Assembly: GCA_012520575.1 (NCBI GenBank)
Contig: JAAYOB010000018.1
Span: 1 to 64,000, forward strand
DNA: 64,000 bases
Reading direction: 5' to 3'
Source of the DNA: Candidatus Stramentimicrobium fermentans
Lineage (GTDB): Bacteria > Atribacterota > Phoenicimicrobiia > Phoenicimicrobiales > Stramentimicrobiaceae
Position numbers and translations under genes: made by a program. Of the stretch, positions 1 through 64,000 are shown piece by piece; within the stretch, counting starts at the first letter, position 1; every line of letters begins with the position of its first letter. The notes under the pieces were generated by a model, which ran no database searches, was not told the origin of the DNA, and was given only the letters and a program-made list of their open reading frames with translations.

Positions 1-845
1 TAAAATTTCCCGATTTAACAGTAGATGGTTCTTTCCCTCTGGGGGCAGCTATTGCCGCCAGAATAATCTTTGCCGGTGGTAATCCCTTCCTGGCAATTAT
101 GTGGGCAATGGTCGGAGGTATATTGGCTGGAGGTTTAACTGCCTTTTTCCATACCAGGCTAAAATTTACCAATTTGCTCTCCAGTATCCTGACTATGACC
201 CTGCTTTATTCAGTTAATTTAAGAGTTATGGGAAAATCGAATATTCCCCTTTTAGGGAAAGTTAGTATTTTTGATATAGCCAAGAGCTGGTTTCCACAAT
301 TTTCGCTGGACCAGTTAACTCCCTTTATTTTTCTTATTGTGGTTCTACTGATAAAGCTCTTGCTCGATTTCTTTTTAGATACAGAGATAGGTATGGCTAT
401 TCGGGCAACGGGTGATAATGAACAGATGATACAAAGCTTAGGTGTTGATATCAGGCAGACTAAAGTTATGGGGTTATGTCTTTCCAATGCCTTGGTAGCC
501 CTTTCCGGCTCACTGTTTGCCCAATATTCCGGCTTTGCCGATGTGGGAATGGGCATCGGTACCATGGTTGCAGGTTTAGCTTCGGTTATTATTGGCCGCA
601 GTATTATTGGAGATAAGGGTAGCAACTCTTGGATTACATTTGGTGTAATTATCGGGTCAATTATCTACAGAATCACTGTAATGTTAGCTCTACGTTATGG
701 TTATCGATTAGGATTTCAACCGGGAGATCTAAAATTAATTTCAGTAATACTGGTAGTTATAGCACTAACAATTCCCTTTAGTAGAGGAAAGATCAAGGCC
801 ATAGTGGCAAGCAACGGGTCTAGTGGAAATAATAAATCAAATTAG
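1..845 (+). CDS. ABC transporter permease, 5'-truncated (COG4120-like, BPD_transp_2 fold)
   Basis: The gene enters from outside the window. The reading frame is open from base 3 (K-F-P-D-L-T-V-D-G-S), so the first in-frame ATG at 99 is internal. The visible 280 codons are very hydrophobic, with several membrane segments. They carry the TVDGSFPLGAA-type opening and a glycine-rich GMGIGTMVAGLASVIIG segment typical of permeases of the putative tryptophan/uncharacterised ABC importers that pair with a COG1101 ATPase. It would form the inner-membrane channel. The ATPase gene follows 14 bases downstream behind an AGGAGGT site, so the two are co-transcribed. A substrate-binding lipoprotein is expected just upstream, outside the window. 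The substrate cannot be read from sequence. Confidence 0.8.
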   Translation, partial: KFPDLTVDGSFPLGAAIAARIIFAGGNPFLAIMWAMVGGILAGGLTAFFHTRLKFTNLLSSILTMTLLYSVNLRVMGKSNIPLLGKVSIFDIAKSWFPQFSLDQLTPFIFLIVVLLIKLLLDFFLDTEIGMAIRATGDNEQMIQSLGVDIRQTKVMGLCLSNALVALSGSLFAQYSGFADVGMGIGTMVAGLASVIIGRSIIGDKGSNSWITFGVIIGSIIYRITVMLALRYGYRLGFQPGDLKLISVILVVIALTIPFSRGKIKAIVASNGSSGNNKSN

Positions 846-859
846 GAGGTAGCAGTATT

Positions 860-1651
860 ATGTTACAGCTGGAAAATGTATATAAATGTTTTGCTCGAGG
901 CACTTCTCATGAAACGGAGGCACTGAGAGGTATTAACTTGAATATCCCGAAAGAAGATTTTGTGACCGTTATTGGCAGTAATGGTGCCGGTAAATCTACG
1001 CTTTTAAATATCATTGCCGGAACCGTCCTGCCTGATAAGGGAAAAGTAAAGATTGACGGCTGTGAGTTTAGCAATAAAGCAGAGTATTTCCGTGCCAGGT
1101 TCATTGGTCGGGTTTTTCAGGATCCTTTGCTGGGCACTGCTCCTTCTATGACTGTTGAAGAGAACCTATCTTTAGCCATGAAGCGTTTTGGCAGAGGACT
1201 GCATTTTGGATTAAATAAGCAGAGAAGAGTATTTTTTCAAGAAAAATTAGCTCGGGTGGAATTGGGATTGGAATCCATGCTCAGCAAGAAGGCTTCTTCA
1301 CTTTCAGGTGGGCAGAGACAGGTTTTAACTATAATGATGGCAACCATGTTTGATCCCAAGATTTTGCTCTTGGATGAACCGACTGCTTCCTTAGATCCCG
1401 AGATTAGCAAAAAGATTCAACTTATCACTCAGGAGATTATCAAAGAAAGACGGCTAACCACTATTATGGTTACTCATAATATGCAGGAAGCACTGAGATA
1501 TGGTAATAGAACCATTATGATGGACAGAGGGCGGATCATCCTGGATATTGCCGGTAAAAAAAGAGAAAATATTAGCACGGATTATCTGATAAAACAGTTT
1601 TCTAAACTCAGAAAAGAAGAATTTGCCGAGGATAAGTTAATGCTCGCTTAA
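860..1651 (+). CDS. ABC transporter ATP-binding protein (partner of upstream permease)
   Basis: A 263-residue ABC ATPase that powers the upstream permease. Walker A is GSNGAGKST at residues 39-47, a Q-loop (FQDP) lies at about 86-89, the LSGGQRQ signature is at 148-154, Walker B ILLLDEP at 168-174, and the H-loop histidine is at about 206. Length and the long insert before the signature (FGRGLHFGLNK) match COG1101-type ATPases of putative amino-acid importers. The start ATG lies 10 bases after a strong AGGAGGT site at 845-851. A terminator-like hairpin follows at about 1717. Substrate unknown. Confidence 0.88.
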   Translation: MLQLENVYKCFARGTSHETEALRGINLNIPKEDFVTVIGSNGAGKSTLLNIIAGTVLPDKGKVKIDGCEFSNKAEYFRARFIGRVFQDPLLGTAPSMTVEENLSLAMKRFGRGLHFGLNKQRRVFFQEKLARVELGLESMLSKKASSLSGGQRQVLTIMMATMFDPKILLLDEPTASLDPEISKKIQLITQEIIKERRLTTIMVTHNMQEALRYGNRTIMMDRGRIILDIAGKKRENISTDYLIKQFSKLRKEEFAEDKLMLA

Positions 1652-1716
1652 AACGTATTTATACTAAAAAAGCAAAACCACCTTTGGCCTGAACGGTTTA
1701 AAAAATAGTCCTGAAT

Positions 1717-1754
1717 AAAAAAGTTCTCCCAAAGTCAGCAGGGGAACTTTTTAT
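1717..1754 (+). terminator. Intrinsic terminator after the ABC operon
   Basis: The left arm AAAAAGTTC-TCCC and right arm GGGGAACTTTTT pair with one bulge or wobble around a 10-base loop, and the right arm runs into a T-rich tail. It sits 65 bases after the ATPase stop and before the AlaX gene. Confidence 0.6.
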
Positions 1755-1827
1755 TTGTGGTAAAATTAAAGATAGATTTGTTTGGGTAGAGCACCTAGAT
1801 TTAATATTGAATAAAAGGAGGCGGCTA

Positions 1828-3036
1828 ATGGAGACCAAAAGGTTATACCATAAAGACTCTTACCAAACCAAATTCCAGGCTATTATTGTTGATAAATATC
1901 CGGTAACGGAACAGGGTAAACTAGCTATAGTTTTAAATCAGACCTGCTTTTATCCTAACAGTGGAGGGCAAATTAATGATAGAGGGACCATAGAGGGGAT
2001 ACCGGTTTTAGCGGTAGAGGAAGAAGGGGATAAAATAGCCCATTATTTAGAGCAGGAGATAAAAAATGGAATCGGAGATTCAGTTAATGGAGAAATTGAC
2101 TGGTATTATCGTCTGGACCATATGCAGCAGCATACCGGGCAACATATTCTCTCAGGTGTCTTGATGGAGCTCTGGCAAAGGGAGACTCAATCGTTTCATA
2201 TGGGTGAGGATATCTGTACTCTTGATATTCTTACTCTACCTCTCGATGAAGAAAGGATGAAGGAGGTAGAGTGGCGGGCAAATCAGATTGTCTATGAAAA
2301 CAGGGCAGTTCAACACTATTTTTCCCAAAATAAGATTAAATTGAGAACAGACCGTTTTAAGGAAAAACAGGAAAAGTTGGAGCAATTACGCATTATTGAT
2401 ATTGAAAATTTTGATAAATCTGCCTGCGGGGGTACTCATTGTGAACGAACCGGCGAGGTGGGTATTATCAAAATATTAGGGTGGGAAAACCGTAAGGACA
2501 AAATTAGGATATCTTTTCTTTGCGGTTGTAGGGCTTTGGGTGATTATCAGACAAAACATCTCATTCTAAAAACCCTTTCTCACTTTTTTACTACGGGAAT
2601 AGGAAATTTAGAAGAAAAGATCAGGCAATTAAGTCTGGAGCAGAAGGAATTGATCAAATCCTATAATAAGATGGAAAAAAGAATAAATGAATGGGAAAGT
2701 GCAGAATTGCAAGCGAAAAGTCGGCGAGAAATAAAAGGGATTTCCTTAATTGAAAAAATTTTTTCAGAACAAAAAATACAGAATTTGAATCAGATAGCCA
2801 TGTTGCTGGCTAAGGAAGAAAAGACGGTTATTATTTTAGCCAGCGAAGGTCCTGAGCCGGCAATATGTTTAGCACATTCGGCTGATTTGAATTGTAATCT
2901 GAAAGAAATAATGGATAAATTGCTTAGCGAATTTAACGGAAAGGGCGGCGGCTCCAATAATCTGGTTTTAGGTAAATTGGAAAGAAGAGAGGATATTAAA
3001 GAAGTCTGTCAGAGAGCTGTCGAATTAATCACTTAG
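1828..3036 (+). CDS. AlaX-like alanyl-tRNA editing protein with DHHA1 domain
   Basis: A 402-residue stand-alone relative of the alanyl-tRNA synthetase editing region, which deacylates mischarged Ser/Gly-tRNA-Ala in trans. The N-terminal part has the FYPNSGGQ motif at about 41-48 and the first zinc pair HTGQH at 102-106. The second zinc pair is CGGTH at 200-204. The C-terminal part ends in a glycine-rich GKGGGSNN block, as in DHHA1 domains. The length matches the long AlaX-L class. ATG 1828 is chosen over the in-frame TTG at 1807 because AAAGGAGG lies 6 bases before it. The next gene is unrelated. No aminoacylation domain is present, so it is not AlaRS itself. Confidence 0.88.
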   Translation: METKRLYHKDSYQTKFQAIIVDKYPVTEQGKLAIVLNQTCFYPNSGGQINDRGTIEGIPVLAVEEEGDKIAHYLEQEIKNGIGDSVNGEIDWYYRLDHMQQHTGQHILSGVLMELWQRETQSFHMGEDICTLDILTLPLDEERMKEVEWRANQIVYENRAVQHYFSQNKIKLRTDRFKEKQEKLEQLRIIDIENFDKSACGGTHCERTGEVGIIKILGWENRKDKIRISFLCGCRALGDYQTKHLILKTLSHFFTTGIGNLEEKIRQLSLEQKELIKSYNKMEKRINEWESAELQAKSRREIKGISLIEKIFSEQKIQNLNQIAMLLAKEEKTVIILASEGPEPAICLAHSADLNCNLKEIMDKLLSEFNGKGGGSNNLVLGKLERREDIKEVCQRAVELIT

Positions 3037-3094
3037 CTAATTTCTAAATGTTTTTAGGAATAAATAAAGAAATAAAAAAGGTACACAGAGTTAG

Positions 3095-4258
3095 ATGCAT
3101 AAAAATCTCTTGCTCTCTTGGAAACATAATAACAGAGTTTCTGCAGTTGTTATGATTATAGTATTTACCATACTCTTTTTTATGGTAACCTTACCGGTTT
3201 CTGCTGAACGGGATTTTAAAAAGGAAGAAAAAATCGGTCGCAAGATAGCCGCTAGAATAGAAAAGCAATATGAACCGGTAGAAGATGACGAATTAATCCG
3301 GAAAGTTCAGCAAATAGGAGAACATTTGAAAGAGGTTTCAGGAATAGCGGAGATTAATTATCAGTTTAAAATTATTGAGCGCGAGGGGCCTAATGCTTTT
3401 GCCTTTCCAGGTGGATTTATCTTTCTAACGGCGGATTTGCTTGATTATGTGCAATCAGATGATGAGCTGGCAGCAGTTATGGCACATGAAATGGGGCATG
3501 TCATACATCAACATTCCATTAAACAGTTGAAGGATAGTAAAAAATTGAAACTGGTAGAGCTGATTACTATACTGGTAACCGGTGACCCGGCATTGGGGAT
3601 ACTGAGTGAGCTAACCGGTATTACCATCCTTAATGCTTATCGTCGGGAATATGAAGAAGAGGCGGATTTTACAGCATTAGAATTACTTTATAAGAGTCGC
3701 CTCTATCATCCTATCGCCCTATTGACTTATTTTGAAAGGGTAAATAGCGAGAAAATATTAAAACCTGATATAAGGATGGGGATTTTTCAAACCCACCCCG
3801 ATGTAGAATATCGGATTAAAAAGATTAAAGAATATCTCTCTGAGCACAATATTCCCCTTAATCGGCGGCTAACGACCAACTATTTACGGGTCACCGGTGA
3901 TGTTCAGAAAGAGGGGCAAGTATTCGTGGTGTATATTCTGCTTAATGAGGAGCCGGTTCTATCTTTTAGCGGTAATGAAGAAGAGATGCTCAGGGTTAAG
4001 ATGACTAATGTAGTTTCTAATTTTGACCATGTACTGAGATTAGACCTGGAAGCCTATGAAATAACGGTAAATAGCTCTGAAGCGGAGCAATGTGCTTCAC
4101 TGAGTATAGGTAACAAAATGATAGTCTCTCTAACCCCTGAGGAAGTTCAATTCCAGGAGTTAACTTCTTTTGAAGTATTACAAAAGGCCAAAGACATAAT
4201 TGCCCGCATTTTGTGGAGAATGAAATTAGCATTACCTATCCTGCTGCTAAATCCGTAA
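3095..4258 (+). CDS. Secreted/membrane-anchored M48 family zinc metalloprotease
   Basis: 387 residues. A hydrophobic signal or anchor at about 16-37 ends at VSA, so the protease acts outside the cytoplasmic membrane. The zinc motif HEMGH is at 131-135 and the third-ligand region EYEEEADF at about 186-192, the usual M48 layout. The preceding FAFPGGFIF and DELAAVMAHE blocks are also typical of BepA/YcaL-type proteases. The C-terminal 120 residues resemble no TPR repeat that I can see and may be a separate beta-rich domain. It probably takes part in envelope protein quality control. The gene is monocistronic and converges on the symporter gene. Confidence 0.85.
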   Translation: MHKNLLLSWKHNNRVSAVVMIIVFTILFFMVTLPVSAERDFKKEEKIGRKIAARIEKQYEPVEDDELIRKVQQIGEHLKEVSGIAEINYQFKIIEREGPNAFAFPGGFIFLTADLLDYVQSDDELAAVMAHEMGHVIHQHSIKQLKDSKKLKLVELITILVTGDPALGILSELTGITILNAYRREYEEEADFTALELLYKSRLYHPIALLTYFERVNSEKILKPDIRMGIFQTHPDVEYRIKKIKEYLSEHNIPLNRRLTTNYLRVTGDVQKEGQVFVVYILLNEEPVLSFSGNEEEMLRVKMTNVVSNFDHVLRLDLEAYEITVNSSEAEQCASLSIGNKMIVSLTPEEVQFQELTSFEVLQKAKDIIARILWRMKLALPILLLNP

Positions 4259-4289
4259 ACTATTATATTAAACTTACCCCAATAAAAAA

Positions 4290-4324
4290 CCCGGTATTCC
4301 CTCAGATTCTGAGGGAATACCGGG
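4290..4324 (-). terminator. Strong hairpin terminator between convergent genes
   Basis: A perfect 16-base-pair stem (arms CCCGGTATTCCCTCAG and CTGAGGGAATACCGGG) with a 3-base loop. On the minus strand it is followed by GTTTTTTATT, so it best serves the symporter gene; the plus-strand side lacks a T-run. Confidence 0.85.
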
Positions 4325-4357
4325 CTGGCAAACCTATCGTTCAGTAATAACAAATAA

Positions 4358-5701
4358 TTAGCCTAAAATACCTACGCTGTTTAGAAATACCAAAAAGATA
4401 GCAATTGGTACTATGTATTTTATTAAGAAAGCATAACCAGAGCCCAGTTTAGCACTGGCGCCAATACTAGATTCTTCTATGGCTTTATCAGTACCCCAAT
4501 ACCATCCAATGAAGGCAGCGGTAAGCATGCCGCCAAGGGGAAGCATTATATTGTTTGCCACAAAGTCAAAAGAATCCAGCAGGTCCATTCCCCTTATCGG
4601 TAAAATGTGAGATAGCTTACTGTATCCCAAGGCCGGGAAGAAGCCCAGCAGCCAGATAAGTAGGCCCATGATAAGTGTAGCTTTTTTCCGATTAAACTTC
4701 ATTTCATCGATAAAGTAGGCGGTTGCAACCTCCAGCAAGGAAATGGCTGAAGTTAAGGCGGCTATCATCAACAAGGTAAAGAACATAAAGCCAAATAGGT
4801 GTCCGGAAGGTCCCATCTTAGCAAGAACTGCCGGAATAGTGATAAAGGTAAGGCCAGGACCCGCTCCAGGTTCCAAGCCAAAGGCAAAAACTGCGGGGAA
4901 AATAACGAAGCCAGCCAATATAGCTACAGATGTATCGCTAACGACTATATATCTGGCAGAAAGAGGAATATCTTCTTTTTTACTCAGGTAACTACCATAA
5001 GTAATCATGCAGCCCATACCCAAGCTTAGAGAAAAGAAGACCTGTCCAAGGGCAGCCAGGAAACCTTCACCGCTGAAATTAGCCAGTACTGGTTTTAAAT
5101 AGAAAGTTAAACCTGCCCCTGCCCCGGGCAATGTTACTGAGCGGATAATTAGAATAATTAACAAGACAAATAAAGCCGGCATCAAAATCAAGGACCAGCG
5201 CTCAATTCCCTTTTCAATCCCACCAGCCACGATGCCTATACAAAGCAGCATAAATACGGTATGGTAGAACAAGATTGCGCCCGGATTGGTGATTAACCCC
5301 ACAAATATATCACCAGGCACGGCATCAGCAACCATATAAGTACCTGATTTAAACATATATGCCAGTGCCCAGCCCGCTACTACTGAATAGTAGGAAAGTA
5401 TTATAAAGCCGGCGAGCACACCCATATAGCCAACTAAAATCCAAGGCGTTCCGGGAGCAAGTGCCTTAAATGCACCGACGGCAGCTCTCTGTGTTTTACG
5501 TCCAAGCAGCAATTCTGAATTCATTACGGGATAGCCGACAAATATTAATATAAGAATATAGACTAAGACAAATGCTCCACCACCGTATTTGCCAGTGATA
5601 AAAGGGAATCTCCAGATATTCCCCAAACCGATTGCAGAGCCGGCAGCAGCAGCGATAAAACCTATACGCGATTGCCACTGTTCTCTTTGATTTCCATCCA
5701 T
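4358..5701 (-). CDS. Neurotransmitter:sodium symporter family (NSS/LeuT-fold) transporter
   Basis: A 447-residue integral membrane protein with about 11-12 hydrophobic helices. The N-terminus has the NSS hallmark W-x-SR-x-GF followed by GNIWRFPF, the unwound helix 1 that binds sodium and substrate. Family members import amino acids or related compounds with Na+. ATG 5701 is chosen because AGGAG lies 9 bases upstream, whereas the in-frame TTG at 5710 touches that site. It stands alone on the minus strand, with a consensus-like promoter about 250 bases upstream and a strong terminator downstream. The specific substrate (for example tryptophan, alanine or leucine) cannot be told. Confidence 0.92.
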   Translation of the reverse strand: MDGNQREQWQSRIGFIAAAAGSAIGLGNIWRFPFITGKYGGGAFVLVYILILIFVGYPVMNSELLLGRKTQRAAVGAFKALAPGTPWILVGYMGVLAGFIILSYYSVVAGWALAYMFKSGTYMVADAVPGDIFVGLITNPGAILFYHTVFMLLCIGIVAGGIEKGIERWSLILMPALFVLLIILIIRSVTLPGAGAGLTFYLKPVLANFSGEGFLAALGQVFFSLSLGMGCMITYGSYLSKKEDIPLSARYIVVSDTSVAILAGFVIFPAVFAFGLEPGAGPGLTFITIPAVLAKMGPSGHLFGFMFFTLLMIAALTSAISLLEVATAYFIDEMKFNRKKATLIMGLLIWLLGFFPALGYSKLSHILPIRGMDLLDSFDFVANNIMLPLGGMLTAAFIGWYWGTDKAIEESSIGASAKLGSGYAFLIKYIVPIAIFLVFLNSVGILG

Positions 5702-6323
5702 TCTTTTCAACTCCTTTTAAAATTAAATTTCATGATATTAATTTAGAATAAAAAATAAGTAAAATGATTCTTCAAATTGATTTTACAATGCAGGTATTTG
5801 AATGATTACCCCCCTCCCTTTAGTTTATTCTATTAGGTTAGTTTTTTGTAATTGAGCAGAACGATAGATTTATGTTTATTTAACGTAACCCATTGCAGTA
5901 ATGACCTTGTCAGTTATGAGTAAGTCTTAATACGTATAATTGATTCAGTATGTTAGCACAATCAAATATCAATGTCAAAAATAGGAGATGAACAAAATAT
6001 TGTTTTGAGAATAATTCCATTTAACTATAGAAAGTTTTTGTTTCAAGAGCTAAATAAATACAAGTATTTTGCGCTGGAGAGAGCACAACTATTAAAGCAG
6101 CCTTTATCTTGTATATATCCTACCATATAAATTATTACATTGCAATAACTTTTACAGAATACTAAATACTGTATTTTGGGATTAGAATATTCTATATCTT
6201 TACCGATACCGGGTCAACTTTTCATCGGCGGCATTTGTACTATAATTTTTCAGTTATGTTATTATAGTTATTAATTGCTATTAAATTTGATACGCTGTTT
6301 TTCATAAAGAAAAAGGTATAAAA
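5702..6323. other. Divergent intergenic region (622 bases)
   Basis: This lies between the minus-strand symporter and plus-strand acylphosphatase. Apart from the minus-strand promoter at 5950-5978 it is AT-rich and open in no convincing frame. A C-rich run (CCCCCCTCCC) lies at about 5810. I see no RNA gene or riboswitch. Confidence 0.5.
5950..5978 (-). promoter_or_regulatory. Sigma-70-type promoter for the NSS symporter
   Basis: On the minus strand, TTGACA (5973-5978) is followed after 17 bases by TAACAT (5950-5955). It would give a leader of about 240 bases before the symporter start. Confidence 0.5.
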
Positions 6324-6611
6324 ATGAAAAAGAACAAAGAAAAGGCAGGTGCCTATATCAGAGTGAGCGGTATGGTGCAGGGAGTCGCTTATCGCCATTA
6401 TGCCCGAGAAGTTGCTGAGCAGCTTGGCATTAAGGGCTGTATTAAAAATTTGATTAATGGTGACGTAGAATTGATAGTAGAAGGTTCTCAAAAGGCGGTA
6501 AAACAGATGATTGAATGGTGCAAAGAGGGCCCTCGTTTAGCGATTGTTGAGAATATTGAGGTAGACTGGTTACCCTATTCGGGGGAATTTAACCGGTTTT
6601 ATATAAGATGA
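6324..6611 (+). CDS. acyP: Acylphosphatase
   Basis: A 95-residue acylphosphatase, the usual family size, which hydrolyses carboxyl-phosphate bonds such as acetyl or carbamoyl phosphate. The phosphate loop VQGVAYRH holds the catalytic Arg24, and the catalytic Asn is Asn42 in GCIKNLINGDVE. The C-terminal strand RFYIR is also standard. The start is ATG 6324; the ribosome site is weak (AAAGGT). It is followed by the CcdA gene, with no clear functional link. Confidence 0.92.
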   Translation: MKKNKEKAGAYIRVSGMVQGVAYRHYAREVAEQLGIKGCIKNLINGDVELIVEGSQKAVKQMIEWCKEGPRLAIVENIEVDWLPYSGEFNRFYIR

Positions 6612-6712
6612 TTTGATGATTTATAATTAGAATTTGAATATTATAGTTTTAGCTTTTATAATTTTAGTTGATATTTGTTTCCTATTAAAAAGGCAAAAGA
6701 AAGGTGAAAGGT

Positions 6713-7435
6713 ATGTTAATCTTACAGGATGTTTCTTTTTTAGCCGCTTTTATGGCAGGAGTTCTTTCTTTTCTTTCCCCCTGCCTTCTACCCTTAGTAC
6801 CGGGATATATCTCTTTTATATCCGGATTATCTTTAGAAGAACTCAGCTCCCCAGACCATAGAAGCAGCGCCTCTCTATATCGGATTTTAACCGGTGCTTT
6901 CAGTTTTATTCTGGGCTTTTCTTTGGTATTTGTGTCTTTAGGTGCCTCAGCCACCTTATTAAGTAAATTTATGCAGGAATACGCGCTCTGGTTTAAAAGA
7001 ATAGGTGGTGCAATTATTATTATTTTTGGCTTGCACATGCTGCACGTGATAAATATTCCCTTTCTACAATATCAAAAGAAAATTAACCTGAAACAGTCCG
7101 TATCTTTCAATATATTTCTGACCCCTTTTCTTATCGGTTTTGCCTTTGCCTTCGGCTGGACACCCTGTATCGGCCCCATTTTAGCGTCTATTTTGCTCTA
7201 TGCCGGTACGCAGGAGACGGTAAATAAGGGAATTGTTCTGCTCTTGTTTTATTCCGCCGGGCTAGGCGTTCCCTTTTTGTTGACCGCATTGGCGGTCAAT
7301 CAGTTTTATAAAATAGCAAGCAAAATAAAAAAAGCTTTTCTCATTATAGAAGTCGTGGGAGGAGTGCTATTAATCATTATCGGTATCCTGGTTTTTAGTG
7401 ATAACCTCTCTCTCCTCTCTAAGTTAGCCGGATAA
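6713..7435 (+). CDS. ccdA: CcdA-like thiol:disulfide interchange membrane protein
   Basis: A 240-residue membrane protein with six hydrophobic helices that carries electrons across the inner membrane to extracytoplasmic thioredoxin-like proteins. The two conserved redox cysteines sit in SPCLLPLVPGY (Cys24) and GWTPCIGP (Cys152), the pattern of CcdA/DsbD transmembrane domains. ATG 6713 has AAAGG at 8 bases; GTG 6704 is the alternative. A lipoprotein with a thioredoxin CGWC motif follows 51 bases downstream and is the obvious partner. The pair may serve cytochrome c maturation or extracytoplasmic disulfide reduction; no cytochrome gene is present here. Confidence 0.88.
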   Translation: MLILQDVSFLAAFMAGVLSFLSPCLLPLVPGYISFISGLSLEELSSPDHRSSASLYRILTGAFSFILGFSLVFVSLGASATLLSKFMQEYALWFKRIGGAIIIIFGLHMLHVINIPFLQYQKKINLKQSVSFNIFLTPFLIGFAFAFGWTPCIGPILASILLYAGTQETVNKGIVLLLFYSAGLGVPFLLTALAVNQFYKIASKIKKAFLIIEVVGGVLLIIIGILVFSDNLSLLSKLAG

Positions 7436-7486
7436 AAATTGACTTAGCATAAACTTAGTTTATAATTTAAAAATATTCTAAAAATT

Positions 7487-8053
7487 ATGAAGAAGGTAAG
7501 AATAATGTTGTTAAACAGAAGAAGAATAGGTTTACATATATTAGTTTTGGTAATAGCTTTGTCCTTTGTCTTGATAAGTTGTTCCAATGACCAGGCTAAA
7601 TCTACTGAAAAAGAAAAAGAAGAAAAATTTACCTGGCTCCCTTACGATCAGGCTCTGAGCAAATCCAGTGTGGAAAATGTTCCCACCTTGCTATATTTTT
7701 ACTCTGACAATTGTGGCTGGTGTAGGAAGATGGAACAGGAAAACTTTGCTAACAAAGAAGTGCAGGATATCTTAATTGAATATTTTGCCAGTGTGCGGAT
7801 CGACAGCAATTCCAGCAATAACGTTGTAGCAGGGGCGCAAAAAATGACCGAGAAGCAATTGTCTGCTGAGCTTTATAATGTTACCGGACTTCCAACTATC
7901 TGGTTTTTGGATAGCGAGAACCAGAAAATCGCTAACTTACCGGGCTTTGTACCTGTTGATACCTTTTTAGATATACTGCACTATATTGGAGAAGGCTATT
8001 ATAAAGAGCACACCTTTCCGGAGTATTTAGAATTAAAACAAGAGAGTCAATAA
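7487..8053 (+). CDS. Thioredoxin-like lipoprotein (DUF255/Thioredoxin_7 type)
   Basis: 188 residues. A charged N-terminus (KKVRIMLLNRRR), a hydrophobic stretch and a lipobox VLISC with Cys32 mark it as a lipoprotein. After a lysine/glutamate-rich linker comes a thioredoxin-like domain with active site CGWC at 76-79 and a likely cis-proline in the TGLPTIWF segment. KMEQENF after the CxxC is typical of the DUF255/SoxW-like subgroup. Its position behind ccdA suggests it receives electrons from CcdA and reduces exported protein disulfides. Function on a particular client is not visible. Confidence 0.85.
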   Translation: MKKVRIMLLNRRRIGLHILVLVIALSFVLISCSNDQAKSTEKEKEEKFTWLPYDQALSKSSVENVPTLLYFYSDNCGWCRKMEQENFANKEVQDILIEYFASVRIDSNSSNNVVAGAQKMTEKQLSAELYNVTGLPTIWFLDSENQKIANLPGFVPVDTFLDILHYIGEGYYKEHTFPEYLELKQESQ

Positions 8054-8265
8054 TAACCTTTAATTCAAGATATAATTCCAAAAGCCAGTGCTATACTTCT
8101 GAACTGATTGGTTTTCAGTCGAGCAGCCTTCTGAAAATTATAGCAATCACCACTTTATTTAACCCAACGGGTATTCCCCGCTGTGAAGATGTGGGTGTCT
8201 GTACTAATATGTCATCTATTTTGTGACCGGCTTCGGCTAAAAATATTTTAGTCTGGTAGAATAAA

Positions 8266-9246
8266 TTGGAAAATGTTACACTTAAAATAGAGAGCACTAT
8301 TAAAAACATAAGGAGAACTGCGGCAGAGGAGACTGTTATTGTTGCCTTTTCCGGAGGGTTGGACAGTACAGTAACATTATTTTTAGCCAAAGAAGCCTTG
8401 GGAAAGAAGAAAGTAATTGCAGCCCATGTAGATTTTGGATTATTTACTTACCATAAGGTTTATCAGAATGTCAAGACAATTTGTGATGAAATTGGAGTGC
8501 CGTTACAAATCATTTCCGGAGTATCAGAGCAGCGCAGCATAATGAAAGGCGGCCCCGATTGCAATCTCTGTACCAGAAAAGTAAAATTAGGGTTAATTAG
8601 GGCAAAATTTAACAACCGGCTTATTCTTACCGGTTCCAACCAGAGCGATAGCTGGGGTCAATATGGAATAATGTTCGTTGATGGTTTTTATGCTCCGCTC
8701 TTTCATTATTCCAAAAAAGATATAGAAAATATAGCTACATATTTGAACTTAAAAGTTGAACACATTGGAGAAAATGTTTATCGGGAAGGATGTAAATTAA
8801 AACACCTGCTTAAGCCACTGATTAGCATGACCTATCACGGTCAGGCAGTCTCTTTGGCTAACGAAATACTGCTACAACAAATAAATAAATTAAATCTCAC
8901 TACCTCTATTGCCAATGTTAAAATTATTGGTCCTTTAAGCAGGAATATCGGGTTGATTAATGTTTTTCCCATACCGAATTGTCAGCATAGAAATGTAATT
9001 ATTAAAAAAATTAGCAGTATAGCTGAAATTGATGACTGTCTAATAGTAGATAGACCATTGGAATTGACCATAAAGGCGAACAGGGGACAGTTCAATAATC
9101 TGCGTTCACGCTACTGGCTCGAGAGAGGGAGGCTGCAGCCGGAATTTGCTGCACCATTGAAATTTAAATGGCTTTTGACCACAAATCGTAGACTGCAAAC
9201 ATTTCAGGTTGTCGCTTTTAATCCGGCGGGAACCCCATGCCTGTAA
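8266..9246 (+). CDS. PP-loop superfamily ATPase with CxxC (LarE/TtcA-like N-terminus), unusual C-terminus
   Basis: 326 residues. The N-terminal half is a PP-loop nucleotide alpha-hydrolase domain: SGGLDST at 29-35, AAHVDFG after strand 2, and a GPDCNLC cysteine pair (Cys99, Cys102) at the position where LarE and related sulfur-transfer enzymes have a CxxC. LTGSNQSDSWGQYG is a second conserved loop. Such enzymes adenylate a substrate and often insert sulfur. Residues from about 190 to the end, finishing AGTPCL, match no family I recognise. TTG 8266 is the only reasonable start and has a weak ribosome site. Function beyond the superfamily is undetermined. Confidence 0.7.
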   Translation: MENVTLKIESTIKNIRRTAAEETVIVAFSGGLDSTVTLFLAKEALGKKKVIAAHVDFGLFTYHKVYQNVKTICDEIGVPLQIISGVSEQRSIMKGGPDCNLCTRKVKLGLIRAKFNNRLILTGSNQSDSWGQYGIMFVDGFYAPLFHYSKKDIENIATYLNLKVEHIGENVYREGCKLKHLLKPLISMTYHGQAVSLANEILLQQINKLNLTTSIANVKIIGPLSRNIGLINVFPIPNCQHRNVIIKKISSIAEIDDCLIVDRPLELTIKANRGQFNNLRSRYWLERGRLQPEFAAPLKFKWLLTTNRRLQTFQVVAFNPAGTPCL

Positions 9247-9362
9247 GGGTGAGGGTATGTATATAATGTGATATTTAGGTTAGAATAACTTTGAGAGGGA
9301 AAATTATTCTATTAGCGTATTATAGTCATATTTTAAAAAATTGATATAAAGGAGTATATTTT

Positions 9363-9905
9363 ATGAATTTATCTTTAGGTTATATTAATCCGGAAGATGT
9401 ATTAAAAAATACGGCGGAATTGATGGCTCTTTCCGCCCGGACGGCACCCAAGTCGGCCGGTCAAGATTTTGTAGTGATTAAAATAATTACAAGGGATGAG
9501 ATAGACCGGTTGGCGGAGGCAATGGTTCAATATGGCATTGAGACCAATAAACGGAACTTCGACCGAGATAGTAAGAATGTAAAAAACTCACCGGTAATAC
9601 TTTTGATTGGCTTAAAAGATTCACAAACAGTAGGTTTGAATTGCGGTGCCTGCGGATTCGAACGCTGTAAAGATTGTGAAGCTCACGAAGGACCGGAATT
9701 TGATGGCCCTCAATGCGCCCTGCGCATTCTGGATATGGGAATAGCTATCGGTTCAGCGGTGAAGATGGCCGGTATTATGGGAGTAGATAATAGAATAATG
9801 TATAGGATAGGCGTGGTTGCTAAAAAGATTGGCTTAATTGAAGCAAGTTTTGTAATGGGTATTCCTCTTTCTGCTACCGGTAAGAATATTTATTTTGACC
9901 GTTAG
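9363..9905 (+). CDS. DUF2148 ferredoxin-like domain protein
   Basis: 180 residues. The central cysteine cluster has Cys94, Cys97, Cys102, Cys105 and a later Cys118 (NCGACGF, CKDC, PQC), consistent with an iron-sulfur cluster. The second half (DMGIAIGSAVKMAGIMGVDNRIMYRIG) is the signature of DUF2148 proteins, common in strict anaerobes. There is no signal peptide. The ATG is preceded by AAAGGAG. The role is unknown; the fold resembles part of a nitroreductase-like domain. Neighbours give no clue. Confidence 0.82.
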   Translation: MNLSLGYINPEDVLKNTAELMALSARTAPKSAGQDFVVIKIITRDEIDRLAEAMVQYGIETNKRNFDRDSKNVKNSPVILLIGLKDSQTVGLNCGACGFERCKDCEAHEGPEFDGPQCALRILDMGIAIGSAVKMAGIMGVDNRIMYRIGVVAKKIGLIEASFVMGIPLSATGKNIYFDR

Positions 9906-10087
9906 AAAGTAGCGATAAATTTTCCCCTTACCTTAAAATGAAAAATAAATAGTGCGCAAGAATTACCCGGCTGATAAGACAAAATTGTATAAAGATTTCG
10001 CAGCTGAGATATGCCAGTATAGAATATCTTTTTAATGGATAAATATTGAGGGCAACAGACACATTAATATTACTTATTTTTCAAGGG

Positions 10088-10096
10088 TGCTATAAT
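10088..10096 (+). promoter_or_regulatory. Extended -10 promoter upstream of htrA
   Basis: TGCTATAAT is a perfect extended -10 element with no good -35. It would give a leader of about 200 bases that contains a short ORF before htrA. Confidence 0.4.
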
Positions 10097-10210
10097 ATTG
10101 TAAAATATATTTAAAAAAATTATTCCTTCTTCCAGTTTTGGCACAAATATTGCTCATCATAATCTATTAGAGAAAAATTACTGAAATTCCATAATAGGAG
10201 ATGATGCTAT

Positions 10211-10288
10211 ATGAGGAACATTCTGGTAAATGAATACATTCGCAAGAAAACAATTTTTTTGTCAAATCAATCAAACACAAAATTATAA
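10211..10288 (+). CDS. Possible 25-residue leader ORF upstream of htrA
   Basis: ATG 10211 follows TAGGAG at 11 bases and encodes M-R-N-I-L-V-N-E-Y-I-R-K-K and 12 further residues before TAA. It ends 20 bases before the htrA start. The peptide has no known match. It could be a leader peptide or chance. Confidence 0.3.
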   Translation: MRNILVNEYIRKKTIFLSNQSNTKL

Positions 10289-10307
10289 ATTTTTAAAGGA
10301 GAAAGCA

Positions 10308-11735
10308 ATGTTTAAGATGTTTCATATAAATAAACAAAAAATAGCCGTTATATTGGCTCTGATTTTTCTACTGACTATGGTTTTAAATATGGGCGTATGG
10401 GCAGATCCGGCGGTATTGGCTATACAGTCACTGAGTGATAATATTGCCGCCATTGCCGAAAAAGTAGGGCCGGCAGTGGTTAATATTGACGTGGTTCGCT
10501 ATGTAACATCCTCACCATTCAGCATTAGGGACCCCATTTTTGAGTGGTTCTTTGAACAACGTGAAGAGTTTAGGAGAAGAGTTCCCCAAAAAGGTGCCGG
10601 TTCAGGTTTTATCGTGGATAAAGAGGGTTATGTTCTAACCAATGAGCATGTGGTAAGGGGGGCCGAAGAAATAAAAGTAACCTTAGCTGACAAGCGGGAA
10701 TTTAAAGGCAAGGTTGTTGGCTCCGATACCACCACCGATATGGCTATCATTAAGATTGAAGCAAAAAATCTACCGGCGGTAGCACTGGGAGATTCTGATG
10801 AATTAAGAGTAGGTGAGATAGTAATAGCTATTGGTAACCCCTATAATTTAGATAAAACAGTCACTATGGGTGTGGTTAGTGCCAAAGGAAGAAATATCTC
10901 TGCCGGTACGGGGGAACATGAATATAGTAATCTAATTCAAACAGACGCAGCCATTAACCCCGGTAACAGCGGAGGCCCTCTTTTAAATACCAAAGGAGAG
11001 GTAATCGGTATCAATACCGCAATAATTCCCTATGCTCAAGGCATCGGATTTGCTATCCCGGTTAATGTGGCTAAAAGAAATCTTGATGATTTGATTAATT
11101 TAGGTAAAGTGAGAAGACCATGGATAGGTGTCTATATACAAGAAGTAACTCCGGAGATTGCCGACCAATTTAAGCTGGATAAGGCAGAAGGTGTGCTTAT
11201 TGCTGATGTAATCAGCGGAAGCCCGGCCGAACAATCCGGATTAGCTCGAGGTGATGTGATTCTTTCCGTAGATAATAAAAAAGTCAATTCACCCCAGGAA
11301 TTACAGGATGCAATACGATCTTTGCAGATTGGTGACAAGGCTACTCTAAAGGTGAATAGAGATGGAAAAGAATCCCCCTTCGTCTTGAGAATTGAAGAAA
11401 TGCCGGCAGATGAGACTACTGTCACCGGAGATAAGATCTTTGCCGAACAAACCGGGATTAGGGTAGAGAAAGTAACACCGGAAATTGCTCGCAGATCAGG
11501 TCTGCCCAAAACTACCGGTTTGATAATTACAGAGGTTATCCCGGGAAGTTCTGCCGAGGATATGGGCTTACGAATTGATGATATTATTTTAGAGGCAAAC
11601 AGACGAGAAGTAGCAGATTTAGAGCAGTGGGAAAACATAACGAGCAATCTGAAACCCGGAAATACACTGCTTCTTCTGGTTTTTCGGAGTAATCGTACCT
11701 ACTATGTGCCTATTAAGATAGCCGAATTAGAGTAA
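10308..11735 (+). CDS. HtrA/DegP-type serine protease with two PDZ domains
   Basis: 475 residues from ATG 10308, chosen because AAAGGAG lies 6 bases before it; the frame is open to an ATG at 10230. The signal peptide is residues 1-32, ending VWA. The trypsin-like domain has His114 (TNEHVV), Asp144 (TTDMAII) and Ser221 (NPGNSGGP). PDZ1 spans about 265-355 and PDZ2 about 370-475. It degrades or refolds damaged proteins outside the cytoplasm, the usual Do/DegQ role. It stands alone with a terminator behind it, just ahead of a sensor kinase gene that might respond to envelope stress, though no link is proven. Confidence 0.93.
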   Translation: MFKMFHINKQKIAVILALIFLLTMVLNMGVWADPAVLAIQSLSDNIAAIAEKVGPAVVNIDVVRYVTSSPFSIRDPIFEWFFEQREEFRRRVPQKGAGSGFIVDKEGYVLTNEHVVRGAEEIKVTLADKREFKGKVVGSDTTTDMAIIKIEAKNLPAVALGDSDELRVGEIVIAIGNPYNLDKTVTMGVVSAKGRNISAGTGEHEYSNLIQTDAAINPGNSGGPLLNTKGEVIGINTAIIPYAQGIGFAIPVNVAKRNLDDLINLGKVRRPWIGVYIQEVTPEIADQFKLDKAEGVLIADVISGSPAEQSGLARGDVILSVDNKKVNSPQELQDAIRSLQIGDKATLKVNRDGKESPFVLRIEEMPADETTVTGDKIFAEQTGIRVEKVTPEIARRSGLPKTTGLIITEVIPGSSAEDMGLRIDDIILEANRREVADLEQWENITSNLKPGNTLLLLVFRSNRTYYVPIKIAELE

Positions 11736-11785
11736 TTTATTGTTGTCAACACTTGTACTCATAGTGTAACTAAGTAATAGAAGAG

Positions 11786-11830
11786 GAAAGGAGAATCAGC
11801 TTTATTGTTTTTTGCTGGTTCTCCTTTTCT
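11786..11830 (+). terminator. Intrinsic terminator after htrA
   Basis: A 14-base-pair stem (AAAGGAGAATCAGC pairing with GCTGGTTCTCCTTT, one G-T wobble) has a T-rich loop and a TTTTCTT tail. It sits 50 bases after the htrA stop. Confidence 0.75.
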
Positions 11831-11852
11831 TATCAGAAGGAAATAATATTAT

Positions 11853-13559
11853 ATGACATCTTTATCGGTTAGAAATAGTAAACCCATGTCATCTAAAAAT
11901 AATATTTTTTTGGTATGGATATTGATTGTCTTGTTTACCGTAGCTCTTGGCTCTATCAGTTACTATGAGCTGCAGAGAGAAAAGAATTATTTGCTGGAAC
12001 TGGCACATTCAGAAGGTCTCAATATCGCCTTTTCTATTCAGGCCTTAGGTTCTGAATTCATCGTGAATAGAAATGTGTTGACAGAAATTCTCACTCTGTT
12101 TCAAAAAGAGGGTGTTGCTTTCATTGACATTCTGGATCAGAGTGGAGCTGTACGTATGTCTACTGATAGACTCAGGCTGAACGAACAGACTAATATTCAA
12201 TTTCCGGGAAAAATTAATTATTTCCAGATCCGGAATCACGATAATAAGAGAACTCTGCAAATTATCAAACCATTTGAATTCAGTGACCGCTTTTCCTCTG
12301 ATCTATTTGGTTTTCTTTTTTTACGCGATAAGTACCTTTCTATTGGCATTAACTTAGAAGGATATTATCAACGTTATAATCAAATTAAACAGAGGGTGAT
12401 TCTGAATTATGCTGTTATTCTGATTGTCTTATTGTCGGGCATCTTTATGGCTTTTCGCTTGCAAGAAAACATTATAGTAAAAAGAACACTCCAGAATATG
12501 AAAGACTATACCGGTAAGCTCCTTGAGACTATGGATAGCGGAGTTTTGTCGGTAGACCAAAAGAATATTATCCGGACTATTAACAGAAAGAGTGAGGAGA
12601 TATTTCAGGTAAGAAGAGAAGAAGTCTTAAACCGGAATGCCGAAGAGGTTGTGCCGATTAAGATTGGGGGTAAATCTATTTACGAACTGGGCCTGGTAGA
12701 AGGAAAGAAGATCGAGCAAGAAACTGAAATTATAACCAAAGAAGGTGTTCACAAAATATTGGAAATCAATACCTCTTTTCTGGAGGGAGAAAAGAATCAA
12801 CCGGGTGGAATGGTAGTTTTAATCAGGGATATTACTCGGTTGAAAAGATTGTCAGAGGAGATTAACCGTAACAAAAGGCTAGTCTCATTAGGACAGATTG
12901 CCAGCGCTATTGCTCATGAAATAAGGAATCCGCTCAGTTCTATCCGCGGTTTGACTCAATTTCTCTTTCAATCCTGCCCCGATGAGGAGGAGCGAAAAGG
13001 TGATTTAAAAATAATTATGAAAGAGGTGGACCGTCTCAATCAACTGATTAATCAGGTACTTGATTTTTCCAGGCCAAAAAAATTAAATATTTCCCACTTT
13101 TCTCTCAGTGAAATGATTAAAGATTTAATAAATCTGTTAAAATTAAAAGATAGGGAAAAGGCAGTGCAATTCCAGCTCTCCCTGGAATCTCCGGTACAAA
13201 GCATCTTTGCCGATCAGGATCAGATAAGACAGGTTCTAATGAATATTATCCTGAATGCCATTCAAGCAGTAGATAGTCAGGGGAAGATTGTTATTGATTT
13301 GCAACCTTCTTATTATAACGGGAAGGAAGCCGTGCTAATTTCGATTAAAGATAATGGAGCTGGGATAGGGGAGGAGGAGCTAAGCCATATTTTTGACCCC
13401 TTCTTTACTACCGGTGGCCAAGGAACCGGGTTAGGACTTTCCATTGCTTACAACATTATAGAGGCACACCAGGGCAGCATTGCCATCTCCTCAGAACAGG
13501 GTCGGGGAACTGAGGTAAAGATTTTTATTCCGGTAGGTGACGGTAGAAAAAATGAATAG
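11853..13559 (+). CDS. NtrB-like membrane sensor histidine kinase (PAS-HisKA-HATPase)
   Basis: 568 residues. Transmembrane helix 1 is at about 17-37 and helix 2 at about 185-207, flanking an extracytoplasmic sensor region of about 150 residues. A PAS domain follows at about 215-335. The phospho-accepting His355 lies in the H-box IAHEIRNPLSS. The N-box is in MNIILNAIQA, G1 is DNGAGIG, F is DPFFTT and G2 is GTGLGLSIA. This layout is typical of kinases paired with sigma-54 activators. The response regulator gene overlaps its 3' end by 8 bases. The signal sensed is unknown. Confidence 0.92.
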   Translation: MTSLSVRNSKPMSSKNNIFLVWILIVLFTVALGSISYYELQREKNYLLELAHSEGLNIAFSIQALGSEFIVNRNVLTEILTLFQKEGVAFIDILDQSGAVRMSTDRLRLNEQTNIQFPGKINYFQIRNHDNKRTLQIIKPFEFSDRFSSDLFGFLFLRDKYLSIGINLEGYYQRYNQIKQRVILNYAVILIVLLSGIFMAFRLQENIIVKRTLQNMKDYTGKLLETMDSGVLSVDQKNIIRTINRKSEEIFQVRREEVLNRNAEEVVPIKIGGKSIYELGLVEGKKIEQETEIITKEGVHKILEINTSFLEGEKNQPGGMVVLIRDITRLKRLSEEINRNKRLVSLGQIASAIAHEIRNPLSSIRGLTQFLFQSCPDEEERKGDLKIIMKEVDRLNQLINQVLDFSRPKKLNISHFSLSEMIKDLINLLKLKDREKAVQFQLSLESPVQSIFADQDQIRQVLMNIILNAIQAVDSQGKIVIDLQPSYYNGKEAVLISIKDNGAGIGEEELSHIFDPFFTTGGQGTGLGLSIAYNIIEAHQGSIAISSEQGRGTEVKIFIPVGDGRKNE

Positions 13560-14898
13560 AATTATGATAGTTGACGATGAAAAAAGTATACGAGTTATGC
13601 TGAAGAGAGTGCTGTCAGATAAACAATTTGAAATAGATGAGGCGGCAGACGGCAGGGAAGCCCTGGAAAAAATTAAACAGGGGAAATATAGTGCTATATT
13701 ACTTGACCTAAGAATGCCGGAAGTGAATGGTATAGAGGTCATCGAAAAGTTGAAAGAACAGGATATCGATACTCCTATCGTGATGATGTCCGCCTATGGT
13801 ACCGTTCCGGAGGCAGTTGAGGCAATGAAATTGGGGGCTTTGGATTATCTGGTTAAACCCTTTGATTTGGATGAACTGAAGCTGATTTTAGAGCGAATTA
13901 TCCGCCAAAATGAGATACAAAAGGAAAATATCTACTTCCGTGAAGAAGAAGATAAAAAGTTCAATTTTAAAGAGATAGTAGGCGAGAGCAGCGCAATGAA
14001 AAGGGTTTTAGAAATGGTAAAGAAGGTGGCACACCTGCCCACCACTGTTCTGATTACCGGTGAAAGCGGAACCGGTAAAGAATTGATTGCCCGTGCAATT
14101 TATAAAAATAGTCCTCGTCAGGAAAAACCCTTTGTGGTGGCTAATTGTGTAGCTTTTTCATCTAACCTTCTGGAAAGTGAGCTTTTCGGTCATGAAAAGG
14201 GCGCCTTTACCGGAGCAAATTCCACACGAATAGGACGATTTGAAATTGCCCATAACGGAACTCTCTTTTTGGATGAGATTGGCGAGATTACTTTATCTAC
14301 TCAGGCAAAACTGCTGAGGGTAATACAGGAAAAAGAGTTTGAGAGGGTGGGTAGTTCAACCAGCATTAAGGTTGATACCAGAATTGTGGCAGCTACCAAT
14401 AAAGACCTGTTAAAAGAGATAAAGGAAAACAGATTCCGGGAAGATCTTTTTTACCGTATAAATGTTTTTACCATCGACATTCCCCCTTTAAGAGCAAGAA
14501 TAGAGGATATTCCTTTATTAGTTCAACATTTTATCAGGAAATACAATCAAATTTTAAATAAACGAATTACCGGTATCTCTCAGGAGGCTATCTCGCTCTT
14601 GATGGATTATACTTTTCCGGGCAATATAAGGGAACTGGAGAATATTATAGAAAGAGCTATGATAATGTGTAACAATACAATTATGGACCGTAATCTATTC
14701 TTCTTTTTAGAGCAAAAAGAGGGGTTTACAGAAGCCGGGACCTTGAAAGAAATGGAAAGGGAGATGATTAAAAAAACACTTATTCTAAATAACGGCAATA
14801 GGACTAAAACAGCCCAATCCCTAGGCATCAGCAGAAGGAGTCTGCTATTGAAATTAAAAGGATATCATATTGATATAAAACCGGGGAAAGGCAAATAA
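13552..14898 (+). CDS. Sigma-54-dependent response regulator (NtrC family)
   Basis: 448 residues from ATG 13552, which overlaps the kinase stop (a GTG at 13537 is the alternative). The receiver domain has Asp8/Asp9, phospho-acceptor Asp52 (LLDLRMPE), Ser80 and Lys102. The AAA+ domain has Walker A GESGTGKE at 170-177, the sigma-54 contact GAFTGA at 217-222 and Walker [10 protein letters not shown] Fis-type helix-turn-helix closes the protein ([19 protein letters not shown]). It activates RpoN-dependent promoters when phosphorylated by the upstream kinase. Targets are not apparent; I saw no clear -24/-12 element nearby. Confidence 0.94.
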
Positions 14899-14930
14899 AG
14901 GCATTAAGTTTAAAGAAGGAGGACATGCCT

Positions 14931-15695
14931 ATGTTAATGGTTACTGATGTAGGAAATACCCATACAGTTATAGGAATATACCAAGGGGAAGAGCTGAAAA
15001 GTCATTGGCGTATCTCTACAGATCTCAGAAAAACCGAAGATGAACTTGCCATGCTCTTTAGAAATTTATTGGCTGAGCAAAATCTAAATTTTAGAAATAT
15101 CGATGCCGCTGCTATATCCTGTGTAGTTCCCCCTTTAATCTGGATTTATAACAAGGTATACTATAAATACTGTCAGATTAAACCGCTTATAGTTAACTCT
15201 AAAATTAATTTGAATATTCAAATAAAGACTGATTATCCGGAAGAAGTGGGAGCCGACAGATTAGTAAATGCAGTAGCGGTGAAAGCGCTTTATGGCGCCC
15301 CTGCCATTATAATTGATTTCGGGACAGCCACTACCTTTTGTGCCCTGGATAAGGCTGGAAACTATATTGGCGGGGCAATAGCACCCGGCTTGGAATTAGC
15401 CAGCAATGCCTTATTTGCAAAAACTGCCAAACTGCCCAAGGTAGAGCTGGTATCCTGTGTACAGGCAATAGGCAGAAATACGGTAGAGGCGCTACAATCG
15501 GGTATATTTCTGGGTCATTTAGGCCTCATCAGAGAATTAACAGAGCGTTTTAGAGAAGAATTAGGAGGGGAACCATTGGTAATTGCCACCGGTGGATATG
15601 CCAAATTATTAGGGAAGTGCACCCCCCTGTTCGATAAGATAGACCCCTTACTGTCCTTAGCCGGTTTAAAAATAGCCTATCAGCTGAATAAGTAA
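14931..15695 (+). CDS. coaX: Type III pantothenate kinase CoaX
   Basis: 254 residues. It phosphorylates pantothenate in the first step of CoA synthesis and belongs to the ASKHA fold. Visible motifs are DVGNTHTVIG at the N-terminus, the VGADRLVNAVA block and the IIDFGTATTF phosphate motif, followed by GGAIAPGLELASNAL. ATG 14931 is preferred because AAGGAGG lies 8 bases upstream; ATG 14925 would be only 2 bases from it. It follows the regulator gene by 32 bases and may be read with it. Confidence 0.93.
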   Translation: MLMVTDVGNTHTVIGIYQGEELKSHWRISTDLRKTEDELAMLFRNLLAEQNLNFRNIDAAAISCVVPPLIWIYNKVYYKYCQIKPLIVNSKINLNIQIKTDYPEEVGADRLVNAVAVKALYGAPAIIIDFGTATTFCALDKAGNYIGGAIAPGLELASNALFAKTAKLPKVELVSCVQAIGRNTVEALQSGIFLGHLGLIRELTERFREELGGEPLVIATGGYAKLLGKCTPLFDKIDPLLSLAGLKIAYQLNK

Positions 15696-15707
15696 ACAAT
15701 TGGTTCA

Positions 15708-15736
15708 TTGACATCTAAAATAAATAAAGCTAAGAT
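15708..15736 (+). promoter_or_regulatory. Sigma-70-type promoter for guaB
   Basis: TTGACA (15708-15713), a 17-base spacer and TAAGAT (15731-15736), giving a leader of about 75 bases. I see no guanine or PRPP riboswitch in it. Confidence 0.55.
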
Positions 15737-15819
15737 AATTTAAATTTAAAGTTTTATCAGGTGCTATCTATTAAAATAATGGCCTGAAAAAAGAAAAAAA
15801 TAGGGAAAGGAGTTTTTTC

Positions 15820-17286
15820 ATGTGGGAGGATAAATTGATAAAAGAAGATGCTCTGACCTTTGATGACATCCTCTTGGTTCCTCAAAATTCTAAACTAATT
15901 CCCAAAGAAATAGATTTACATACCCCTTTGTCAAGAAATATCAGCCTGAACATACCTCTGGTAAGTGCAGCCATGGACAAAGTAACCGAATCAAACTTAG
16001 CTATCGCCCTGGCTCGTGAGGGCGGTATCGGCATAATTCATAAAAATATGGCTATACCGGACCAAGCACGAGAGATCGATCGGGTAAAGCGTTCGGAAAG
16101 TGGAATTATTGCGGAACCCATATCCTTAACAGAGGACAAAAAGGTCAAAGATGCTCTGGAATTAATGAGACATTATCGTATTTCCGGGATTCCAATCATA
16201 AATTATGAAAAAAAATTGGTAGGTATTCTAACCAATAGGGATATACGATTTTTAGAAGATGAGGAGCTTAGAATTAGCGAGGTAATGACCCCAGCACCAT
16301 TAATTACCGGTAAGTTGGGAACTACATTGGAAGAGGCGAAGAAGGTTTTGCACCAAAACCGTATTGAAAAATTACCATTGGTGGACGAAAACTATGTTTT
16401 AAAAGGGTTGATCACTATTAAGGATATTGAAAAAGTCCGGAAATACCCCAATGCCTGCAAGGATAAAAATGGACGCTTAAGAGTAGGTGCCGCAGTAGGT
16501 GTTACATCGGATACTATGGAAAGGGTTCAGGCTATCATAGAGGCTCATGGTGATGTAGTGGTAGTAGATACTGCTCATGCTGATTCCGAACGGGTACTGA
16601 ATATTATCAAGGAGATAAAGGACAATTTTGATGTAGAAGTAATTGGTGGAAATGTAGCGACCTATGACGGTGCCAGAAGATTGATAGCAGCGGGAGTGGA
16701 TGCGGTGAAAGTAGGGATAGGGCCCGGTTCTATCTGTACCACCAGAGTAGTAACCGGTGTGGGAGTTCCGCAAGCTTATGCTATTAGAGAGTGTGCCAAA
16801 GCCTGTCAGGAAAATAATATTCCTCTTATAGCAGATGGGGGTATTCGTTACTCCGGTGATATTTGTAAAGCCTTAGCTATCGGCGCTGACTCAGTAATGA
16901 TTGGCAGTCTCTTTGCCGGTACTGAGGAAAGTCCCGGAGAAGTCGTATTATATAAGGGAAGAAGCTATAAAGAGTATCGGGGAATGGGCTCCATCGGAGC
17001 TATGAAAGAGGGCAGTAAAGACCGTTATTTCCAGGAAGAGGATGAAATATCTAAATTGGTTCCGGAAGGAATTGAGGGGAGAGTACCCTATAAGGGCTCA
17101 TTGGCTAATGGAGTGTATCAATTGATGGGGGGATTAAGAGCGGGAATGTCTTACTGCGGTGCAGCAAATATAAGAGAACTGCAAGATAAGAGCCGATTAG
17201 TCAAGATTACTAGTGCCTCTTTAAAAGAAGGTCATCCCCATGATATTATTATTACTAAAGAAGCCCCCAATTATGAGGTTGAATAG
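15820..17286 (+). CDS. guaB: IMP dehydrogenase
   Basis: 488 residues, the standard GuaB length. It oxidises IMP to XMP with NAD+, the committed step of GMP synthesis. The N-terminus ([11 protein letters not shown]) and the catalytic loop GPGSICTTR with Cys306 are diagnostic. Two CBS domains occupy about 95-205 ([15 protein letters not shown] and [11 protein letters not shown] regions). The flap and IMP site include [11 protein letters not shown] and [15 protein letters not shown] 15820 has AAAGGAG upstream. It stands alone with its own promoter. Confidence 0.97.
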
Positions 17287-17367
17287 AATCAGCTATTTTT
17301 GAAGAAATTGATTGCCTAATCTATCATTAATTTGTATAAAGCAAAATTATCAGGAAGCAGTCTGTTT

Positions 17368-18327
17368 ATGAGAAATAATATAGTATGTGATGCCCACTGT
17401 GACACTGTATTAGCTCTTAATAGGGGTGATAGGAAGATTGAAGAGCTATCTTCTCAGGGGCACCTTGACATTCCCCGTTTAAAAAAGGGCATGGTTGATG
17501 TACAAGTATTTGCAGTCTATATCGAGCAACAGTATAAGCCGAAACGTTCTTTACACCGTGCGCTGCAACTAATCGATTGTCTGTTGACCGAATTAGAGAA
17601 AAACTATGATAGCATTGAACCTGCTTACGTCTTTGGTGATATAGAAAGAATAACCTCTCAAAATAAAATTGCAGTTATCCTGGCAATTGAGGGCGGAGAA
17701 GCCATAGAAGGAAAGCTCTATAATTTACGAATCTTCCACCGTCTGGGAGTTCGCCTGATAACCCTTACTTGGAATCAACGCAATGATATAGCCGATGGAA
17801 GTTCTCATCCAAATTCTAAAAGAGGATTAACGACCTTTGGTAGGAAGGTGGTTAAGGAGATGAATCGTCTGGGGATGTTGATAGATGTCTCCCATCTTTC
17901 TGAATCAGGCTTTTGGGATGTCATAAAGACCACCTCTCAGCCCATTATCGCTTCCCACTCTAACAGTTATACACTTTGTCCCCACCGCCGCAACTTAAAG
18001 GATGAGCAGGTCAAAGCTATAGCCGAAAATGGCGGTATGATTGGGGTAACCTATGTTCCGGATTTTTTAACTGCCGAAAAACGGAAGGCTGCCATAGATG
18101 ATGTAATAAACCACATTGATTATCTGGTAAAACTGGCAGGTATTGATTTTGTGGGTTTAGGTTCAGATTTTGACGGTTGTGAGGAACTGCCTGTAGGATT
18201 GGAAGGGGCAGATAAAGTCTATAAAATTGGAGAAAAATTGGCTCAGAAAGGTTATACCGAAAGTGATATTGATAAGATCATGGGCAAAAATTTTCTCCGT
18301 TTATTTCAACAGGTTATTAATCCTTAA
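17368..18327 (+). CDS. Membrane dipeptidase (renal dipeptidase), peptidase family M19
   Basis: 319 residues from ATG 17368; a TTG at 17332 would add 12 residues that do not fit the family start. The N-terminal CDAHCDT supplies the first zinc ligands, and later metal ligands are expected in AIEGGEAI, LIDVSHLSE and IIASHSN. The GLGSDFDG motif near 268 is the family's conserved aspartate. These enzymes hydrolyse dipeptides, including those with D-residues. The cytoplasmic form has no signal peptide, as here. It is followed by a FolT-like gene with no evident link. Confidence 0.93.
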   Translation: MRNNIVCDAHCDTVLALNRGDRKIEELSSQGHLDIPRLKKGMVDVQVFAVYIEQQYKPKRSLHRALQLIDCLLTELEKNYDSIEPAYVFGDIERITSQNKIAVILAIEGGEAIEGKLYNLRIFHRLGVRLITLTWNQRNDIADGSSHPNSKRGLTTFGRKVVKEMNRLGMLIDVSHLSESGFWDVIKTTSQPIIASHSNSYTLCPHRRNLKDEQVKAIAENGGMIGVTYVPDFLTAEKRKAAIDDVINHIDYLVKLAGIDFVGLGSDFDGCEELPVGLEGADKVYKIGEKLAQKGYTESDIDKIMGKNFLRLFQQVINP

Positions 18328-18371
18328 TAACTTTTAATATTGAAGACATATTCAGAAAAGGATAAAAAAAG

Positions 18372-18893
18372 ATGAATAATTCTATACGTAATATTACTTT
18401 AGTCGGTTTATTAGTGGCTATGAGTATAGTATTGTCTCGGGTGGCGAGTATTAGAATTCCCTTTGCCGGAGTTGAGGGCGTTCGGATTGGTTTCGGTAAA
18501 CTGCCGATTTTTCTGGCGAGTCTTATGTTGGGGCCGCTCTATGGCGGATTGGTTGGGGCAGTAGCTGATTTTCTGGGTTATATTATTCAACCCATTGGTC
18601 CTTATGTACCGCACTTTACCATTATCTCGGCTCTATGCGGGGTTATTCCCATCATGGTATTACGTATTATAAAAGGGAAAGAAGATCATATTATAAATAT
18701 TACTATATCGGTAGGTATTGCTGTTATAGTCACTGAACTGTTCTTAATTCCCTACAGTTTAAACCTTATTTTCGGTATTCCCTGGCCAGTTCTTGTTGTT
18801 CCGCGCTTAATTAGCGTACCGCTTACCATTGCGATTTATTCTTATCTCATTCATGTTTTTATTCGACGCAAAGTGTTACAGATCGTTCATTAA
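18372..18893 (+). CDS. ECF transporter S component, FolT-like (probable folate uptake)
   Basis: A 173-residue membrane protein with five to six helices, the size of ECF substrate-binding S components. The start (RNITLVGLLVAMSIVLSR), the segment VRIGFGKLPIFLASLMLGP and the Y-G-G-L-V-G-A-V-A-D-F-L-G motif match the folate-type FolT group. It would work with shared EcfA/A'/T subunits encoded elsewhere. No folate riboswitch is seen in the 44-base upstream gap. A related vitamin cannot be excluded. Confidence 0.72.
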   Translation: MNNSIRNITLVGLLVAMSIVLSRVASIRIPFAGVEGVRIGFGKLPIFLASLMLGPLYGGLVGAVADFLGYIIQPIGPYVPHFTIISALCGVIPIMVLRIIKGKEDHIINITISVGIAVIVTELFLIPYSLNLIFGIPWPVLVVPRLISVPLTIAIYSYLIHVFIRRKVLQIVH

Positions 18894-18988
18894 CAGGAAT
18901 AGTAGATAGATAAATTTGCCGGATTTTTTTTATCGCCCAAGTCCTTTAGTTTAACAAAAAGATTTGCCTTTGACTTTGTATAACAAAT

Positions 18989-19027
18989 AAAATAATTCCA
19001 CGCCGAGTAGGGTGTGGAATTATTTTA
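18989..19027. terminator. Bidirectional terminator between FolT-like and FmdB genes
   Basis: A 13-base-pair stem (AAAATAATTCCAC with GTGGAATTATTTT) encloses a 12-base loop. The arms are A/T rich at both outer ends, so it can end transcription from either side. Confidence 0.75.
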
Positions 19028-19066
19028 ATAAACACTTTATAGAATAAAATAAAAAATTATACTCGT

Positions 19067-19384
19067 TTAAGCACGAGTAGACTCTTTCTCCAGTTTCCCT
19101 TGTGGGGTCTTGCCATCTCCATTGCCATTGGAACCGTCAACTATTTTATCTTTTTTATCGGACTTGCTAAGGCTGCTGCCCGTCTTTTCTTTAGGTGTGC
19201 TGCTCTTTCGGTTATCGGTACTATAATAGCCGCTTCCTTTTAAAATAAAGTTACAATTTTTACTGATTAAACGAAATACTTCTCCCTCACATTTTGGGCA
19301 AACTTTCAATGGTTCTTCAGTGATAGATTGAAATTTTTCAAATTCATAACCGCATTTTTTACATTTATATTCATAAGTTGGCAT
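19067..19384 (-). CDS. FmdB-family zinc ribbon protein
   Basis: 105 residues. The N-terminus MPTYEYKC is diagnostic of FmdB/CxxC_CXXC_SSSS regulators, with zinc ligands Cys8, Cys11, Cys29 and Cys32. The C-terminal half is a low-complexity Lys/Ser/Gly tail, common in the family. AAGGAG precedes the ATG by 9 bases on the minus strand. The family is thought to be regulatory; the target is unknown. It converges on the FolT-like gene. Confidence 0.88.
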
Positions 19385-20070
19385 ATTTTTTCAGCTCCTT
19401 AACTAATCATACAATTAGAAACATTATGCCATTTCACCTAAAAAGTCAAGTACTTTTTACCGACGTAATTATAGCGGCAAGGGTAGGTAGTTTACAGTAA
19501 ATTTTTTGAGGAAAATAATTCAGAGTGTTTCACCCAAGCATCTTGGCAAAAAAATTAGGTAGAAATGGGATTATGATGTTACCCTCGATAAAGCTGACAG
19601 AAAATTTGTTTTGCCATTTTTAATTCGAACAAAAATAGACTATTTGTTATAGAAACCAATTATTACAGCGATGGTGGTTCTGAGTTAAGCCACAGTCTGT
19701 GTCATCTCTGTTAGAATATTGGTACTTACAGGATACATCAGGGGCCCCTGGGCAGGTTTTTTAAGAAAATTATTCCAATTGGAGATTGTGTAATTAAATA
19801 TAAATTATTTAAATAAAATAGATTTTTGCTATAAACTAAGTAAAATAAGGATATCTTGTACGCATTTAAACCAACTCTTTCCTAACCAGTAGGGCAGGTC
19901 TACCTGAAACTATTATAATTTTGTAAGAAAAAAGCACCTACAAAAATTTAACATAGACAAAACAATTCGCGAACTTGACAAATAGCAAGCACTTTGTTAT
20001 TATTTGCGCATTTAGGTGTTTATTTAAATAGAATCAATAAAATAAGAATAAGATAGGGAGGAAGTCTATA
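19385..20070. other. Non-coding stretch at left edge of the TRAP island (686 bases)
   Basis: No convincing frame on either strand. It contains a 12-base palindrome CAGGGGCCCCTG at 19739-19750, the GC-richest spot in an otherwise AT-rich stretch, and the aldolase promoter at 19975. Base composition and gene density change here compared with the left flank, which suggests an insertion boundary. Confidence 0.5.
19975..20003 (+). promoter_or_regulatory. Near-consensus sigma-70 promoter for the aldolase/TRAP locus
   Basis: TTGACA (19975-19980), exactly 17 bases, then TATTAT (19998-20003). It predicts a leader of about 60 bases before the aldolase start. Confidence 0.7.
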
Positions 20071-20955
20071 ATGTTTAGGAAATTTAAAGGAATAATTACT
20101 GCTCTAGTTACACCATTAAGAGAAAACGGGCAAGTAGACATAGACCAATTTGTAAGGTTAATTAATATTCAAATCAAAGCTGGAATAGGCGGGTTGCTTA
20201 TTTTGGGTGGCACGGGTGAATATACCGCTCTTTCAACAGAAGTAAGAAAAAAAGTAGCCGAAATAGCAGTTAATGAGGTTAATGGAAGAATCCCTGTTAT
20301 AATTGGAAACCTGGAACCAGGTATAGGCGAAAGTATAAAGTTTTGCCGGCACATTAAAGAAGTTGGCGCAGATGCAGCTCTGGTGTTGACACCATTCTAT
20401 GTTCATCCAAGCCAACAGGGAATTATAGATTTCTACCAGAAAATTGCAACTGAAGTTGATATGCCAATTATGATTTATGATATACCATATAGAACTTCCG
20501 TATCGGTTAAACCAGAAACTTATGAGAAGTTGGCTGTAGTAAAAAATATAGTAGGCTTGAAAGATTGCTCTACCTCATTGGGGCAAGCAATTGAGCTGAT
20601 AGATAAAGTGGGAGACAAAATCGCAGTTTTAAATGGTGAAGATTATATAGCTGTTTATTCTTTTATCATGGGTTCACCAGGAGCCATAGTTGCCAGTTCA
20701 AACCTCATTCCCAAAGAATGGGTTAAAATATATAACCTGACACAAGAAAAAAAATATGATGAGGCAGTAAATCTACACAAAAAATACTACTACTTAATGA
20801 AAGGGATATTTACCGAGGTAAATCCAGGCCCATTAAAATATGCCATGAATCGTTGTGGATTATTCTGTGGCAAACCTAGTATTCCTCTTCTTGAACCGAC
20901 CAGTGAAACAAAAGAATTAATAGATAATCTATTAGCGAAGTATAATTTATTATAA
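20071..20955 (+). CDS. Dihydrodipicolinate synthase/N-acetylneuraminate lyase family aldolase
   Basis: 294 residues of the class I aldolase TIM barrel family. The Schiff-base lysine is Lys164 in VGLKDCS, the catalytic tyrosine Tyr136 in MIYDIPYRTS, and the carboxylate-binding Arg is Arg141. The loop that reads GTTGE in lysine-pathway DHDPS reads GGTGEY here (45-51), so the first Thr of the proton relay is a Gly. That argues against DapA and for a catabolic lyase of a 2-keto acid. It has its own strong promoter and GGGAGG site, and precedes a TRAP importer and a D-2-hydroxyacid dehydrogenase. Substrate unknown; sialic acid is possible but its other genes are absent. Confidence 0.82.
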   Translation: MFRKFKGIITALVTPLRENGQVDIDQFVRLINIQIKAGIGGLLILGGTGEYTALSTEVRKKVAEIAVNEVNGRIPVIIGNLEPGIGESIKFCRHIKEVGADAALVLTPFYVHPSQQGIIDFYQKIATEVDMPIMIYDIPYRTSVSVKPETYEKLAVVKNIVGLKDCSTSLGQAIELIDKVGDKIAVLNGEDYIAVYSFIMGSPGAIVASSNLIPKEWVKIYNLTQEKKYDEAVNLHKKYYYLMKGIFTEVNPGPLKYAMNRCGLFCGKPSIPLLEPTSETKELIDNLLAKYNLL

Positions 20956-21974
20956 TTGTATTTTAAAAAATTTTTACATGGATCTTAGCAAGATAATACT
21001 TGATCTATGGCAATCAAAGAAGTTTTTAATGTTTTAAATAGCTCAGAGTGTGGGTAGATGGAGCATCTTGCGTATATGGTGATTACCATTCTTGTTTATC
21101 TTCTACTACCTCTTACCGATTTACCGGACTCTTTATAGACAACAGAGCCTGCCCTACTATATTTCTCGAATCTATTAGCACCTTGATAATAATGGAATGG
21201 AGTAAGAATGTTCGATCCCACCTTCCCACCTATGGTAGTAATGGTTGTAAGTCTTTTGAAGTATTTGTGTAAAATGGTATGCTCTTCTATATAGCCTTTA
21301 ATCTTAAAAAAGAATTCATTTCCATTCTTGTTTCCTTCGGAGTTCTTGCTTTAGTAGTTTCTGTATACTTTTTTGGTGATACTATTTAAGTAATTGGAAA
21401 TAGATGTTCTTAAGGTATATTTAATCCGTTTCACTTCCGTTACCGTCCAGGATTTACGAAGGGCGGCCCCGTGTTTAGTTTTAAACTCATCAGCTCTTGT
21501 GGTTCGTCTAATTTAACCGATCTTCTCTGTTTCAAATTCTTCTGTTATCAGGATAACAGAATTGAGTAAGAGGGCAATTTTATTTGTATAGCATAAACCA
21601 TTTAACAAAAAATTTCTCTATAATATTCTACATGGATAGTTGTGATATTAAAGATAAAAATGCTATGTGAGAGTAAAAACACTTTCAGTCGTCACTATGC
21701 TATTCAATAATTAGCTAGAATATAATAAATGATTAACTTAACATAAAGTAAAGGATTACTTTGTTATTTCATAGAGACTTTTCTTGTTTATTATGCTGAA
21801 TTTATAAAAATCAAGAATTACTTATAGAACATATACTTACATATTTTTTCGAATTATTAAAATTTGAAATAAAAGGAGGTAGATATTTGCAAAATAACAT
21901 TAAAATAGAAAAACATTAAGGTTATGTAAACTATTCTAAATTGATAAATAGTAATAATTAAGGAGATATGTAAA
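20956..21974. other. Long non-coding stretch between aldolase and dctP (1019 bases)
   Basis: No long frame on either strand. On the minus strand about 21045-21290 reads open for nearly 80 codons without a recognisable family, and on the plus strand hydrophobic pieces appear near 21060 and 21270. This looks like decayed coding DNA. A TATAAT at 21619-21624 may be part of a dctP promoter, but its -35 is poor. AGGAGGT at about 21875 precedes no gene. Confidence 0.45.
21539..21560. repeat. Perfect palindrome upstream of dctP
   Basis: Arms TTCTGTTATC and GATAACAGAA are separated by 2 bases. It lies about 60 bases upstream of the TATAAT at 21619. Size and symmetry fit a dimeric repressor operator. 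Confidence 0.5.
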
Positions 21975-23048
21975 ATGACTAAAATTATGAAAAAAAGTTT
22001 GATTACTGTAGTATTGTTATTTTTTGCAATCACATTATTTCCAACAATAATCTTTTCAGCAGATCAACCAAGTGTAGTGATTAAGTTTAGTCAGTGGGAC
22101 GGGGAAGTAGGGATGTTGGAAAATATTTATCCAGCATATGTGCAAACATTTAAATCTTTGGTGGAAAGTAAATCGAATGGGAAAATTACTATACAGGTAT
22201 TTCCAAATCAACAATTAGGTAGTTTACCGTCGACGCTAGAACAAGTTTATAAAGGAACCATTGAAATGACTTCTGGGCAGAATACAGGTTTATTTGCTAG
22301 TTATTATCCAGATATAGCAGTTTTTGATATTCCCTTTGCATTTAGAGATCTTTTGGTTGCTTTTGAAGTTGCTAAAGGTGAGTTTGGAATAAACATGAAA
22401 AAGAATATTGTCGAAGAAACTGGTATAAGAATTTTATCATTTCTCCCAACCAGTTATAGAAATTTTGGCAATAATATAAGATTGATTAAAGAACCTAATG
22501 ACTTAAAAGGAATGAAAATTAGAGTAATGCAGGGAGACATATACATGGAATTGATGAAAGTATTAGGAGCTAATCCTGTTGTAATAGATGCAGCAGAATT
22601 GTACACGGCTATTCAAACTGGAGTTGCCGACGGTCAAGAAAATTCACCATATAATATTTTAGGTATGAAACTTGAAGAAGTAATAGACTATTATACTCTA
22701 TCTGCTCATCTTCTCAATATAGCAGCGGTTTCAATAAATGAAAAATTTTTTCAGTCATTACCAAAAGAATATCAAAAAATAGTATTAGATTCTGCGAGAA
22801 TAGCCGAGATAAGTATGATAGGTACTGCAATCGCAAAAGAAAAAAATATTGATTTGAAAGCAATTAAAAAAGCGGGAGTTGAAATTTACCAGCCGAATGA
22901 AGAAGAAATTTTAAAATTTAAAGAATTAGCCCAGGAGCCAATCAAAAAACTATTAGTCGAAAAGATGAGAGTTAATCCCGCAACTATAGATGAAATGTTT
23001 CAAGCTATACAAGAAGCAGAATATAAGCTTGATACACTATGGTACTAA
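21975..23048 (+). CDS. dctP: TRAP transporter solute-binding protein (DctP family)
   Basis: 357 residues with a signal peptide at 1-30 (MKKSLITVVLLFF, cut near FSA-DQ). The mature part has the DctP layout. The family hallmark lies in the segment NDLKGMKIRVMQGDIYMELMK, with the conserved Arg that grips the substrate carboxylate, and in ADGQENSPYN. It captures an organic acid outside the membrane for the DctQM permease. AAGGAG precedes ATG 21975. The dctQM genes are separated from it by an 840-base non-coding gap, unusual for a TRAP operon. Confidence 0.92.
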   Translation: MTKIMKKSLITVVLLFFAITLFPTIIFSADQPSVVIKFSQWDGEVGMLENIYPAYVQTFKSLVESKSNGKITIQVFPNQQLGSLPSTLEQVYKGTIEMTSGQNTGLFASYYPDIAVFDIPFAFRDLLVAFEVAKGEFGINMKKNIVEETGIRILSFLPTSYRNFGNNIRLIKEPNDLKGMKIRVMQGDIYMELMKVLGANPVVIDAAELYTAIQTGVADGQENSPYNILGMKLEEVIDYYTLSAHLLNIAAVSINEKFFQSLPKEYQKIVLDSARIAEISMIGTAIAKEKNIDLKAIKKAGVEIYQPNEEEILKFKELAQEPIKKLLVEKMRVNPATIDEMFQAIQEAEYKLDTLWY

Positions 23049-23888
23049 TAGCAAATGTTAATAAAGGGCTTACTGAAAAATGGGCTACATATAAGGTATT
23101 CTAACCAATACATCTAAAGATATGCTAGAATATCCTAGGCAAATTAGATACTAAATAATGTATACACCAAAATCGTGCTACCCCTGTGAATAGTATTAAG
23201 ATGCACAGACATCGTGAACTATAAATAATCGATCTTTGCCAATAACATAGAGCTTTTTGGTAAAGGGTAAGCATATCCCCCATAACTATCTTATGACCAT
23301 GATAGATATGCAGCCTTTCTTCCTATGTATCAATGGTTGCCCAAACATGCTTATGTTCTAACTCCTTCAGATATGGCGAATCCCTCCCCAAAAGACATTC
23401 AATAGGCAGCTGCTGCGAATAAAATGGATAAGATAAATGATCCAGGCATAATTACCATCTTTTCTGGCAACTGAAAATCCGTTGGTAGATACTCAGATTT
23501 TCTGGTATATTTATCCGTTGTGTTAGGGCGTCCTAATGCGTGCTGCAATGATGATATTGATTATTAAATTGCTCAATGAAATTGATTTCTCCTTATCGAC
23601 TTTGGGACTCTGGTGTGGTCTTCTGGAACGCTCTTTGGCCCATTGAGTCCCATCTAAGCTATACTTTTGGCCATTTAAAAAACCAAGTCTTTCCTTTACC
23701 AAGGCTCTTATAAGCCTCTTTAGGTGGTTTACCAGCAAGGTGTCATAGTCTTTTCTATTAACTTTGCTATATCCATATACCAATCCCCTTATTATCAAGG
23801 TCAGTATATAAAATGTCTGTAGCTATAGTTTGCGGTATATATAAATTTGTCAATTAAATATTAAAATAACCAGAAAGGAGTTCAGTCA
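23049..23888. other. Non-coding gap inside the TRAP locus with decayed transposase-like sequence
   Basis: 840 bases without a gene on the plus strand. The minus strand carries coding-like debris (23220-23415 and a 91-codon open stretch at 23523-23798). Nothing intact is visible. It splits dctP from dctQM. Confidence 0.5.
23220..23415 (-). pseudogene. Transposase/integrase C-terminal remnant
   Basis: The minus strand reads about 63 codons with one in-frame stop. The order LPIE, then PYLKELEHKHVW, then a stop, then RLHIYHGHKIV resembles the C-terminal beta-barrel of IS21/Mu-type transposases, where an I-Y-H-G segment follows the catalytic core. No start, catalytic DDE residues or inverted repeats were found. 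An upstream open stretch at 23523-23798 may belong to the same relic. The family assignment is tentative. Confidence 0.35.
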
Positions 23889-24401
23889 ATGCTGGAGATT
23901 GTTAAATTATGCGAAAGATCAAGTAAGATCATAAAAAATGTTTCTGAAACAATATCTTCAATTATTTTAGGACTTGTCGTAATTATATTATTTGTTCAAG
24001 TCTTATTGAGATATTTATTTAAAGCTAGTATTGCTGGAAGCGATACTTTGGCTGTTTATTCAATTATATGGGTAGCTATGTTAGCATGTAATGCTCTTAT
24101 ACAAGAGAAAAATTTAATAAAGGTTGATTTTTTCGATCATTTATGGCCTCAAAGCTTGAAAAAAATAAGAAAAATTATGCTAGATATAATCTTTTTGATT
24201 TTGCTTTACATTTTAACAATTGAAGGGTTTAAACAAGCTATTGATGGTTTAAAAATTACTATACCAGGTCTTAATCCTGTTCCATGGTTTTGGGCATATT
24301 TAGCCATTCCTATAGGCGCGGCGCTTATGCTTTGTCAATATTTAAGTTCAATCATAATTGATATTGCTAGTACATCTAATAAGGGGGATTTAAACAAATG
24401 A
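23889..24401 (+). CDS. dctQ: TRAP transporter small permease (DctQ family)
   Basis: 170 residues with four hydrophobic helices, the DctQ size. The segment around SDTLAVYSIIWVAMLACNALIQEKNLIKVDFF matches the family's conserved W and basic/aspartate pattern. It forms the membrane complex with DctM, driven by a sodium or proton gradient. AAAGGAG precedes the ATG. The gene overlaps dctM by 4 bases (ATGA), so translation is coupled. Confidence 0.9.
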   Translation: MLEIVKLCERSSKIIKNVSETISSIILGLVVIILFVQVLLRYLFKASIAGSDTLAVYSIIWVAMLACNALIQEKNLIKVDFFDHLWPQSLKKIRKIMLDIIFLILLYILTIEGFKQAIDGLKITIPGLNPVPWFWAYLAIPIGAALMLCQYLSSIIIDIASTSNKGDLNK

Positions 24402-25696
24402 GCTTTGCTTTATTTACAGTTGTATTTGTACTTTTATTTTTACTCATATTAGGATCTCCTGTAGTATTTGCAATAGGTGCATCAGGTTTGAGCTACTTTA
24501 TAGTTAAGCCAGAAATGATTAGTCTGATTTCAATTATTCCGCACAGATTTTTTACAGGAATGGATAGTTTCATTTTTTTATGTATTCCATTTTTTATGCT
24601 AGCTGGCGAATTGATGTCTCAAGTGGGAATGATGGATCAGCTAGTGAGATTTGCTCAATTAGTTGTTGGTAGATTAGAAGGTGGATTAGCATATACAAAT
24701 GTTTTAGCTAGTATGTTATTTGGAGGGATATCCGGGTCAGCTTTAGCGGATGTTGCGGCACTTGGACCAGTTGAAATAGGATTGATGACCAAAGATGGCT
24801 ATTCACCAGAATTTAGCGCTGCACTTACTGCGACATCATCTATACAAGGGCCAATAATTCCTCCGAGTATACCTATGGTAATATTTTCTAGTTTAACTTA
24901 TGCATCTATAGGGGGATTATTTTTAGGCGGTTTGATTCCAGGCATTTTAATTGGAATTGGACAAATGATAGTTGTCTACATTATGTCGAAAAAAGGAAAT
25001 TTTCCTAAGCGAACTGAAAAAATTGGTTTTAAGGAAAGTATCAACATATGCAAAACTGCGATTCCGGCACTGCTTATGCCGTTAATTATTATAGGAGGAA
25101 TAATAACTGGAGTCGTTACGGCCACCGAGGCCTCAGTTTTATCCGTTTTTTATACCGCTATAGTTGGAATATTTTATTACAAGAAACTTACAGCATCTAT
25201 GGTTTTAGATGCACTAAAAAAAACTGTTAAATTAACAAGCTCAATTTATTTAATTATTGCATTTACTTCAATAATTGGTTGGATATTTGCTATAGAAAGA
25301 GTGCCAACAATTATTCAAGGTATTGTTGAAGACAATAATTTATCTGTCTATCAATTGTTCTTTTTTGTTAATATTTTTTTCCTGTTCAATGGGATGTGGA
25401 TTTCGGATGTTGTGCAATTAGTATTATTTGCACCAATTTTCACGCCTATTTTTGCTTCTTTAGGCATACATCCAATTCATTTTGGTGTTGTTATGGTGGT
25501 AAATGTAATGTTAGGTATGATTACTCCCCCTTATGGTACAGCTCTATATCTAGCAGCTGAAATAGGGGGTGTTCAATTGAAGGACTTAGTTAGAGAAACT
25601 ATCCCATTTACCATAGTAAGTATTTTAGTGTTATTTTTAATAACTTATTTTCCACCAATAATTTTGTTTGTTCCACGGTTGTTTGGTTTCTTATAA
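24398..25696 (+). CDS. dctM: TRAP transporter large permease (DctM family)
   Basis: 432 residues with about 12 helices. Conserved DctM blocks are visible: GMDSFIFLCIPFFMLAGELM, GGISGSALADVAALG and the IIPPSIPMVIF hairpin motif, and a second MITPPYG hairpin near residue 370. It is the ion-coupled transport subunit. The 4-base overlap with dctQ indicates an operon. The hydroxyacid dehydrogenase gene follows after 288 bases containing its own promoter-like element. Confidence 0.93.
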   Translation: MSFALFTVVFVLLFLLILGSPVVFAIGASGLSYFIVKPEMISLISIIPHRFFTGMDSFIFLCIPFFMLAGELMSQVGMMDQLVRFAQLVVGRLEGGLAYTNVLASMLFGGISGSALADVAALGPVEIGLMTKDGYSPEFSAALTATSSIQGPIIPPSIPMVIFSSLTYASIGGLFLGGLIPGILIGIGQMIVVYIMSKKGNFPKRTEKIGFKESINICKTAIPALLMPLIIIGGIITGVVTATEASVLSVFYTAIVGIFYYKKLTASMVLDALKKTVKLTSSIYLIIAFTSIIGWIFAIERVPTIIQGIVEDNNLSVYQLFFFVNIFFLFNGMWISDVVQLVLFAPIFTPIFASLGIHPIHFGVVMVVNVMLGMITPPYGTALYLAAEIGGVQLKDLVRETIPFTIVSILVLFLITYFPPIILFVPRLFGFL

Positions 25697-25818
25697 AATA
25701 AACGTTATATTTTATTTCAATAATAAAAGCAAGTTTCTATGTTGCTCGTTTTTATTTTTGTGTGAATATAGACTTGAGTTAAGAATTATACATAATATAA
25801 AAATATAATAGTTACTTT

Positions 25819-25846
25819 TTGAAATATCTATATTTTCAAGGATAAT
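25819..25846 (+). promoter_or_regulatory. Probable promoter for the hydroxyacid dehydrogenase gene
   Basis: TTGAAA (25819-25824), a 16-base spacer and GATAAT (25841-25846). It lies 40 bases upstream of a palindrome that would be inside the 5' leader. Confidence 0.45.
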
Positions 25847-25883
25847 GTACTTAGTAAACAAGCTATAAGTTTTTATTCTTAAG

Positions 25884-25911
25884 ACATGATAACTTCCAGA
25901 AGTTATCATGT
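25884..25911. repeat. Perfect 12-base inverted repeat in the dehydrogenase leader
   Basis: Arms ACATGATAACTT and AAGTTATCATGT flank CCAG. There is no T-run after it, so it is not a normal terminator. It is a candidate operator just downstream of a promoter, or an RNA hairpin. Confidence 0.55.
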
Positions 25912-25984
25912 ATACTAAACAGAAAACTGCCTTTCCAGAGTAGACAGCACACAATAAGTTTAAATTAATGAATGGGAGCAAGAT

Positions 25985-26938
25985 ATGAGAAAAAATGTTC
26001 TACTTATAAATCCTACAATAAGACCTATTGGGGTAGAGTTGTTAGAAAAAGAGTGCAATATTTTTATGGCGCCAGATGGCAAAGAGGATACACTTATTAG
26101 ATATATAGTCGATAATAATATTGATGCAATTGTTACCCGGGTTGAAAAGATTACTAAGAATATTATTAAAAATTGTAATAAACTGAAAATAATAGCTCAA
26201 CATGGAGTTGGAGTAGACAACATTGATGTAATTGCCGCAACAGAAAAGGGAATAATGGTATTAAATGTTCCTGACGCGAATTATGTTTCTGTAGCCGAAC
26301 ATGCCCTAATGTTGGTATTAGCATTAAGCAGAAGGTTATTAATGGCTGATAAAAATGTAAGAATGGGAAACTGGGAGTTTAGAGAAACCAATATTCCTAT
26401 TGAGATAGCTAAGAAAAATTTATTTATTATAGGATTAGGAAGGATAGGGAAGGAATTCGCACAAAAAGCGAAAGCCATGGATATGAATGTCAAAGGATAT
26501 GATTTGTATGTGTCTAAAGCAGAGATGGCATCGATAGGAGTCGAAAAAATTGATGAACTTATGGATGGAATAAAAGACGCAGATTTTATAAGCATACACA
26601 CCCCTTTAACACTAGAAACAAAAGGATTGATATCGAGTGAGCAGTTTAGTGCGATGAAAAACGATGCATATATAATAAATCTTGGCAGGGGCTCTATAAT
26701 AGATGAAAAAGCATTATACGATGCTTTAAAAAATAAAGAGATAGCTGGAGCAGGACTAGATGTTTTTGAATTAGAACCAGCAGATAAAAGTAATCCATTA
26801 TTTGAATTTGATAATGTTATTGTTACACCACATTTTGGTGGAGATACAATAGAGGGAAAAGATAGATGTTCATTAAAATGTGCGCAAGCATTAATAGAGG
26901 CTTTAAATGGGAAAATCCCATATAATTGCGTTAATTAG
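25985..26938 (+). CDS. D-2-hydroxyacid dehydrogenase (SerA/phosphoglycerate dehydrogenase-like)
   Basis: 317 residues. The NAD-binding loop GLGRIG is at 150-155, with Asp173 after strand 2, which favours NAD over NADP. The catalytic set Arg235 (NLGRGSIID), Glu264 and His283 (TPHFGG) is complete. No ACT domain is present, so it is not a full SerA. It interconverts a 2-keto acid and a D-2-hydroxy acid. With the aldolase and TRAP importer it suggests a pathway in which an imported acid is oxidised or reduced and then cleaved. GGGAG precedes the ATG. Confidence 0.88.
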   Translation: MRKNVLLINPTIRPIGVELLEKECNIFMAPDGKEDTLIRYIVDNNIDAIVTRVEKITKNIIKNCNKLKIIAQHGVGVDNIDVIAATEKGIMVLNVPDANYVSVAEHALMLVLALSRRLLMADKNVRMGNWEFRETNIPIEIAKKNLFIIGLGRIGKEFAQKAKAMDMNVKGYDLYVSKAEMASIGVEKIDELMDGIKDADFISIHTPLTLETKGLISSEQFSAMKNDAYIINLGRGSIIDEKALYDALKNKEIAGAGLDVFELEPADKSNPLFEFDNVIVTPHFGGDTIEGKDRCSLKCAQALIEALNGKIPYNCVN

Positions 26939-28474
26939 GTATTCAGCTAAATAAAACATTTAGAGCATATAATAGCGGGGTCTATAATTGAAAAATAATA
27001 CCCAATCATAAATTTATCTAAAAAGTGAGGGTAGCAAAAAGATAACTTTGATATCATAATAAATAATTAATAGTGTGGAGCAGTTCCCAAATTATAAGTT
27101 CTTAAAAGTTACACTGGTTCTACAGGGGGGATTATTATACCCAATTTTCAGAAACATTTTTACTGATATAATTCTTGGAATGTCGAAAGTTTAACATGTA
27201 GATAAGCTATTAAATCTTCAGAAAGGTTATACAATGTCTTTTTAAGCCCAAATGACTTTACCGTAATGCTTGATTTAAAGATTAAATGAGTATATTTGCA
27301 AAACAGCCGGTATCTCAATTTTCCAAAAAGACAACTAACGGTTAATCAAATATTTTCCTCTGTTTGTGAATATTGCAATTTTGCTCTGATTTTTCGAATC
27401 TACTTCGGTGATTCTCCTACTGGGAGAGCCTTTTCCTCTAAATTCTAATAGTTTTACTCCATTTTTCTTTGGTTGATTTAGCTTATCTCCTCTGGGCCGA
27501 AGTCCTCCGGGAAATCATAAGCAATTATGTTTTTATAATAGCTGCCACTTTTATCATTTGTAGAAGATCATTCGTTTTTTAATACTTACAAAAGATGCGT
27601 TCCGGGATTATAGAATGTCCGGCTTTTCTCTAAGAAGATAGAGTTTTCTTTCGATAAGAGAATTGGGAAAGGAGGATAAAGGCTGGTCTGTGATACGGGC
27701 TGATATGCCCAGAATCTTCAGTTTACTGTATTAATCTGCTTTTTTACTTATCAGTTTTCTTTGTTGGGCAAATAATTTAGGAAACTTATCTTTTTCCAAT
27801 AAGACACTCATAAAACTCTCTCTTTTTTCTTATCCCTACAATGCAAAAGCGAAAAACTGAAGTATAAAAGATGATAAAAATATTTTTATTTCTAAATTTA
27901 AAAAGCTATTTCTAATATAAAATCTAATTTTAAAATTCTCTCTCAGAGAGATTGGTATTATTCAGAATTAGTGTTCTTCTTGCTACCTTAGGTAGCTACC
28001 CATACTGCAAAAATACAACAAGGTGATTATCTGAGGTAAGGAGGGGAATTAACAGAAAGTGGTTAGTGTAAAGAGCAAAAAGAATTATAATTTTAAATAA
28101 AGAGTGTGGGAATAAATGGATGGGACTGCCACAAAAAAGCTTGTGTTTTTTGGCAAAGGCAGGTAAGACACCTTCTATAATGTTTCCCCCTTCTGTTTTT
28201 AATAGAAATATTGCAACTGCTTTATATTTACTTTTTCGTTATTTATTTCTTAGAGAGTAGTCCTTGTCTTGATATAGATACTAAACAAGAGAAATTATTA
28301 ATAATGGGAATACAAGGTGGCATTCTTTTTAATAGGTCATGTCTTGATTCATCAGTTTTTTGTGATGTTTTTAAAAATGGTCATCTGTTTATAGATAAAC
28401 AATACTTTGCAATTCTATAAGATAATAAGGGAATGAGTATGAATACTGCTTGTAATGAGAGGGAGTGACTCTAA
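26939..28474. other. Gene-poor relic DNA (about 1.5 kb)
   Basis: No supported gene. On the minus strand, 27340-27510 reads about 55 open codons (FPGGLRPRGDKLNQPKK, later IAIFTNRGKYL) that faintly recall DDE transposases. Short palindromes occur at 27946-27960 and 27982-27996 (GCTACC-TTA-GGTAGC). A hairpin CACAA-AAAAGC-TTGTG followed by TTTTTT at 28130-28151 is a possible terminator. A 69-codon frame at 28211-28420 has no visible ribosome site or family and is not called. Confidence 0.45.
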
Positions 28475-28657
28475 ATGGAAAAAGCGGGATATTGCATTTT
28501 AATACTCGCAACCATTGCCTGGATTATTGCCGGTATTTGCGGAATGTTTCAGAACGTCTGGATTGGCATAATCTGGGTTCACCATAATTGGATTGCAGGT
28601 ACGTACACCCGCAAAAAGGAATTTTTCAATCACGGGTGCACTCAACTAAACAATTAA
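28475..28657 (+). CDS. Small hypothetical membrane protein
   Basis: 60 residues. Residues 5-37 are hydrophobic (ILILATIAWIIAGICG, then IGIIWV), enough for one or two helices. The remaining charged tail (YTRKKEFF) may be a frameshifted continuation. AGAGGGAG precedes the ATG by about 12 bases. No function can be assigned. Confidence 0.4.
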   Translation: MEKAGYCILILATIAWIIAGICGMFQNVWIGIIWVHHNWIAGTYTRKKEFFNHGCTQLNN

Positions 28658-28787
28658 ATTGTGGCAAAAAAGGAATATTTATGAGATAATATGTAGATAA
28701 TAAGAGTACTTTGATTCTCATTTCTCAAGTATTATCATTGCTGCCATTTACAGCCAGCGTTCCTTGAATAAATAGAATGGAGATAAT

Positions 28788-30245
28788 ATGAAAGAGCCAG
28801 GGGGAAATTTTACCTCAAAAAGAAAATTATCAAAACAGCAGCAGACAGAGCTCATTGCAAACGAAGACAGGTTTCATAATCTCATTGAAATGCTGCCCGG
28901 CATGGTTGTTGAATCGGACCTTGACGGGAATATTGCTTATATTAATAAAAAGGGTTTAGAAATACTGGGCTATACAGCTGAGGAAATAAAAGAAAAGAAT
29001 ATCTGGGAATTACTTGCCAGACCATGTTTGGGGAAAGACAAGAATAGATTAAAAAAATTATTTTTAAAAGGAATAAAATACCCGCAGGAATATTATTTAA
29101 TTCGGAAAGACCAATCCTTGCTCCCCATTGAAATTCACTGTTCTCCCATAAAAGATTCTAAAGGTAAATTGATCGGTTTTCAAGGTATCCTGCTCGATAT
29201 AACTTCACGTAAGAAATACGAAGATAAGATTAAGCATCTCTGTTTTCATGATAAATTAACCGGTCTATATAACCGCGCTTATTTTGAAGAAGAGCTGGAG
29301 AGATTAAATAATAGCCGGCTGCTGCCCATAAGCGTCATAATGGGTGATGTGAATAATCTAAAGGTGATTAATGATACTTTCGGTCATCAGCACGGTGACC
29401 AGCTGTTGATTAAAATAGCTGATATTTTGCGCTCCACCTTTAGGAAGAGTGACGTAATCAGCCGGTTCGGGGGAGATGAATTTAGCATCATCCTTCCCAA
29501 TACTTCTTACGAAAAGGGTGTAGAGATAATTAACCGAGTGAAAAAAGCCTGTCAAAAGAACAGTACCCTAAATTTGTTCTTAACTATCTCACTGGGGATT
29601 GCCACTAAAGAGTATGCCTCTCAAAATATTAATACCGTACTGAGAGATGCAGAAGCAGAAATGTATCGCTTTAAAACACTTAATAAGGCAACCATAGAGA
29701 GGGATATATTCGCTTCTTTAGAGAGAGCTTTACGTCAAAAGGATGTAGAAACTGAGGAATATCGGCATGATCTTATTGAATGCGCTCTAAAATTTGGCAA
29801 ATTCTTAAAATTAAAGAAGAAAGAATTGGAAGATCTGAAATTATTGGCTACCATCTGCGATATAGGAAAGATAGCAGTGAGTGAAGAGATTATTCTGAAA
29901 AAAGGCTGGCTGAGCGAGGGTGAATGGTGTGAAATAAGGAAGCATCCTGAAATCGGCTTCAGAATTGCCAAGTCGGCTCCCAAGATTGCCCATTTAGCCG
30001 ATGCAATTTTGTACCACCATGAATTTTGGGATGGCAATGGTTATCCCCATGGTTTAAAAGGTGAGAAAATACCGTTTCTTTCCAGGATCATACATGTAAT
30101 AACTGCCTATCAGGCAATGACTCATAAGCGTCCTTATCGTGAAGCTATGACTAGGGAGGATGCCATTCAAGAGTTGAGAAATGGTCTGGGCAGCCAATTT
30201 GATCCCGAATTGACTGTTATGTTTATTGATATGCTTGCTGACTGA
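28788..30245 (+). CDS. PAS-GGDEF-HD-GYP signalling protein with degenerate HD motif
   Basis: 485 residues, no membrane helix. A PAS domain lies at about 25-150. The GGDEF domain at about 155-310 has intact RFGGDEF (GGDEF 228-232) and should make cyclic di-GMP. The C-terminal HD-GYP domain keeps HHEFWDGNGYP (410-420) and RPYRE, but the HD pair reads Cys357-Asp358 (ICDIGK instead of HDIGK). The later D-x-Y-D-A metal motif reads T-A-Y-Q-A (439-443). Those are metal ligands in active phosphodiesterases, so this half is probably non-catalytic and perhaps a sensor. The gene stands alone. Confidence 0.88.
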   Translation: MKEPGGNFTSKRKLSKQQQTELIANEDRFHNLIEMLPGMVVESDLDGNIAYINKKGLEILGYTAEEIKEKNIWELLARPCLGKDKNRLKKLFLKGIKYPQEYYLIRKDQSLLPIEIHCSPIKDSKGKLIGFQGILLDITSRKKYEDKIKHLCFHDKLTGLYNRAYFEEELERLNNSRLLPISVIMGDVNNLKVINDTFGHQHGDQLLIKIADILRSTFRKSDVISRFGGDEFSIILPNTSYEKGVEIINRVKKACQKNSTLNLFLTISLGIATKEYASQNINTVLRDAEAEMYRFKTLNKATIERDIFASLERALRQKDVETEEYRHDLIECALKFGKFLKLKKKELEDLKLLATICDIGKIAVSEEIILKKGWLSEGEWCEIRKHPEIGFRIAKSAPKIAHLADAILYHHEFWDGNGYPHGLKGEKIPFLSRIIHVITAYQAMTHKRPYREAMTREDAIQELRNGLGSQFDPELTVMFIDMLAD

Positions 30246-30548
30246 GTGAGTATAAAGGTAGAATAAAACAATACAAAAATTTAGCAAATGTTTTTCCTAA
30301 TTCCCGCTTGGATACTTTTTCGCTGAAAGATAATTAAAAATAATTTGATTTATTCTTATTTCTCCCGCTAAAGCCGTTGCTTGTCACCCCTATGTATTTC
30401 TGCCTTGCACTTCTTCTGCAATAATGATAACCATAAATATAGTGTGCAATATTGGTAATAATATAATAGTATTGTAATGGAACAGAACATTCTGCTAAGT
30501 GATCTTAACACTGTTTGAGAAAAGATGAGTCATAGGGAGGGGTATAGG

Positions 30549-31241
30549 ATGACTCTTTTAGAACTAAAACAAATCAAAAAGACTTACTTACAGGGCAAGA
30601 TGGAAGTACCCGCTCTTAGAGGAGTGGACTTGATAGTAGATAAGGGCGAGTTTATTACTATCTTTGGTCCCTCCGGGTCGGGTAAAACCACTCTGCTCAA
30701 CATGATTGGTTGTTTAGATACCCCTACCGATGGCGAGATTTATCTTAACGGTAATAGAATCAGTGCCCTCTCTAAGAAAGAACTCGCCCTGATTAGAAGG
30801 AATAATATCGGGTTTATTTTTCAAAGCCATAACCTTATACCGGTTTTGACGGCATATGAAAATGTGGAATTTGCCCTGCTGCTTATTGGAAGATTATCAG
30901 AGGGAGAGACGAGAGAAAGAGTATTTAAAATGCTGGCTAAGGTAGGTTTAAAGGGCAAAGAAAATCGTAAACCCGGAGAATTATCCGGTGGAGAGAATCA
31001 GAGAGTAGCCATAGCACGTGCTTTAATCAAAGAACCCAAGTTAATTTTAGCCGATGAGCCTACCGCTAATTTAGATTCAGAGAATGCCCTGGATGTTATT
31101 AAGATTATGACCATGATGAATATGGAATTAGGCAACACTTTTATTTTTTCCACTCATGACCCGCAGATTAGGGAATATGCCCGGAGGTATATCAATCTGA
31201 GAGACGGGCTTATTTTTTCCGATAAGAAGAAGGAGCAGTAA
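30549..31241 (+). CDS. LolD/MacB-type ABC ATPase
   Basis: 230 residues from ATG 30549, chosen because GGGAGGGG lies 7 bases upstream; ATG 30525 is the alternative. Walker A is GPSGSGKTT at 40-48, followed by the family's NMIGCLDTPT; the signature is LSGGENQRVAIARAL, Walker B ILADEPTANLD and the H-loop STHDP. It powers the two FtsX-like permeases that follow. Such MacB/LolD systems extract lipoproteins or other molecules from the outer face of the inner membrane by a mechanotransmission cycle. Confidence 0.92.
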   Translation: MTLLELKQIKKTYLQGKMEVPALRGVDLIVDKGEFITIFGPSGSGKTTLLNMIGCLDTPTDGEIYLNGNRISALSKKELALIRRNNIGFIFQSHNLIPVLTAYENVEFALLLIGRLSEGETRERVFKMLAKVGLKGKENRKPGELSGGENQRVAIARALIKEPKLILADEPTANLDSENALDVIKIMTMMNMELGNTFIFSTHDPQIREYARRYINLRDGLIFSDKKKEQ

Positions 31242-31248
31242 ACCGGAG

Positions 31249-32490
31249 ATGTTTTTTAGTATTTATCTGGGCTTAAAGAATCTGTTAAGACAGAAAAGAA
31301 GGAATATTATCACTATTCTGGTGATTGCCTTCTCCTTTTTAGGTTATCTTTTTGCAGAATCCCTGATGAACGGTATGGAAGAGATGTCCTTTGAGAGCAT
31401 TCAAAATTTCGAAACAGGCAATATTCAGATTGCCGAGCCGGATTATTGGGAAGAGAGGGATGAATTACCCATAAAAGGGTTAGTAGCTTGGAATGAGGAG
31501 CTGGAGGGGATTATCGGTCAGACTGACGGTGTAATTGGTGTTTCTCCTGAATTAAAGTTCCCTGCCAATCTGAATAACGGCATAGATGAGATGTCCATTA
31601 TAGGATTGGGAATTAATCCGAAAAAATATAATGAGGTCTTTCAGACCGGAGAATACTTCATAGAAGGGTCATTGGGGACCCTGAATGATAATAAAGCCGT
31701 AATCGGTACAGTACTTGCCGAGCTGATGGATTTAAAGAAAGATGACCATATTATTTTACTGATAAGGACAAAAGAGGATACCTTTAATACTATTGACTTA
31801 GAGGTGGGCGGCATCATACGTACACCCAATCCGATGTTGAACAGCAGAATAGTTTTAATGCCATTGGATATAGCGCAACGCTCTTTGAATGTAGGCGATA
31901 TGGTAAGCATGGTTTCACTGAAGACCTCTCCCGCTATGCCCGAAAAAAGTATCATTAAATCTTTAGAAGATAGTTTTCGAGTAAAAAAACTTTCCTCGCA
32001 GGTCTATTCCTGGCGAGAATCAGCGGCTGATGTTATTACACTGAGTACTGCTAAAAAAGGAGGTGCCGGTGCCATCCTCTCCGTAGTTCTCTTAATTGGT
32101 ATAGTGGGTATCGTAAATAATATCATACTCTCCGGCATAGAAAGAACTGCCGAAATTGGTATGATGAAAGCCCTGGGAATGAGAGAATGGGAGATTGTCT
32201 TGGTCTTTATGGTAGAAGCTGCCGGTATCGGGGTATTGGGAGGATTGGCAAGCTGTCTCTTGGGTTACCTCTCGGTATTATGGTTGGTGAGTAGTGGATT
32301 TAATGTGGCTAATTTTGGGGATTGGTCTCAATATGGAATTCCTATAGTTGACAGGATTTATGGTGTCTGGAATTGTCAGGCTTTTCTGTATATCTTTGTA
32401 TCAAGTGTAGCCGTTGCGGTATTATCCAGTATATGGCCCTCTTATTGGGCAGCACGGAAAGACCCGGTTGAGGCGATATACCGGCATTGA
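31249..32490 (+). CDS. FtsX/LolC-LolE-type ABC permease 1
   Basis: 413 residues: helix 1 near 15-38, a large extracytoplasmic domain (about 40-265), then three helices at the C-terminus. That is the MacB/LolCE topology. The C-terminal GIERTAEIGMMKALGMREWEI motif is the coupling helix that contacts the ATPase. CCGGAG lies just before ATG 31249. It lies 7 bases after the ATPase and 10 bases before a paralogue, so ATPase and two permeases form one operon, like LolCDE. Confidence 0.9.
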   Translation: MFFSIYLGLKNLLRQKRRNIITILVIAFSFLGYLFAESLMNGMEEMSFESIQNFETGNIQIAEPDYWEERDELPIKGLVAWNEELEGIIGQTDGVIGVSPELKFPANLNNGIDEMSIIGLGINPKKYNEVFQTGEYFIEGSLGTLNDNKAVIGTVLAELMDLKKDDHIILLIRTKEDTFNTIDLEVGGIIRTPNPMLNSRIVLMPLDIAQRSLNVGDMVSMVSLKTSPAMPEKSIIKSLEDSFRVKKLSSQVYSWRESAADVITLSTAKKGGAGAILSVVLLIGIVGIVNNIILSGIERTAEIGMMKALGMREWEIVLVFMVEAAGIGVLGGLASCLLGYLSVLWLVSSGFNVANFGDWSQYGIPIVDRIYGVWNCQAFLYIFVSSVAVAVLSSIWPSYWAARKDPVEAIYRH

Positions 32491-32500
32491 GGGTTTTAAA

Positions 32501-33754
32501 ATGAAATTTTTATGGGATTTAGCCCAAAAAAATCTTTCCCGTTCCAGAGCGAGAACCATAGTATCGGTTTTTGCTATTGCTATTGCTGTTATTTCAGTGG
32601 TATTTTTGCGGGGCCTAATCAATGGAGTGCTGGATACCACCTTTGCCAACCATATTCACTATAAAGCGGGACATATCAGAGTCATTGATCAGGAATATAA
32701 ATTGAAAGAAGAACTGATACCACTCAACTATACGGTCAATGGTTTTAATGGAGAAGGTTTTAAAGGTATAGCTGAGGAATTAAAGCAGATCGAAGGAGTA
32801 AAACAGATTCTGCCCCGACTCAGGTTTGCGGCTCTGGTTCCCCATGATGAGAAACTGATAGGTATGCAAGGTTGGGGTGTAGACCCGGAAGGCGAGATCG
32901 GCTTTACAGGAATTGACAAGTATATTACTGAAGGCAGAATGGTGCAATCAGAAAAAAGAGAGTTGGTAATGGGTGCTGATTTAATGGAAAAGCTGGGTAA
33001 GCAAGTCGGAGATAAAGTCACTTTCCTCTATAATACTGTCTTTGATTCTTTTCGTGCTTCTACTTTTCTGCTGGTAGGGAAGGTGGAGAGCAACCTTGAT
33101 TTTTTAGATAAGGCGGTATTCTTTTTGCCATTGGAACAGGCACAGACCATTCTGGAGATGGATGGCGAGGTTACCGAATTACTGATTATCACACCGAATT
33201 ACAATCAAGCGGATAAGATATTGCCCCAAATTACAGAACTTTTTAAGATTAAAGATCCGTTCCAAAAGTATGCCCTGCAGCTCTGGAACAGAGATTATGA
33301 GCTGATTGAGCTGTTTAACTTTGCTAATGTTTTTTATGATTTTATATATATCTTTATTCTGATTCTATCCTGCTTTGTGCTGATAAATACGCTTATTATG
33401 ATTGTCAATGAGAGAAAGAGAGAGATAGGTATGATGAGCGCACTCGGTTTAAACTCCAATGAGATCCTCTCACTCTTTGCTTTGGAAGGGGTAATCATCG
33501 GTACTTTAGGTAGTGCTATCGGAGTGGTTATTGGTGGGGTGCTGACCAAAGTTTTTTCCACGGCGGGTTTGGATTTTAGCGCAGCCATGGAGGGAGTATC
33601 GGCAGATTTACTGTTTGAACCGATGTTTTATACAGTGTTCAGTATGGAAAATTTAATTTTTGCTTTTCTATTGGGAGTGACAGTGGTGACACTGGCATGC
33701 ATGATACCGGCCGGTATGGCAGCTCGATTGGATCCGGTGGGGGCTTTACGTTAA
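32501..33754 (+). CDS. FtsX/LolC-LolE-type ABC permease 2
   Basis: 417 residues from ATG 32501, preceded by GAGGG at about 7 bases; the frame runs upstream into permease 1 but that extension has no family match. The start MKFLWDLAQKNLSRSRART is the typical N-terminal motif. Then come helix 1, an extracytoplasmic domain and three C-terminal helices with the coupling segment NERKREIGMMSALG. It pairs with permease 1 as a LolC/LolE-like heterodimer. The substrate may be lipoproteins, given the LolA-like protein next door. Confidence 0.9.
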   Translation: MKFLWDLAQKNLSRSRARTIVSVFAIAIAVISVVFLRGLINGVLDTTFANHIHYKAGHIRVIDQEYKLKEELIPLNYTVNGFNGEGFKGIAEELKQIEGVKQILPRLRFAALVPHDEKLIGMQGWGVDPEGEIGFTGIDKYITEGRMVQSEKRELVMGADLMEKLGKQVGDKVTFLYNTVFDSFRASTFLLVGKVESNLDFLDKAVFFLPLEQAQTILEMDGEVTELLIITPNYNQADKILPQITELFKIKDPFQKYALQLWNRDYELIELFNFANVFYDFIYIFILILSCFVLINTLIMIVNERKREIGMMSALGLNSNEILSLFALEGVIIGTLGSAIGVVIGGVLTKVFSTAGLDFSAAMEGVSADLLFEPMFYTVFSMENLIFAFLLGVTVVTLACMIPAGMAARLDPVGALR

Positions 33755-33862
33755 ATATATTAAGAGAAAAAGATAGTCGAGAAAGGAGAATGCAGTCTGG
33801 AGAATAGAAAAAAATTCAAAAAGAATAAGGATAGAAATAAATATAGTAATAAAAATATCTTA

Positions 33863-34591
33863 GTGAGAATAATCTCATTCTTGTTTTTAATGATTTTTGC
33901 AATAGCCGCATCTGCCGAGCTGACTGCTTTAGAAATCATAGAAAAGAGAGATGAGAATGAATATATACGCTCAGCCGTTGTTGAAGCTACCATGATAATA
34001 AGCCGGGGGAATAGAAAAATAGAGAAAACCATGGTCAGCTATACTAAAGACAAAAACGCCTTAGCGGAATTTACCAATCCTGCTGATAGGGGAAGTAAGT
34101 TTTTGAAAAGGGACGATAATCTCTGGCTCTTTTTTCCGGATGCCGAGGAGATTGTAAAAATATCCGGTCATATGTTGGAACAAGGGTTTATGGGCAGTGA
34201 TTTTTCATTTCAGGATGTGATGGAATCTGATAAATTGGTTGAGCTTTATACCTTTAGCCTATTAGGAAAAGAGGTTTTTGAAGAGCGTCCTTGTTATGTC
34301 ATTGAAGCAACCGCCCTCCCCGGTAAGAAGGTATCCTATTACCGCAGGAAAGTATGGATAGATAAAGAGCGTTTTGTGACCCTGAAGGGCGAGCTCTATA
34401 CCCAAAACGGACGACTGCTAAAGGAGAGCAAAGTAGAGAAGCTCGAGGAGATAGATGGGCGGTGGTTAGCAGTACAGTCTATTATGGAGAACAAATTACG
34501 GAAGAATACCTATACTCGATTTATTATTAATAATATTGACTTAGCTCCCAAATTAGATGATAAAATTTTTAGCCTGCAGAGCTTACGTTAA
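33863..34591 (+). CDS. LolA-like outer-membrane lipoprotein-sorting protein
   Basis: 242 residues from GTG 33863, with a signal peptide ending ASA. The body has the LolA-like (COG2834) beta-fold pattern with NLWLFFPDAEE and YRRKVWIDKE segments. It would carry lipoproteins from the permease pair across the envelope. The start is uncertain: AAAGGAG at 33782 lies 8 bases before CTG 33796, which would add a lysine-rich n-region in frame and a better signal peptide. It closes the Lol-like operon and supports an outer membrane. Confidence 0.82.
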   Translation: MRIISFLFLMIFAIAASAELTALEIIEKRDENEYIRSAVVEATMIISRGNRKIEKTMVSYTKDKNALAEFTNPADRGSKFLKRDDNLWLFFPDAEEIVKISGHMLEQGFMGSDFSFQDVMESDKLVELYTFSLLGKEVFEERPCYVIEATALPGKKVSYYRRKVWIDKERFVTLKGELYTQNGRLLKESKVEKLEEIDGRWLAVQSIMENKLRKNTYTRFIINNIDLAPKLDDKIFSLQSLR

Positions 34592-34832
34592 TAAGTAAAA
34601 AAATTAGGATACCATTCGAACAGTTTCTACAGAACCCCTTTTTTATTTTACAATGGGAAAATAAGGAAGGGAATTTTTATTTATAAGTTTAGCTAAATAT
34701 TTTAAAAGCTTGTTTTATAAAACGATGTTATAGCCTTTTTAAAATTTCCATAATAAGTTATTATTACTATACCATTGTAAATAGATATGTATTTTGTAAA
34801 GAAGGTTGCTAAGTGAAAGGAGTAAGTAGCAA

Positions 34833-35870
34833 ATGGTGATTAATTTAAGGAGTGATACCCAGACTCTGCCTACTGAGGAGATGTTAGAGGCAATGAGAAA
34901 TGCCTCTTTGGGTGATGATGTGTTAGGAGAAGATCCTACGGTCAATAAGCTGGAAAAGTTATCTGCCGAAATGTTAGGTAAAGAAGCAGCGCTTTTGGTG
35001 GCGAGCGGTACCATGGGCAATCTCTGTGCCCTGATGAGCCATACCCATCCCGGTGATGAAGTTATCTTAGAGGCCGAGTCTCATACCTACTATTATGAAG
35101 TGGGTGGATTTTCGGCCTTAGCCGGGCTTTCTCCCCGTTTTGTACAGGGTGAACATGGCATAATGTCAGTGGATAAGATTAAAGAGGCAATCAGACCGGG
35201 AGATATTCATTTTCCTCACCCGACTCTATTATGTATTGAGAATACCCATAACCGTGGTGGAGGGACAGTATATCCGGTCACTCTGATGGATGAGATTGCC
35301 CAATTTGCCCATAAGCAGGGTTTGAAAGTTCATATAGATGGTGCGCGTATCTTTAATGCCTCTGTTGCCTTAGGGGTTTCGGTAACGGAATTAGTGAAAA
35401 GTGCCGATTCAGTGATGTTCTGCCTCTCCAAAGGATTGAGCGCACCGATTGGTTCCATACTGGCAGGAGATAAGGGCTTTGTAGAGAAAGCAAGGAAAGT
35501 AAGAAAGATGGTTGGAGGGGGTATGAGGCAGGCAGGAATAATAGCTGCTGCCGGTATAGTAGCTTTAGAGAAAATGGTTGACCGCTTATCAGAGGACCAT
35601 GCATATGCCCGCTATATTGCTGAGGAATTGATTAAAGTTGGCGGTTTGAATATTGATTTAGAAACTGTACAGACCAATATGGTCTATTGCGATACCAGCC
35701 CTTTGAAAATTAGCGCAGACCAATTTGCCAACCTGCTTAAAGAACAGGGATTGTTAGTTTCAGCAGTTTCAACCGATCAGATACGCCTGGTAACCAGCCG
35801 CCATATAACTGATAAAGAGGCCGGCGAGGTTATTGCAACAATTAAGAGAGTAATCGAAAACGTACTGTAA
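34833..35870 (+). CDS. ltaE: Low-specificity L-threonine aldolase
   Basis: 345 residues, a PLP enzyme of fold type I that cleaves L-threonine or allo-threonine to glycine and acetaldehyde. The start INLRSDTQTLPT is the family signature, the PLP-stacking histidine is in ESHTYYYE, the aspartate in HIDGARIFNA and the Schiff-base lysine in SKGLSAPIGS. AAAGGAG lies upstream of the ATG. No operon partner. It may supply glycine or feed acetaldehyde to fermentation. Confidence 0.94.
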   Translation: MVINLRSDTQTLPTEEMLEAMRNASLGDDVLGEDPTVNKLEKLSAEMLGKEAALLVASGTMGNLCALMSHTHPGDEVILEAESHTYYYEVGGFSALAGLSPRFVQGEHGIMSVDKIKEAIRPGDIHFPHPTLLCIENTHNRGGGTVYPVTLMDEIAQFAHKQGLKVHIDGARIFNASVALGVSVTELVKSADSVMFCLSKGLSAPIGSILAGDKGFVEKARKVRKMVGGGMRQAGIIAAAGIVALEKMVDRLSEDHAYARYIAEELIKVGGLNIDLETVQTNMVYCDTSPLKISADQFANLLKEQGLLVSAVSTDQIRLVTSRHITDKEAGEVIATIKRVIENVL

Positions 35871-35963
35871 ATAAATAATAATTTCGGCTTAATGTATGTT
35901 AGAATAAACATGAGTTACTCAGGATAAGGAAACACTAATTCGTGAGATGTAAAGGATTAACAT

Positions 35964-36656
35964 GTGAACATAATTAAAGACACCTTGAAGGAAGTGATCT
36001 ACGCTATTTTGCCGATAGCCTTAGTGATTGTTTTCTTTCAATTTACCATTCTCCATCTTCCCACCAAGGACTTTCTTAATTTTTTGGTGGGGGTATTCTT
36101 TGCCTTCGTCGGTTTTGTACTATTTCTTGTGGGAGTTAATGCCAGCTTATTGCCCATCGGTGAAGCTTTTGGGGCTACTCTAATTCAGGATGAGAAGGTC
36201 TGGCTTTTAATGGGTTTTGGTTTTACCTTAGGTTTTACAGTGGTAATAGCAGAGCCGGGACTGCAGATTTTAGCAGGCCAGGTTGCAAAGTCCTCCGGTG
36301 GTGAAATACCTAAATACCTATTACTAGTAATGGTTGCTTTAGGGATGGGGTCATTTTTTACCCTTTCTCTAACCAGGATTATCTTTGGAGTGTCTTTATT
36401 AAAAATACTGTTGGTTAGCTATATTCTATTGTTTACATTAGCATTGTTTTCCCTACCGGAATTCTTTACAGTGGCTTTTGATGCCGGAGGAGTAACCACA
36501 GGTCCTTTAGTGGTACCTTTTATCTTGGCACTGGGGGTGGGTATGTCTGCTATCAGAGGACCTAAGGCGGGTACTGAAGACAGTTTTGGATTTGTGGGTT
36601 TGTCTGCCGTCGGTTCCATTATGGCAGTGTTGATATTGGGGATAATATACCGATGA
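35964..36656 (+). CDS. DUF1538 family membrane protein, copy 1
   Basis: 230 residues with six to seven helices. It shares with the next gene the order: basic N-terminal helix, LP-K segment, FVGFVLFLVGV, a glutamate-proline-G motif (VVIAEPGLQILA) and an FDAGGVTTGP loop. Both motifs are conserved in DUF1538. GTG 35964 is preceded by AAAGGA. The gene overlaps the next by 4 bases. DUF1538 proteins are predicted transporters, uncharacterised as far as I know. Confidence 0.85.
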   Translation: MNIIKDTLKEVIYAILPIALVIVFFQFTILHLPTKDFLNFLVGVFFAFVGFVLFLVGVNASLLPIGEAFGATLIQDEKVWLLMGFGFTLGFTVVIAEPGLQILAGQVAKSSGGEIPKYLLLVMVALGMGSFFTLSLTRIIFGVSLLKILLVSYILLFTLALFSLPEFFTVAFDAGGVTTGPLVVPFILALGVGMSAIRGPKAGTEDSFGFVGLSAVGSIMAVLILGIIYR

Positions 36657-37456
36657 CGATATTTGTTGACGAATTGATAGTGTTAGTCAAAGAAATATTT
36701 ATATCTTTACTACCACTACTAATTATATTTTTAATATTTCAGTTTATTCGTTTAAAGCTGCCCAAAGAACAATTTTTGGTCATAATTAGGGGAATAGTTT
36801 TGACTTTTGTGGGTTTAGTGCTTTTTTTATTGGGTATAAAGGTTGGCTTTATCAGGGTGGGAGAATTAATAGGGCAAACCCTAGGCACACTTGATCATAA
36901 TTGGATTTTGATACCTATCGGCTTTTTATTAGGATTATTAGTGACTCTGGCTGAACCGGGGGTCAGAATTTTAGCTCTTGAGGTAGAAAAAGTTACCGGT
37001 GGATATATCAGTAGAAAGATAATTCTTTATTTTCTAGCGATTGGAGTGGCTCTCGCAGTTGCCCTGTCTATGTTTAGAATGTTAAAAGGTATATCCTTAT
37101 GGTATTTCTTATTACCGGGTTATTGCACTATTTTAACTTTGATGTGGTTTGTAAAACCGATGTTTGTAGCCATTGCCTTTGATTCAGGAGGGTTTGCCAC
37201 CGGGCCGATGATTACTACCTTTATGCTGGCTCTTATGGTGGGCAGCTCTGCAGCCATTAAAGGAAGTAATCCGCTTTTAGATGCCTTTGGTATGGTGGCA
37301 ATGGTGGCAATGGTTCCTATTTTTTCTGTCTTGGTCTTGGGAGTATTATACAAAAGAGAAGAGTTAAGAATAGCAAGACTCGAAAAGCAGGATAGATTAA
37401 AAGAAGAAAAAGAGATAGGGAACGCAAATAGCATATCTCATTCTTTGGATAGATGA
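36653..37456 (+). CDS. DUF1538 family membrane protein, copy 2
   Basis: 267 residues with seven or so helices and a charged, lysine/glutamate-rich tail. It is clearly a paralogue of copy 1: FVGLVLFLLGIKV, VTLAEPGVRILA and FDSGGFATGP repeat the same motifs in the same order. The A-E-P-G and F-D-x-G-G blocks could line a pore in pseudo-symmetric halves of a heterodimer. The ATG overlaps the stop of copy 1, so translation is coupled. A PII gene follows 75 bases downstream. Confidence 0.85.
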   Translation: MTIFVDELIVLVKEIFISLLPLLIIFLIFQFIRLKLPKEQFLVIIRGIVLTFVGLVLFLLGIKVGFIRVGELIGQTLGTLDHNWILIPIGFLLGLLVTLAEPGVRILALEVEKVTGGYISRKIILYFLAIGVALAVALSMFRMLKGISLWYFLLPGYCTILTLMWFVKPMFVAIAFDSGGFATGPMITTFMLALMVGSSAAIKGSNPLLDAFGMVAMVAMVPIFSVLVLGVLYKREELRIARLEKQDRLKEEKEIGNANSISHSLDR

Positions 37457-37531
37457 TATCATGATATTATTTTCTGAATTGTCAGGAAAATTAGATGGAT
37501 GTTTTTATAAATGGAATAGGGGGTAAGGGAG

Positions 37532-37879
37532 ATGGCTGAAGTTGACATTGAATTCGATTTAATTGTAACTATCGTCGATAAAGGAAAAGCCGGCTATGTA
37601 GTGGAAGCATCTAAAAGGGCAGGAGCTTTAGGGGGCACTATACTCTTGGGGCGAGGTTCGGGAACTCGTGAAGGTAGGAAGATATTCGGGATTCCGATCG
37701 AGCCGGAAAAAGAGATAGTCTTAACTTTGATTGACCAACAGCAATCTTCTAAGGTGCTGAAGGCAATTCAAGTAGAGCTGCACTTGGATGAACCGGGAAA
37801 AGGGATTGCCTTTGCGTTAGATGTAAAACATATTGTTGGCATTCATCATGTTTATAATCTTTGTAACAAAGATAGCTGA
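37532..37879 (+). CDS. Divergent PII family signalling protein (PII-NG-like)
   Basis: 115 residues with the PII ferredoxin-like fold. The order is strand (DLIVTIVDKGKAGYVVE), helix, strand (AGALGGTILLGRGSGT), a short T-loop and the end (IVGIHHV). It lacks the uridylylated tyrosine and the canonical T-loop length, and its B-loop region reads DEPGKGIAF rather than TGxxGDGKI. This resembles the 'new group' PII proteins found beside transport genes. It probably binds nucleotide and gates the DUF1538 pair in the manner of GlnK-AmtB. GGGAG precedes the ATG. Confidence 0.8.
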   Translation: MAEVDIEFDLIVTIVDKGKAGYVVEASKRAGALGGTILLGRGSGTREGRKIFGIPIEPEKEIVLTLIDQQQSSKVLKAIQVELHLDEPGKGIAFALDVKHIVGIHHVYNLCNKDS

Positions 37880-37948
37880 CCTAACTAACCAAAGAATAAT
37901 TAGAATTAGGCATAACTATTTTTTAATAATGGCCTTTACTAACAAAAG

Positions 37949-38779
37949 ATGAAAGATGACAAGTTTTCTCATAAGAAATATCTTCACTACTCATATTCAT
38001 GGGTATTACTAATAATATTGCTCTTTCTGCCCATAGTTTCTTGCTGTCAGAAAATTATAGTTGATGATGATAATGAACTCATCAATCTTCTTTCCTATGA
38101 AATTATCGATATTTTTCCTCATGACCCCGCTGCCTTTACCCAGGGGTTAGTCTGGGAAGATGGTTTTCTCTATGAAGGGACCGGGCTTTATGGCTCCTCC
38201 TCTTTACGCAAGGTAGAACTAAAGACCGGAAAGGTTTTACAATGCCATAATCTTAATGATGATTATTTCGGAGAAGGAATCACTATCTTCAATGGCAGAA
38301 TATATCAACTGACCTGGCAGGAGAAGACCGGCTTTATCTATGATAAGGAGACTTTTAAACTACTGGACACTTTTACTTATCTCTCTGAAGGGTGGGGAAT
38401 TACGCATGATGGAGACAATCTCATTATTAGTGATGGGAGTTCGACTCTCCGCTTTTTAGATCCAATCAAAATGGAAGAAGTAAAGCAGCTACGAGTACAT
38501 TACAAAGGAAACACCATCTCTAATCTCAATGAATTAGAATATATCAAAGGTAAAATATATGCCAACATCTGGCAGACTACTCTGATTGCTATCGTCGACC
38601 CGGATACCGGAGAAGTGGTCAGCTGGATTAATTTAGGAGAGATCCTTATTTCGGTCGAGGAGGACAGTTGCCAAAAGATAGACGTCTTAAACGGTATTGC
38701 CTACAATGAAGGGAAGGATAGCCTCTTTGTTACCGGTAAACTCTGGCCCAAAATATTTGAGATAAAAATCCATAATTAG
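37949..38779 (+). CDS. Exported glutaminyl-peptide cyclotransferase (beta-propeller type)
   Basis: 276 residues. A signal segment at about 12-32 ends in the cysteine pair SCC, a possible lipobox. The rest is a five-bladed propeller of the Glu_cyclase_2 family: FTQGLVWEDGFLYEGTGLYG, FGEGI, YQLTWQEKTGF, EGWGITHDG and SDGSSTLRFLDP are the blade motifs with the conserved acidic and tryptophan residues. It converts N-terminal Gln of peptides or proteins to pyroglutamate outside the membrane. The ribosome site is weak. No partner genes. Confidence 0.88.
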   Translation: MKDDKFSHKKYLHYSYSWVLLIILLFLPIVSCCQKIIVDDDNELINLLSYEIIDIFPHDPAAFTQGLVWEDGFLYEGTGLYGSSSLRKVELKTGKVLQCHNLNDDYFGEGITIFNGRIYQLTWQEKTGFIYDKETFKLLDTFTYLSEGWGITHDGDNLIISDGSSTLRFLDPIKMEEVKQLRVHYKGNTISNLNELEYIKGKIYANIWQTTLIAIVDPDTGEVVSWINLGEILISVEEDSCQKIDVLNGIAYNEGKDSLFVTGKLWPKIFEIKIHN

Positions 38780-38795
38780 ATAACTATCTGCTAAT

Positions 38796-38838
38796 TAATT
38801 GGTATGGTTTTTTAACAAGTTAACCAATTATATTCTAT
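38796..38838 (+). terminator. Weak terminator-like hairpin after the cyclotransferase
   Basis: Arms TAATTGGT and ACCAATTA flank a 19-base T-rich loop, followed by TATTCTATT. It is short and AT-rich, so low confidence. Confidence 0.3.
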
Positions 38839-38957
38839 TAAAACCTCTGCTATGGTGTAAAATTTATTTTAAAATGAGCTTATTCGATGTTATATTAATT
38901 ATGCTAATTTTTAATTGTCAAAAACGTAACCAAGAATTAATAAAATTGTGAGATGTG

Positions 38958-40706
38958 ATGTTTAAAAAATTCATTCATTATTATAAACCTTATAAGGGAA
39001 TATTTTTTATAGATTTATTGAGTGCCACCATTATTGCGGCTATTGACTTGGTATTTCCGGCGATAACCAGATTGTTTATTAATAACATAATTCCGGAAAA
39101 CCAATTCCGGCTTTTTTATATCTATATCGGGGTTTTAGTAATTCTTTCCATAATACGAACTATTGCCAACTATGTAGTAAATTTCTGGGGTCATGCTATG
39201 GGAACCAGAATGGAAAGGGATATGAGGACAGACATCTTTACCCATTTACAAACATTATCCTTAGACTATTTTGATAATGTTAAGACCGGGCATCTAATGT
39301 CCCGAGTGATCAATGACATAAGTAATATTGGGGAGCTGGCTCACCATGGTCCGGAAGATTTGTTCTTATCCTTTATTATGATTGTTGGGTCTTTTATCAT
39401 CCTATTTCGTATAGAATGGCGGCTTACCATAGTCCTCTATAGTTTTCTGATTATATTAATGGGCTATACGGTCTATAAGAGAAAAAAGATGACCGCAGTA
39501 TATCGCTTGGTTAGAAAAAAAATTGCCAATGTGAATGCCCAATTAGAGAATAGTATTTCCGGGATAAGGGTGGCTAAGGCCTTTACCAATGAAGAGTACG
39601 AATTAGAAAAATTTGACATGGGGAATCAAGAGTTTAACCAATCCCGGGAGATGGCTTATAAGGTTATGGCTGAATTTTATTCTACAATAATGTTCTTACT
39701 CGGCTTTTTAGATATAATAGCTCTGGGATTGGGCGGCTATTTAGTTTTTCAGAAAGTAATAAATATTGGTGATTTAGTTGCTTATCTCTTGTATATCAGT
39801 TTTTTCCTACAGCCGATTCGTAGATTGACTAACTTTACCGAACAGCTGCAAGAAGGTATCAGTGGTTTTGAAAGACTGGTAGAGATAATGTCCATTAAAC
39901 CTACTATTATTGACAAAGAAGATGCTGTTGAGTTGAATAGTGTTAGTGGAAGAATTGAATTTAAAAATGTCTCCTTCAGCTATAAAAAAGAAGAAGTTGT
40001 ATTGTCAGATATTAACCTGACTATCAATACCGGTCAGACTTTAGCATTGGTAGGGCCTTCTGGTGCCGGTAAAACCACCTTATGTCATCTCATACCACGC
40101 TTTTATGAGATAAATTCAGGTGAAATTCTTATAGATGGTATCAATATTCAAGATATTACCATGTATTCTCTGCGTAAAAATATCGGTCTGGTGCAGCAGG
40201 ATGTCTTCTTATTTACCGGTACTATTGGGGAGAACATCTTGTATGGTAAACCGGATGCCAACGAAGAAGAGGTAATACAGGCGGCTATTGATGCTAATAT
40301 AGATGATTTTATTCAGACTTTGCCTGATAAATATGATACCTATGTCGGTGAAAAGGGCGTTATGCTCTCCGGTGGTCAAAAACAGAGAATATCGCTGGCT
40401 AGGGCTTTTCTGAAAAATCCGCCTATCTTAATTTTGGATGAGGCAACCTCCTCGCTCGATGCCGAAACAGAGGCAATTATCCAGGAATCACTAGAAAAAC
40501 TGGTCATTGGTCGTACTGTTCTGGTCATAGCACACCGCCTTTCTACCATTAGAAATGCTGACCAGATTATCGTTCTGACCAATAAAGGGATTATTGAAAA
40601 AGGAACACATGAAGAATTACTCGCCAATGATAAGTTGTATTCCAAGCTCTACCAATCACAATTCAAGGGCTTCATACCTGATGAGGTGCAGAAAAATAAC
40701 AATTGA
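38958..40706 (+). CDS. ABC exporter half-transporter (MsbA/multidrug type)
   Basis: 582 residues with a six-helix membrane domain fused to an ATPase. Walker A is GPSGAGKTT, the signature LSGGQKQRISLARAF, Walker B ILILDEATSSLD and the H-loop AHRLST. It works as a homodimer that exports lipids, drugs or peptides. ATG 38958 is chosen over GTG 38955. It lies alone with no processing or peptide genes, so lipid flippase or drug efflux are equally possible. Confidence 0.9.
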   Translation: MFKKFIHYYKPYKGIFFIDLLSATIIAAIDLVFPAITRLFINNIIPENQFRLFYIYIGVLVILSIIRTIANYVVNFWGHAMGTRMERDMRTDIFTHLQTLSLDYFDNVKTGHLMSRVINDISNIGELAHHGPEDLFLSFIMIVGSFIILFRIEWRLTIVLYSFLIILMGYTVYKRKKMTAVYRLVRKKIANVNAQLENSISGIRVAKAFTNEEYELEKFDMGNQEFNQSREMAYKVMAEFYSTIMFLLGFLDIIALGLGGYLVFQKVINIGDLVAYLLYISFFLQPIRRLTNFTEQLQEGISGFERLVEIMSIKPTIIDKEDAVELNSVSGRIEFKNVSFSYKKEEVVLSDINLTINTGQTLALVGPSGAGKTTLCHLIPRFYEINSGEILIDGINIQDITMYSLRKNIGLVQQDVFLFTGTIGENILYGKPDANEEEVIQAAIDANIDDFIQTLPDKYDTYVGEKGVMLSGGQKQRISLARAFLKNPPILILDEATSSLDAETEAIIQESLEKLVIGRTVLVIAHRLSTIRNADQIIVLTNKGIIEKGTHEELLANDKLYSKLYQSQFKGFIPDEVQKNNN

Positions 40707-40922
40707 CAACAGATTGGAAAGTAGCCCAGCTAATGATGACATAAGGGTAAAACCAAGGGCTGAGCCATAGACAAAGTTGATAGACCCCTTTAAGCCATAT
40801 TAATGATCTCATACCATATTCTTTTTTATGCCTATTGCTAAGAGTCGAAATCTAATAAGGAGTCAATAGATATAGTTCAAATAATTTTGTAAAAAACAAA
40901 TGGTAAAATGTTCTAAAAAATT

Positions 40923-40951
40923 TTGCCATATAACTACACTTTCATTATAAT
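40923..40951 (+). promoter_or_regulatory. Near-consensus promoter for plsX
   Basis: TTGCCA (40923-40928), exactly 17 bases, then TATAAT (40946-40951). It predicts a 50-base leader. It is preceded by about 210 bases with no recognisable feature. Confidence 0.7.
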
Positions 40952-41006
40952 GTTACTAAATATTTTACTAATATCAGTTATGGGTTGGTATTGAGGAGGA
41001 AATGAA

Positions 41007-41999
41007 TTGAATATAGCATTAGACGTAATGGGGGGAGATTATAGTCCTGAGGAGACCATTAAAGGTGCCTCTCTTTTTTTGAAAGAAAAGGACTGTACTC
41101 TAACTCTTTTAGGAGAAAAAGATGTAGTTAGTTCCGTTATGGGCAACTATTCTTTTGACAAAAACAAGGTTAAAGTTGTGAATTGCCCCAACAGTAATAG
41201 TAATGAAGTATTTTCTATTGATGTCATAAAAGGGAAAGAGGGTTCTCCCATAATAACAGGTATGGATTTGTTAAAAAATGATAAGGCGGATGCCTTTGTT
41301 TCAGCCGGTAATAGCGGTGCAATCATGGCTGGTGCCCTTTTGAAGCTGGGCTGTATTCCGGGTGTAAAACGTCCGGCAATAGCTATCATTATCCCGACTT
41401 TAAACGGCAATAAAGTTATCTTGGATGTGGGTGCCAATGTAGATTGTAAACCAATTCATCTGCTCCATTTTGCCCTTATGGGTAATGCCTATGCTAAATA
41501 CGAATTGGGATTTGAAAACCCTAAAGTAGCGCTCTTGAATATTGGAGAAGAGGAGAATAAGGGAAATCGATTAACCCGAGAGGCATACCCGCTGCTCGCC
41601 GAGAGAGGGGATTTAAATTTTGTCGGCAATATCGAAGGTCGGGATATTTTTATGGGAACGGCAGATGTTATTGTCTGTGATGGATTTGTAGGTAATATTA
41701 TCTTAAAGACAGCTGAAGGGCTTTCCGGTATGTTTATGACGGATTTTAAACTGAGTATTTTGAGGAGTCTTCCCGCGGGAGATATAACGGAAATGCTCAA
41801 AGAAAGATTTAACGATTATGCCATCCGAAGAAATTATAAAACATATGGCGGGGTACCTCTCTTAGGGGTAAACGGACTATGCTTTATCTGTCATGGCCGT
41901 TCCAAAGCCGAAGCGATTAGAAATGCTTTACATGGTGCCTCGATATTTGTGCAGAATAAGGGGTTAGAGCACCTGAAAAAAATAAACCTTGAAAATTAA
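41007..41999 (+). CDS. plsX: Phosphate acyltransferase PlsX
   Basis: 330 residues. It turns acyl-ACP into acyl-phosphate for PlsY in phospholipid synthesis. Visible signatures are ALDVMGGDYSPEETIKGA, FVSAGNSGAIMAGALLKLG, LLNIGEEENKGN and VCDGFVGNI. TTG 41007 is the start because GAGGAGGA lies 6 bases before it; the nearby ATG at 41002 runs into a stop at once. The usual fab genes are not adjacent. Its stop lies one base from the convergent membrane-protein gene. Confidence 0.95.
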   Translation: MNIALDVMGGDYSPEETIKGASLFLKEKDCTLTLLGEKDVVSSVMGNYSFDKNKVKVVNCPNSNSNEVFSIDVIKGKEGSPIITGMDLLKNDKADAFVSAGNSGAIMAGALLKLGCIPGVKRPAIAIIIPTLNGNKVILDVGANVDCKPIHLLHFALMGNAYAKYELGFENPKVALLNIGEEENKGNRLTREAYPLLAERGDLNFVGNIEGRDIFMGTADVIVCDGFVGNIILKTAEGLSGMFMTDFKLSILRSLPAGDITEMLKERFNDYAIRRNYKTYGGVPLLGVNGLCFICHGRSKAEAIRNALHGASIFVQNKGLEHLKKINLEN

Positions 42000-42000
42000 T

Positions 42001-42447
42001 TTAAAAGATACGTCCCAGAATAAAGCCTAAGAGTAAACCAATTAGGAAAATGGTAGTTATAATGCGGGCATCTTTAACCATGCTCATTCCTTTAAAACGA
42101 ATTACTATCAGTGTAACAAAGTAAGCAGACACATTTAAGGTTACAAAGATAGGCCAGGTGATGATATTGGCAATCATAGGCCCGATGTAAGGAATTGACT
42201 GTATCAAAACTAAGAGACAAGTAAATAGACTACTGAATACCTCTATAACAATCCCTGCCAGAGCTACAATCACGGTGATAAGGAAAGCATCTATTTCGGT
42301 GTAACGGAAAAGATAGTAGACTAATGAGAATAGAAAAACAGCGTAAAAAACATGGCGGGTTGAGATCTTTGATTTTTCGGGAATACGGGGCTTTAAATCC
42401 TGTTTCAACGGAGTATTTTGCTCTTGGTTTTTATTGTCTATATCCAT
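42001..42447 (-). CDS. Hypothetical membrane protein
   Basis: 148 residues from ATG 42447. A polar, lysine/glutamine-rich N-terminus of about 30 residues precedes four hydrophobic helices, ending IGLLLGFILGRIF. I recognise no family. The gene abuts plsX tail to tail with one base between stops, leaving no room for a terminator. It could be an envelope or stress-related protein, but nothing supports one role. Confidence 0.6.
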   Translation of the reverse strand: MDIDNKNQEQNTPLKQDLKPRIPEKSKISTRHVFYAVFLFSLVYYLFRYTEIDAFLITVIVALAGIVIEVFSSLFTCLLVLIQSIPYIGPMIANIITWPIFVTLNVSAYFVTLIVIRFKGMSMVKDARIITTIFLIGLLLGFILGRIF

Positions 42448-42828
42448 TTTTTTATTCTTAACAATTATTAACAACTATATAACTGTACCCAGATTATCAA
42501 TTTATTAATCTTTAGTTAATCAATAATTCCTATACTGTTATTTGCTATCATATAGAAATATGCGCTTGACTGTCAAATATTTCCCCAATAATTCGTATTA
42601 AGGACAATATTATGTGGTATATTTAAGCCACTATCCTTTCACATATCAGAAATGGCTAACGTATACTAAGAAAAAATTAACCGTAATAGTAGACCGTGCA
42701 CTCATTATTTGTTAAAATCAACTAAGAATTATAAATATTATACTTTTTATTCACCAAGGTTGGTTAGCATTGTCTTGATAATGATTGAGAATCTATCTTG
42801 GATTGAGGCAAGGTAAGAAAGAGCTTAA
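42448..42828. other. Divergent intergenic region upstream of mntP
   Basis: 381 bases between the hypothetical membrane protein and mntP. I looked for the yybP-ykoY manganese riboswitch expected before mntP and did not see its conserved core. A possible Fur-family box lies at 42776-42798. Otherwise AT-rich without features. Confidence 0.45.
42776..42798 (+). promoter_or_regulatory. Possible Fur/Mur-type box upstream of mntP
   Basis: TTGATAATGATTGAGAATC matches the first half of the Fur consensus (GATAATGAT) well and the second half loosely. It starts about 50 bases before the mntP ATG. A metal-dependent repressor there would suit a manganese exporter. Confidence 0.35.
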
Positions 42829-43389
42829 ATGACTTCTTTTTCTATGGTGCTTTTAGCTTTGGGATTAGCTATGGATGCCTTTGCTGTTTCTATCACCGGA
42901 GGCATGGTGACCAGTTCTATTAATATCCTTTTTGCTCTGAAGATTGCCCTGTTCTTTGCCGGTTTCCAGATGATTATGCCCTGGCTGGGCTGGTGGTTTG
43001 GGAGAAACATAGCTCCTTATTTGGAATGTTGTAATTATTGGATAGCTTCTTTACTCCTCTTCTTAATAGGGTTTAAGATGGTCTATGAGTCATTTCAATA
43101 CAAAGAAAATAAACAGTGCTTAAACTTTAAAAGTATATCAGTGTTATTTCTTTTAGCTATTGCCACCAGTATGGATGCCTTTGCCGCGGGGGTGAGTCTC
43201 TCTTTCTTGGGGCCGGACATTGTAAAGGCACTATGGATTATAGGAACTACTACTCTCTTGTTATCTTTACTGGGGGTTAGCATAGGTAAGATGTTGGGTC
43301 ATGTTTTAAAAAGGTATGCTGAGCTAGCCGGTGGTGTGATCTTAATATTAATTGGCTTACAGGTTTTAGTAGGTCACCTGGGAGGTTAA
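42829..43389 (+). CDS. mntP: Manganese efflux pump MntP
   Basis: 186 residues with six helices in two repeats. The paired motifs LALGLAMDAFAVS in helix 1 and IATSMDAFAAGVSLS in helix 4 hold the essential aspartates, and GWWFGRN follows helix 2. It exports excess Mn2+. The ATG follows AAGAAAGAG. The stop overlaps the ribosome site of the next gene (GGGAGGT), which starts one base later, so mntP and the caspase lipoprotein gene are translationally linked. Confidence 0.93.
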   Translation: MTSFSMVLLALGLAMDAFAVSITGGMVTSSINILFALKIALFFAGFQMIMPWLGWWFGRNIAPYLECCNYWIASLLLFLIGFKMVYESFQYKENKQCLNFKSISVLFLLAIATSMDAFAAGVSLSFLGPDIVKALWIIGTTTLLLSLLGVSIGKMLGHVLKRYAELAGGVILILIGLQVLVGHLGG

Positions 43390-43390
43390 A

Positions 43391-44530
43391 ATGCATAATA
43401 GGACCAAATATTTTTTTCCTAATTTAATAATTCTTTTGGCAATAACTGTATTCCTTGGCGGATGCACCTTCTTCCCCACTTGTTCACTTGATATAACTAG
43501 CAATCCTTCCGGTGCCCAAATATTTCTTAATGGTAATTACACCGGAGAAGTTACTCCCGCTCTGATTGAAAACATTTTTCCGGGTACTTATGATATTTTG
43601 CTGACCCTGGATAATCCGCCTATGACCGGTTCCGAAACAGTGGTTATTGACTCCGGCCAGACTCTTAACTTAGCAATGGAATTAGCCCCTAAGGTAACAT
43701 ACCGTGCTCTATTAATAGGGATTGACAAATATAAACACCACCCTTTAATTTTTAATTTAATAGCCCCTCCCTATGATGTCTTCAGAGTAAGTCAAGTTTT
43801 AGAGCATGCTCGGTTTGGTGAAAATAAAACCACCTTTTCAGTTGTCAATACTTTGACTGGAGAAGAGGCTACTTATTTTAATATTATGCAGGGAATTACC
43901 TCTACCTTCCGAGATGCTAATAATAATGATATATCTTATTTTTATTATTCCGGACACGGCTTAAATGAGGGCGGCACAGTAGCTATTTCGTCCTATGATG
44001 CGACACTCGAATATGGCAGTTTTAATGGGTGGATTACAGTCGATGAGTTGGCTGCTAAGTTGGCAAGCATTCCCGGAACAAAGGTAGTTATTCTCGATTC
44101 CTGTCATTCCGGTGGTTTTATCGGCAAGGATTTATCTTTAAGAGAAGTAATGGATAAGGTAAGATTGCAATCGATAAACACAAGTATCTTAGATTCCTTT
44201 AGTGCCTATGATGTTATCAGGGAGAAAGGAAACCTTGCCTCAAGTGGATTCAGGGTAATTGTGTCTGCTACAAGTAAACAGGAGTGTTTTGAGACCTCCA
44301 GACCCCATCCCGTTGATGGAAATCCCTATGGCTATTTTACCATGGCTTTATGTGAAGGGTGCGGATATAATAGTTTCCGCTTCCCATACCCTGCAGATCA
44401 GAATCAGAATCAACGGATAGCCTTAAGTGAAATGTATCAATATATTTATCAACATCCTTTTTTAGCACACTTAGATCAGGATGCACAGGTCTATCCCCAA
44501 AATTCTAATCTTTCTTTTTTAGAATATTAA
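43391..44530 (+). CDS. Lipoprotein with PEGA domain and caspase-like (C14) protease domain
   Basis: 379 residues. The signal peptide ends in lipobox LGGC (Cys25). A PEGA domain spans about 32-98 (SLDITSNPSGAQIFLNGNYTG). A caspase/metacaspase domain follows at about 103-375, with YRALLIGIDKY as strand 1, catalytic His189 in FYYSGHG and catalytic Cys238 in LDSCHSGGF. Both catalytic residues are intact. It is therefore predicted to be an active, membrane-anchored cysteine protease on the outer face of a membrane. The start is ATG 43391 behind GGGAGG, one base after mntP stops. A terminator follows. Substrate unknown; bacterial orthocaspases usually cut after Arg or Lys. Confidence 0.88.
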   Translation: MHNRTKYFFPNLIILLAITVFLGGCTFFPTCSLDITSNPSGAQIFLNGNYTGEVTPALIENIFPGTYDILLTLDNPPMTGSETVVIDSGQTLNLAMELAPKVTYRALLIGIDKYKHHPLIFNLIAPPYDVFRVSQVLEHARFGENKTTFSVVNTLTGEEATYFNIMQGITSTFRDANNNDISYFYYSGHGLNEGGTVAISSYDATLEYGSFNGWITVDELAAKLASIPGTKVVILDSCHSGGFIGKDLSLREVMDKVRLQSINTSILDSFSAYDVIREKGNLASSGFRVIVSATSKQECFETSRPHPVDGNPYGYFTMALCEGCGYNSFRFPYPADQNQNQRIALSEMYQYIYQHPFLAHLDQDAQVYPQNSNLSFLEY

Positions 44531-44651
44531 TAAGAATTCCTTTTAACAGAATAGAAAACGTATTTAAGAATCAGGTTTCAACTATTATAATATCTCTGAA
44601 AATCTATTTAATTTGAAATAAACCCAATTCACTATTAAAAAAGCTACTCAA

Positions 44652-44697
44652 AAAATAAGCAAGGACCACTCGTTTTAAAAGAATCCTTGCTTATTTT
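44652..44697. terminator. Terminator after the caspase lipoprotein gene
   Basis: A perfect 14-base-pair stem (AAAATAAGCAAGGA with TCCTTGCTTATTTT) encloses an 18-base loop. A/T-rich ends on both sides allow use in either direction. Confidence 0.75.
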
Positions 44698-44704
44698 AAT
44701 CTAC

Positions 44705-44811
44705 TCAACTTTCTTCTTTTCGCTCAGTTGTTTTCATGGCATCAATCAGCTCGATAGCTTCATCACGGGTTATATTTCCTTATTTGAGCATATCCAAACT
44801 TTTTAAATATT
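44705..44811 (-). pseudogene. Fragment of a SHOCT/DUF2089-like C-terminus
   Basis: The minus strand reads SLDMLK-stop-GNITRDEAIELIDAMKTTERKEES-stop. The pattern L-x-M-L-x-x-G-x-I-T-x-x-E-A-x-x-L-I is the common C-terminal helix pair of SHOCT-like or DUF2089-type proteins. An in-frame stop breaks it and there is no gene body upstream, so this is a decayed 3' end. Confidence 0.45.
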
Positions 44812-44914
44812 ATATAGAATACTAATATAGTTAAGTTTTACATTTTTCAGGATTTGTTAAATTATTGGAAAGAAAGTATGATATAGGATAGAAACAGAAA
44901 GAAAGGGAAAGATA

Positions 44915-45775
44915 TTGAGATTAGGATGCCATGTCTCTATTGCGGGAGGTATTGAACAGTCAATTTCCCGGGCGAAAGCCCTTGAAATTAATACCATGCA
45001 GATTTTTTCTAAAAACTCTCGCGCCTGGCAGGAAAAGACTTATACCAATTCGGAAATAATAGAATTTCAGAGAAAATTACAGAAATCAACCCTTTCACCG
45101 ATTTTTATCCATGCTTCTTATCTTATCAATCTTGCCTCACCGGATGAAGAGATATATACCAAGTCTATAGCTGCCTTCCGGGAAGAACTGAAAAGAGGGG
45201 GCGATTTGTTAGTCAATTTAAGTCAGCCTTATCTTATCATTCATCCGGGTGCCCATCGCGGTGCCGGGGAAGAGTTTGGCTTAAATAGAATAATCAAAGC
45301 TCTAAGAAATGTTTTAAAACAAAGTTCATATTTGAAACTATCTACTATGGTCTTATTAGAAAATACTTCCGGTATGGGGAGCGGCTTAGGTCATTCCTTC
45401 AGTCAGTTAAAATATATTATGGAGCAGATAGATTATCCGGACAAGGTAGGAGTATGTTTTGATACCTGTCATGCTTTTGCTGCCGGGTACAATCTGGCAG
45501 AAGAGCAAGGGATAGAGGAGACCATTGCCCAGTTTGATAGAGAAATCGGTTTAGATAAATTAAAGGTTATTCACCTAAATGACTCAAAATATGGCTTAGG
45601 TTCTAAACGAGACAGACATACCCATATCGGAGAAGGATTTATCGGTACAAATGGTTTCAGACTTTTGATAAATCACCCTCAGCTTAAGGATCTGCCCTTT
45701 ATCCTGGAAACCCCTAAAAAGAATGATAAAGATGACCGGAGAAATATTGAATTGGTGAGAAGTTTGAGGGAATAG
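44915..45775 (+). CDS. nfo: Endonuclease IV (AP endonuclease)
   Basis: 286 residues, the standard length. It cuts DNA 5' to abasic sites in base excision repair. Trinuclear zinc ligands are visible in order: IHPGAHRG, VLLENTSGMG, CFDTCHAFAAGY, VIHLNDSKYGLGSKRDRHTHIGEG and LETPK. The start is TTG 44915 (RLGCHVSIAGG), with AAAGGGA upstream. It stands alone ahead of the tRNA-Leu gene. Confidence 0.96.
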   Translation: MRLGCHVSIAGGIEQSISRAKALEINTMQIFSKNSRAWQEKTYTNSEIIEFQRKLQKSTLSPIFIHASYLINLASPDEEIYTKSIAAFREELKRGGDLLVNLSQPYLIIHPGAHRGAGEEFGLNRIIKALRNVLKQSSYLKLSTMVLLENTSGMGSGLGHSFSQLKYIMEQIDYPDKVGVCFDTCHAFAAGYNLAEEQGIEETIAQFDREIGLDKLKVIHLNDSKYGLGSKRDRHTHIGEGFIGTNGFRLLINHPQLKDLPFILETPKKNDKDDRRNIELVRSLRE

Positions 45776-45918
45776 ACCGATAGAACCGGTTAAAGCAACG
45801 GCTAAGGCTTGTTAAGATTCACTTTCTAACTCAGGTTTGTTATAATAAGGCGGTTAAGTGCTTTAATCTTAATATGATAGGTAGGCTTGCATGTTATTGC
45901 AGGTAGGTTAATTTAGAT

Positions 45919-46006
45919 TGGTGCCGAAGGGGGGATTTGAACCCCCACAGGTGTGAAACCTACTACGCCCTGAACGTAGCGCGTCTGCCGATTCCGCCAC
46001 TTCGGC
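45919..46006 (-). tRNA. tRNA-Leu (anticodon CAG)
   Basis: An 88-base class II tRNA on the minus strand with encoded CCA. The acceptor stem GCCGAAG pairs with CTTCGGC, the anticodon stem CTACG/CGTAG carries loop TTCAGGG, and a long variable arm precedes GGTTCAAATCC. The anticodon occupies 45970-45972. Confidence 0.97.
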
Positions 46007-46208
46007 TGCATAACTATAATAATAGACAATTCAAGGTAAATGAATTAGCATATAGATTATTTTCTAACACATTATAGCATAGATAAAATTAGGTATCTTG
46101 TCAAGAAAATTACCTCATTGAGGCAGATAGATTAGTAAGACATTTTATAGGAGAGACAGCGCAAAAACAAAAATAATAAAATAATGAGGATTGTTAAGGA
46201 GTAGAGTT

Positions 46209-47207
46209 TTGAATAGTGAGAAAAGAATTATCGATTTAAATTTGGGGGATAAGGTCAATAGGATTTTTTATATAAAAGAAACAGAATTTAGACTGCGCAG
46301 AGATGGCAGGACTATCGATGGGTTTTTAAAAATTTCTGATGGTACCGGTGAAATTGAGGCAATCTACTGGGATATGCCTCCCAGTAAGGTAAAACAACTG
46401 GAAAAGATGCAGTTTGCTCAGATTGATGGACAAGCAAGCAGGAAGAGAAAAGACGGAGAGCTGCAAATAAACATAAAATCCATAACGGAAGGCCAGAAAT
46501 CATTATTACAATTAGAGGATTTTATACCCTCTACCCCATTTGATATTGCAGAACTGATGGAGAAAATTGATGGCAAGATTAGCTCCATAAAGAATCAGTA
46601 TTTAAGAAGCCTTTTACTCTCTTTTTTTCAAGATCCGATTTTAAGGGGAATATTCAGGATAGCACCGGCAGCTAAAAAATTGCATCAGGCCTACCAGGGC
46701 GGTTTAGCTGAGCACACCCTCAATGTAGCTGAAATATGTGAAAAAATCTGTGAGCTTTATCCCCAGATTAATCGCGATTTTCTGATTAGTACGGCACTGC
46801 TCCATGATATAGGTAAGCTGGAAGAATATCAGTTTGAGGGTGTAATTGAGTATACCGATAAGGGGAAACTGATAGGGCATGTTGTAATGGGTGCAGAAAT
46901 GGTTGATGCGAAGATTAAGATGATTAAAGGTTTTCCGGAAGACCTGGCTATTATGTTTAAACACACTATCTTGAGCCATCATGGAAAACTTGAATTTGGT
47001 TCACCAAAACTACCCAGTATCTTGCCGGCGGTAGCCCTTTACTATGCCGATGATACCGATGCCAAACTAAATGGATTGATTGGATTGAAAGAACAGAATA
47101 AGAATATAGATAAAAAATGGAGCGAATGGGTCTGGTGGTTAGAACGCTCTTTTTATCTGGCGGAGCAGGACATTTTAGACCCTAACAGAGAGGAATTAAC
47201 AGATTAA
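46209..47207 (+). CDS. YhaM-like 3'-5' exoribonuclease (OB-fold plus HD domain)
   Basis: 332 residues from TTG 46209, chosen because AAGGAG lies 7 bases before it. An N-terminal OB fold (about 8-95; FLKISDGTGEIEAIYWD) binds single-stranded nucleic acid. The HD hydrolase domain has His in GGLAEHTLNV and the paired HD in ALLHDIGKLEEY, then HVVMGAEM and LSHHGKLEFGSP, as in YhaM/CBF1. It trims RNA, and possibly DNA, 3' ends. It is followed after 100 bases by tldD. Confidence 0.88.
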   Translation: MNSEKRIIDLNLGDKVNRIFYIKETEFRLRRDGRTIDGFLKISDGTGEIEAIYWDMPPSKVKQLEKMQFAQIDGQASRKRKDGELQINIKSITEGQKSLLQLEDFIPSTPFDIAELMEKIDGKISSIKNQYLRSLLLSFFQDPILRGIFRIAPAAKKLHQAYQGGLAEHTLNVAEICEKICELYPQINRDFLISTALLHDIGKLEEYQFEGVIEYTDKGKLIGHVVMGAEMVDAKIKMIKGFPEDLAIMFKHTILSHHGKLEFGSPKLPSILPAVALYYADDTDAKLNGLIGLKEQNKNIDKKWSEWVWWLERSFYLAEQDILDPNREELTD

Positions 47208-47307
47208 TAGTAAAAACAAGAGTACACATTTTAGCCACTAAAAAATTAACATAATATTAATATAATGCAACTATAATTTATAATGCACAGGCAAACGGAG
47301 GAAGATT

Positions 47308-48678
47308 ATGCAGAATAGATTAACAGATGTTCTTTCCGGACAAAAAGCGGATTATTTAGAAGTAAGGTTAGAGGAATTTGAGGCAAACAATGTTCGTTTT
47401 CAAGGAAAGGATTTAGAAAGGATAAGCAGTGCCCAGGAAAAAGGGGGCAATGTCAGAGCACTGGTCAAAGGACGCTGGGGGTTTGTTACCTTTAATCGTT
47501 GGGAAGAATTAGAAGAAAAGATTAAACAGGCTATAGAGATTGCCACACTTATTGGGGATGGAGAGCAAGTCAGTACTTTAGCCCCTGCTGAACCGGTAAT
47601 AGAAGAGCTAACAGCGGGGAACGTGAGAGATTTCAGGCAAATTAGTTTGAAAGAAAAAGCTGAAACAATGAAAAACTACAGCAATATCATAGTCAACTTC
47701 AGTCCGAAAATCCAATCATCGATTGCCAATTATGCTGATCGTTATACCATTACCCATTTTGCCAACTCAGAAGGAACCTATATCAAAAAAGAAAGTCCTT
47801 ACCTTAGCATTCATCTTACGGCAATTGCCCGTGACAGTGATGATGTGCAGATGGCCAATGAAAGCATAGGCAGTAATAAAGGATATGAAAATGCAGAGCG
47901 GCTCTCTTCATTAGCCCAGAAGGCGGCACAAAGGGCAGTAAATCTATTGCAAGCCAAAAATACTCCCGGCGGTCAATATACTGTAATCCTGGACCCAATT
48001 CTGGCAGGAGTTTTTATCCATGAGGCCTTCGGGCACTTGAGTGAAGCTGATTTTTTATATGAAGATACCAGAATACAGAAGTTGATGACTTTGGGTAAAA
48101 AAGTGGCATCAGAAGAGCTTAATGTAGTGGATGACGGTTCCTTGCCGGGATTATTAGGGTCTTCTAGATACGATGATGAAGGAGTTCCTACCCGGAAAAA
48201 TTATTTAATCAAAAAAGGTGTTTTAACAGGAAGGCTTCATTCCCGAGAGACAGCTGCTAAGATGGGAGAGCCGATTACCGGGAATGCCAGAGCTATAAAC
48301 TACCATTTTAAGCCTATAGTGCGGATGACCAATACCTATATAGAGAGGGGGAAAACTCCCTACAAGAAATTATTTGACGGGATTAAAAAAGGAATTTATG
48401 CTCGTCATTTCTATGGCGGAAATACTACCTTTGAAATGTTTACTTTCAGTGCCGGAGAAGGCTATCTCATCGAAAATGGCCGTGTCACCGAACCGCTCAG
48501 AAATATAACCTTGAGCGGAAATTTATTTGAAACACTGCACCATATTGAAGGAATTGCCAATGACCTCAGTATCATTGAATCGGGAGGAGGCTGCGGCAAA
48601 GGCGGACAGAGCCCTTTACCGGTAACTTTTGGCAGCCCACACATTCGTATAAGTAATGTAGTGGTAGGAGGGAGATAA
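47308..48678 (+). CDS. tldD: TldD metalloprotease subunit
   Basis: 456 residues. The zinc motif HEAFGH is at 238-243 (family HExxxH), followed by SEADFLYE. The C-terminal GGGCGKGGQSPLPVTFG block is also typical. TldD is the catalytic half of the TldD/TldE heterodimer, which threads and digests unfolded peptides and matures some modified peptides. CGGAGG precedes the ATG. The partner gene starts 5 bases after its stop. Confidence 0.94.
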   Translation: MQNRLTDVLSGQKADYLEVRLEEFEANNVRFQGKDLERISSAQEKGGNVRALVKGRWGFVTFNRWEELEEKIKQAIEIATLIGDGEQVSTLAPAEPVIEELTAGNVRDFRQISLKEKAETMKNYSNIIVNFSPKIQSSIANYADRYTITHFANSEGTYIKKESPYLSIHLTAIARDSDDVQMANESIGSNKGYENAERLSSLAQKAAQRAVNLLQAKNTPGGQYTVILDPILAGVFIHEAFGHLSEADFLYEDTRIQKLMTLGKKVASEELNVVDDGSLPGLLGSSRYDDEGVPTRKNYLIKKGVLTGRLHSRETAAKMGEPITGNARAINYHFKPIVRMTNTYIERGKTPYKKLFDGIKKGIYARHFYGGNTTFEMFTFSAGEGYLIENGRVTEPLRNITLSGNLFETLHHIEGIANDLSIIESGGGCGKGGQSPLPVTFGSPHIRISNVVVGGR

Positions 48679-48683
48679 TTAGT

Positions 48684-49997
48684 ATGAAACATTTAATGAA
48701 GAGACTAAAGGATAAGGTTTCCTCAGCGGAACTCTATAAAATGAATTATAAATCAACGCCGATTGAATATGAGATGAACAGGCTAAAGACGATAAGCACT
48801 GAAGAGTCAGAGGGGTGGGCTCTAAGGGTTATTATTAATGGTAAGGTAGGTTTTTCTTCGGCAACTTCAGAAAGTCAGTTTGATGCTATGGCAGAAAAGG
48901 CAATAGAGATTGCTCAATTTGGACAGCCTGCTATCTTTGATTTTCCCAAGCAGCTTGATAGGAAATTAGAGGACACTATAAAATTGTATGACCCCTCCAT
49001 TCCCGTAAAAAGTACTGCTCAGATGATCGAAGAAGGTAATAGTATTGTTGCTAAAATTCAATCTTATAATCCTGATTTACGTTGCGATGTTGACATTACC
49101 AAATTGGAGGGAGAAGTAGGGTACCGCAATACCTATTGCAATCCATTTAACTATCAAAAAACTTTTTTTAAACGATCTATCATGATTCAAGATACACAGG
49201 AAGATGATATGATGATGTTGTTGGAGGCGCAGGGATGGGGTCAGGACAACCTCTCCTTTGAGGCTCTATGGGAAAAAATAGAGCAGAAATTGGAGTGGGG
49301 CAAGAAGATAGTTGAAGTCTCTGATGACTATCTGCCGGTAATTTTTACTCCTAAGGCGCTATTAGTCTTAATACTTCCTCTTATTGCGGGACTGAATGGT
49401 AAGATGGTCAATAAAAAGATTTCACCGTTGCAAGATAAACTGGGACAAATTCTCTTTAATCCCCTGCTTTCTATTTACAGTGATGGAACGATTGATTATG
49501 CTGGCGGCAGCGGACCATATGATGATGAAGGTATAGTTATGAGGCGGCTGCCATTGGTAGAGAAGGGAGTATTAAAGAATTATTATTATGATTTAGAAAA
49601 TGCCGCAGAAGCAAAAGTAGAGCCTACCGGGAACGGGAACAGGCCAGGTTTTCACACCTCTCCTTCCCCGGGGATAAATAATCTCATTATTCCGGAAGGA
49701 GAATCTTCCTTTAGCGATATGGTTAAGGACATTAAATCAGGCATTATAGTAGACCAAGTTTTGGGATTAGGTCAGGGCAATGTCTTGAGCGGGGCTTTTT
49801 CTAATAATGTACAGCTGGGCTATAAGATAAAGGAAGGCAAAATTGTCGGCAGAATTAAGAATGTAATGATTGCCGGTAATGCCATAGAGGTTCTGAAAGA
49901 TATTGTTGCTGTGGGCAATGAAACGGAATGGATATCAGGAAGGTATTGTTTCCCGCACCTCTATCTGAAATCAATCTCGGTTTCTACTAAAAAATAA
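48684..49997 (+). CDS. tldE: TldE/PmbA, non-catalytic partner of TldD
   Basis: 437 residues homologous in layout to TldD but without HExxxH, as expected for TldE/PmbA. Typical parts are the N-terminal EEGNSIVAKIQ region, DGTIDYAGGSGPYDDEG and the C-terminal LGLGQGNVLSGAFSNNVQLGYKI. It forms the heterodimer with TldD. AGGAGGG lies before ATG 48684. No RiPP precursor or microcin genes are evident nearby, so a general peptide-turnover role is likely. Confidence 0.93.
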   Translation: MKHLMKRLKDKVSSAELYKMNYKSTPIEYEMNRLKTISTEESEGWALRVIINGKVGFSSATSESQFDAMAEKAIEIAQFGQPAIFDFPKQLDRKLEDTIKLYDPSIPVKSTAQMIEEGNSIVAKIQSYNPDLRCDVDITKLEGEVGYRNTYCNPFNYQKTFFKRSIMIQDTQEDDMMMLLEAQGWGQDNLSFEALWEKIEQKLEWGKKIVEVSDDYLPVIFTPKALLVLILPLIAGLNGKMVNKKISPLQDKLGQILFNPLLSIYSDGTIDYAGGSGPYDDEGIVMRRLPLVEKGVLKNYYYDLENAAEAKVEPTGNGNRPGFHTSPSPGINNLIIPEGESSFSDMVKDIKSGIIVDQVLGLGQGNVLSGAFSNNVQLGYKIKEGKIVGRIKNVMIAGNAIEVLKDIVAVGNETEWISGRYCFPHLYLKSISVSTKK

Positions 49998-50132
49998 AAA
50001 CTTATTTCTAATAAATATAATAACTTTTATGTTTTTTAGTTGAGATTCAGAATATAGATAAGAATATTTTGACTATTATCAGTATAAAAATAAGTCTTAA
50101 AAATTTAAAATATATTGGCAGGAAAAATAAAA

Positions 50133-50777
50133 ATGTTGAAATTATTAATTATGAGACACGCAGAGAGTTCGAGTAATGTGGAAAACCTTTTTTCAGGTCA
50201 TCAGGATGTAGGATTAACCAAAAAAGGAATCTGGCAGGCAGAGCAGTTGGCAGAACGTTTAGCAGAAACTAAGATTGATGTCATATATTCCAGTGACCTA
50301 AAAAGAGCCATAAGTACAGCTAATATTATAAACAAAAAACACCAATTGACTTTAAATGTAGAGACCCTCTTTAAAGAAATCCATTTTGGTGACTGGGAAG
50401 GAATGTGCTATGAGGAAGTTTATGCCTATAGTGATTATGAAAATTATCGAAACTGGTGGAGACAACCGCATATAGCCCTCCCCGGTGGAGAGAGTATCGC
50501 CGAAGTAAATCAAAGAGTTACCAAAGGTTTAAAAAAACTTATTACTAACCATTACAATAGTGATGGACAGGACAAAACAGTGGCAATTGTCTGCCATGGT
50601 GGAGTTGCTAAGATTATGATTGGCATTGCACTCGATATTCCACTGGAGAGAATCTGGTATATCAGTCAGTATTCTACTGCGCTAAATATCATTCTTTATG
50701 AAAATCAGGATAACTACTACGTTAAAAAAGTCAATGATACCAGCCATCTTGACGGAAAGGTAATGGTTGTTGATTAA
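50133..50777 (+). CDS. cobC: Histidine phosphatase, probable alpha-ribazole phosphatase CobC
   Basis: 214 residues from ATG 50133 (AGGAAAA upstream; the frame is open to TTG 50115). The catalytic histidine is in LLIMRHAES (family RHG reads RHA here). The second block is YSSDLKRAISTA, the third EIHFGDWEGM, and the last VAIVCHGGVAK. The superfamily is broad, but the cobT, cobU and cobS genes follow directly and the phosphatase completes that pathway by removing phosphate from alpha-ribazole 5'-phosphate. The cobT start touches its stop codon. Confidence 0.82.
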   Translation: MLKLLIMRHAESSSNVENLFSGHQDVGLTKKGIWQAEQLAERLAETKIDVIYSSDLKRAISTANIINKKHQLTLNVETLFKEIHFGDWEGMCYEEVYAYSDYENYRNWWRQPHIALPGGESIAEVNQRVTKGLKKLITNHYNSDGQDKTVAIVCHGGVAKIMIGIALDIPLERIWYISQYSTALNIILYENQDNYYVKKVNDTSHLDGKVMVVD

Positions 50778-51857
50778 TTGGGCGAAACCGCTATCTATAA
50801 TATCATGAAACAAATTCGACCGATTGACGATGTGGTCCAAAAGGATGTCTTGGCCCGTTTTGATGAGCTTGCGAAACCGCAAAATAGCTTGGGCAGATTA
50901 GAAAAATTAGTAGCGCAGGCTGCCGGCATTTATGGCAAACATAGTCCAACTATCGAGAGAAAGATTATTTTTCTGATGGCGGCTGACCATGGCATAACAC
51001 AGGAACAGGTCAGCCCCCATCCTTCCGATATTACCCGTCAAATGGTCCTGAATTTTTTAAACGGCAGGGCAGCTATCAATGTCTTGGCTCGCCACTTTAA
51101 CACCGAGATAGTAATAACCGATATGGGTGTAAAGGGTGATCTTTCTCAATTATTGGGTATTTTTAATAAGAAAATTGCCCAAGGGACAGGAAATATAGCA
51201 AAAGAGGCGGCTATGAGCCGTGAAATGGCAGAAAGGTCGATTAAGATAGGCAGAGAGGTTTTTGAAGAAGTATTTGCCCAGCGGCAGATTGACCTCATCG
51301 GATTAGGGGAAATGGGTATCGGTAACACCTCTGCCAGTAGTGCCATTATCAGCTTACTGACCGGCGCCGAAGTAGAAGAGGTAGTAGATAGCGGCAGCGG
51401 GCTTACCCCGGATGGAATCAAACACAAAATAACCGTGATTAAGCAGGCTATTTCTTTACATAAACCTGATATTAATGACCCTATTGATATACTGTCTAAG
51501 GTGGGAGGATTTGAGATTGGCGGACTGATTGGGTGCATCTTTGCTGCCGCTCAAAGGAAAATCCCTATAGTAATGGATGGTTTAATATCAGGAGCCTGTG
51601 CCTTACTGGCGATAAAATTAAATAGGGTAATAAAAGATTATCTCTTTACCAGCCACTGTTCTCGGGAAAAGGGGCATAAAGTTGTACTCGATTATCTGGG
51701 CATGACCCCGATTTTTGATTTAGAAATGTGTTTAGGTGAGGGAACCGGAGCAGTTTTTGGAATGAATTTTCTGGAGGCAGGTTTTAAACTGTTAAATCAG
51801 ATGGCAACCTTTACTGATTTAAAAAAGATAAACCAATCTATGAGAAATAATAACTAG
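50778..51857 (+). CDS. cobT: Nicotinate-nucleotide--dimethylbenzimidazole phosphoribosyltransferase CobT
   Basis: 359 residues. It activates the lower-ligand base of cobalamin using nicotinate mononucleotide. Signatures are KPQNSLGRLE near the N-terminus, AADHGITQEQVSPHP, GEMGIGNTS and the C-terminal LGEGTGA with the catalytic glutamate. TTG 50778 directly follows the cobC stop and gives the usual N-terminal helix; ATG 50805 is the alternative. Confidence 0.95.
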   Translation: MGETAIYNIMKQIRPIDDVVQKDVLARFDELAKPQNSLGRLEKLVAQAAGIYGKHSPTIERKIIFLMAADHGITQEQVSPHPSDITRQMVLNFLNGRAAINVLARHFNTEIVITDMGVKGDLSQLLGIFNKKIAQGTGNIAKEAAMSREMAERSIKIGREVFEEVFAQRQIDLIGLGEMGIGNTSASSAIISLLTGAEVEEVVDSGSGLTPDGIKHKITVIKQAISLHKPDINDPIDILSKVGGFEIGGLIGCIFAAAQRKIPIVMDGLISGACALLAIKLNRVIKDYLFTSHCSREKGHKVVLDYLGMTPIFDLEMCLGEGTGAVFGMNFLEAGFKLLNQMATFTDLKKINQSMRNNN

Positions 51858-51896
51858 AGCCCTCTTTTTTATAGATGATAACCTTAGGCTTAAAAG

Positions 51897-52463
51897 ATGA
51901 AACAAGGAAGACCAAAACTAATTCTGATTACCGGCGGGGTACGTAGCGGTAAGAGCTCTTTTGCCGAAGCATTGGCTCAAGAAATAGGCAGCAAGATTGC
52001 CTATATTGCCACTGGACAGGCCCTAGATAAAGAGATGACCGAAAGAATATCAAAACATCGCCGGAGGAGACCACAAGACTGGCAAACATATGAAGAGCCC
52101 GAACAGGTGGAGAAGGTTATTCCGGAAATTGGTGATACTGCAGAAGTAATTATTCTCGATTGCCTCAATTTCCTGGTGGCTAACCTTATCTCTGATTATA
52201 AAGAAGAGGAGCCAAAAGAACCTTTAATTTCCAAGATCAGATATAAGATTGATACCCTTGCTAGCGAAGCCCTGAAAAGTCCAGCGACTATCATTGTAGT
52301 ATCTAACGAAGTAGGCTCCAGCTTAGTACCGGTTAATCCAACCGGGCGTTTTTTTCAAGAGCAATTAGGTCAAGCCAACCAAGTAATTGCCTTCCATGCT
52401 GAACTGGTGTATCTTATGGTGGCAGGTATACCTCTTTTGATAAAGGGAGTTCGCGATGAATAA
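51897..52463 (+). CDS. cobU: Bifunctional adenosylcobinamide kinase/guanylyltransferase CobU
   Basis: 188 residues. It phosphorylates adenosylcobinamide and adds GMP. The P-loop is GGVRSGKSSFAE, followed by YIATGQALDKEMTERI with the basic HRRRRP region holding the guanylylated histidine, and SNEVGSSLVP. It overlaps cobS by 8 bases, so the two are coupled. The ribosome site is weak. Confidence 0.95.
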   Translation: MKQGRPKLILITGGVRSGKSSFAEALAQEIGSKIAYIATGQALDKEMTERISKHRRRRPQDWQTYEEPEQVEKVIPEIGDTAEVIILDCLNFLVANLISDYKEEEPKEPLISKIRYKIDTLASEALKSPATIIVVSNEVGSSLVPVNPTGRFFQEQLGQANQVIAFHAELVYLMVAGIPLLIKGVRDE

Positions 52464-53247
52464 TCTATTCAGAAGGTTTTTCCTAGCATTATCCTTTTTG
52501 ACTACCCTGCCATTTTCATCTCTCATTACTAAACAAGAAACAAAAGCTCCGGAAGATATTGATGCTGATTTGTCAAAATCAAGTACCTTCTTTCCGTTGA
52601 TTGGATTTTTACTAGGAGCGATTCTATTTATCTTTAATAAGTTCTTAGAATATACTGATATACTCCCACAATTATCAACCGGACTTACCCTCGTCCTATG
52701 GGTACTTCTAAGCGGGGGATTGCACTTAGAAGGCCTTGCCGATATGGTGGATGGTTTTTCCGGTGGAACAAACAAAGATGAAATTCTACGTATTATGAAA
52801 GATGGCTCTGTCGGTGCCAAAGGAGCCATTAGTTTAATTCTGACACTACTTTTAAAATACCTGCTCCTTTATAGTTTGACTGGTGATATCAAAGGTAAAG
52901 CACTACTGCTTTCCCCTGTGTTGGGAAGATGGGCTATGGTTTTAATGGGTTATTTTGGCAAACCCGCTTCCTCTAGTAATACCCTGACCAGAATGTTTGT
53001 CCAATATTTAGAGAAAAAAGAACTGCTAATTGCTACTTTTTTTGCCGTTTGTCCGGTTTTATTCATTTTGCCTGTACGTTTTATTCCTCCCGGGTCACTA
53101 TTATGGTTTATAATCGGAGTCCTCGTAGCCTTCCTGCTCGTTTTTTCTAATAAAAAGATAGGAGGCATCTGCGGTGATATTATCGGCGCTGCCAACGAAC
53201 TTGCCGAACTTGCTGTCTTATTCTTTTTTCTCTTAATCTTAAGGTAA
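52456..53247 (+). CDS. cobS: Adenosylcobinamide-GDP ribazoletransferase CobS
   Basis: A 263-residue membrane protein with about six helices that joins adenosylcobinamide-GDP and alpha-ribazole, the last assembly step of cobalamin. The family motif GGLHLEGLADMVDGFSGG and the preceding FFPLIGFLLGA are present, and GKPASSSNTLTRMFV follows. With CobC, CobT and CobU it makes the full nucleotide-loop set. No corrin ring genes occur in the window, so the cell may salvage corrinoids or encode them elsewhere. Confidence 0.94.
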   Translation: MNNLFRRFFLALSFLTTLPFSSLITKQETKAPEDIDADLSKSSTFFPLIGFLLGAILFIFNKFLEYTDILPQLSTGLTLVLWVLLSGGLHLEGLADMVDGFSGGTNKDEILRIMKDGSVGAKGAISLILTLLLKYLLLYSLTGDIKGKALLLSPVLGRWAMVLMGYFGKPASSSNTLTRMFVQYLEKKELLIATFFAVCPVLFILPVRFIPPGSLLWFIIGVLVAFLLVFSNKKIGGICGDIIGAANELAELAVLFFFLLILR

Positions 53248-53397
53248 ATTGCGCATAAGGGGTATAACAGGTTATCGGTTTAAATTTTTTACAGCTGAGT
53301 CACAAACTAAGATCTTTCCTCTTTTTAGTTTCAGATTATAGCCATTGGTGTATACTGTTAATTTTTAATTGTCAATTAAAAATTGTAAAAAAATTGT

Positions 53398-53426
53398 TTG
53401 ACATTCAAATTTGTTAATGGTAATAT
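53398..53426 (+). promoter_or_regulatory. Consensus promoter of the pyrimidine operon
   Basis: TTGACA (53398-53403), exactly 17 bases, then TAATAT (53421-53426). Transcription would start near 53433, giving a 345-base leader containing a PyrR-type element and a terminator. Confidence 0.7.
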
Positions 53427-53447
53427 TTTTTTGAAAAATATCTTTAA

Positions 53448-53479
53448 TTTAGTCCAGAGAGGCTAGAAAGGCAACTAAA
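53448..53479 (+). promoter_or_regulatory. PyrR-binding RNA element (pyrimidine attenuator)
   Basis: AGTCCAGAGAGGCT (53451-53464) matches the conserved 5' side of PyrR-binding loops (A-R-U-C-C-N-G-N-G-A-G-G-Y-U). Outer arms TTTAGT and ACTAAA and an inner G-C-T/G-G-C stem with an AGAAA loop close a hairpin. When UMP-loaded PyrR holds it, the downstream terminator can form. It lies about 15 bases after the predicted transcription start and before carbamate kinase and pyrB. I could not fold the competing antiterminator by eye. Confidence 0.7.
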
Positions 53480-53547
53480 AGTTTTGAATACTTTTGCTAA
53501 CATCTTGCTATACCTGAGCATAAAAATAGAAAATGAGTTAAATGGAG

Positions 53548-53578
53548 ATCTTCCCCGTTTTTCGGGGGAGATTTTTTT
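53548..53578 (+). terminator. Attenuator terminator ahead of arcC-pyrB
   Basis: Arms ATCTTCCCCG and CGGGGGAGAT pair (one G-T wobble) around a short T-loop, followed by TTTTTT. It is 200 bases before the first gene, the classic place for PyrR attenuation. Confidence 0.85.
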
Positions 53579-53610
53579 ATATCTGAATAATAACTTAAAG
53601 GATGAGGAAA

Positions 53611-53748
53611 ATGATTATTGATAAATTTTATGAGGAGTTTTATAGAGCCCGGCTTATGTAGAGTTTTATTTTCTTACAAGTTGTTGCCGGATATTTATTG
53701 TTTTTTTGCTTATCTCTATTAAAGGGTTTATGGATATATTTAAGATAG
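53611..53748 (+). pseudogene. Small membrane ORF interrupted by an amber codon
   Basis: ATG 53611 follows AGGATGAGGA and reads 16 codons (MIIDKFYEEFYRARLM) to TAG at 53659. The same frame then stays open for 28 codons rich in hydrophobic residues (FLQVVAGYLLFFCLSLLKGLW) to a TAG at 53746. With the amber removed it would be a 45-residue single-helix protein. It may be a decayed gene, or the first part a leader peptide. No family recognised. Confidence 0.35.
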
Positions 53749-53779
53749 TTAAATAAAAAGTAAGGAGAATAAACAAAAA

Positions 53780-54748
53780 ATGGCCAATACCATATTAATC
53801 GCGCTGGGTGGCAATGCTATCAAACAAGCAGATGAAAAAGGTACTACAGAAGAACAATTCAAAAACTGTCGGGAGACAACAGGGCATATTGCAAATATCA
53901 TTCAATATCTTGCTCCGGAAGACCGTTTAATTATTACACACGGCAATGGTCCACAAGTGGGTAATCTTATGGTTCAGCAGAAAGCCGCCCAGAATATAGT
54001 GCCGGCACACCCAATGGATGTAGTAGGTGCCATGACTCAGGGGCAAATAGGCTATATGCTGCAACAGACATTGATGAATCATTTAAATGAAAAGAATATA
54101 AAAAAACCGGTCTGTGTTTTATTGAACCAGGTGTTGGTAGACAGCAATGATCCGGAATTTATAGGAGAAAATGCCTCTAAGCCGGTTGGTAATTTCCTAA
54201 CAAAAGAAGAGGTCCAGGAATTAAAAATTAAGCACCCCGAATATATTGTTAAAAAAGTAAAACCCAATGACGAGCGCTGTTGGAGAAGGGTAGTCCCTTC
54301 TCCTGACCCTATTGCCAATTTGGATGGAGAGGTAATTAATAAATTAGTTGATGCCGGTGTTGTTGTAATTACCTCCGGTGGAGGAGGGATACCGGTATTG
54401 GAGAATGGAAAGGGACAATTAAAAGGGATAGAAGCGGTTATTGACAAAGATTTGGCCGGAGAAAGGTTGGCTAAGATTGTGGGAGCAAATATTATGTTTG
54501 TACTTACCGATGTAGAAAAAGCCAAGATTAATTACGGTAAAGCTGATGAACAAGATTTAGGGAAAATAAGCTATGATGTAGCGAAAAAGTATTATGATGA
54601 AGGTCAATTCTTAGCGGGGAGTATGGGTCCTAAAGTGAAAGCCTGCCTAAGATTCCTGGAAAATGGCGGAGAGAAAGCCATTATATCCTCTTTAGATAAA
54701 GTGGTAGAAGCTTATCGTGGTGAAACGGGTACTATTATTGCGAAATAG
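53780..54748 (+). CDS. arcC: Carbamate kinase
   Basis: 322 residues of the amino-acid kinase fold. It interconverts carbamate plus ATP with carbamoyl phosphate. Signatures are ALGGNAIKQ, ITHGNGPQVGNL, VVPSPDP, ITSGGGGIPV, VIDKDLAGERLA and GSMGPKVKACLRF. AAGGAG precedes the ATG. It lies 50 bases upstream of pyrB and downstream of a PyrR attenuator. This context suggests it supplies carbamoyl phosphate for pyrimidines rather than making ATP from arginine; no arginine deiminase gene is present. Confidence 0.95.
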   Translation: MANTILIALGGNAIKQADEKGTTEEQFKNCRETTGHIANIIQYLAPEDRLIITHGNGPQVGNLMVQQKAAQNIVPAHPMDVVGAMTQGQIGYMLQQTLMNHLNEKNIKKPVCVLLNQVLVDSNDPEFIGENASKPVGNFLTKEEVQELKIKHPEYIVKKVKPNDERCWRRVVPSPDPIANLDGEVINKLVDAGVVVITSGGGGIPVLENGKGQLKGIEAVIDKDLAGERLAKIVGANIMFVLTDVEKAKINYGKADEQDLGKISYDVAKKYYDEGQFLAGSMGPKVKACLRFLENGGEKAIISSLDKVVEAYRGETGTIIAK

Positions 54749-54798
54749 ATAAATATAATTTATATAGAATCCAGAATACTTTAAAGGAGCTTTAAACT

Positions 54799-55722
54799 AT
54801 GTTACGGGGAAAAGACATTTTAAGCATGGTCCAGTTTTCCAAGCAAGAGCTTAACCTCATTATGAATACCGCAGCCAGTTATGAGCGCAGAGTTAAGAAC
54901 AATGATTATATTGACGATATGGATGGGCAAGTCGTCGCTTGCCTCTTTTTTGAACCAAGCACCAGAACACGTCTTTCTTTTGAATCGGCTGCTAACAGAT
55001 TAGATGCCAGGGTAATTAATGTGATTGGAGCAGACAGTTCTTCTACCGCTAAAGGAGAAAGCTTAGAGGATACTATTAGAGTAGTAGATGGTTATATTGA
55101 TGTTATTGTAATACGCCATTCTATAATCGGCTCTGCTCAAATCGCTGCCGATAATGCTGTCCATCCGGTTATCAATGCGGGTGACGGAAGTAATCAACAT
55201 CCTACTCAATCCCTCGTTGATATCTATACAATTCGTAAAGAAAAAGGCACCTTAAACGGACACACTGTTACCTTTTTAGGAGATTTAAAATATGGCAGAA
55301 CCGTCCACTCCCTAGGCTATTTCATGACCCTTTACGGTAATAAGATGATATTTGTTTCACCTAAAGCCTTATGTATGCCTGAAGAATTGACCGCTGATTT
55401 CCGCAGTCGTGGTGCAGATATAGAAGAGACTGAAAATTTAGAAGAAGCCCTTGCTAAAAGTGACATTGTTTATGTTACCAGGATACAAAAAGAAAGATTT
55501 GCTGACTCGGAGGAATATAATAGACTGAAAGGTAGTTATATTATAGACCGGAATACCATTGCCAGAGCCAAAAAAGGAATTACCGTTCTCCATCCGTTGC
55601 CAAGGGTTGATGAGATAGCCACCGATGTAGATGACTATGAGGGTGCTGCCTATTTCAGACAGGCCAATAATGGCATGTATGTTCGTATGGCCTTGCTTTC
55701 TTTAGTCAGTGGTAGTGTGTAA
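54799..55722 (+). CDS. pyrB: Aspartate carbamoyltransferase catalytic subunit
   Basis: 307 residues. It condenses carbamoyl phosphate with aspartate, the committed step of UMP synthesis. The carbamoyl-phosphate loop is FFEPSTRTRLSFE, then DGSNQHPTQSLVD, FLGDLKYGRTVHSL and HPLPRVDEI. The combination of DLKYGRTVHSL and HPLPR-x-DEI identifies PyrB and excludes ornithine carbamoyltransferase. AAAGGAG precedes the ATG. No pyrI or pyrC follows; instead a broken pyrD remnant lies just downstream. Confidence 0.95.
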   Translation: MLRGKDILSMVQFSKQELNLIMNTAASYERRVKNNDYIDDMDGQVVACLFFEPSTRTRLSFESAANRLDARVINVIGADSSSTAKGESLEDTIRVVDGYIDVIVIRHSIIGSAQIAADNAVHPVINAGDGSNQHPTQSLVDIYTIRKEKGTLNGHTVTFLGDLKYGRTVHSLGYFMTLYGNKMIFVSPKALCMPEELTADFRSRGADIEETENLEEALAKSDIVYVTRIQKERFADSEEYNRLKGSYIIDRNTIARAKKGITVLHPLPRVDEIATDVDDYEGAAYFRQANNGMYVRMALLSLVSGSV

Positions 55723-55752
55723 TCGTAGAAAATTAAATTTAAACAAGATTAA

Positions 55753-55956
55753 CTATCAGGCTTTTAATTATTCGTATGGTTTGGGAAGTTAGGAAAGTAG
55801 TTAATGTTCCTATAATTAACACAGACGGCATAATATGTGTAGAAGATGCTTTGGAAATATTTTGGCTGGTAAACGCTATTCAGACAGGAAGCCAGTTTTA
55901 ATAATCCTATGGTTACATATTAAATAGCAGAGGACATTAAAAAAATATTTAGATAA
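55753..55956 (+). pseudogene. pyrD: Remnant of pyrD (dihydroorotate dehydrogenase) 3' end
   Basis: In one frame from 55770 the sequence reads IRMVWEVRKVVNVPIINTDG, then IICVEDALEIFWLVNAIQTGSQF and a stop. A second frame then reads NNPMVTY-stop-IAEDIKK. These follow the C-terminal part of PyrD: R-M-V-x-x-V, V-P-I-I-x-x-x-G-I, E-D-A-L-E, A-x-Q-x-G-T/S-x-F, N-P-x-V. LSG at 55753 matches the segment just before, with a deletion. Frameshifts and stops make it dead. It sits 30 bases after pyrB, where a pyr operon gene would be. Confidence 0.7.
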
Positions 55957-56120
55957 AAAATTATATATCCTTAATCAAGGATACTGTTGGCATTGTCTAA
56001 GTATTTCAAAATAAAAGAACACCATGCCTCTCACTATTTTAATATAAATACATAGTTACCAATTTTTAAAGTTTTTACATAATTAAATTGAATACCTAAA
56101 CTTATAAGGAGGAGCAGCCT

Positions 56121-56987
56121 GTGAGTTTACAGATGATTATCAATGCCATTCTGTTAGGAGGATTGTATGCTTTGATGGGAATAGGGTTTTCTTTGCAATG
56201 GGGTATTAGCGGCATCATCAATCTTTCCTATGGGGCTATGGTAGTGCTGGGCTCGTATATATCTTTAATCATTTTTGATGTATTTAAAATTGACCCGTTT
56301 ATTAGCATGTTGTTTTCCGGCTTTTTATTATTTCTGATAGGTGCATTTGCCTATAAATTCATAATCCAGCCCTCTATTAAAGGTGGCATTGTTTTTACTC
56401 TTATTATTACCTTTGCACTCAGACTGATAGTAGAAAACTTAATACTCTATATTTGGTCTGCAGACTATCGAACTATTAGGATTAGTTATGCAGGGCGTAA
56501 TTTCCAATTTTTAAATTCATTTGTTCCACTTACCAAGTTTATTACCTTTCTAATAGCAGGAATCTTAATTTACTTTACGCACTTATTTATGATGAATACC
56601 AAAATTGGCAAAGGAATTCAGGCAGTTTCCTTAGACAAAATAGGTGCATTGGCAGTTGGGGTAGATGATAAAAAAATGTATCTGATAAATTTTGCTGTCG
56701 GAACCGCTCTTGCCGGTATTACCGGGTCACTATGGGCAACTGTCTATAGTTTTTCTCCACATGTAATTGATGTTATTATTGGCCGAGTCTTTATTATTGC
56801 CATTTTGGGTGGTTTGGGAAATATTTGGGGTGCAGCCGCGGGAGGAATGCTTTTGGGATTTGTTGAAACCTGCGGGGCTACCTTTCTTGGGGCCCATTGG
56901 CAAGAAGCAATCGGTCTGGCAATGATGGTCTTAATTCTTCTGTTCAGACCACACGGCTTAATGGGCAAAAAATTTTTTGGGCAATAA
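56121..56987 (+). CDS. livH: Branched-chain amino-acid-type ABC permease LivH
   Basis: 288 residues with eight or so helices. The start QMIINAILLGGLYALMGIG and the conserved GLGNIWGAAAGGMLLGFVE near the C-terminus are typical of LivH. GTG 56121 follows AAGGAGGAG by 6 bases. It opens a five-gene operon livH-livM-livG-livF plus binding protein. Members of this class import branched-chain amino acids, urea or other small amides; the substrate here is unknown. Confidence 0.93.
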   Translation: MSLQMIINAILLGGLYALMGIGFSLQWGISGIINLSYGAMVVLGSYISLIIFDVFKIDPFISMLFSGFLLFLIGAFAYKFIIQPSIKGGIVFTLIITFALRLIVENLILYIWSADYRTIRISYAGRNFQFLNSFVPLTKFITFLIAGILIYFTHLFMMNTKIGKGIQAVSLDKIGALAVGVDDKKMYLINFAVGTALAGITGSLWATVYSFSPHVIDVIIGRVFIIAILGGLGNIWGAAAGGMLLGFVETCGATFLGAHWQEAIGLAMMVLILLFRPHGLMGKKFFGQ

Positions 56988-57042
56988 GTAAATGTTTGAT
57001 TATAGCTTTAGGTTTATCTGTTTAGAGAGGAAGTGAGAATAG

Positions 57043-58029
57043 GTGTTGGTACAAAATGATAAGAGATGTACTATGAACATAGTATGGATTGTCGTTGCTA
57101 TTATTATTTTTACAATTTTGCCTAATTTTATTTCCGGTTATTATATCCGCATACTTACCGCAATTTTCATGTATGCTGTTTTATCTCAGTGTATTAATCT
57201 GATGTCCGGTTACATGGGATACCTGCCCTTTGGACATGTGATGTTTTTTGGTATAGGTGCCTATATGACTGCTATCTTGATGAGAGGGAATCTGCCCTTT
57301 ATAGTCGCTATGTTGCTAGCTTCTCTATCCGCGATAGTGGTGAGCATTATTTTGGGATTCCCTGTACTTAGACTAAGAGGGCACTATTTTGCAATTGCTA
57401 CTATCGGTATGAATGGAGCACTTATGACAGTGGTTCAGAATATCGATATTACGGGAGGGGCAAGAGGCACTACCTTTCCCATAATTATGCTTCCGCCGGG
57501 TCAGGTTTATAGCTATTTTTATTATGCCTTTTTAGCTCTGATGATTATAACCACCTTTGCCATCTATTTCATTGTTAATTCCAGATTTGGATTTGCCATT
57601 AGAAGTATTAAAGCAAATGAAGATGCAGCCAACTCTATGGGGATAAATACTACCAATACCAAAGTAGTAACCTGGGCAATCGCCGCTCTATTTACCAGTA
57701 TCGCCGGAGGATTGTATGGTTACTGGATGTCCTTTATAGCACCCGATGAAGTATTTGACCTGATGTTTATTACTAATTCCATAATTATGATGCTTATTGG
57801 AGGAGCGGGAACAATTTTAGGGCCTGTCATCGGAGCTTTTATTGTTGAAACGGTATCAGAATTTGCTTGGAGTGGTTTCATGGAATACCATTTAGCAGTG
57901 CTGGGTATAATAACTATCATCATAGTCTTTTTTGTTCCGGGAGGTGTTATCGGCACTATTACTGAGAAAATTAGAGATAGAAAAATAGCTGCCAGTATAA
58001 AGTCGGAGGTAGCAGCTAATGATCGATAA
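57043..58029 (+). CDS. livM: Branched-chain amino-acid-type ABC permease LivM
   Basis: 328 residues, about ten helices. The motifs NLMSGYMGYLPFGHVMFFGIGAY, GFPVLRLRGHYFAIAT and the coupling segment GFAIRSIKANEDAANSMGI define LivM. A GTG start at 57043 is the best guess; ATG 57073 would shorten the polar N-terminus. It overlaps livG by 11 bases. Confidence 0.92.
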   Translation: MLVQNDKRCTMNIVWIVVAIIIFTILPNFISGYYIRILTAIFMYAVLSQCINLMSGYMGYLPFGHVMFFGIGAYMTAILMRGNLPFIVAMLLASLSAIVVSIILGFPVLRLRGHYFAIATIGMNGALMTVVQNIDITGGARGTTFPIIMLPPGQVYSYFYYAFLALMIITTFAIYFIVNSRFGFAIRSIKANEDAANSMGINTTNTKVVTWAIAALFTSIAGGLYGYWMSFIAPDEVFDLMFITNSIIMMLIGGAGTILGPVIGAFIVETVSEFAWSGFMEYHLAVLGIITIIIVFFVPGGVIGTITEKIRDRKIAASIKSEVAANDR

Positions 58030-58792
58030 TAATAATGTCATATTGGATGTCAGAGCTATAAGTAGACATTTTGGTGCCTTAAAAGCTGTTGACCGGGTAT
58101 CTTTCCAGGTAAGGAAGGGGGAGATTATCGGTTTGATTGGTCCCAATGGTGCCGGGAAAACCACCATAACTAATCTGGTTACCGGTGATTTAAAAAAGAA
58201 TGCGGGTGAAGTCCATTATAAGGGAACCGATGTTAGCAGTATGCAGCCATTTCAGATTGCCCGTATTGGTTTAACCAGAACCTATCAGATAGTAAAACCA
58301 TTACAGGGCATGACTGTGGAAGAGAATGTTTTAGTTGGCTCCCTTTATGGTCGCGGTAATAGAATAAATGATTTAAGTAATGCACGGAAAACAGTCCATG
58401 ATGTAATGGAATTAGTCGGATTGTACAAAAAGAAAGATTTCATGGTAAGTGATGTTACTCTTCCTGATTTAAAGCGTATGGAGTTTGCTCGAGTTTTAGC
58501 GATGGATCCGGAGGTGGTTTTCTTAGATGAAGTTATGGCTGGGCTTAACCCTTCTGAAGTGGAAGAATCGATGGAATTGGTGAAGAAAGTTAGAGAGGAT
58601 AGACAATTAACCATAGTCTATATTGAACACATTATGAAAGCAGTAATGGGAATTTCTGATCGAATTATTGTGTTGCACCATGGCAAAAAGATATGTGAAG
58701 GCTCTCCTCAAGAAGTTCGTGATAACCCTGCGGTTATAGAGGCTTATCTAGGTAAAAAGTATGCCAAGGAGGTTATGAAAGCAAATGAATAG
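58019..58792 (+). CDS. livG: Branched-chain amino-acid-type ABC ATPase LivG
   Basis: 257 residues. Walker A is GPNGAGKTT, Q-loop RTYQIVKPL, and Walker B VVFLDEVMAGL. The signature position reads VTLPDLKRMEFARVL instead of the usual LSYGxQR, so the LSGGQ motif is replaced by LPDLK, as seen in some LivG-like subgroups. The C-terminal GxPxEVRDNPAVIEAYLG is standard. GGAGG precedes the ATG; it overlaps livF by 8 bases. Confidence 0.92.
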   Translation: MIDNNNVILDVRAISRHFGALKAVDRVSFQVRKGEIIGLIGPNGAGKTTITNLVTGDLKKNAGEVHYKGTDVSSMQPFQIARIGLTRTYQIVKPLQGMTVEENVLVGSLYGRGNRINDLSNARKTVHDVMELVGLYKKKDFMVSDVTLPDLKRMEFARVLAMDPEVVFLDEVMAGLNPSEVEESMELVKKVREDRQLTIVYIEHIMKAVMGISDRIIVLHHGKKICEGSPQEVRDNPAVIEAYLGKKYAKEVMKANE

Positions 58793-59513
58793 CAACACTT
58801 TGTTAAAAACAATAGGTATTAATGCTGGTTATGGGGCTATCCAGGTATTATGGGATGTGAGTTTTGAACTGAATAAGAAAGAAATAGTTTGCTTTATTGG
58901 GACCAACGGTGCCGGTAAAACCACTTTTCTAAATAATATTGTGGGGATCTTAAAACCTTTTTGTGGTCAGATAATATACCAGAATCAGGATGTCACCCAG
59001 CTCAATTCTCCGGAGAGAATAAAAATGGGTATTGGTTATGCACCGGAAGGAAGACACCTTTTCCTCGGTTTAACTGTTGAAGATAATCTACTGATGGGTG
59101 CTTTTCCACGGAAAGTTAATCACAGAACTCTCAAAGAAGATCTTGACTTTATATATAATTTATTCAAACCCCTTAAGGGATACCGAAAAAAATATGCCGG
59201 TAATCTTTCCGGAGGAGAACAACAGATGTGTGCTATTGGTAGGGCACTTATGTCTAAACCGATTCTACTGATTATCGATGAATTGTCTTTGGGATTAGCC
59301 CCGGTAGTAGTAGATGATTTAATTGAAACTATTATTAGATTGAGGGACGAAGAGGGGATAACTATTTTGATAGTCGAGCAGGATGTGCAGGTAGCCCTGG
59401 ATATCGCCGATCGAGGTTATGTGTTTGAAAACGGCTCTATAGCGATGGAAGGATATTCTGAAAATTTGGCTAAAAATAAGCATATCAAGACAGCATATCT
59501 CGGTATTGCTTAA
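58785..59513 (+). CDS. livF: Branched-chain amino-acid-type ABC ATPase LivF
   Basis: 242 residues. Walker A is GTNGAGKTT, the LivF hallmark YAPEGRHLF follows, then signature LSGGEQQMCAIGRAL and Walker B LLIIDELSLGLAP, and the C-terminal YLG. It forms the ATPase heterodimer with LivG. AAGGAGG lies before the ATG inside the end of livG. Confidence 0.95.
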   Translation: MNSNTLLKTIGINAGYGAIQVLWDVSFELNKKEIVCFIGTNGAGKTTFLNNIVGILKPFCGQIIYQNQDVTQLNSPERIKMGIGYAPEGRHLFLGLTVEDNLLMGAFPRKVNHRTLKEDLDFIYNLFKPLKGYRKKYAGNLSGGEQQMCAIGRALMSKPILLIIDELSLGLAPVVVDDLIETIIRLRDEEGITILIVEQDVQVALDIADRGYVFENGSIAMEGYSENLAKNKHIKTAYLGIA

Positions 59514-59622
59514 TATATGAATCAATTCGATTAATAGGGAGGTGATTGAATATTAAAGGTCTTATTTTTCAATAATAGTACCAAGTAAAAAGATAAAGAA
59601 TAAACGGAGGAAAGTAAAAATA

Positions 59623-60852
59623 ATGAAAAAAGCCACGGTAGTATTCTTAGTAAGCATGTTCTTGTTAGTTTCAGCTGTAGCTGTATTTGCACAGCAGTTT
59701 GATGATATAATTAAAATTGGAGCAGCAGTCTCCCTTACCGGTAAAACAGCATATGAAGGTCAAATGGTTAAGCGGGGATATGAGGTATGGGAAAAATGGG
59801 TTAATGAACATGGTGGAATTAAGGCTGATGGTAAAACCTATGGTGTAGAAGTTCTTTATTATGATGATGAGAGTGACCCGGTACGTTCGGCAAGACTAAC
59901 GGAAAGATTGATAACCGAAGATAACGTTAATTTTTTAGCCGGACCTTATTCTAGTTCGATCACTTTTGCTACAACAGCCATCGGTGAAAAATATGGGGTT
60001 ATAACTATTGCTTCCACTGCCAACGCCAGAAATATCTATGAACGAGGGTATAAAAATGTCTTTTCAGTTCTTCCGCCGGCACCATTACTTATGGCTCCAA
60101 TTGCTTATATGATGGATGAAGTGCTGGAACCCAGACCCAAGACGGTAGCTATTGTTGTAGCTAATGATTTATTTCCACTGGATGTTGCTACCGGATTTAA
60201 TGATATCTGCACAGAACTTGGGTTTGACGTTGTGATGTTCGAAAAATACCCTCCTGGTTCTACAGACCTATCTGCCTTATTAACAAAGGTCAAAGCTCTA
60301 GATGCGGATATTTTAGCTGGCGGAGGATACACCGCTGATGCCTTGATGATTTTAAGGCAGTGCAAGGAATTAGATTACACTCCCAAAATGTTCGCCAGTA
60401 TAGTGGGGGTATTTGTACCAGGCTTTTTAAAGGAAATAGGTGCTGATGGTAATTACGCAGTAGAGGGTGAATGGTGGGTACCGGCAATGAAAACCGAGGA
60501 CCACATATTTGGGACAACTGAAAATTACTTACAAGCTTGTATAGATATGTTTGGAGATGATTTTATAGCTAACTATCAGACAGCTGCCGCTAGTGCAACC
60601 GTTAGCATCATTCAAATGGCTATTGAAAAAGCAGGAACTATTGAAACTGAACAAGTAAGAGATGCATTAAAAAGCTTTGATGTAATCGAGCTTGCTTGTT
60701 TCTCACCGGTTGAGTTTGCTGAAAATGGAGAGAATATCCAATGGGAGCACCCGGTAATCCAAATTCAAAATGAAGTAGTGAAAGTGGTATATCCATTAAG
60801 TTCGCAAGAAAGTGCACCACTTTATCCGGCTCCAACCTGGAAAGAAAGATAA
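59623..60852 (+). CDS. ABC transporter substrate-binding protein (LivK-like)
   Basis: 409 residues with signal peptide 1-24 (LVSAVAVFAQQ). The mature protein is a periplasmic-binding type 1 fold: IKIGAAVSLTGKTAYEGQM, EVLYYDDESDPVRSARLTERLI, GPYSSS and DILAGGGYTADAL. It delivers substrate to LivHM. It has no lipobox cysteine, so it is free in the periplasm if an outer membrane exists. CGGAGG precedes the ATG. The 110-base gap after livF has no terminator that I can see. The adjacent dead amidohydrolase hints at a nitrogenous ring or amide substrate. Confidence 0.92.
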   Translation: MKKATVVFLVSMFLLVSAVAVFAQQFDDIIKIGAAVSLTGKTAYEGQMVKRGYEVWEKWVNEHGGIKADGKTYGVEVLYYDDESDPVRSARLTERLITEDNVNFLAGPYSSSITFATTAIGEKYGVITIASTANARNIYERGYKNVFSVLPPAPLLMAPIAYMMDEVLEPRPKTVAIVVANDLFPLDVATGFNDICTELGFDVVMFEKYPPGSTDLSALLTKVKALDADILAGGGYTADALMILRQCKELDYTPKMFASIVGVFVPGFLKEIGADGNYAVEGEWWVPAMKTEDHIFGTTENYLQACIDMFGDDFIANYQTAAASATVSIIQMAIEKAGTIETEQVRDALKSFDVIELACFSPVEFAENGENIQWEHPVIQIQNEVVKVVYPLSSQESAPLYPAPTWKER

Positions 60853-61170
60853 TAAATAAAGCAATTAATCAAGGGGGTTTCCATTATTATGATTGCCCAC
60901 CCCTTTGACTTATTTAACTATTTAGGGGTCTTTGAGAAATAAACCCATATTATAGACTAGAATAATGAGTATGGGTAGGAATATTTATTTATCATATTGC
61001 TATAAAAATAGGTAAGATAAAAATATTTAGTAATATTTCTATAATAATACAATACAATATTTAGTTTAATACATTTAATAGTTGACAAGAATTATCAAAA
61101 TTGACAGCATTTGGGTTTGATAAACTAATTTAGTCTAGCGATTTAAGATTGCAACTCTCAAGTAGGGGCT
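60853..61170. other. Intergenic region after the liv operon (318 bases)
   Basis: A weak inverted repeat (AAGGGG near 60871 with CCCCTT at 60900-60905) might stop transcription but has no T-run. TTGACA occurs at 61082 and 61101 without a good -10 at standard spacing. Nothing else seen. Confidence 0.4.
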
Positions 61171-62627
61171 ATGCAGTATATAATAAGAGACAAACATGTT
61201 ATTTACGACTCAGAAATTAATTCAAATAGAATATTAACAGATGCTACTGTTTGGCTGTTTGTGTTTTTGATGGTAAAATTGAAAGTACAGGGTTTTATGT
61301 TTTAAAATAAAAATATCCAGACAATACAATCAAGGGTAATGGTGGGCAATAATATGCCTGGTTTAATGAACGCTCATATTCATGGTGCGGTGTTATCTCC
61401 ATTCCAACAAGGAGTTGTATATGATTATGCTGAGTGCAATATTATGTGCAATGCGTCATTTGTGTAATGGTTGCACTACATTACGTCACAACCAATTCAG
61501 TAATCAAAATGGATTTTAATAATGTCAAGAAGATTTTAAACGGTTATAGCAAAGTTGGAATCAGAGTTGCTTGTTCAAGTGGAATTAGTGACTTAAATAT
61601 GATTAAATATAATAATAAAGAACTTTTTAAAGCTCTCCCTCCAGAATTACAACAATACTTTAAACCAATTATATATCAGCATAAAAACCTGATACAAGAA
61701 AAGTATTTTGAGCACTTTTACTAGTTATTTAATGAATTTAATTAAAAAAGATAGAAAAATTACTTTCGGTCCTCTCTTGGTATAGGGTGCACAGATGAAT
61801 TCCTATTAAAAATCAAAGAAGAATCAGATAAAATAGGGAAAATTCCGATACTTATACATACCTTTCAGACCTTAATTCAAAAAAACTATGATAAACAAAA
61901 ATATGGAAAATCTCTATTGTTTCATTTAAAAGGTCCGGGTTTAGTTGATAGCTCTTTAGTTTTAGGGTATGCAGTTTTTCTCAGTGGAAAAGATATTCAA
62001 TTATATAGCGGAAAATAATGGATCTGTCACTCACCATGCAAGTTGTAATTTAGCAGTTAGAAATGGAATTCCCCGGTTTATTATTTACAAAAAGCAGGAG
62101 TAAATGTTGCACTAGGAATAAATGATAAGGGGATTAATGATGATGAAGACTCTTTTATGGAAATGAGAGTGATTTACTATCTTCACAGAGTGGCCGGTTT
62201 CCATTTATCTGCATCAGAAGCTTTGACACCTTTTGATATTTTGAAAGTGGCTGCCTCGAGCGCAGCAAATAGTTAATTTTAATGGTTCAATAGGTGCTCT
62301 TAATAGGAATGAAAGCAGATCCGGCTTTATTAGGCCCCAGTCGTATTTTAGGAGATCCCTGGATGAACCCCTGTTGAATATCATTGAGATTATCATTCAT
62401 AGAGCAAAGGGTTATAATGTACATTCAGTTATGGTCAGTGGTGAGCGTGTAATTGAAAATAAAAAGTTTTGATGAAATATATATCGATTCAGTATATTAA
62501 AGAAGCTAAAGGCCAAGTTAACGAAGGCAATAGCCAAGAGCAAGTTGAATATGCTGAATATCTACGGCAAATAAAGCCCTATTGCCAAGCATGGCACAAT
62601 CAATATCTTAATAAATATACTAAATAG
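61171..62627 (+). pseudogene. Decayed amidohydrolase (cytosine/guanine deaminase-like)
   Basis: Pieces of one gene in all three plus frames, in correct order. ATG 61171 reads MQYIIRDKHVIYDSEIN. Then come FDGKIEST, NMPGLMNAHIHG (the metal motif PGxxNxHxH, about 61352), a clean stretch ISDLNMIKYNNKELFKALP up to 61723, later HHASCNLAVRNG and GINDKGINDDEDSFMEMR, then HRAKGYNVHSVMVSGERVIENKKF and a C-terminus ending YLNKYTK at 62624. At least four frameshifts and several stops break it, yet most codons survive, so loss is recent. It would have deaminated or hydrolysed a ring or amide substrate. Confidence 0.8.
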
Positions 62628-62642
62628 GAGGCAAAGATAACA

Positions 62643-63488
62643 ATGAGAAAAATTGATGCTATAGAAATTTCAGACAAAGTGAAGAGCCTGTTTTTGGAAG
62701 CAAATTTTAATATAGGGGAGGATGTTCTGGAGGCATTAGAAAAAGCCTTAAAAGCAGAAACATCTAAAGTGGGACAAGACGCTTTAAAGATGATTATTGA
62801 AAATAACCGCTTAGCCTCTTCTGAAGAGTTGGCAATATGCCAGGACACCGGACTGGCAGTACTGTTTGTAGAGTTAGGTCAGGAGGTCTGTGTAGTTAAT
62901 GGCGACTTTACTGAAGCAATTAATGAAGGTGTTAAAGCAGCTTATAAGGATGGCTATTTAAGAAAATCGGTAGTAGATGATCCGGTATTTGATAGGAAGA
63001 ATACTACCACCAACACCCCAGCCTTTATCTACACCGACATTGTTCCTGGTGACAAGATTAAGATAACAGCCCTACCTAAAGGTTTTGGCAGTGAGAATAT
63101 GAGTGCTTTAGCAATGCTCACCGCAGCTCATGGCGCTAAAGGAATAGTTGATTTCATCGTCGATACTGTTAGAAAAGCAGGTCCTAACCCTTGTCCTCCT
63201 ACCGTAGTGGGAGTTGGTATTGGCGGAACAGCCGACAAAGCTATGGTAATAGCCAAAAAGGCAACAGCCCGTTCTATTGGTGAGTATAATGCTAATCCTA
63301 AGTATGCTCAGATGGAAAAGGAAGCCCTAGAAAGAATTAATAAATTGGGTATAGGTCCAGCTGGTTTAGGCGGTAATACTACATCTTTAGCAGTGCATAT
63401 TAATTATCTGCCTACCCACATTGCCGGTATGCCGGTTGCGGTTAATGTCTGTTGTCATGCTGCACGTCATGCCTATGGAGAAATTTAA
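62643..63488 (+). CDS. Class I fumarase / L-tartrate dehydratase alpha subunit
   Basis: 281 residues, the separate N-terminal subunit of the [4Fe-4S] hydro-lyases. Cluster cysteines are expected in AICQDTG, GPNPCPP and VCCHAARH. GFGSENMSAL and GVGIGGTADKA are family blocks. It hydrates fumarate to malate, or dehydrates tartrate, together with the beta subunit encoded next. GGAGG lies before ATG 62643, which starts 15 bases after the end of the pseudogene. Sequence alone does not separate fumarase from tartrate dehydratase. Confidence 0.93.
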   Translation: MRKIDAIEISDKVKSLFLEANFNIGEDVLEALEKALKAETSKVGQDALKMIIENNRLASSEELAICQDTGLAVLFVELGQEVCVVNGDFTEAINEGVKAAYKDGYLRKSVVDDPVFDRKNTTTNTPAFIYTDIVPGDKIKITALPKGFGSENMSALAMLTAAHGAKGIVDFIVDTVRKAGPNPCPPTVVGVGIGGTADKAMVIAKKATARSIGEYNANPKYAQMEKEALERINKLGIGPAGLGGNTTSLAVHINYLPTHIAGMPVAVNVCCHAARHAYGEI

Positions 63489-63523
63489 TTTATTAAATAC
63501 TTGATGGAAGGAGTTTTAGAATA

Positions 63524-64000
63524 ATGAGCCAAGAGATTAAAATCACTACCCCGCTGGATGAATCTGCGGTATTAAAGTTAAAAGCCGGTGATTCAGTGAA
63601 GATAACCGGTTATATCTATACCGGAAGAGATGCTGCCCACAAAAGACTCTTTGAATTAATTAAAGAGGGAAAAGAACTACCAATTACCTTAGAAGGGCAG
63701 ATAATCTACTATGTAGGTCCTGCACCGGCCAAGCCGGACTATGCCTGTGGACCTGCCGGTCCCACAACCAGTTACCGCATGGATTCCTATACCCCCTCTT
63801 TATTGGAGAAGGGGTTGAAAGGAATGATCGGAAAAGGACTAAGGTCCAAAGAAATAATTGATAGCATGAAAAAAAATAAGGCTGTTTATTTTGCAGCAAT
63901 CGGTGGAGCTGCCGCCCTAATTTCCCGTACCATTAAAAAATCTGAGGTTATTGCCTACCCCGATTTGGGAGCAGAGGCTATTCATCGCTACTATGTTGAG
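63524..64000 (+). CDS. Class I fumarase / L-tartrate dehydratase beta subunit, 3'-truncated
   Basis: 159 codons are visible before the window ends. AAGGAG precedes ATG 63524. ITTPLDESAVLKLKAGD and VKITGYIYTGRDAAHKR open the family, and YYVGPAPAKPDYACGPAGPTTSYRMD is the conserved core with the substrate-binding GPTT. KNKAVYFAAIGGAAAL follows. It pairs with the alpha subunit 35 bases upstream to form the active hydro-lyase. Confidence 0.93.
   Translation, partial: MSQEIKITTPLDESAVLKLKAGDSVKITGYIYTGRDAAHKRLFELIKEGKELPITLEGQIIYYVGPAPAKPDYACGPAGPTTSYRMDSYTPSLLEKGLKGMIGKGLRSKEIIDSMKKNKAVYFAAIGGAAALISRTIKKSEVIAYPDLGAEAIHRYYVE

Follow-up and report, generated by a model that had tools for sequence, protein, structure and literature searches.

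The DNA analyzed here is a stretch of 64,000 nucleotides from the draft genome of Candidatus Stramentimicrobium fermentans (contig JAAYOB010000018.1, positions 1 to 64,000), referred to as the window. Within it, arcC, which encodes carbamate kinase, is the first intact gene behind a leader with an intrinsic terminator and is followed by pyrB (Table 1). The best solved match of the arcC product was 1e19, named carbamate kinase, a chain of the Pyrococcus furiosus enzyme. All ATCase motifs sought in pyrB, including KYGRTVHS, TRIQKER and HPLPRVDEI, were intact, and the best solved match of its product was 1ml4, an aspartate transcarbamoylase. Strong purifying selection was found on arcC (dN/dS 0.04-0.09 compared with sister species), pyrB, the transporter (0.05-0.10 within the genus), the aspartase gene and the dihydroorotase-like gene, as judged from pairwise estimates with dS near saturation. 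The dihydroorotase-like gene scored 290 against a cut-off of 279 for dihydroorotase, and allantoinase-type models gave higher raw scores that stayed below their cut-off; the identity of this putative ring-closing enzyme as dihydroorotase is uncertain.

Table 1. Features of the arcC leader and of the genes behind it (window positions unless stated otherwise).
Feature	Position	Strand	Basis
Promoter, copied with the leader	53389..53436 (TTGACA 53398-53403, TAATAT 53421-53426)	+	90% identity to the promoter of this genome's pyrF leader
Predicted PyrR-binding (anti-antiterminator) hairpin	53439..53473	+	RF00515; motif AGTCCAGAGAGGCT at 53451-53464
Linker with hairpin partner competing with the PyrR hairpin	53474..53540	+	Folding; 59% identity to pyrF copy
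Intrinsic terminator (14 pairs, 53544-53576) and U tract	53544..53580	+	92% identity to pyrF copy
Dead pyrF 5' end carried with the leader	53611..53706	+	MIIDKFYEEFYRARLM (stop), then frameshift; alignment to pyrF
arcC, carbamate kinase	53780..54748	+	TIGR00746, 363.7 bits vs cut-off 358.25
pyrB, aspartate carbamoyltransferase	54799..55722	+	TIGR00670, 368.9 bits; ATCase motifs intact
pyrD2 remnant, C-terminal part, internal stops	55752..55997	+	tblastn with G001 pyrD2, E=1e-11 against window
livHMGF-livK-type ABC transporter	56121..60852	+	Conserved downstream partner; same gene order in relatives
Fumarate hydratase alpha subunit	62643..63488	+	
Fumarate hydratase beta subunit, malic enzyme, aspartase, dihydroorotase-like gene	contig 63524-68345, beyond window		

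The first-pass annotation of this DNA had read the region upstream of carbamate kinase as a PyrR-type attenuator made up of a consensus promoter, a sequence element inside a hairpin and a strong intrinsic terminator, and each of these features could be confirmed. The Rfam model of the PyrR leader (RF00515) matched at 53437-53581 with 59.2 bits, above the gathering score of 54 (E=1.3e-5 for the whole window), and the only other RNA match across the 64 kb was one tRNA. The promoter, TTGACA-17-TAATAT with an extended -10 element at 53398-53426, has no better promoter-like match in the region, but promoter-like matches taken together show no enrichment. The hairpin motif AGTCCAGAGAGGCT is a perfect fit to the Bacillus subtilis consensus ARUCCAGAGAGGYU (quoted in PMC7430163), and 12 of the 13 hairpin pairs are retained, one pair of the lower stem being lost (A-C). 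Among the leaders of the order that share the hairpin, 99.2% of cells at paired sites were paired and 8 had changed on both sides, compared with 2.6 in shuffles, in an alignment where an N was added manually in the bulge of short leaders to hold register and where most of the change represents a single split between two leader groups.

The genome search for pyrR proposed in the first pass was successful (NF003549, 244.3 bits compared with 138; solved match 1non). Genome-wide, only arcC and the pyrF-pyrK-pyrD-pyrE operon carry PyrR leaders above the Rfam threshold. Given the Rfam match and the pyrR gene, the suggested control of carbamate kinase by UMP is a supported prediction. The description of the first gene as not a standard pyr gene overlooked that pyrB comes next in the operon and that CPS is missing. 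The second PyrR leader, the pyrR gene and the dead start of pyrF also came to light only in the present analysis.

Folding of the leader predicted a hairpin that is mutually exclusive with the PyrR hairpin: the free prefix reached -17.1 kcal/mol, compared with -16.2 kcal/mol when the PyrR hairpin was forced. The first pass had called for an alternative fold joining the two hairpins; in the fold predicted here the 5' strand of the terminator stays available. By constrained folding of the arcC leader, no antiterminator capturing the 5' strand of the terminator could be identified, and the pyrF leader of G003, a sister genome of the same genus used as control, was likewise negative. Since this genuine pyrF leader fails too, the folding test carries little weight. 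For pyrF leaders within the genus, upstream sequestration of the terminator strand had a probability of 0.06-0.44 irrespective of the PyrR hairpin, which makes the method undiscriminating. Folding runs in which pairings were forbidden may over-constrain bases, and conclusions were not built on them.

Alignment of the two PyrR leaders of this genome showed that the arcC leader is a copy of the one at pyrF, with homology starting at 53389, just before the -35 box, and extending through the terminator into the start of pyrF. Past the terminator, the homology spans the ribosome-binding site and the first ~90 bases of pyrF, which are frameshifted here and carry a stop. When this remnant was aligned alone, it scored 75, compared with a maximum of 37 in 2000 shuffles. 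The promoter stretch ACATTCAAATTTG is common only to the two leader copies of this genome, so the copying probably occurred within this lineage. Because the dead pyrF start has diverged, an assembly chimera at the leader junction is unlikely. From 53611 to 53661 the pyrF remnant keeps the ribosome-binding site and an open frame of 16 codons, a possible source of a short leader peptide.

The two copies have drifted apart unevenly. The hairpin and terminator are identical at 72 of 78 positions (92%) and the promoter at 90%, compared with 59% for the linker, 60% for the spacer and 65 of 89 positions (73%) for the dead pyrF. Conservation is stronger in hairpin plus terminator than in the pyrF remnant (Fisher P=0.001), in a comparison where the segments were picked by the analyst and the partner pyrF is itself constrained. 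This uneven drift speaks for selection acting on the leader. It appears quite improbable that the leader is a passenger without regulatory function, its duplicated terminator merely lowering expression, with control lost or exercised from another site. The drifted linker and the lack of a convincing antiterminator in the arcC copy would fit such a passenger, but a perfect PyrR motif would not be expected in it, and the linkers of the pyrF leaders in the genus are also very dissimilar.

In relatives, an IclR-type regulator gene is followed by arcC-pyrB and mostly by pyrK2-pyrD2 and a Liv-type transporter (livHMGFK), with genes for aspartase and a dihydroorotase-like enzyme nearby. The sister species G002 has the same cob genes upstream, and the IclR gene lies between these and arcC. 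No PyrR leader could be detected at arcC of ten relatives, even with a permissive search. In the window, no credible match to the IclR gene or to pyrK2 was found, and only the C-terminal scrap of pyrD2. In a grouping analysis arcC falls with its genus (moderate support), thus the control region and not arcC has changed; on the same result, the idea that only this species gained arcC by horizontal transfer was rejected. Judged by its gene content the cluster of the relatives looks catabolic, and it is a candidate module for the fermentation of orotate or dihydroorotate with ATCase run backwards. No description of such an orotate cluster was found in the open-access literature. The order IclR-arcC-pyrB-pyrK2-pyrD2-livHMGFK was observed, for example, at L111, L118, L123 and L125, sometimes accompanied by genes for aspartase, a hydantoin-racemase-like protein and a dihydroorotase/hydantoinase.

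Model searches of the genome, which is 98% complete, identified no carA, carB, OTCase or AllG; in the searches for carA and carB, control matches were obtained in 14 of 14 control genomes. The single member of the OTCase/ATCase superfamily is the pyrB behind the arcC leader. Since carB is absent from all five genomes of the genus that were examined, its loss through an assembly gap is unlikely. Family members G007, G008 and G009 do have carB, and in G007 and the partial genome G005 pyrB is part of a canonical PyrR-pyrB-pyrI-pyrC-pyrF-K-D-E operon. HypF, a consumer of carbamoyl phosphate, is encoded in the genome, so that carbamoyl phosphate is required in any case. Roles of carbamate kinase in the arginine deiminase, agmatine and allantoin routes were rejected, because the OTCase-family partners and AllG are missing.

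The product of pyrB might instead be a pseudo-ATCase of purine catabolism, of the ureidoglycine carbamoyltransferase type proposed for Rubrobacter, paired with carbamate kinase. Carbamate kinase genes adjoining ATCase-like genes are known there (PMC4016543), and the dihydroorotase-like enzyme also scores near the allantoinase cut-off. This assignment is nevertheless very improbable, given the intact ATCase motifs and the ATCase as best solved match, the position of pyrD2-pyrK2 next to pyrB in relatives and the lack of any other ATCase in the genome.

The reaction of carbamate kinase is reversible. The presence of a PyrR leader on arcC-pyrB in a genome without CPS suggests carbamate kinase as the maker of carbamoyl phosphate and, as the operon continues with pyrB, it is likely the first enzyme of the pyrimidine pathway here. 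The explanation preferred, with moderate confidence, is that a catabolic-type operon was put under end-product control and that carbamate kinase runs forward as the source of carbamoyl phosphate for UMP. The PyrR leader, a copy of the one at the pyrF operon, probably reached its place ahead of arcC-pyrB within this species' lineage, where it would have taken over from the IclR-type regulator of the catabolic-type cluster. When UMP is plentiful, PyrR-UMP would bind the hairpin at 53439-53473 and the terminator would halt transcription; when UMP is scarce, RNA polymerase would read through into arcC-pyrB. Carbamate kinase would then form carbamoyl phosphate from ATP, ammonia and bicarbonate for use by PyrB, the ring might be closed by the nearby dihydroorotase-like enzyme and UMP would be completed by pyrK-D-E-F under the sister leader. 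In the simplest reading, a change from substrate sensing to end-product repression would match a switch from the breakdown of pyrimidine precursors to their synthesis.

The pattern of gene loss is consistent with biosynthesis. The parts lost are dispensable for it (IclR and pyrK2 from the locus, pyrD2 by decay), pyrK2-pyrD2 being redundant with pyrK-pyrD of the pyrF operon, and the parts needed for it (arcC, pyrB and the dihydroorotase-like gene) are retained. Against it counts that the genes for the transporter, malic enzyme, fumarase and aspartase were retained, with purifying selection on those tested, as do the lost pair in the lower stem of the PyrR hairpin, the failure to find a terminator-capturing antiterminator in a weak test, the ambiguous scores of the ring-closing enzyme and the case of Thermococcus kodakarensis described below.

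These retained genes would fit an operon that still runs backwards, as it seemingly does in relatives. In that case the PyrR leader would tune an operon of catabolic or dual use. Orotate, dihydroorotate or carbamoyl-aspartate taken up by the cell would lead to phosphorolysis by PyrB to aspartate and carbamoyl phosphate, from which carbamate kinase would make ATP, and aspartate would pass via fumarate and malate to pyruvate. Although the genome lacks CPS, OTCase and AllG, PyrB run backwards could supply carbamoyl phosphate. The arcC-pyrB cluster found across the order, which includes a transporter, an IclR regulator and pyrK2-pyrD2 and sometimes aspartase, points the same way, and in catabolic pairs the genes for carbamate kinase and a carbamoyltransferase are typically transcribed together (PMC6022934). 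But repression by the end product UMP suits a biosynthetic operon and not a catabolic one, and the orotate-feeding genes pyrK2 and pyrD2 have been lost here. Moreover, with no carA or carB and no second carbamoyltransferase of the OTCase superfamily, an operon running only backwards would leave the genome without de novo carbamoyl phosphate for UMP. Backward operation is considered unlikely, while deserving more weight than an inert leader. Slightly less than even confidence is given to the complete scenario, in which a catabolic orotate-fermentation operon became the first half of pyrimidine biosynthesis through a transplanted attenuator replacing a substrate-sensing regulator, with carbamate kinase as the sole source of carbamoyl phosphate.

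Whether carbamate kinase can act as the CPS of living cells has been debated since the Pyrococcus work. The present genome has neither CPS nor OTCase, and its predicted UMP-sensing leader ahead of the carbamate kinase and ATCase genes provides independent evidence for this role; the arcC-pyrB operon offers a simple system for testing it. Anabolic carbamate kinase is described in a review (PMC6022934). With the Pyrococcus furiosus-type anabolic carbamate kinase, or carbamate-kinase-like CPS, the present case shares the best solved match 1e19, the absence of CPS and the presence of ATCase, but here the enzyme is bacterial and its gene shares one operon with pyrB behind a PyrR leader. For the archaea this role is contested: in Thermococcus kodakarensis, another organism that lacks CPS, recent genetic work shows that carbamoyl phosphate comes from OTCase run backwards and not from carbamate kinase (PMC13260591).

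With known PyrR attenuators (RF00515; the pyrR, pyrP and pyrB leaders of B. subtilis) the arcC leader shares the promoter, the ARUCCAGAGAGGYU hairpin, the terminator, a genomic pyrR and pyrB in the operon. It differs in having carbamate kinase first, no carAB, a translocated leader copy with a dead pyrF start and an antiterminator that is not recognized by folding, as in the pyrF leader of G003. As in the catabolic pairs of the arginine deiminase, agmatine and allantoin routes, the kinase gene adjoins a carbamoyltransferase gene, but the genome lacks OTCase, putrescine carbamoyltransferase and AllG, the partner has ATCase motifs and a PyrR leader lies in front. No report linking PyrR to carbamate kinase was found in the open-access literature. 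The scar left behind, the dead pyrF start, makes it possible to trace how an RNA switch was transferred, and the locus draws attention to a cluster found across the order whose ATCase may work in reverse to gain ATP from orotate.

Several minor observations were made. The genome G006 (e.g. L128), rated 100% complete, has no match to carB, true carbamate kinase or dihydroorotase; its sole carbamoyltransferase is OTCase-like, it carries PyrR leaders on uracil permease, and it is a probable pyrimidine auxotroph. Tandem PyrR leaders, two hairpin-terminator units in series, precede a uracil-permease-like gene at L042/L046 (G001), L024/L043 (G006) and L028/L037 (G007). At 6357-6611 the window contains a HypF-N/acylphosphatase-like stretch with one in-frame TGA.
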